From a virus, in the IMG/VR virus record IMGVR_UViG_3300020454_000925, positions 1-21,620 of that record: a stretch of DNA of 21,620 nucleotides; one strand, written 5' to 3'. Each line of letters opens with the position of its first letter. The stretch's first letter is position 1. Made by a program: the position numbers and the translations under genes. Positions 1-21,620 of this stretch are shown here, piece by piece. A model generated the notes under the pieces. That model made no database searches. It worked only from the letters and a program-made list of their open reading frames with translations, and was not told where the DNA came from.

Positions 1-58
1 ATAGTCTGATTGACTCTTAGGTACAGTCAGATAGCAGATGGATTAAGAAGCTACAATT

Positions 59-68
59 ATACTTTAAA
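59..68 (+). repeat. Direct repeat ATACTTTAAA, copy 1
   Basis: A ten-base direct repeat, with the second copy at 239-248. Flanks differ, so only the core is shared. It may be a protein or polymerase recognition element, or chance in A/T-rich sequence. Confidence 0.3.
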
Positions 69-238
69 TCTGCCGATCAGCTCAGATCGCACTTAGATCC
101 CTAGGCAATGTCGAGATGACACGCTAAGCAGAAGCTTTATATAAAAAACCATCTAGGAGGAGTCCCGATCTACCGCAATGGGATAGCAACCAAGACGAGA
201 CATTCAATAAGACTCAGCAATGAGCCGTGTACTGCACG

Positions 239-248
239 ATACTTTAAA
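239..248 (+). repeat. Direct repeat ATACTTTAAA, copy 2
   Basis: Second copy of the ten-base repeat at 59-68. It ends two bases before the 5' strand of hammerhead stem I. Confidence 0.3.
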
Positions 249-249
249 A

Positions 250-309
250 GGTTAACTGATGAGGCTTTAATAGCCGAAACACCGACCGCCAATTGGCGGT
301 GTCTTAACC
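250..309 (+). ncRNA. Type I hammerhead ribozyme motif
   Basis: All elements of the hammerhead core are present in order. Stem I is GGTTAA (250-255) with TTAACC (304-309), six perfect pairs. The catalytic box CTGATGA is 256-262. Stem II is GGCT/AGCC (263-266/272-275) with loop TTAAT. GAA is 276-278. Stem III is ACACCG/CGGTGT (279-284/297-302), and can be extended by CC/GG around loop AATT with a four-base bulge (285-288). The cleavage triplet GTC is 301-303, with C17 at 303, so cleavage is predicted between 303 and 304. Stems II and III are capped and stem I is open, which makes it type I. The predicted 3' product starts 22 nt before the ATG at 326. Loop I/loop II tertiary contacts cannot be judged by eye. 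Activity is inferred from the complete core, whose chance occurrence is very unlikely. Confidence 0.88.
285..300 (+). promoter_or_regulatory. Hairpin that competes with hammerhead stem III
   Basis: ACCGCC (285-290) pairs perfectly with GGCGGT (295-300) around loop AATT. The same 3' bases 297-300 are needed by ACACCG (279-284) for stem III of the hammerhead, so the two folds exclude each other. It is the positional equivalent of the GCCC/GGGC hairpins in front of the two later leader copies. A switch is an inference. Confidence 0.5.
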
Positions 310-325
310 AATAACCAATTATATT
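295..325 (+). repeat. Leader repeat, copy 1 (hammerhead 3' arm)
   Basis: First of three copies of GGCGGTGTCTTAACCAATAA followed by an A/T-rich run into a start codon. This copy carries the hammerhead cleavage triplet and the stem I 3' strand. Copies 2 and 3 lie at 540-572 and 798-828. The distance from the end of GTC to the next ATG is 22, 24 and 22 nt in the three copies. Confidence 0.85.
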
Positions 326-523
326 ATGAAAATTAAATTACCAACTATAAATATCGAGACTGAAGAATACAAAGCAACAATCGATGCGATGATGAATTAC
401 TACGGATACACTAGAGCAGAGGCAAAGGCTTGGCTGATAGCTGATCTAACCGCAAGGGCTGAGAGGCATTGTGAGCATCTCCTAGAGGAGTTCAAGGAGT
501 ACGGATACGCAACCACCGAATAA
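326..523 (+). CDS. Small phage protein of unknown function (65 aa)
   Basis: Encodes 65 residues, mixed acidic and basic, with a predicted helical middle (DAMMNYYGYTRAEAKAWLIADL) that reads like a small all-alpha early protein. I do not recognise a family. The start is the ATG at 326, in the A/T-rich context ATTATATTATG with no Shine-Dalgarno sequence. It is the first cistron behind the hammerhead motif, so self-cleavage would leave it on an mRNA with a 22-nt leader and a 5'-hydroxyl end. The next cistron begins 49 nt downstream behind a second copy of the same leader. Probably an early host-interaction gene, on position only. Confidence 0.75.
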   Translation: MKIKLPTINIETEEYKATIDAMMNYYGYTRAEAKAWLIADLTARAERHCEHLLEEFKEYGYATTE

Positions 524-530
524 ACCACAA

Positions 531-542
531 GCCCGCAAGGGC
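531..542 (+). promoter_or_regulatory. Leader hairpin GCCC-GCAA-GGGC (copy 2)
   Basis: A perfect four-pair G/C stem closed by a GCAA tetraloop, placed directly before GGTGTC of leader copy 2. No U-tract follows, so it is not an intrinsic terminator. It may stabilise the 5' end of a processed mRNA or mark a processing site. Confidence 0.5.
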
Positions 543-572
543 GGTGTCTTAACCAATAACCAATATAAAATT
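540..572 (+). repeat. Leader repeat, copy 2 (hammerhead 3' arm without the catalytic strand)
   Basis: Repeats GGCGGTGTCTTAACCAATAA exactly, followed by CCAATATAAAATT and the ATG at 573. It contains the GTC triplet (546-548) and TTAACC (549-554) but has no CTGATGA box or GGTTAA strand nearby, so it cannot form a local hammerhead. It could pair with the catalytic strand at 250-284, in cis over a long distance or in trans. Confidence 0.8.
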
Positions 573-782
573 ATGATTACTTACGAAGCTGAATTAAATT
601 CAAAATCAACCGAGCAAATCGGAGACATAAAAGCATTAATAAAATGCTTACCATATGAGGTATTAAGCAAGATGCTAAAGAGCAATCGAGTGTCTGCCAA
701 TACACATAAGAAACTCGTATTGGAATTCAACCTAAGAGACACTCTTAACGAGAGTGAACCTCAAGATTATATATACACATAA
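573..782 (+). CDS. Small phage protein of unknown function (69 aa)
   Basis: A 69-residue protein, probably helical in its first two thirds (AELNSKSTEQIGDIKALIKC, then KMLKSNRVSANTHKKL), with an acidic C-terminus. No family is recognised. The ATG sits in the recurring TAAAATTATG context and has no Shine-Dalgarno sequence. It is the second cistron preceded by the hairpin plus GGTGTCTTAACC leader, which suggests control in common with the genes on either side. The C-terminal part overlaps a small DNA inverted repeat, ACTCT/AGAGT near 731-745. Likely an early accessory protein. Confidence 0.7.
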   Translation: MITYEAELNSKSTEQIGDIKALIKCLPYEVLSKMLKSNRVSANTHKKLVLEFNLRDTLNESEPQDYIYT

Positions 783-788
783 TCCTCA

Positions 789-800
789 GCCCTAACGGGC
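789..800 (+). promoter_or_regulatory. Leader hairpin GCCC-TAAC-GGGC (copy 3)
   Basis: A perfect four-pair stem in the same position relative to GGTGTC as the copy 2 hairpin, but with loop TAAC. Stem conserved and loop changed is what a structural role would leave behind. No U-tract follows. Confidence 0.45.
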
Positions 801-828
801 GGTGTCTTAACCAATAAACAATTATAAA
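798..828 (+). repeat. Leader repeat, copy 3 (hammerhead 3' arm without the catalytic strand)
   Basis: Again GGCGGTGTCTTAACCAATAA, then ACAATTATAAA before the ATG at 829. The GTC triplet is 804-806 and TTAACC is 807-812. As in copy 2, the catalytic half of the hammerhead is missing locally. Confidence 0.8.
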
Positions 829-867
829 ATGGAAAAGAAATTATTAACAACCAATAAAATATTATGA
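829..867 (+). CDS. Twelve-residue leader peptide coupled to the next gene
   Basis: An ATG stands exactly where the other two leader copies have their gene starts. It opens a short frame encoding MEKKLLTTNKIL and ends in a TGA that overlaps the ATG of the next gene (ATGA, 864-867). Such an arrangement allows translational coupling, where ribosomes finishing the peptide restart at 864. It contains no run of one regulatory amino acid, so classical attenuation is not indicated. It could instead be a chance frame in A-rich sequence, since the gene at 864 also has a standard A/T-rich start context. Confidence 0.45.
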   Translation: MEKKLLTTNKIL

Positions 868-1103
868 GTGAAGCACAAGAAATTATAGCTCAGAACTTCG
901 AGCAAATCTGCAAGGACGTAGGCATCCCAACCGATGGAGAGTTCGGGCAATTAGAAAAGACAAAGTTATACACAGCCATTCGTGCATTTGTTTACGAGTG
1001 GATGTACGATTTCAGTACACTGAATGAACACGATGTATTTTCCAAGGAAGAAATACGTGAACTGAAAGCTGACTACAAACCAAATAAATACGAATCATTA
1101 TGA
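864..1103 (+). CDS. Small acidic phage protein of unknown function (79 aa)
   Basis: A 79-residue acidic protein with a likely helical layout (EIIAQNFEQICKDVG, KLYTAIRAFVYEWMYDF, SKEEIRELKADY). No family is recognised. The start at 864 is in AACCAATAAAATATTATG, an echo of the leader repeat sequence AACCAATAA. Its ATG overlaps the stop of the twelve-codon frame before it, and its own TGA overlaps the ATG of the next gene at 1100, so it belongs to a coupled chain of small early genes. Confidence 0.75.
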   Translation: MSEAQEIIAQNFEQICKDVGIPTDGEFGQLEKTKLYTAIRAFVYEWMYDFSTLNEHDVFSKEEIRELKADYKPNKYESL

Positions 1104-1264
1104 CAGTACAAGAACTAATCAAAGAACTAAAAACACTCGACCCGTACGCAAAGGTGCGTGTCGAAGAATTCAAGGGGTACGTTTACGACTTCTTATGTGT
1201 CGAAGAAACAGAAGCCACAAGTGACGGGGAAGCCGAGGCTTTCTTGGTATTCACTAAGGACTAA
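1100..1264 (+). CDS. Small phage protein beginning MTVQELIKELK (54 aa)
   Basis: A 54-residue frame starting in an ATGA overlap with the preceding stop and ending TAA at 1262-1264. The N-terminus MTVQELIKELKTLDPYAKVRV is the pattern of a group of small phage proteins in which a helix is followed by a beta strand (LxxLPPDAxVxV-like). The rest is acidic. A longer frame in another register covers part of the same bases, but it begins in mid-gene without the local start context and its protein is unlike natural ones, so I take it as a shadow. Function unknown. Confidence 0.75.
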   Translation: MTVQELIKELKTLDPYAKVRVEEFKGYVYDFLCVEETEATSDGEAEAFLVFTKD

Positions 1265-1272
1265 CCGCAGTC

Positions 1273-1321
1273 TCCTTAAGGTTAACTCTCTCTTTTTAAT
1301 AGAGAGAGAACTCCTTAAGGA
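1273..1321 (+). promoter_or_regulatory. Long intergenic hairpin
   Basis: TCCTTAAGG (1273-1281) pairs with CCTTAAGGA (1313-1321), nine pairs. Inside it CTCTCTC (1286-1292) pairs with GAGAGAG (1302-1308), seven pairs, around loop TTTTTAATA. A four-by-four internal loop (TTAA/AACT) separates the two stems. No U-tract follows the outer stem, so termination is not supported. It sits in the 92-nt gap between two small genes and may be an RNase III-type processing site or an mRNA-stability element. The same inverted repeat exists in DNA and could bind a dimeric protein. Confidence 0.6.
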
Positions 1322-1356
1322 TACACCTAACAATAACACAGTCAAGAAAAAAAATT

Positions 1357-1623
1357 ATGGAAATAAAAGATATAAAATTATACACAGTCCAATGCCATTG
1401 GGCAGATGGAGACAGTCCCGAAATATTATTCAGAACTGTAGCAATCGGTCATCCCGATTTCTTAGAAGAGGACAGACCATACGAAGAATGGACAGAGGAT
1501 GAGGAGGAATTTGATTGCCGAATCTTTCACTACTATGATAACTACGAACAATTAAATCAGCACCTAAAAGATGGAGACGAAACTAAGGAGGACTTCATCG
1601 TAACAAAAATAATCAACCAATAA
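1357..1623 (+). CDS. Acidic phage protein of unknown function (88 aa)
   Basis: An 88-residue, strongly acidic protein with a beta-rich start (DIKLYTVQCHWADGD, then ILFRTVAIG) and a cluster of Asp/Glu residues in the middle. The overall pattern resembles conserved hypothetical proteins in aquatic phages, in which a HW.DGDSPE.LFRTVAIG motif recurs, but no function is known to me. The start ATG is preceded by an A-tract (AAAAAAAATTATG) and no Shine-Dalgarno sequence. It follows the long hairpin at 1273-1321, which may shape the 5' end of this part of the message. An acidic DNA-mimic role is possible but unsupported. Confidence 0.75.
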   Translation: MEIKDIKLYTVQCHWADGDSPEILFRTVAIGHPDFLEEDRPYEEWTEDEEEFDCRIFHYYDNYEQLNQHLKDGDETKEDFIVTKIINQ

Positions 1624-1627
1624 AATT

Positions 1628-1813
1628 ATGAACACAATACACTTACCAATACTTACTCTCACCAAGAGGGTAGAAGATATGAAACGGATGCATTCTTATC
1701 TTAAGAATGATCACATCAACAATGACCTAGACCACATCATCGAAGAACTCAGAACCATAAAGCGTGAGGTCGTAGCACACGAGACGAACACGCTAGATAA
1801 GGAGGGAGAATAA
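1628..1813 (+). CDS. Small helical phage protein of unknown function (61 aa)
   Basis: A 61-residue protein, predicted almost wholly helical after residue 10, with heptad-like spacing of Leu, Ile and Met (VEDMKRMHSYLKND, IIEELRTIKREVV), so a short coiled coil is plausible. The start is in AACCAATAAAATTATG, the best match to the local start consensus and an echo of the leader repeat. It lies 4 nt after the previous stop and 4 nt before the next start. Function unknown. Confidence 0.65.
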   Translation: MNTIHLPILTLTKRVEDMKRMHSYLKNDHINNDLDHIIEELRTIKREVVAHETNTLDKEGE

Positions 1814-1817
1814 AATT

Positions 1818-2054
1818 ATGAACAAAGAAACAAAAACACCTATAGAATCAATAGATTCGTATGCGGATTACTTGGAAGCAAAAGAAAATAAGCTTTGGAA
1901 GACCGCCAAGTTAGATGACGGGGAACTCTTAGACCTAGTCATTGATGTCACTACGCAAGAGCCTAGTCCCGAAGGACTACCGACTGACAGAGACATTCTT
2001 ATGTCAATTAACAATGCATTATATCATCACTTCAACGAGGAATCAGCCTTATAA
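1818..2054 (+). CDS. Small acidic phage protein of unknown function (78 aa)
   Basis: A 78-residue acidic protein, with an N-terminal helix rich in Glu/Lys, a central LDDGELLDLVIDV stretch and a C-terminal helix ending in EESAL. No family is recognised. The start is the ATG in AATAAAATTATG. A purine run (GGAGGG) ends about 10 nt upstream inside the previous gene and might help initiation. The stop TAA is followed 4 nt later by the next ATG. Likely co-translated with its neighbours. Confidence 0.7.
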   Translation: MNKETKTPIESIDSYADYLEAKENKLWKTAKLDDGELLDLVIDVTTQEPSPEGLPTDRDILMSINNALYHHFNEESAL

Positions 2055-2058
2055 AATT

Positions 2059-2445
2059 ATGATTACATTCGACCAACTAATACTAGCAATAGCTATAGTC
2101 GAGAGTTCCTTGAATCCCCTAGCAGTAGGGGACAACGGGAACGCAGTCGGCTACCTACAAATCACACCCGCCGTAGTCGAGGATGTGAACACATTCTATG
2201 GTACGACATACCATACCGATGACCGATACGACATCCAGAAATCCGTACAGATGTGCAAGTACTATCTCAAACATTGGGGCGAAGTATACGCACGGAAGAC
2301 GGGAGAAGAACCATCTGCCGAAATCTATGCCAAGATGTGGAACGGGGGATGTTATGCGTGGAGGAAGACAACACCCAAGGTAGTCAAGAACCTTGACATC
2401 TATTGGGGAAAAGTTAATAAACAATTAGATCACTTATACAAATGA
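2059..2445 (+). CDS. Lytic transglycosylase/lysozyme-like protein (128 aa)
   Basis: A 128-residue protein with the signature of the SLT/goose-lysozyme-like fold. A catalytic-type glutamate is at E15 in AIAIVESSLNP, followed by GYLQIT (31-36), then aromatic C-terminal segments (YYLKHW, KMWNGGCYAW). Such enzymes cleave the glycan strand of peptidoglycan. I chose the ATG at 2059, which has the TATAAAATTATG context; an in-frame ATG at 1942 lies inside the preceding gene. There is no clear signal peptide, so it would need a holin or virion delivery to reach the wall, and no holin is visible nearby. Its place in the early-type gene run is unusual for an endolysin. The stop overlaps the next start (ATGA). 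Confidence 0.75.
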   Translation: MITFDQLILAIAIVESSLNPLAVGDNGNAVGYLQITPAVVEDVNTFYGTTYHTDDRYDIQKSVQMCKYYLKHWGEVYARKTGEEPSAEIYAKMWNGGCYAWRKTTPKVVKNLDIYWGKVNKQLDHLYK

Positions 2446-2612
2446 AACAAGTAGAAAACCTAGACGAATGGTACGCTATGCTCGATGAGATTGAGCGTCA
2501 GCAAGAACCAAAGCACATCGATATGATGGCTCGACTCCACGACCTAGAGGTACAGACCGAGGGTCGTGTTCAAGTAATAGATTACAGAAGTACTAACCCA
2601 CACGGAAACTAA
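2442..2612 (+). CDS. Small phage protein of unknown function (56 aa)
   Basis: A 56-residue frame starting in an ATGA overlap with the lysozyme-like gene and ending TAA at 2610-2612, directly before the next gene's ATG at 2614. The first 40 residues read as one amphipathic acidic helix (NLDEWYAMLDEIERQ, MMARLHDLEVQ) and the end is polar. No family recognised. The exact overlap and tight spacing support it as a real gene. It could be a partner of the lysozyme-like protein, but nothing in the sequence shows that. Confidence 0.65.
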   Translation: MKQVENLDEWYAMLDEIERQQEPKHIDMMARLHDLEVQTEGRVQVIDYRSTNPHGN

Positions 2613-2613
2613 T

Positions 2614-2868
2614 ATGAACTTAGATAATAAAGAAAAAATGTTTGAAGATTACATAGATGACCTAAGATACCTAGGTGCGAGCATACCTTACTTGCATTGG
2701 GATATGTCAGAGAATGGTAACATCTATTTACTATGGGATAAAATGAATAGTGAGTGCGAGAAACATAATGACCCGCACCTACATTATTCTACAACATTCA
2801 GAGCCAAGCTCGATGAGTTTGTAAATTACTTTAACCTCACGCACCAAACTAGCGACGAGGATTTATAA
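2614..2868 (+). CDS. Small acidic phage protein of unknown function (84 aa)
   Basis: An 84-residue acidic, aromatic-rich protein (FEDYIDDLRYLG, YLHWDMSENGNIYLLWDKM, FVNYFNLTH). The alternation suggests a helix, a beta hairpin and a second helix. No family recognised. It starts at the ATG in CTAATATG right after the previous stop. It is the last gene before the 45-nt gap that holds the exonuclease start hairpin. Confidence 0.7.
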   Translation: MNLDNKEKMFEDYIDDLRYLGASIPYLHWDMSENGNIYLLWDKMNSECEKHNDPHLHYSTTFRAKLDEFVNYFNLTHQTSDEDL

Positions 2869-2878
2869 TAATAAATGG

Positions 2879-2907
2879 TTGACAGCGTAGGGTGAGCCGT
2901 TCTTAAT
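2879..2907 (+). promoter_or_regulatory. Possible sigma70-like promoter before the exonuclease gene
   Basis: TTGACA (2879-2884), a 17-nt spacer, then CTTAAT (2902-2907), which matches TATAAT at four of six positions. The start point would fall at about the ATG (2914), giving a leaderless message. If the host is of the Bacteroidota type, its promoters look different and this would be chance. Confidence 0.3.
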
Positions 2908-2922
2908 CCAAGGATGGCTCAC
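2892..2922 (+). promoter_or_regulatory. Hairpin covering the exonuclease start codon
   Basis: GTGAGCC (2892-2898) is a perfect complement of GGCTCAC (2916-2922), which contains the G of the ATG and codons 2 and 3. The 17-nt loop holds the bases just before the start codon. In RNA this would hinder initiation and could time or limit exonuclease synthesis. Confidence 0.5.
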
Positions 2923-3672
2923 TTCTATGACTGCACAATCGAACCCAAGTTTGAGAAAGATGTAAAGACACCCGCTCAAGCTAGAAAGAATAACCCCAAG
3001 ACCTATCCGTCGGTAACGACAGTTCTAGGTATAGTCAAAGATGACTTCTTGGATTCAATTTATAAACCCCGAATGATGGTAGACCTTGCCCGAAAGCACC
3101 CGAACCTAGTGTGGCAAGACATCGAGACTTTAGTATACGGCACAAGGGAACACCCCGTAACGGGTGACACGATCGGTTCATCCGAGTTTGGTACTGCGGT
3201 ACACAAATGCATTGAAGATAAAGTAGAGGCTATAATACAAGGCACATATGCTACACCTAATCCTTACGATGATTGGGCTGAACCATTTATAGAATGGATA
3301 CACGATAGCGGGACAAAGCCAATGTGTTGCGAGCATATCATTAGCTCAAACACAATCAAGACGGCCGGATCTATAGACTTTATGGGATACGATGAAGAGG
3401 ATAAGTTATTCCTAGCTGACTACAAATGCAGAACTAATTGCAAGGGCAAGGCTAAGACTTACCCAAAGGACTGCGAACAGTTAGCGATTGAATCCTTTAT
3501 GGTAATGAAAGAATACAAGTTGGATTACCTACCGAGATGCATTACTGTATGCGTGGACTGCGAGACAACCAAGCACTACCATAGGGAGTGGACACTAGAT
3601 GAGATGAAGAAAGGCATAGCTAATTTTAAATACGCTTGTAAATTATATTGGAACAAAAGGATGAAAAAATGA
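2914..3672 (+). CDS. PD-(D/E)XK exonuclease, RecB/Cas4-like (252 aa)
   Basis: The 252-residue protein carries the ordered motifs of RecB-family nucleases. FGTAVH has the conserved His97. GSIDFMGYDEEDKLFLADYK supplies the catalytic-type Asp155, Asp169 and Lys171. A later CEQLAIESF has Gln189 of the QxxxY-like motif. An opening YPSVTTVLGIV matches the first conserved block of the phage members. The family cleaves DNA exonucleolytically with Mg2+. Here it most likely resects phage DNA ends to give single strands for the ERF-type annealing protein 1 kb downstream. Cys residues around 172-187 are not in the spacing of a Cas4 iron-sulfur cluster. The start codon is covered by an inverted repeat; the stop overlaps the next ATG. 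Confidence 0.82.
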   Translation: MAHFYDCTIEPKFEKDVKTPAQARKNNPKTYPSVTTVLGIVKDDFLDSIYKPRMMVDLARKHPNLVWQDIETLVYGTREHPVTGDTIGSSEFGTAVHKCIEDKVEAIIQGTYATPNPYDDWAEPFIEWIHDSGTKPMCCEHIISSNTIKTAGSIDFMGYDEEDKLFLADYKCRTNCKGKAKTYPKDCEQLAIESFMVMKEYKLDYLPRCITVCVDCETTKHYHREWTLDEMKKGIANFKYACKLYWNKRMKK

Positions 3673-3935
3673 ATGAGACAACTAACCCGAACTTAGAGTT
3701 CTATGAAGAGCTTATACACGCAGACAATGCAATACAATTTGATGGCTTGGACTACGCTATCATAGGAACTAGCCACGATGGATACTATGTATACGACTAC
3801 GACAGAATGATTGAATGTTTTGTCTCCGATAATGGTATGACGGAAGCTGAAGCAATCGAATGGATTGACTTCAATGTATTAGGTATCAATGGTGGCACCG
3901 GATTCATCGTAGTATATAGCCGTGAACAAATATGA
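3669..3935 (+). CDS. Conserved-type small phage protein (88 aa)
   Basis: An 88-residue acidic protein. It contains GLDYAIIGTSHDGYYVYDYDRMIE followed by DNGMTEAEAIEWIDFNVLG, a pattern found in small conserved phage proteins of unknown function in which DYDRM and EAxEWIDFN recur. The preferred start is the ATG at 3669, which overlaps the exonuclease stop; an in-frame ATG 21 nt upstream would add only a charged stub. It overlaps the next gene by 14 nt. Membership of the recombination operon suggests an accessory role, but no activity can be assigned. Confidence 0.75.
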   Translation: MNETTNPNLEFYEELIHADNAIQFDGLDYAIIGTSHDGYYVYDYDRMIECFVSDNGMTEAEAIEWIDFNVLGINGGTGFIVVYSREQI

Positions 3936-4110
3936 AATTATATATAAGCATATGGATATGCCTACGGATTATCGGGGGTACACCCACAAGTGGGCTAACA
4001 CAAAGGCCGAAGCCATAAAGAAAATTTCCGTTATCAAGCCGGACAAACAAGGGAGAGGACGGACTAAGAAAGGTGCAATCATACAGATAATGGAGGTCAA
4101 TGAAATCTAA
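3922..4110 (+). CDS. Small basic phage protein, GTG start (62 aa)
   Basis: A 62-residue basic protein, with YEIIYKHMDMPTDYRGYTHKW followed by an Ala/Lys helix and a Lys/Arg/Gly-rich segment, then a short strand (AIIQIMEVNE). The layout, a strand, a DYxGYTHKW motif, a helix and a strand, resembles small conserved phage proteins of unknown function. GTG at 3922 is the likely start because it keeps the N-terminal strand; the first in-frame ATG (3952) would remove it. The stop TAA shares its last A with the next ATG (TAATG). Confidence 0.65.
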   Translation: MNKYEIIYKHMDMPTDYRGYTHKWANTKAEAIKKISVIKPDKQGRGRTKKGAIIQIMEVNEI

Positions 4111-4229
4111 TGGGAAAGGGAATGAAACCAAAGCAAGGGTACAATCAGAAATTGTACGAACAGAATTACGATAGTATTTTTAGAAAGAAAAATGAGAACA
4201 ATAAAGTTATTAACAAAAAGAGCAAGTGA
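4110..4229 (+). CDS. Very small lysine-rich protein (39 aa)
   Basis: A 39-residue frame encoding a basic peptide rich in Lys, Asn and Gln (MGKGMKPKQGYNQKLYEQNY at its start). It begins in a TAATG overlap with the preceding stop and ends in a GTGA overlap with the next gene. The double overlap is what supports it as a gene; the peptide alone would not. Such short basic proteins often bind nucleic acid, but that is only a composition argument. Confidence 0.5.
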   Translation: MGKGMKPKQGYNQKLYEQNYDSIFRKKNENNKVINKKSK

Positions 4230-4807
4230 GTTATATCCCCGCAAGCAAACTAGCCGAGTGGCGAAGAGCAAACGAACCAAGTAAGTGTCCGATTTTAAAT
4301 CGAGAGACTGACGATTGGGTAGTGGATCACGACCACAGTAGTGGTGAGATTCGTGGGGTAATAAGCAGACAAGCCAACACACTAATAGGTAAGATGGAAA
4401 ATATATTCACATCAATGTGCAAGGGTAATCCTAGTGAGCTACCGGATGTACTAGAAAACATAGCAACATATCTCCGGCAGCCCGGATCAGATATTCTACA
4501 TCCCGTTGGACTCAACCAACTTACGGGACGCTTTAAGAATAATTTAAAAAAGGACGAACAAGTATTTTTATTATCGACATTCGGGTCAACAAGTGCTGAA
4601 CTAAATGCTTGCGTTAATGTATCCCAACGAGTAAAACTATTTAAGAATTTATTAAAAAAATATTATGACACAACAAACCAACAAACACCCTCTTGTGCTG
4701 ATTCAATCAGAACTCAAAGCACCAAAGGGACAGACAAACAAATTCGGAGGGTACTCTTATCGCTCCGCAGAGGACATACTCGAAGCAGTAAAACCTCTTC
4801 TGAATAA
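4226..4807 (+). CDS. Endonuclease VII-like HNH nuclease (193 aa as read)
   Basis: The core WVVDHDHSSGEIRGVISRQAN (31-51) matches the phage recombination endonuclease VII family, with the DHDH box (34-37) and the conserved Asn51. The family cleaves Holliday junctions and branched DNA before packaging. The usual zinc site is degenerate: only Cys21 remains, and the second CxxC is replaced by ISRQA. The start is GTG at 4226 in a GTGA overlap. The frame runs 143 nt into the ERF gene. Residues from about 147 on look like a shadow translation of ERF, so a natural C-terminus near 145 with a lost stop, or a frameshift, is possible. Confidence 0.75.
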   Translation: MSYIPASKLAEWRRANEPSKCPILNRETDDWVVDHDHSSGEIRGVISRQANTLIGKMENIFTSMCKGNPSELPDVLENIATYLRQPGSDILHPVGLNQLTGRFKNNLKKDEQVFLLSTFGSTSAELNACVNVSQRVKLFKNLLKKYYDTTNQQTPSCADSIRTQSTKGTDKQIRRVLLSLRRGHTRSSKTSSE

Positions 4808-5114
4808 ATACACATCTGACCTAACACTCAGCGATACAATCGTAGAGGTAGGCGGTAGGGTATATGTAAAAGCAACGGCCCGACTATGTTCACACGACCC
4901 ATTCTTTGAGGTCGAGACTACTGCATACGCTCGTGAGGCTGAGGCAAAGAAAGGTATGGACGATGCACAGATCACCGGATCCGCTAGTTCTTACGCTCGT
5001 AAGTACGCACTGAACGGACTGTTCTGCATTGACGATACCAAAGACCCCGATGCTACCAACACGCACGGCAAGTCACAACCTAAACCTAATCGAGTTGACG
5101 AGGACTTATTTTAA
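4665..5114 (+). CDS. ERF-family single-strand annealing protein (149 aa)
   Basis: The N-terminal half has the ERF signature FGGYSYRSAEDILEAVKPLL, followed by the beta-rich VEVGGRVYVKATARL and the ITGSASSYARKYALNGLFCI block that is typical of the family. A polar C-terminal tail ends in DEDLF. ERF proteins form rings on single-stranded DNA and anneal complementary strands, the central step of phage single-strand-annealing recombination and genome circularisation or concatemer repair. The ATG at 4665 has the A/T-rich context AAAAAAATATTATG used across this strand. It lies between a nuclease set upstream and an SSB-like gene downstream, as expected of a recombination module. Confidence 0.88.
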   Translation: MTQQTNKHPLVLIQSELKAPKGQTNKFGGYSYRSAEDILEAVKPLLNKYTSDLTLSDTIVEVGGRVYVKATARLCSHDPFFEVETTAYAREAEAKKGMDDAQITGSASSYARKYALNGLFCIDDTKDPDATNTHGKSQPKPNRVDEDLF

Positions 5115-5125
5115 TTATAAAACTT

Positions 5126-5419
5126 ATGAGTAATATAACACAATACGATAACACAAATCGTGGTCGCTTATTCAAGAATGACCGCAAAGAAAAAGAAACA
5201 CATCCCGACTTCCGTGGGGATTGCGAGCTATCAGTAAAAGATCTGACAGCTTTATTAGCTTCGGCTACCGGAGACACAGTTCCATTCTACGTTAAGGGAT
5301 GGAAGAAGGTATCAAAGAATGATGTATCATATCTGTCTTTGGCCTTTGATCCAAAGGTGGTTGACTCAACTCCGAAGAAACCATCACCCGTTGAGGTAAA
5401 CGATTCCGATCCATTCTAA
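5126..5419 (+). CDS. Single-stranded DNA-binding protein-like (97 aa)
   Basis: A 97-residue protein starting with NTNRGRLFKNDRKEKETHPDF, a pattern common to small phage SSB/DUF736-like proteins, followed by a segment that should form OB-type strands (PFYVKGWKKVSKNDVSYLSLAFD). It ends in an acidic tail, NDSDPF, closely resembling the DxDIPF tail by which SSB proteins recruit partners. The role would be to protect single strands made by the exonuclease and the helicase. It starts 11 nt after ERF in ATAAAACTTATG and ends directly before the next ATG (TAATATG). The fold itself is inferred. Confidence 0.72.
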   Translation: MSNITQYDNTNRGRLFKNDRKEKETHPDFRGDCELSVKDLTALLASATGDTVPFYVKGWKKVSKNDVSYLSLAFDPKVVDSTPKKPSPVEVNDSDPF

Positions 5420-5420
5420 T

Positions 5421-5750
5421 ATGGACTTCGACAAGGAATGGTGGGATCAATTCCGGCAAGATGAGGTGGATGAAATACTCCGCCTCACTCGTCTGAAGAA
5501 CTCTGACTACACCGGTGGAGACAAGCAAGACAATCCATTTGAGAACTTCGATGGATCAAAAGACTTCGGGATCGAACCACTGGTTGGCGTAGCCCTACGA
5601 ATGCAAGATAAGTTTCAGAGACTTAAAGCATTTTGCCGAGATGGTAAACTTTCTCTTAACAAAAAGGGGGATACCACTCGTGATATTTTTCGAGATCTAA
5701 TTGGTTACTCATTGATAGCCATAGGGATGCTTGAGAGAGATAATAAATAG
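5421..5750 (+). CDS. DUF1599/Nmad1-like protein (109 aa)
   Basis: A 109-residue protein with the family layout: RLKNSDYTGGDKQDNPFENF near residues 25-44, then GVALRMQDKFQRLKAF, then a C-terminal TTRDIFRDLIGYSLIAIGML helix. The name, nucleotide modification associated domain 1, comes from its association with phage base-modification loci. The helical set of Glu/Asp/Lys residues resembles all-alpha NTP pyrophosphatases (MazG/dUTPase-like), so action on nucleotides is plausible, but no activity can be claimed. It is the last gene of this block; the following 76 nt hold a strong hairpin. Confidence 0.75.
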   Translation: MDFDKEWWDQFRQDEVDEILRLTRLKNSDYTGGDKQDNPFENFDGSKDFGIEPLVGVALRMQDKFQRLKAFCRDGKLSLNKKGDTTRDIFRDLIGYSLIAIGMLERDNK

Positions 5751-5762
5751 AAGATATATATG

Positions 5763-5804
5763 TTAGAATCTATGCCCCTTACAAAAAGTAGGGGGCTAGA
5801 CTAA
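5763..5804 (+). promoter_or_regulatory. Long bulged hairpin before the replication genes
   Basis: Three stems stack. TTAG (5763-5766) pairs with CTAA (5801-5804). After an AA bulge, TCTA (5769-5772) pairs with TAGA (5797-5800). After a T bulge, GCCCCTTAC (5774-5782) pairs with GTAGGGGGC (5788-5796), with one G-T pair, around loop AAAAA. That is 17 pairs interrupted only by two 5'-side bulges. No U-tract follows, so it is not an intrinsic terminator. It may be a protein-binding or processing site between the recombination and replication blocks. Confidence 0.6.
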
Positions 5805-5826
5805 CCTATTCAACCTAAAAAAAATT

Positions 5827-6012
5827 ATGTTAAAGACCATACACGAAGCTACAGAAGTATCCTTAAATGCTTACAATGAAATATCCCAAAGAGAAATTCC
5901 AAAAGAAGCAGAGGATAGATTTAAATTCTTAGGGCAGTGTTTGAATGCTTTGACTGAGCAACTACAAAAGGAAAATGATAGACTTAGTCGAACCACACAA
6001 CACGGAAGCTGA
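5827..6012 (+). CDS. Small acidic helical protein (61 aa)
   Basis: A 61-residue protein, helical in prediction (ATEVSLNAYNEISQ, then FKFLGQCLNALTEQLQKEND), with a polar tail. No family recognised. It starts in AAAAAAAATTATG, 22 nt after the long hairpin, and overlaps the helicase gene by 38 nt, so the two are probably translationally coupled. A helicase-loader or cofactor role would fit the position, but nothing in the sequence proves it. Confidence 0.6.
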   Translation: MLKTIHEATEVSLNAYNEISQREIPKEAEDRFKFLGQCLNALTEQLQKENDRLSRTTQHGS

Positions 6013-7297
6013 AGAGAAATTAATATCTTGTCTATGTTTAGGCGGTGATTCATCCGCTTACGACACAGTATCATCCATCATTAACGAGGATGATTTTTAT
6101 TTCCTAAGACACCGGCTACTCTTCAAGGCAGTAGCCAATCTTAGTGCCGAGACACCGGTCGATGAGGTATCTATTATGGAATACCTTAAGTCCATTGAGT
6201 GCCTCGATGAAGTAGGTGGCATCGCCGGTATTATAGATATACTAGGCAAGTCATCCAGTACACTACAACTTAAGTACTATACGGACTTAGTACTAGAGAA
6301 GTCCAACCTCAGAAGATTAAGAAGAGCATACATACTAGGTGCAGAGAATGCATCTGCCGAGACTGCCACATCAAGACAGATCAAGGCCAATGTCGAAGAG
6401 CAAACATCTCAAGTAAACCAAGTAGTAGACAGCGGACAAAAGATTGCTGATACTGCTAGTGAACTAAAGGAAGATTTTGCTAAGATGATGAGTGGAGAAT
6501 ATGTGAATGACGTGGTGAGAACATATCTACCACAACTTGATTCAATGCTAGGTAGCGGGGGCATAGGTTCCGGTGAGGTACTTACCTTATCCGCACCCAC
6601 ATCTTGTGGTAAGTCAGCACTAGCATTGTATATAGCTATAAAAGCTATGACAGAAGACGCTGTACCTACCCTTATATTCTCTTTGGAGATGCCACGTAAG
6701 CAAATACTCAAGCGAATGGTTCAAGCCATTTCTGGAGCCAATCTGAGGCAGATACAAGAGCGTGTAATGACCGAGGATAATATGAAGAAAGTTAACGAGG
6801 CTACCGATGAGATTGCTAACTTACCTTTTCATACCGTGCATACAGCCCGGAATCCACAAGACATACTCAGCCAAGCTAGGAATTACGTACGAAAACACGG
6901 GGTAAAGTTGGTAGTCATTGACTATCTGCAACTTATACCTTGGTCATCCAAAGCTAATAGCAAGGCCGAGGGTATAGCTGACATATCTCACAAGATAAAA
7001 CAGTTAGCACTTGAACTAAACGTAAGTGTAATACTGTTATCTCAAGTCAACAGAGAGGGAGCCAAGCGGGAAACCGGGCTCAGTCTGTATGACCTCAAGG
7101 ATAGTGGGGACATCGAGAACGATGCCGACATTGTCCTTTTATTGTGGCCAAAGAACGGAGACATCGAGGGTGCAAAAAACTCTGATGCCAAAGGGCCATT
7201 CACTGAACTTCAATACAGCATAGCTAAGAACCGAGAGGGCGAGCGTGGTGTAGGGGGGTACTTAAAATTCTATCACTGTTTAGGGAGATTTAAATAA
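5975..7297 (+). CDS. DnaB-family replicative DNA helicase (440 aa)
   Basis: The N-terminal domain opens with PHNTEAEEKLIS, the conserved start of DnaB-type helicases. The RecA-like domain has a Walker A in LSAPTSCGKSA (around 206-214, where most relatives have GxxGxGKT), a motif FSLEMPRKQILKRM, and a Walker B in VVIDYLQLI (around 312-321), followed by SQVNREG and DSGDIENDADIVL. It would form a hexamer that unwinds the phage fork 5' to 3'. The length is close to bacterial DnaB. The ATG at 5975 keeps the conserved N-terminus. No separate primase is in the window, and no TOPRIM or zinc-finger primase part is fused to it. One base overlaps the next gene. Confidence 0.92.
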   Translation: MIDLVEPHNTEAEEKLISCLCLGGDSSAYDTVSSIINEDDFYFLRHRLLFKAVANLSAETPVDEVSIMEYLKSIECLDEVGGIAGIIDILGKSSSTLQLKYYTDLVLEKSNLRRLRRAYILGAENASAETATSRQIKANVEEQTSQVNQVVDSGQKIADTASELKEDFAKMMSGEYVNDVVRTYLPQLDSMLGSGGIGSGEVLTLSAPTSCGKSALALYIAIKAMTEDAVPTLIFSLEMPRKQILKRMVQAISGANLRQIQERVMTEDNMKKVNEATDEIANLPFHTVHTARNPQDILSQARNYVRKHGVKLVVIDYLQLIPWSSKANSKAEGIADISHKIKQLALELNVSVILLSQVNREGAKRETGLSLYDLKDSGDIENDADIVLLLWPKNGDIEGAKNSDAKGPFTELQYSIAKNREGERGVGGYLKFYHCLGRFK

Positions 7298-7602
7298 TGT
7301 TAAACGAAAATATATTAAGCAACTTATGCCAATACTATGGCGTAAACAAAGAAGATGTAGTAGATTCTCCAAGAGGAACTACCACTATAATTAAAGTAAG
7401 AGACATTTACTTTTGGATACTGTCTAAGAATAGACATTTCAGTCACTATGAAATAGCCAAGATAGGTAAGCGAGAACGATCGAGTGTAACTCATTCGTTG
7501 AAAAGAACTAAGGCTAGAATCAAGAGTGACGAAACATTTAAGAAAGAAGTTATGCGTATCGTCAACGAAACGAGCAGACAAGAGTTTGCTATGCAACGAT
7601 GA
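7297..7602 (+). CDS. Stand-alone DnaA domain IV-like DNA-binding protein (101 aa)
   Basis: Residues 16-70 follow the DnaA C-terminal domain: VNKEDVVDSPRG at the first helix, VRDIYFWILSK at the position of the RQIAMYL helix, HYEIAKIGKRERSSVTHS (50-67) as the helix-turn-helix and signature equivalent to GxRDHTTVxHA. There is no AAA+ ATPase domain, so it can bind DnaA-box-like sites but not act as a full initiator. Directly behind the helicase, it probably directs helicase or host machinery to the phage origin, competes with host DnaA, or acts as a transcription factor. It starts in TTAAATAATG and ends in an ATGA overlap. Confidence 0.75.
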   Translation: MLNENILSNLCQYYGVNKEDVVDSPRGTTTIIKVRDIYFWILSKNRHFSHYEIAKIGKRERSSVTHSLKRTKARIKSDETFKKEVMRIVNETSRQEFAMQR

Positions 7603-8021
7603 CAGAGCCGGAAATTGCAGAAGGTCTTATGAAGGCTTACCCAAATATGGATAAGCTCATTAAGGCTGACGATGAACACTCACCATATGACTACGAGAAC
7701 GGCAGTTATTTGTTTGAATTCAAATCAAGAAAAGACAGTTGGGATCCTTGGATTATAGAGCAATTAAAGGTTGACACCAACATCAATATAGCCGAGAGTC
7801 TAAAGAAAGATTTTATATTCCTCATAGAAAACAAGGGTACAGCATACGTTTGGAATATATCTAACTTAATAAAAAAAGAATATGACTTTCAATTTCATCA
7901 GAAAAGAGTTCCGAGTGCTACGGAACTTACTGATAACCCTCACCGGAACGGAGTGATGATTACTAAACCAGTAGGATTCGTTTACGTAAAGGATGCAGAG
8001 GTAGTAGATTTAACTGGTTAA
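7599..8021 (+). CDS. Putative PD-(D/E)XK-like nuclease (140 aa)
   Basis: A 140-residue protein. DYENGSYLFEFKSRKDSW offers an Asp, a hydrophobic strand and an E-F-K triplet in the spacing of a minimal PD-(D/E)XK site. The following FIFLIENKGTAYVWNISNLI gives two more strands, and PVGFVYVKD a last one. This is the pattern of small restriction-type folds, but the similarity is in motif layout only and other readings are possible. It starts in an ATGA overlap with the DnaA-like gene and is the last + strand gene before the terminator. A role in recombination or host DNA breakdown would fit. Confidence 0.5.
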   Translation: MTEPEIAEGLMKAYPNMDKLIKADDEHSPYDYENGSYLFEFKSRKDSWDPWIIEQLKVDTNINIAESLKKDFIFLIENKGTAYVWNISNLIKKEYDFQFHQKRVPSATELTDNPHRNGVMITKPVGFVYVKDAEVVDLTG

Positions 8022-8039
8022 GTTCAGTTATGTTTAGTT

Positions 8040-8056
8040 CTGTACGTTTAGTACGG
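8040..8056 (+). other. Small hairpin before the terminator
   Basis: CTGTAC (8040-8045) pairs with GTACGG (8051-8056), including one G-T pair, around loop GTTTA. It lies in the 84-nt convergent gap, which also has short imperfect repeats of GTTTAGT. It may assist termination or be chance. Confidence 0.3.
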
Positions 8057-8067
8057 TTTCATAATTC

Positions 8068-8107
8068 CCTCATCCGGTATTGGGGTAATATCGGGTGAGG
8101 TTTTTTT
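8068..8107 (+). terminator. Intrinsic terminator of the + strand operon
   Basis: CCTCATCCGGTATT (8068-8081) pairs over all 14 positions, two of them G-T, with AATATCGGGTGAGG (8087-8100) around a five-base loop, followed by seven T (8101-8107). This is a textbook Rho-independent terminator on the + strand. On the - strand no T-run follows the stem, so it should not stop late transcripts as well. Confidence 0.93.
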
Positions 8108-11100
8108 ATAGGTTCAATAACTCCTCGATGTCAATCGGGGCTTCTTGGCTCTCCGTTATCTTTCTGTACCTTTTCTTTTCTTGTGTCTCAATACCCGGCC
8201 CGTATCTGTAGTACCACAAATCAGAGAACGGCAATAATGTTACTAATCTATTTGGATCAGCCGGAGAGTCCTCGTTATTGATGGCGGCCAGTTGACCAAT
8301 AATATCCATTGGAACTTGAAATGCTACGGGTAATGCATAATTCAATAACATTTCTTCTGGCCTATCTGCCAGTTTACTTACATTGTATTTACTTACGCCA
8401 GCGATTCGGAACAAACTATTCCAGAAGTAATCATTCTTGTACATATCACGACCAGCCATTAAATCCTTTAGTGCATCAATAGGAACCCCAATCATCTGAA
8501 AGAATATCATAAGGAAAAAGAAATCTTTAGCGGCTTTCATTTTATCTAAATAGGTAGCTTTACTCCCGGGTGCGAATGTACTAAAGTATCTTTGGAAGAC
8601 AAAGTTCATTTGCTTTATGATAAAACTTTTCATTAAGATAAGAGTCTTAGTGTTCGGGTTTTGTTTAATCATTAAGGGTAACTCAAGTTCACTAATGGGC
8701 TGAGTCTCCGACAACTTTGTAAATAAAAACAATCTAACTTCTGCGGAATTAGGGGTGTTATTACGCAAGTCATATATGATCTTGTCTTTGTAACTAGGCA
8801 TACGGAAATCTATTTCTGCTAAAAGTTTCTTATGAGCCCCGCTATTTTTTGATTTCATAGCCGCTCTCCTATACCTATTGTAATTAACAGTAAGGGTACT
8901 CTCCTTAATGAACTGATCCATTCTTTTGAACCCAGTTAAAGTTAATCCCCTATCTACTGTTCTTCTTATTACTCCAGTATCCGGATCATAATCAGCACTA
9001 AACATTTCTTTATTGATACCTAACTCTGCTAGGGTAACTTTCTTACCAAACATAGCACTAAGAACTGGGAGTATACCATTGTCTAATGTAGCAAATGCTA
9101 ACTCATACGCATTAGATAATGTACTGGTTGGCTCAACCATTAATATACCATACATAAATGAATTCAATCCACCTAAGAAATCATTACCCGGACTGGAGGA
9201 CGGGGCAATCATTGTATTAACCACGTGAGGAGCTTCTTGAAATAATCTTCTTTGATCTATATTAGGATCTTGTGACAACTCCACAAGGATTTGACCAAAG
9301 GTACCAATGGGTTTGTTTTGAGATATTAACTCTTGTATTTTATCTATATTATATTTAAGGCCCCCGCCCTTACCCATTAATTTAGTTGTCTCTATCTCAC
9401 GATAAGATGAATCAACATATTTCTTAAACGATTCTGCCGGGGTAAAGTAAAACTTTACTGCATCCTTATCTATGAACTCAATCTTACGTTGCTCCTCTTT
9501 ACTAAAATTCATTCGGTTGTTTTTGTACCTCTGAGATAATATGTATTGATTGAATTTAAATGCGGCATAAGGTGTATCTATATTTATTTCTATGCCATCC
9601 TTTTCGCTTTCGGATTTAAGGTATGATTTAAAATCAGTCGCTACAGTCTTGCCTAAGTATTCCATATAAGCACTCATATGCCTTATAAAGCGAGGGAAGT
9701 AATCAAACCTATAATTTATTTCCCTTTCAACTGACTTACTTTCATTATAAATTGTATCAAAGATAGGCCTAATAGATAATTGAAACTCATTATATAATCC
9801 ATATTTTCTTAGAAGCCTATCTCTTTCAGCTATGATTGCCTTGGACTCATCGCTATCCTTTGTCTCTTGTGTCGGACTGTACATTAAGTGACGGTTTAAT
9901 TTATCCACATCTTCCTTGTTGGATATTCCGCTTATCTTTTTAAAGAAAGGTTCGCCTAACTTTTTAGCGTCAAAAGTTTTTTTCATTATAGCTTGTTGCC
10001 AATTTTGCATAACCTCATATAACTTGGGACTAAGTTCTTGAAGAATCCTAGATGGCGTATAAAAAATATCCTTTAACTTTTCTTTATCAAAGAGTGCTCT
10101 CTTTTCCTTCTCAAGTTTCTCTAGGCTTTCAGCGGTGGGGTCTACTAACTTATCTGTAGTAAGTTGTGTTTCTCCTTTAGCTTCTTGGGATGCGATTATT
10201 GCTGCATTAGTCTGAGCTTGGTAAGGTACCTTGGCTTCCGGATCCGCACTTCTTATTAGTGAAGCTGTATCCCTTATAAGTAAAGCAACCTCATCGTTTG
10301 TCTGTATGTCACTCTTGAGTGCACGTACTATGGTTGAGTGAACCGCACGTAGTAATGACTTCACTAATTCAAAAGCTTTACCTTGTAGCATAGTCGACTC
10401 AGTAGTACGGCCATATAAAAGCTGTTGAGTAATGAATCTTGTATACTCAGCTCCAGCATCTGTTGCACCCAACTGTTCTCCATATACTTCATTGAGCCTA
10501 TCTCTTTGTTGAGGGGTAAGTGCTTGCCCTATTCTTTCCATTGACCTAATAAAAGCTTCCTTTGGACTCAAGTCCTTGGACTTTTTATTAATCACTTGGT
10601 GCATTGCTGCGTGAATAACTTCTTCTCGGAGTGCAGCTTCGGCTCCCTCTTTGCCACGAGCTGACAACAAAGCCGGGTCGTATTCAATTGTCATTGTCTC
10701 GTAATTATACTGAGCGTCCCGACCTTTGTCTAAATTAATTTTCTCAACAATTGGTATGTTGAGTTTACCGGATAATGTTTTAATTTTATTAACAACGGAT
10801 CCTATAACTTGTAGTTCCGTTGTTGTTAAATTCTTAGAAGTAGATGCACCTACTGTACCCACCGGCATAGAAGTCTCAGCACTTCTTAGTGCTTCATTCA
10901 TACGCTTGTCTGTTTTTACTATATCTAAAATGCTAGTAGAGTCAGAGAATGTACCTACACCTTTACCTTTTATTACTATAGGATAACTCAAGTGTTCTTC
11001 TGTGCCCAACTCTTGTGCTGTAGTAGGGCCGATCTGTTCCTTGTCGAACTGAACTGCACCAACTATCTCACCCCTATTTACGTTATCAAAGGCGGGGTCA

Positions 11101-13643
11101 GTAAACAGATCAATCATTTTTAACACGTCCGGCAAACCCTTATTTATATTGGTTATACTAGCTAACCTACCTCCAGACAGTTCTCCAGTTACTTTTGTTT
11201 TAACCCCACCCCTCGTAATTACTTTATCCTTAGTGTCAAACATTTTACCCCGTGGCTCAAACCCCACGAGTTCCATAGCTTTCTCAAAAGCAGCTACACT
11301 TTTAAATGGTTTAGAAAATAATTCATACCCCTTACCATCTCTAGCAACAGTAAACTTAATCTTGCCGGTCTTAGCGTTTTTTGATTTTAAATTTAAAACT
11401 TGTTCTCTAGCTGTATTAGCTGTTTCTAAAAATTGTTTAGTGGTAAGTCTCTTTGCTTTGATAGCAGCCTTGACTTCGGATACGTATGCCTTAAGAAATG
11501 TACCGTTTGCTCTAAGGTTTTCTTTCTTGTAGAGTGTAATAAACCCAAGGCCATCGGTTGATTTTACTTTATCTAAAAACTTAGAAAATATATTTTTTGA
11601 AGTAAATGCCCAGCCAGCTGATTTATCTGAATTTTGTTTTGTAAAAGGATAACCGGGTCCGCCTTGTAATTTAATATTAATCCCGTCTTCCGGAAATAAT
11701 CCAGTATAGTTTCCTACTTTAGTTCTATCGGAAAAATAAAAAAATCCTTTCTTACCTTTTAATTGTTTTCTAGAAATTAACGGTGCATTAGGAAGATTAA
11801 TTGATGCCCCTACTGTTGGAGATTCTGATATTGTATCACCGGATACTATCTCACTTGTAACTTCACCGTGTTCTAAATCAACATCGTTGTCTATACTCTC
11901 AACTGTTTCCATAGCTGAGTTAAAAAGTAAATCCGGATCTTGTTCTCCAGTAACTGATTCAGTAGGTTGTGATATTCTAATATCACGAGCACGGATTTGT
12001 AACTGCTCATCAGTCGGCGGTATATATTCACGGCCTATAATTGCTGATTGTTTTTCTTCAGCCTCACGTATCTTATTAAACGCTGATTGTTTTTTAGCCC
12101 CAACAGTTCCGGTAACATCAGATGCGTCATCTGTTTCTAGCTCACGAACATTAGCGTCAATCTCTCCTTGAAGTTCTTCTAAAGTAAATTGCTGTATGGG
12201 ACTAAGCTTTACTCGAGACATATCTATTTGCCCAACCGGGATTACATCCGGTTCTACTGTAGGATCAACGGGATCTTCTAGTGCTTGTGTCTCTCCGGTT
12301 TGATTTCTAAAGTCAGCCTCGGCTTGAAGCTCGTCCCTCATATATTGTTGCAATGGACTTAAGTTACTTTCTTTTAAATCAATTTGAGCTACGGGTATAA
12401 CAGTAGCAACATCTTCTTCTACCGGTTCTACGTCTGGTTTTAATTCTTTTTCTACAACTTCCTCAAATGGGTTTACTTGTATTGAATTAACATCTACCTT
12501 TGGGTTTCTTGATAAAACTTCCCTAACTTGCTCCATAGCTTCCTCTTGGCTCTTAGCAAAAACATCTCTAACCTCTGACTGCTTAGTTACACCGGACCCT
12601 ACGTCTTCATTTATAATATCAAAACTTACCTTAAACCTTTGTTGGTCAGATGTATCTGCCTCAGCTGTAGTCTCTGGTGCAATAGCACGTGATACAGTAC
12701 CGGTAAAAGCAGTAGTACCTAAACCTACCGCAGCACCAACTGTTGCTTCTGTAAATCTTTGCTTAAGTACATCGTATGACATTAACTCCCTATCATCATC
12801 GTATGTAGATGCAGCCAATGTATCTAGTAGCTGTCCTTGTGCAGATTCTGTTAGCCCCTCAAGTGCTGCACCCTCTAGGGCATCACGTTTAAGTGACTTA
12901 ACTACTTCTTTTACTTCGGAACCACTAAGCATTCCTTTCTTTGCAAAAAAGTTAGTTACCTTTTTCTTTAATGGTTTGGGTAGAAATTTACTAACTGGTG
13001 CATATTCAAGAACACTACCAATTGTCATATAGGATAATGCAGTAACAGCTGTGTCGTCTTTTTCTTGCTGTGAAAACTCATCAAGTTTTTTACCGAGGGT
13101 TCTTTCGGCATCCATAACAGCTTCTGTCTGCATCTGTGCCATCATAGTACCACCACCTAAAATTATTCCACCGGCTATACCACCGACTGGACTACCAGTT
13201 GCTACGGTTCCACCTACAGTACCCACGATTGCCGCCGGTAATTGTACTGCAATTTGACCAAATCCTTTTGCAATTTGTCCTCCCAGTCCTTGGGCAAAGT
13301 CTTCGTCTAGGCCTAACCTTTTGTCTACACCTAGTGACCAATCACGGATATGAGATGCGTTGTCTTGTAGCTTTTGTAAAAATTCGTTATCCTCATCGTC
13401 ACCGGCTAACATAGCTGCACCGGACTGCACACCAGCGGCCGTGTTCGCAATAGCTTGTAATGCACCAGATGAGAATCCTTTGGCTATATCTACAGCAAAG
13501 TTATCTTCGGGATCAAGGGAATCATAGAAATCTTTCTCGTATTGCTGTGAAGCAAAATCAATGATTTCCTCATCGGTTACATCGTCTCCAACATCAAGTC
13601 GAAGTACTGTACCGTCTGGCAACTCGACTCTCTTGATAGGCAT
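8106..13643 (-). CDS. Giant polyvalent virion protein (1845 aa)
   Basis: The start MPIKRVELPDGTVLRLD is typical of internal or ejected proteins of aquatic podoviruses. A Gly/Ala-rich hydrophobic stretch spans about 121-172 and another hydrophobic segment lies near 1708-1725, both possible membrane-active parts. A VIPVxQIDxxxxxLSPxQQ element occurs twice (about 414-494). The middle contains blocks such as PFTKQNSDKSAGWAFTS that resemble large polyvalent protein-associated domains. LREEVIHAAMHQV (about 1004-1016), with a later GAEYTRFITQQ, may be a zinc peptidase site. The C-terminal 600 residues resemble an LPD38-type region. It probably enters the cell with the DNA. Its TAA reaches into the terminator T-run. 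Domain names are from motif memory, not a search. Confidence 0.75.
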   Translation of the reverse strand: MPIKRVELPDGTVLRLDVGDDVTDEEIIDFASQQYEKDFYDSLDPEDNFAVDIAKGFSSGALQAIANTAAGVQSGAAMLAGDDEDNEFLQKLQDNASHIRDWSLGVDKRLGLDEDFAQGLGGQIAKGFGQIAVQLPAAIVGTVGGTVATGSPVGGIAGGIILGGGTMMAQMQTEAVMDAERTLGKKLDEFSQQEKDDTAVTALSYMTIGSVLEYAPVSKFLPKPLKKKVTNFFAKKGMLSGSEVKEVVKSLKRDALEGAALEGLTESAQGQLLDTLAASTYDDDRELMSYDVLKQRFTEATVGAAVGLGTTAFTGTVSRAIAPETTAEADTSDQQRFKVSFDIINEDVGSGVTKQSEVRDVFAKSQEEAMEQVREVLSRNPKVDVNSIQVNPFEEVVEKELKPDVEPVEEDVATVIPVAQIDLKESNLSPLQQYMRDELQAEADFRNQTGETQALEDPVDPTVEPDVIPVGQIDMSRVKLSPIQQFTLEELQGEIDANVRELETDDASDVTGTVGAKKQSAFNKIREAEEKQSAIIGREYIPPTDEQLQIRARDIRISQPTESVTGEQDPDLLFNSAMETVESIDNDVDLEHGEVTSEIVSGDTISESPTVGASINLPNAPLISRKQLKGKKGFFYFSDRTKVGNYTGLFPEDGINIKLQGGPGYPFTKQNSDKSAGWAFTSKNIFSKFLDKVKSTDGLGFITLYKKENLRANGTFLKAYVSEVKAAIKAKRLTTKQFLETANTAREQVLNLKSKNAKTGKIKFTVARDGKGYELFSKPFKSVAAFEKAMELVGFEPRGKMFDTKDKVITRGGVKTKVTGELSGGRLASITNINKGLPDVLKMIDLFTDPAFDNVNRGEIVGAVQFDKEQIGPTTAQELGTEEHLSYPIVIKGKGVGTFSDSTSILDIVKTDKRMNEALRSAETSMPVGTVGASTSKNLTTTELQVIGSVVNKIKTLSGKLNIPIVEKINLDKGRDAQYNYETMTIEYDPALLSARGKEGAEAALREEVIHAAMHQVINKKSKDLSPKEAFIRSMERIGQALTPQQRDRLNEVYGEQLGATDAGAEYTRFITQQLLYGRTTESTMLQGKAFELVKSLLRAVHSTIVRALKSDIQTNDEVALLIRDTASLIRSADPEAKVPYQAQTNAAIIASQEAKGETQLTTDKLVDPTAESLEKLEKEKRALFDKEKLKDIFYTPSRILQELSPKLYEVMQNWQQAIMKKTFDAKKLGEPFFKKISGISNKEDVDKLNRHLMYSPTQETKDSDESKAIIAERDRLLRKYGLYNEFQLSIRPIFDTIYNESKSVEREINYRFDYFPRFIRHMSAYMEYLGKTVATDFKSYLKSESEKDGIEINIDTPYAAFKFNQYILSQRYKNNRMNFSKEEQRKIEFIDKDAVKFYFTPAESFKKYVDSSYREIETTKLMGKGGGLKYNIDKIQELISQNKPIGTFGQILVELSQDPNIDQRRLFQEAPHVVNTMIAPSSSPGNDFLGGLNSFMYGILMVEPTSTLSNAYELAFATLDNGILPVLSAMFGKKVTLAELGINKEMFSADYDPDTGVIRRTVDRGLTLTGFKRMDQFIKESTLTVNYNRYRRAAMKSKNSGAHKKLLAEIDFRMPSYKDKIIYDLRNNTPNSAEVRLFLFTKLSETQPISELELPLMIKQNPNTKTLILMKSFIIKQMNFVFQRYFSTFAPGSKATYLDKMKAAKDFFFLMIFFQMIGVPIDALKDLMAGRDMYKNDYFWNSLFRIAGVSKYNVSKLADRPEEMLLNYALPVAFQVPMDIIGQLAAINNEDSPADPNRLVTLLPFSDLWYYRYGPGIETQEKKRYRKITESQEAPIDIEELLNL
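12160..12401 (-). repeat. Duplicated motif inside the polyvalent protein gene
   Basis: Two protein-level repeats, VIPVAQIDLKESNLSPLQQY and VIPVGQIDMSRVKLSPIQQF, each followed by an EELQ/DELQ-type acidic helix and separated by a Pro/Glu/Asp-rich linker. They look like short linear motifs in a disordered region, perhaps binding sites for another virion protein or processing sites. Confidence 0.65.
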
Positions 13644-13644
13644 A

Positions 13645-14238
13645 TTAATTTAATATTTTTATACTCTTGTTTTCCGGATACCCCGGAAATAGTTGACGGA
13701 ACGATGGGTTCTTTGTATAAGACCTTATGCTAGGATCAGTCATTGGAACAACCGGTCCTTTTTTCTTTCCTTCTCTAATAACACCATTCTTATCATCAAT
13801 AAATAAATTTTGGTTATCAGTAATAAGATTCCTCAAGGTTCTTGTGTCACCGTATTCCGGTTGCATATTTTTAACAGCTTCTGCCTCTGCCTTCTTTTCA
13901 GCTAAGAAGAATGTTTTGTACAAGTCAGCTATTTCTTTAGGATTAGCATTCTTAATAACATTATATACTTCATCGGAAGAGATACCCTTAACATCATCGT
14001 TGTCATCAAGGCCCAAGAAATCCAACATATAAGCACTCTTGCCACCAGAAATTTTCTTAGCTAAATCACGCTTTGTTTTTTCGTCATCTCGTCTTGATTT
14101 GTATTCAGTAAGTGCCTCTCCTATGGCTGAACCAAGTGCCATTCTACTAGCTGCATCAGTCCGTGCTGCTTCAGCTTGTGGGCTGAAGTCAAGTATTCCT
14201 AATCTTGGGTCAACGTTTTGTCCTATTTGTGCTCTCAT
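13645..14238 (-). CDS. Probable virion-associated protein (197 aa)
   Basis: A 197-residue protein with an N-terminal helical part rich in Ala and charged residues (SPQAEAARTDAASRMALGSA, EYKSRRDDEKTKRDLAKKI), a central acidic stretch (LGLDDNDDVKGISSDEVYN) and a more irregular C-terminal third. I recognise no domain. The start is the ATG at 14238, in an A/T-rich context without Shine-Dalgarno. It lies 14 nt after the 1151-residue repeat protein and 1 nt before the giant polyvalent protein in transcription order, the place of an internal core protein in podoviruses. Its small size and helical character would suit a core adaptor. That is inference from position. Confidence 0.65.
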   Translation of the reverse strand: MRAQIGQNVDPRLGILDFSPQAEAARTDAASRMALGSAIGEALTEYKSRRDDEKTKRDLAKKISGGKSAYMLDFLGLDDNDDVKGISSDEVYNVIKNANPKEIADLYKTFFLAEKKAEAEAVKNMQPEYGDTRTLRNLITDNQNLFIDDKNGVIREGKKKGPVVPMTDPSIRSYTKNPSFRQLFPGYPENKSIKILN

Positions 14239-14252
14239 AATGTTTTTAAATT

Positions 14253-17200
14253 TTAAGGGGTTGGTATTAACATCGATGCTGGATTTGACATTTTAGCACC
14301 AGCCATTAATATATTACCAAACATATCACGTTGCGATGCTGCATTTGATGCGTCTATACTAGCTGCTGTATTCAATCTAGTTTGTTCGTTTTGTCTTTCT
14401 ACTTGGCCTATATTTATCCCAGTGCCAATAGCCCCTTGGAATAAAGGATTAATAGTTTGTGATGCTGCCGGTGCTCCGGATACAGCAGATGAACCCATAG
14501 TCGGTGCAATAGAAGATCTGCCTAATATAATATTTCCGGGATCCCCACCTATATTTCGTTGCATATTAAATGCCGATTGTCCGGTTTGCAAAGCGGTATT
14601 AATTTTGTTCTGCCTTTCTGCTTCATCGAAGTTAGCTATAACCCCTTGGCTACTAAATGCAGCTGCTTCTTGTCGGGCTACAGCGTCATCTGCCTCGGCT
14701 TGTTCTTTTATTCTCTGTTGCCTAAGAGCCTCTTCACCTTCAGCCAGTCCAGCTGTTAAAGAAATTTGATCACCAATAGCTACCCTTGATTCATCACGTA
14801 AGCTTCTATCCATAGCAGCAACATCTTTTGTTGCTTCAGCTGCTTCCTCTCTGCGATCAGCTGCTTCATCTCTAAGATCTTGTGCTTGCTCAAATAATCC
14901 TCGTTGCTCTAAAGAAGCTGCTTCCCTTTCAAGTCGAGCCTCATCCCTTAGTGCCTCGTCTCTATCCAGTAAAGTTTGTTGTCGATCAGATGCTTCGTCC
15001 CTAAATTCTTTATCTGTATCAAGTAAATCTTGTTGCCTAGTAGATGCTTCGTCCCTAAATCCTTTGTCTATACCTATTAAATCAGTAGTGGCTGAACGTG
15101 CATCACCTTGAGCTTCTAGTGCTTGTCTACGTCTAGTTTCCGTAAGATCATCTAAATCACTTTGAACCCCTCTGCCCATATCAAATGCTTGACCAGCGGT
15201 AGCTCTTCCCTCTGCTTGTCGAGCAAGTTCTTGGTCGGATATTTGACCCTCCATAGCTCTACCTTCTTGCATTCCTAATTGAGAAGCATCTAACGCTTGT
15301 CCGGTTCTTGCTATTTCTTGATCAGAGATTTGGCTAGTCATCCCCCTACCTTCTTGCATTCCTAATCTAGATGCTTCAAGGGCACGTCCTTGTCTAGCAA
15401 GTTCTTGGTCTGAAATCATACCTTCAATACCTAATCCAGCGTCAAATGCTTGACCCTCTGAAAGTCTACCTTCTTGTAATAAAGCTAATCTTTGTGCATC
15501 AATATCACCTTCTATACCACGAGCTCTATCAAATCCACCCGTTTCAAAACCAAGTGCTTGCTGTCTAAGTCTTTCCGCATCTGTCTCTACATCAGTAGCA
15601 AACCCAGCGGCTTGTCTATAAGCTAAGTCTTGTGCTGCCCTAGCCTCTTCTCTCAAGGCAGCCCTTGACTCTTCCCTATTTAATAACTCAGCGGCTAATT
15701 GACCTTGATCTCCTATACGTCCAGTTCTTAATCCTTGTTGTCTAGCGGCTTGTTCTGCCATACGCCTACGTTGAGCAGACAATGGCCCCATAGCATCAGC
15801 TGATAATTGCCTTGCTTGTTGTGCTGAAAGTTGTGTAAGTTGCCCAGCTGCTTGACGAGCTGATGAAGGTGTTGCAGCTTGTCGAAATAAACCTTGTCCA
15901 CGTTGCATCATATTCCTAGCAGCTGCTTGTAACTGTTGCTTCTGAGCTGAAGGAGCGGCTTCCGCTTGTGCAAATAAACTCTCTGCACGTTGTTGCATTT
16001 CACTAGCTTGGTTGCGTAACTGTTGTTGTTCTGGACTTACGTCACCGGCTCTGTCAAACATTTCGTCTCCTCTGGCACGCATAGCAGTAGCTGAATCCAA
16101 TAACGCTTGTTGATCTGCACTTACATCACCCGCTCTAGCAAACATTTCGTCTCCCCTAGCACGCATAGCAGTTGCGGAATCCCTTAGTCCTTGTTGCTCA
16201 GCACTTATATCACCCGCTCTAGCATATATATCGTCAGCACGTTGTTGTTGCTGTTGAGACATAGCAATAAGTCTTTGTCTCTCTGCATTTGGTAATGCTG
16301 GATTCTGTGCTTGTTGCATTAAAGAAGAAGCAAATTCTTGAGTTTGCTGAGCCATATTACCTAGCTGTGCTCTCTCTGCATTTGATGTCGGATCCATAGC
16401 AAACCCTTGAGCTTGACCAGCTAAGTCACCCATAGCCGCACGTTGTACATTCGATGTAGGATAAAGTGCTTGTGCTTGTGATACGTCTGCTAGTTGTCCT
16501 AACTCAGCACGACCCTCTGCCAAATCCGGACTCATTGCTCTAGTTTGAGCTGCCTCAGCTGACAACATACCAATATCGGCTAATCTCTGTTGATCGAGTT
16601 GCTGTTGTAAAAATCCAGCGTCAGTAGGTCCTTGTGCTGCAGTCATTGACTGATCCGCAAGCATAGATAAATTTTGCCTTTCTTGTACGGAACTAGGATC
16701 AGCGGCTCTAGCTAATGCCGGATCTAGTAAACTTGTTTGTTGCTGGTCACGTAACTGCTTTAATCTATTTAACTCCTCATTTTCTGCTGGAGTCCTAAGC
16801 TCTTCCGCCCTTGCTTCTAATTCAGAAATTCTTTCTATCTGTCTGCTGGCTATATTACCCATAGCAGTTCTTTCTGCTGAAGGTTCACTATCTGCTAATG
16901 CACGATCACTTGCTTTTTCTGCTAATTCAGTTATCTTATCTGCTATACCAGTAGAGTAAGGGTCAGATTTTCTTAACGCTTCAGTGGTTTTTTCACCTAA
17001 GGTTTCTAAATCAAGAACGTCACGCTCTCTTCGTAGTGTATTACTTCTAGAAATAATTTCATCATACTTTTTAGCAGCTTCGTCCGCCATTTGTAATAAA
17101 CCTTTTTGGGGCGGTGCATTTTCAATTTGCGTAATGGTTGCTACTGCTTTAGCCAAATCAGCCTCTACATCAGCCAATGTATTAGTGTTTACTTCACCGT

Positions 17201-17708
17201 AATTTTCAGCCAGTATTTTTTTTCTTTCTTGGTATTCAACATACTCCGGGTTTTCCCTCATTTGATTTCCGGGTGCTTTGACTTCTTCTGGAGGAGGAGG
17301 GCCTAGTATTGCAGAAATCTGATTATCTATATCTTCTTGAGACATAGTTTCTTCTCCGGCCTCTAGTGCTTTCTTCTTAGCTTGAAGTGCTATTCTTCTT
17401 GCTGTTGCACTCCTATAAGCTTGGGAATCTTTTGGATCCTTAATGCCCTCAAGCATAGTCTGAGTCCTAGATAGACTTACTAAATCAAACTGAGGACCAA
17501 ATTCTCTTTCTGCATCTAACTGTCTTCCTATTAATTCCGGATCAGTAATTGCCTCCAAGTAATCTTTAGCATCCTCGGTCATATTACGGGGTGCTGCTTC
17601 TTGGACAACGGTTTTCCCTCCTCCGCAGAAAAGAATAAATTTACTTTTTACAAAGTAATTCCAGATTAAGTTATCTATTGGTTTTAAAAATTTTAGTAGC
17701 TTATTCAT
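14253..17708 (-). CDS. Large repeat-rich internal virion protein (1151 aa)
   Basis: The first 35 residues are hydrophobic with a CGGGK turn, a possible membrane-interacting end. The rest is almost wholly helical and rich in Ala, Gln, Arg and Glu. Three families of internal repeats follow: about three copies of an ARAGDVSxxQQxLxxSATAMRARGDEMF unit; about four of a GQISDQELARxGxALDASxLGMQEGRAM unit; and several of a DKxFRDEASxRQQxLLD unit. This indicates a long rod or coiled coil of variable length. The C-terminus (from about 1040) is Gly/Ser/Asn-rich. In podoviruses proteins of this size in this position belong to the internal core and are ejected. The start overlaps the GNAT-like gene by 4 nt. 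Confidence 0.75.
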   Translation of the reverse strand: MNKLLKFLKPIDNLIWNYFVKSKFILFCGGGKTVVQEAAPRNMTEDAKDYLEAITDPELIGRQLDAEREFGPQFDLVSLSRTQTMLEGIKDPKDSQAYRSATARRIALQAKKKALEAGEETMSQEDIDNQISAILGPPPPEEVKAPGNQMRENPEYVEYQERKKILAENYGEVNTNTLADVEADLAKAVATITQIENAPPQKGLLQMADEAAKKYDEIISRSNTLRRERDVLDLETLGEKTTEALRKSDPYSTGIADKITELAEKASDRALADSEPSAERTAMGNIASRQIERISELEARAEELRTPAENEELNRLKQLRDQQQTSLLDPALARAADPSSVQERQNLSMLADQSMTAAQGPTDAGFLQQQLDQQRLADIGMLSAEAAQTRAMSPDLAEGRAELGQLADVSQAQALYPTSNVQRAAMGDLAGQAQGFAMDPTSNAERAQLGNMAQQTQEFASSLMQQAQNPALPNAERQRLIAMSQQQQQRADDIYARAGDISAEQQGLRDSATAMRARGDEMFARAGDVSADQQALLDSATAMRARGDEMFDRAGDVSPEQQQLRNQASEMQQRAESLFAQAEAAPSAQKQQLQAAARNMMQRGQGLFRQAATPSSARQAAGQLTQLSAQQARQLSADAMGPLSAQRRRMAEQAARQQGLRTGRIGDQGQLAAELLNREESRAALREEARAAQDLAYRQAAGFATDVETDAERLRQQALGFETGGFDRARGIEGDIDAQRLALLQEGRLSEGQAFDAGLGIEGMISDQELARQGRALEASRLGMQEGRGMTSQISDQEIARTGQALDASQLGMQEGRAMEGQISDQELARQAEGRATAGQAFDMGRGVQSDLDDLTETRRRQALEAQGDARSATTDLIGIDKGFRDEASTRQQDLLDTDKEFRDEASDRQQTLLDRDEALRDEARLEREAASLEQRGLFEQAQDLRDEAADRREEAAEATKDVAAMDRSLRDESRVAIGDQISLTAGLAEGEEALRQQRIKEQAEADDAVARQEAAAFSSQGVIANFDEAERQNKINTALQTGQSAFNMQRNIGGDPGNIILGRSSIAPTMGSSAVSGAPAASQTINPLFQGAIGTGINIGQVERQNEQTRLNTAASIDASNAASQRDMFGNILMAGAKMSNPASMLIPTP
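14930..15080 (-). repeat. Protein-coding repeats, RDEASxRQQxLLD type
   Basis: Successive copies of a roughly 20-residue unit (DKGFRDEASTRQQDLLD, DKEFRDEASDRQQTLLD, then DEALRDEARLEREAASL) inside the large repeat protein. The copies differ at third positions, so they are not very recent. Further diverged RDEA units extend on both sides. Confidence 0.7.
15185..15470 (-). repeat. Protein-coding repeats, GQISDQELARxGxALDAS type
   Basis: About four copies of a roughly 27-residue unit (SDQELARQGRALEASRLGMQ, SDQEIARTGQALDASQLGMQ, SDQELARQAEGRATAGQAFD and an upstream LSEGQAFDAGLGIEGM half). They probably form a regular helical array. Confidence 0.7.
16030..16235 (-). repeat. Protein-coding repeats, ARAGDVSxxQQxLxxSATAMRARGDEMF type
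   Basis: Three near-identical units of about 28 residues (AGDISAEQQGLRDSATAMRA, AGDVSADQQALLDSATAMRA, AGDVSPEQQQLRNQASEMQQ). The two upstream units are also close at the DNA level (CATTTCGTCTCC and CGCATAGCAGT recur), so this block is the most recently amplified and a likely site of copy-number change. Confidence 0.75.
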
Positions 17709-18061
17709 TTTGATAATAGTAAATTAGTTTTCCACACTGGTTCGTAACCAACCTTTTCCATAAATGGCATATAAGGAGAGTCCTCGTTACACGCTATAAG
17801 GAACACGCCGTGACCCCTATCATCCATAATTGATTTGAATGTAGCGTTTAAATTTAAAGATTCCTTTGGCCCTAGACTTCCTTCTTTGTGCCATACTGAC
17901 ACTAAAGGTATGTTGCCTAGTCCCCAGCATCCTACAATCTTTCCGTCTTTTTCTATAACGTGTGTAGGTGTAGGCATATTGTGTTTATCCTCACGTGCAG
18001 CCTTGAGAACTTGCTCGAGTTCTTCTTTTGATTTAATTTTTCTGGCTGTAGGAACTGACAT
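17705..18061 (-). CDS. GNAT acetyltransferase-like virion protein (118 aa)
   Basis: A 118-residue protein with the order of a small GNAT fold: an N-terminal helix (SKEELEQVLKAARED), a strand (THVIEKDGKIVGCWGLG), a middle part with VSVWHKEGS and a helix, then VFLIACNEDSPYMPFMEKVGYEPVW, whose FMEKVGYEP matches the usual FYxKxGF ending. Small GNAT-like proteins sit between tail and core genes in podoviruses; T7 gp13 is the best-known example. Catalysis cannot be shown because the acetyl-CoA pyrophosphate loop (Q/RxxGxG/A) is not evident, so a structural role is possible. It starts 1 nt after the fibre-like gene stop in transcription order and overlaps the next gene by 4 nt. Confidence 0.65.
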   Translation of the reverse strand: MSVPTARKIKSKEELEQVLKAAREDKHNMPTPTHVIEKDGKIVGCWGLGNIPLVSVWHKEGSLGPKESLNLNATFKSIMDDRGHGVFLIACNEDSPYMPFMEKVGYEPVWKTNLLLSK

Positions 18062-18062
18062 A

Positions 18063-18671
18063 TTATCTTCCTATTGCTACCCAATTAGTGTGACTAGATG
18101 CTGTTCCGAAATTTGCGGTAAACGCTGATGTTGATTGAGCAGTAATTATACCTTGAGTCGCACCAGTGCTCCCATCACTTCTTCTTGGAGAAATAATAAC
18201 CGTGTAAATTGAATTAGGAAAAGCTGAACCAAATGTAACTGTTCCGCCACCCGATTGTGTTTCGGAACCAAATTTTACAATTAATCCATTTGAAAAAGTA
18301 ATTGATTCAGTACTAGCATCTATACTTGTAGGGTTCATCAAAGAAGTCCCTAGCATAGTTACTACATTTGCCGCAGTTAATTCACTAGGTGCCGCAGAGC
18401 TGCCGGATATATTACCTAGCACTCTATCGTCAGCGATGTTAGCAACTTTTGCCAAAGTAACATTACTGTCTAATATACGGGCAGTTGTAATACCGTTGTC
18501 TTTTACAATTAACTGACCGGAACCATTAATAGCTACAGAAGAATCATCTACAGCATTAGTGTTAAATTCAGCGTCATCAACTATATCGTTTAAATTTGTA
18601 GATGTAACTTGCCCTCCATTTGCATAAGGAACCGCTACGTTAATTACCCCATCTCCTCTCGGTGTTGTCAT
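18063..18671 (-). CDS. Short tail fibre-like protein (202 aa)
   Basis: A 202-residue protein, low in charge and rich in Ser, Thr, Asn and Gly. The N-terminal region has the repeated pattern of phage fibres (ITTARILDSNVTLAKVANIADDRVLGNISG). The C-terminal 80 residues (IVKFGSETQSGGG, VTFGSAFPNSIYTVIIS, then FGTASSHTNWVAIGR) match the layout of the gp53-like tail-fibre C-terminal domain found on receptor-binding ends. It probably trimerises and contacts the host surface. At about 200 residues it is short, so it may be a tip or a secondary fibre, with a longer adaptor outside the window. It sits between the nozzle-like and GNAT-like genes, 1 nt from each. Confidence 0.75.
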   Translation of the reverse strand: MTTPRGDGVINVAVPYANGGQVTSTNLNDIVDDAEFNTNAVDDSSVAINGSGQLIVKDNGITTARILDSNVTLAKVANIADDRVLGNISGSSAAPSELTAANVVTMLGTSLMNPTSIDASTESITFSNGLIVKFGSETQSGGGTVTFGSAFPNSIYTVIISPRRSDGSTGATQGIITAQSTSAFTANFGTASSHTNWVAIGR

Positions 18672-18672
18672 A

Positions 18673-20889
18673 TTAGTCTGCCTTTTCTATTGTTCTGAAT
18701 GATTCAATGCCATCCGTTTTCAAAGCTCTTAGCTTAGGTCTACCGGATGTGTTGTCAATTGTAAATTGTACACCATATGCTCTAGGATTTCCCAATCTTC
18801 CCCTTATTGAAATATCACTACTTGTTGCTAAAACCAAACCATTGTTAAAATCACGCAAAGATCCTACGGTTACAGTCCTATCTAGGTTTTCTAACTCTGC
18901 ACTTATATTAAAATCAGAAGTTCTATCCGGAGATGACTCAACGTGCATTTCAAAAGATTTCCATTTTTTCCTATCCAATGTTCCTAGTGTAAACTGTCTG
19001 GTTGTAGCAGAACCTTTAACCTCCAATGTTTGTATATTACCCCCTACTTGTGTAACAACAGTATCATACCCATCCTCTCTAGCTTCTATTTGATTAATTG
19101 CTCCTAACTCATTTGTAATATATACGCCACGAGTACTACCTTCGCCGGCAACAAACATATTTGTTATATGAAAACCAGAATCATTAACGGTATCAATTGA
19201 CTCCCACTTTTGATTTAAAAAATTATAAACAATAATTGCATTATTCCTAGTAGCATTTACTCCCTCGGAATCTAATGGTAAGGCTAAGTAATACCTATTA
19301 TCAAAATATGCCGATTGTGCTTTATGGGCATTGGACTTATTAATTCGGTTAATAGTTTCTTGTATTGATTCACTTAACGGAATCTCAAGGCCACGAAGTT
19401 GATAACCTTCAATGAAACCAATAGCATAAACCCCGTTGTCTGAAAGAAATAATATTTGATTTCCAATCTGCTCTACAGAATTTTTGGCTATTAATCCAAC
19501 CTCATCTGTTAATAACTTGTTGGAAGCGTCTTTTATTACCGTAGTATCAGTAACTAAATGAATACTATTTCTGTTAAAAACAATAAGAGTATCTTCGGAA
19601 AAAGAATGAAACCCAATTATCCTATCAGCTTTACCAGCATTAAATCTAAATTGGTCAAATATGGGGTCATACGTATTGCTATCTAATATGTCAGAAAATA
19701 TTGCTTCATCTAAAATCTTTCTGTATTCGTAAGTTCCGGACGAAGCACTACCAGTAGGTTTATTCATATACGGAAGCACTAATCTCCTTTGGTGATAATG
19801 ACCAAACGGTGCAGCTGGTTGGTGTATATACCCGCCGGACACCGATTGGGGTGCCATAAATTCCGTGTCTGTTTGATTAGTTACATTTGCACTATCAATT
19901 TTAAAAGTAAATTCAGAACTTGTAGATGACGCTACTAAAAACCTAGTGCCCTTTGTAATACCGCTACCAGATCCGGGGGTAATGCATTCTACCGTATCTC
20001 CTTCGCTTAGAGTATTGCTTACCGTAACCGTAGCTACTCCATTAGTAATGACAAATCCAGTCGCATCTAATACCGTTGGTTGAGTATACGCTCCGCTAGC
20101 AACTTTTGTAAATTCAGTAGCAACCGCTGGATTACTTGTTACTGTATAAGTTGTGTTTCCTCCTACTAAAGTGTATTTAAATTGAGTAGCACTTACATAC
20201 GTAACAGTTATATTAGATCCATTTGGATTAGGCGTTAAGTCGCTACCGGTTAAATTAGATACAGTAACAACGTCTCCGGTAATTAAATTATGGTTAGTAG
20301 CTGTAGTAACCGTAACCTCATTTGAAGAAAGTGCCGCAGCAGTAATGTTTGATATTCTTAGTGAGTTCTCCAATGCTACGCTAGTATCTCTAAACATAAC
20401 AACTCTATTAAACGCTTGAAGCATCTCTACGCTTGAAGTTACAGTAACACCAGATGGATACCCTATATCAATATTCCTATTTGTTGACAAGTTAAGTGCA
20501 AAAGCCTTAGCGTTAGTAGCAATAACAATATATTGGTTTACTTCAGACGATCCAATATTTGGATCAGAAAAAGGGCAAGAGCCATATAGTAACTCAACAG
20601 AAAGATCAGCTAAAATTGCAGTAGTTCCATCTCCTATCTGCCCAGCCGTAGGCAGTGTAAAAGATAGTGTTAATGCATTTTCTCCGGTAACAACCGGTGA
20701 TAATAATTCTGTTACACCTTTACGAACTTGCCACTGGCCATTAGTGCCTATACGAGCATTCTGTGAATCCGCAAGTACACCCGGCTCTAGCTGATCTGGT
20801 CTAAGACGGTTACCAAATCCAGTGAAAAAACGATCTCCATCTTCTTGTACACGATCGTCAAGAGATCCATATGATGCATAGCGAGGCAT
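18673..20889 (-). CDS. Tail nozzle/hub-like protein (738 aa)
   Basis: The N-terminus carries RVQEDGDRFFTGFGNRLRP followed by LEPGVLADSQNARIGTNGQW and QVRKG, a conserved opening of podovirus tail proteins that build the nozzle or hub below the portal (T7 gp12 or P22 gp10 type). The middle has the strand-rich pattern of a beta-propeller (FSEDTLIVFNRNSIHLV, VEQIGNQILFLSDNGVYAIG, RYYLALPLD, AIIVYNFLNQKWESID). An inserted Thr/Val/Ser-rich section (about 180-330) looks like Ig-type or carbohydrate-contact domains. The C-terminal part is again beta. The start ATG is 3 nt after the previous stop, in AATAAAGTAATAAATG with no Shine-Dalgarno. Assignment rests on the N-terminal motif and gene order. Confidence 0.75.
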   Translation of the reverse strand: MPRYASYGSLDDRVQEDGDRFFTGFGNRLRPDQLEPGVLADSQNARIGTNGQWQVRKGVTELLSPVVTGENALTLSFTLPTAGQIGDGTTAILADLSVELLYGSCPFSDPNIGSSEVNQYIVIATNAKAFALNLSTNRNIDIGYPSGVTVTSSVEMLQAFNRVVMFRDTSVALENSLRISNITAAALSSNEVTVTTATNHNLITGDVVTVSNLTGSDLTPNPNGSNITVTYVSATQFKYTLVGGNTTYTVTSNPAVATEFTKVASGAYTQPTVLDATGFVITNGVATVTVSNTLSEGDTVECITPGSGSGITKGTRFLVASSTSSEFTFKIDSANVTNQTDTEFMAPQSVSGGYIHQPAAPFGHYHQRRLVLPYMNKPTGSASSGTYEYRKILDEAIFSDILDSNTYDPIFDQFRFNAGKADRIIGFHSFSEDTLIVFNRNSIHLVTDTTVIKDASNKLLTDEVGLIAKNSVEQIGNQILFLSDNGVYAIGFIEGYQLRGLEIPLSESIQETINRINKSNAHKAQSAYFDNRYYLALPLDSEGVNATRNNAIIVYNFLNQKWESIDTVNDSGFHITNMFVAGEGSTRGVYITNELGAINQIEAREDGYDTVVTQVGGNIQTLEVKGSATTRQFTLGTLDRKKWKSFEMHVESSPDRTSDFNISAELENLDRTVTVGSLRDFNNGLVLATSSDISIRGRLGNPRAYGVQFTIDNTSGRPKLRALKTDGIESFRTIEKAD

Positions 20890-20892
20890 TTA

Positions 20893-21291
20893 TTACTTTA
20901 TTTGTTTTCTTTTAAAATCCCCTAGTATAGTTCCCTTTGCTCTAGTTTTAACACCAAATCTAGAACTACCCTTTAGTTTATCTTTTAGTACAGCTCTTCT
21001 AGGTGTGCTCTTAGGTGTGTTATCAGTCTTACCTTTATAATTTTTTATACTAACATCACGAAGCATAGGATTCTTTTTAGGGGCTTCCCTAAATACATTG
21101 GGTTTTTGAGGTGTAGGTGTAGTTGCTTTAGATTCTTTTAGCTTATCTTCTAAGTTTTTAATTTTGTCGTTAATATTTTTTACATATAATCTTGAGCTAT
21201 TTGGTTTTATTTTAGCTTTAAGGTCAGCAATTTGTTGAGTAATTTTTTGCCTTTGTTGTAATGTAACTTCGTATGTTCTTCCTTTTGCCAT
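20893..21291 (-). CDS. Basic coiled-coil protein of unknown function (132 aa)
   Basis: A 132-residue, very lysine-rich protein. The first 55 residues form a likely coiled coil (LQQRQKITQQIADLKAKIK, then INDKIKNLEDKLKES). A Thr/Pro linker follows (TTPTPQKP), then a basic tail (RRAVLKDKLKGSSRFG, KGTILGDFKRKQIK). No domain recognised. The charge suggests contact with DNA or with an acidic virion part. It is transcribed just ahead of the nozzle-like gene, next to another small basic gene, the place of head-tail or packaging accessory proteins. The ATG is in ATATATTATG, the local A/T-rich start context. Confidence 0.65.
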   Translation of the reverse strand: MAKGRTYEVTLQQRQKITQQIADLKAKIKPNSSRLYVKNINDKIKNLEDKLKESKATTPTPQKPNVFREAPKKNPMLRDVSIKNYKGKTDNTPKSTPRRAVLKDKLKGSSRFGVKTRAKGTILGDFKRKQIK

Positions 21292-21311
21292 AATATATAT
21301 TGATTAAATTG

Positions 21312-21548
21312 TTAACACTTCCATCTGCGGAGTGCGAGTGCTTTACGAGTTGGTCTGCCCTTTGAGTCCTTCATAGGGCCTTTGACACCAGACATTCTGG
21401 CACAAAATGATTTCTTCCTAGCCTTCTTCTTTCCGGTTGGCTTAGATTCAGTAACCGGTGGCTTGAGGTTAGCACCAGTCTTTCTTTTAAAGTACGCTCT
21501 ACCAGCAGCGGTCAATCCACCTTTTTTACTCTTGTGTATCTTTTTCAT
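21312..21548 (-). CDS. Small basic DUF6321-like protein (78 aa)
   Basis: A 78-residue, strongly basic protein: KSKKGGLTAAGRAYFKRKTG, then LKPPVTESKPTGKKKARKKS, FCARMSGVKGPMKDSKGRPT and a final RKALALRRWKC. This is a conserved small family seen in many aquatic phages and some large eukaryotic viruses (DUF6321, from memory). The two conserved Cys (FCARM and the C-terminal WKC) may bind metal. The role is unknown; charge and place among virion genes suggest DNA condensation or packaging. I use the ATG at 21548; the frame could extend one codon to a TTG. Unusually for this window, AGAGG stands 5 nt upstream, a plausible Shine-Dalgarno sequence. Confidence 0.75.
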   Translation of the reverse strand: MKKIHKSKKGGLTAAGRAYFKRKTGANLKPPVTESKPTGKKKARKKSFCARMSGVKGPMKDSKGRPTRKALALRRWKC

Positions 21549-21606
21549 CAATACCTCTGTGTTTGTCAGTAATATGTCTTTCTTGTATGAGTATCTTTAA
21601 CTTCAT
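21526..21606 (-). CDS. Possible short upstream peptide overlapping the DUF6321-like gene (26 aa)
   Basis: A frame of 26 codons starts at an ATG in CTTAATATG and ends TAA inside the DUF6321-like gene, overlapping its first 23 bases in another register. The peptide (MKLKILIQERHITDKHRGID and a short acidic end) has no known relatives to me. It could couple translation of the next gene or be a chance frame. Confidence 0.3.
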   Translation of the reverse strand: MKLKILIQERHITDKHRGIDEKDTQE

Positions 21607-21620
21607 ATTAAGACGTATCA

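Follow-up and report, generated by a model that had tools for sequence, protein, structure and literature searches.

Separate, ribozyme-free substrate strands exactly complementary to the arms of a hammerhead ribozyme, as a natural trans-acting ribozyme would demand, lie downstream of that hammerhead in the early operon of a marine phage. The hammerhead occupies positions 250–309 on the plus strand of the window, by which we mean the whole 21,620-nucleotide stretch of viral DNA analysed here, and its core and structure identify it as a real type I hammerhead. From the sequences, we consider it rather probable that the element is a natural hammerhead acting in trans (or in cis over a long distance) to process several intercistronic sites. 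A fuller proposal has, in our judgement, about an even chance of being right: a multiple-turnover trans hammerhead, in which the leader frees itself, cleaves a 12-nt sequence found in front of several early genes and sets the 5' and 3' ends of the operon's messages, in an arrangement that arose more than once in phages.

The leader hammerhead and its class

All hammerhead core positions are present within 250–309 in the right order, and an A-U pair closes stem III, as an earlier note on this DNA had claimed. The element begins with the stem I 5' arm GGTTAA (250–255), assigned by covariance-model alignment, followed by the conserved core strand CTGATGA (256–262; sequence, relatives and covariance model), stem II (GGCT/AGCC, 263–275, with arms at 263–266 and 272–275 and a 5-nt loop, TTAAT) and the core GAA (276–278; sequence and covariance model). 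The stem III 5' arm ACACC (279–283) leads into a GACC linker or bulge and a small hairpin, GCC-AATT-GGC (284–297), and the cis substrate strand GGTGTC^TTAACC (298–309) ends the element, with cleavage predicted after C303. Stem II shows the compensated variants GCAT/ATGC and GGGT/ACCC in relatives, while GACC is kept in all members of the window's family. The first early gene (326–523, plus strand) starts with an ATG at 326, giving the predicted 22-nt leader after the cut; its 65-aa product had no match in Pfam or PHROG.

The three perfect stems of 6, 4 and 6 pairs that had been claimed are correct for stem I, which is open with 6 bp, and for stem II with 4 bp. Stem III is really the 5-bp ACACC/GGTGT, extendable to 8 bp around the 4-nt GACC insertion; the supposed third stem, a perfect 6-bp hairpin ACCGCC/GGCGGT (285–290/295–300), belongs to a fold that competes with stem III. 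ViennaRNA slightly prefers this competing hairpin (-20.3 vs -18.1 kcal/mol for the hammerhead), which is also present in the minimum-energy fold, and the model suggests that it could cap the free 5' product. The folding z is -3.1.

A covariance model, R1, built from 47 hammerheads that all come from other, unrelated phages, picks out 250–309 at 65.8 bits (E = 9.6e-19), the second-best match in the window reaching 12.2 bits. Relatives were gathered by core-pattern searches of viral contigs. Outside the window's family, a matching cis substrate strand followed 20/20 viral matches to the first pattern (1/480 with shuffled downstream sequence) and 112/120 matches to the second (21/2400 shuffled); four genome-contig matches (L040–L043) had no cis substrate and were set aside as chance matches. 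Compensatory changes occur in all three stems across the 47 phage sequences, with 99.9% of cells paired, in rows preselected for cis pairing; the comparison of substrate strands with shuffles is therefore the fair test. Together with the R1 score, these counts rule out a chance hammerhead. Among 173 distinct hammerheads, the median distance from cleavage site to ATG is 24 nt, and 168 stand before an ATG-initiated frame of at least 30 codons, 147 of them within 40 nt. The core bases, the covariation in three stems and this median uphold the earlier view that the 5' leader of this phage early operon contains a type I hammerhead and, on comparative grounds, place it in a widespread class of phage hammerheads shortly before start codons. 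Sequence, structure and covariation likewise make self-cleavage after C303 very likely.

The Rfam search that had been proposed as a check returned no match in the window at gathering thresholds, and the sub-threshold matches were to RAGATH-1-hammerhead (RF03152; 28.3 bits, with a cut-off at 56.3) and Hammerhead_3 (20.7 bits, with a cut-off at 48.5). Membership in RAGATH-1-hammerhead, Hammerhead_1, II, 3, HH_9 and HH_10 was rejected, as the cut-off was not reached, and the element is thus outside every Rfam hammerhead family at cut-off. Ten further sampled hammerhead-bearing loci likewise gave no Rfam match at cut-off. RAGATH-1, the closest Rfam model, resembles the window's element in its stem III loop (GCC-AATA-GGC in relatives) and in an A-rich stretch before stem I; besides its score, the window's family differs in the 4-nt stem III insertion and the solo substrate sites. 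It appears that present Rfam cut-offs miss a common class of hammerheads in phage leaders.

Other hammerhead arrangements were observed in the same searches. Some phages have a series of complete type I hammerheads, each preceding a different gene and in many cases overlapping the stop codon of the gene upstream: L025 and L168 (6 each), L032 (5), L039 (5) and L167 (4), and also L029, L031, L197 and others. Cultured Pelagibacter phages have an unannotated hammerhead-like element upstream of MarR-like and integrase genes, at about 2962 in L055 (HTVC019P), 2664 in L056 (HTVC131P), 2437 in L061 (HTVC304P), 2303 in L062 (HTVC022P) and 12011 in L057 (Jormungand); the cores include the variants CTGACGA and CTGAAGA, and that of Jormungand is canonical. 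A sister phage, L116, has a type II hammerhead at 8732–8791 (Rfam Hammerhead_II, 45.1 bits).

Substrate sites lacking a ribozyme strand

The sequence GGTGTCTTAACCAATAA is repeated exactly at 543 and 801, each time without a ribozyme strand and each time before the next gene. Solo site 1 (GGTGTC^TTAACC, 543–554, plus strand), with a predicted trans cleavage after C548, precedes the gene at 573 and is adjoined by the hairpin GCCCGCAAGGGC (531–542). Solo site 2 (the same 12 nt, 801–812, plus strand; predicted trans cleavage after C806) precedes the ATGs at 829 and 864 and is adjoined by the hairpin GCCCTAACGGGC (789–800). Both ribozyme arms are complementary to these sites as well as to the cis strand, ACACC pairing with GGTGT. 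A scan of the window with up to 3 mismatches found 4 substrate-strand matches against 0.13 expected. The sites were rejected as degenerate hammerheads, with no upstream core and no R1 match at 543 or 801. The hairpins at 531 and 789 were rejected as intrinsic terminators, having no T-run; the sole terminator-like site within 1–1400 is on the minus strand and elsewhere.

Two further features of this region were noted. A 12-codon frame (829–867, ATG at 829) follows solo site 2, its end overlapping the ATG at 864, and is possibly a leader peptide coupled to that ATG. Between early genes, 1270–1324 is a strong inverted repeat, CTCCTTAAGG...CTCCTTAAGG (z = -5.3), and related CTCCTTAAGGA boxes recur in L116–L119.

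In the window's family of related marine phage contigs, one complete hammerhead heads the rightward early operon, with 0–5 solo sites downstream per contig; where a contig extends upstream, the leftward genes stop about 1 kb short of the hammerhead. The 14 hammerhead-bearing contigs, window included, hold 37 solo copies of GGTGTCTTAACC, and the two contigs without solo sites end directly after the hammerhead. A fifteenth contig, truncated on the left shortly before its first site, brings 2 more (39 in total). There were 0 mismatches over the 39 sites and no one-mismatch solo copy in the loci examined, and whole records held no antisense 12-mer, so that the sites are in the operon sense only (reversed-pattern control, 0). 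Because the substrate recurs without a ribozyme at 543, at 801 and in relatives, the element more likely serves several genes. A role in mRNA maturation or 5'-end control had been suggested earlier; as the control of a single 5' end by a stand-alone leader element, that reading is too narrow.

Across 32 distinct solo contexts, the 12 ribozyme-complementary positions and the next A are invariant (2.0 bits), with 5' flanks below 1 bit and 3' flanks at or below 1.46 bits. The position H is C at every site of the family and the blocking G at none. A hairpin directly adjoins 30/32 sites, formed by several unrelated sequences, and adjoining hairpins are below -5 kcal/mol at 84% of sites compared with 8% of random positions. 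Judged by its sequence, the conserved box has the make-up required by a trans hammerhead whose arms are GGUUAA and ACACC.

The strongest rival is cutting by the leader hammerhead in cis only, with GGTGTCTTAACC, its 5' hairpin and the A/T-rich leader forming a separate, overlapping element that could be a promoter or an RNase site or could act in translation start or stability. We regard this as unlikely, but it would account for the conservation, and the invariant C at H and invariant A after the box are also expected of a box with another function. Boxes before genes are moreover common here, since sister phages hold other repeated intergenic elements in the same slots. However, a separate element does not explain why the borders of the conserved block are those of the ribozyme arms (plus one A), nor why box and hammerhead are present or absent together. 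In 679 kb from 73 sister loci, all of them exonuclease relatives not belonging to the window's family, the same scan found no GGTGTHTTAACC and no hammerhead of the window's kind, and the complete genome of C75C1, the closest named phage by its 738-aa virion protein, has no such hammerhead and no repeated box. A promoter in particular was rejected, with sigma-70-like sites at shuffle level (5 found vs 4.0 expected).

In sister phages without the window's hammerhead, we observed a RAGATH-24 RNA (RF03049, function unknown) at 524–632 in L112, 5661–5800 in L085 and 7109–7249 in L116. In L112 and L085 it stands just before a repeated intergenic element consisting of a hairpin, TTTTTGGGT and a second hairpin; elements of this type precede several early genes, with repeats in L100, L098, L112 and L085. 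By analogy, RAGATH-24 and these repeats could be another system of one RNA and many sites.

Apparent joint changes of arms and sites in other phages

The ribozyme arms are identical in every member of the window's family found, which leaves no concerted arm change within it, and arm-site change was therefore sought in other phages. Among 158 other hammerhead cores in 112 loci, 4 exact solo partners before an ATG were found against 0.18 expected with swapped arms (L197 merged with L032 in this count). In L032, L037 and L197, the ribozyme arms are AUUAAU/ACUAU and the solo site ATAGT[C/A]ATTAAT stands in the first leader, whereas a homologous ribozyme in L249 has the arms UUAAGU/ACUAU and the solo site ATAGTAACTTAA. 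Arm and site thus differ jointly, AUUAAU with ATTAAT in the former and UUAAGU with ACTTAA in the latter. The 28.8-kb record of L249 holds the new substrate sequence exactly twice, in cis and solo, and the old ATTAAT-type sequence is absent from the locus. The ribozyme arm of L197 has a better partner in the solo site than in its own cis strand, where two of the pairs are G-U. The L178 arm ACACG mispairs with the cis strand and matches an upstream solo site, CGTGTCTTAACC, forming 7 pairs with TCCGTGTC.

The apparent concerted change amounts to few cases, one lineage pair (L249 vs L032/L037/L197) and L178; the joint difference in the pair and the better fit of the L178 arm to its solo site would nevertheless be unexpected if the box were a separate element. 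For the L032 and L249 pairs, the best fold from RNAcofold was not the complete hammerhead, and L224, with a stem II like that of L178, has no solo partner in its 78-kb record.

These phages also bear on a second rival, in which duplication of the 5' leader from gene to gene also spread substrate halves, now surviving as functionless relics. Outside the arms, too, solo and cis leaders in L249, L178 and L032 have bases in common (TTAACCATAAAACACACAC in L178 is an example), so leader copying contributed in L249 and L178. As a general account we find duplication improbable, as in the window's family hairpins and leaders have fully diverged while the 12-mer is unchanged in all copies. Moreover, the stem III half of the L178 solo site fits the ribozyme arm and not the cis copy, and in L249 and L197 the solo site is not identical to the cis strand.

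Some related observations stand apart from the count. L167 has a possible extra solo case at 982 (GATGTCTTAACC, one G-U pair), which was left out. Apparent solo matches in L021, L166, L172, L175 and L231 were rejected, being really type III hammerheads; these five and L038 have type III hammerheads directly before start codons. A conserved leader block, ACCACTATAATCTCARGATGAATGCAGTG, lies immediately 5' of the solo site in L032 (3461–3490), L037 (minus strand, 12654) and L197 (minus strand, 1258), and its GCAT/ATGC and CACT/AGTG could form a pseudoknot.

Proposed processing of the early transcript

In the proposed trans or long-range mechanism, the leader RNA of the early operon would fold as a type I hammerhead and cut itself after C303. 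The substrate-binding arms GGUUAA and ACACC would remain on the 5' fragment once released, or on an uncut leader that acts over a distance, and could pair with the identical 12-nt GGUGUC^UUAACC at 543 and 801 and direct cutting there too. The polycistronic early transcript would then be divided into shorter mRNAs, each product having a 3' end formed by a hairpin and GGUGUC and a 5' end with a short A/U-rich leader before the AUG. The 4-nt stem III insertion may permit the competing 6-bp hairpin to hold the cut 3' end, freeing the ACACC arm and favouring turnover.

Folded by RNAcofold without constraints, the 5' product and either of the two window sites are predicted to form a complete hammerhead with a binding energy of -8.0 kcal/mol, in which the competing hairpin caps the product and the substrate's own hairpin lies beside stem III. 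The cis arrangement can therefore be read as a ribozyme strand, a short linker and a first substrate, with additional substrates placed before later genes. An intermolecular duplex of 11 bp at about -8 kcal/mol is modest by this model, which speaks against the proposal, and in the trans complex we identified no tertiary contact between loop I and loop II. We infer cis cleavage, trans cleavage, multiple turnover, tertiary contacts in the trans complex and a benefit to the phage alike.

Pairing could also act by itself, the released 5' fragment binding downstream leaders as an antisense-like regulator near start codons, with no cutting. The arms do match perfectly sequences about 10–28 nt before AUGs. 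The predicted complex, however, has precisely the form of a hammerhead whose cleavage position is occupied by a permitted C, the blocking G occurs at no site of the family, and the hairpins adjoin stem III and not the start codon, all of which makes pairing without cutting highly improbable.

Processing by one hammerhead has partial counterparts among known systems. Clustered hammerheads flank prophage genes and have been proposed to divide long phage transcripts into mRNAs the length of an operon or a gene (Perreault et al. 2011, PMC3088659); the same study describes, in haloviruses HF1/HF2, a hammerhead variant that precedes the start codon of a helicase by 13 nt. These bacterial and phage type I hammerheads have the same core, three stems and topology as the window's, but their clusters have a complete ribozyme per site, whereas the window's family has one ribozyme and several ribozyme-free substrate strands. 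The discontinuous hammerhead of mammalian Clec2 3' UTRs is a type III ribozyme acting in cis, with one ribozyme and one substrate strand far apart in one mRNA and a helix I insert of 150–1500 nt (as cited in PMC6155905). The window's family instead has one ribozyme strand and several substrates up to 1.8 kb away, and a hammerhead of the Clec2 type was rejected for the window, whose hammerhead belongs to type I, stands in a 5' leader with all its parts in cis and has extra sites.

Engineered trans-cleaving hammerheads share the design, two arms around CUGAUGA-stem II-GAA cutting GUC, but they are man-made, whereas the window's arrangement is natural and conserved in phages. Trans cutting is an engineered use of hammerheads, the natural ones being known as self-cutting RNAs. 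To our knowledge, no natural hammerhead cuts a whole message into single-gene pieces as one ribozyme. RNase P RNA is a natural ribozyme that acts on several substrates in trans, as is proposed for the window's hammerhead; it is an unrelated RNA with unrelated chemistry and reads the shape of tRNA, in contrast to a 12-nt sequence here. It has been called the sole natural trans-acting ribozyme in a 2026 paper (PMC13254310). Our literature search, which covered few subscription papers, found no natural trans hammerhead in phages and none with several ribozyme-free substrates. If the proposal is true, a conserved phage operon would contain an RNA cutter that is both natural and programmable, and two short RNAs would allow a direct test of the long-standing question of what purpose phage hammerheads serve.
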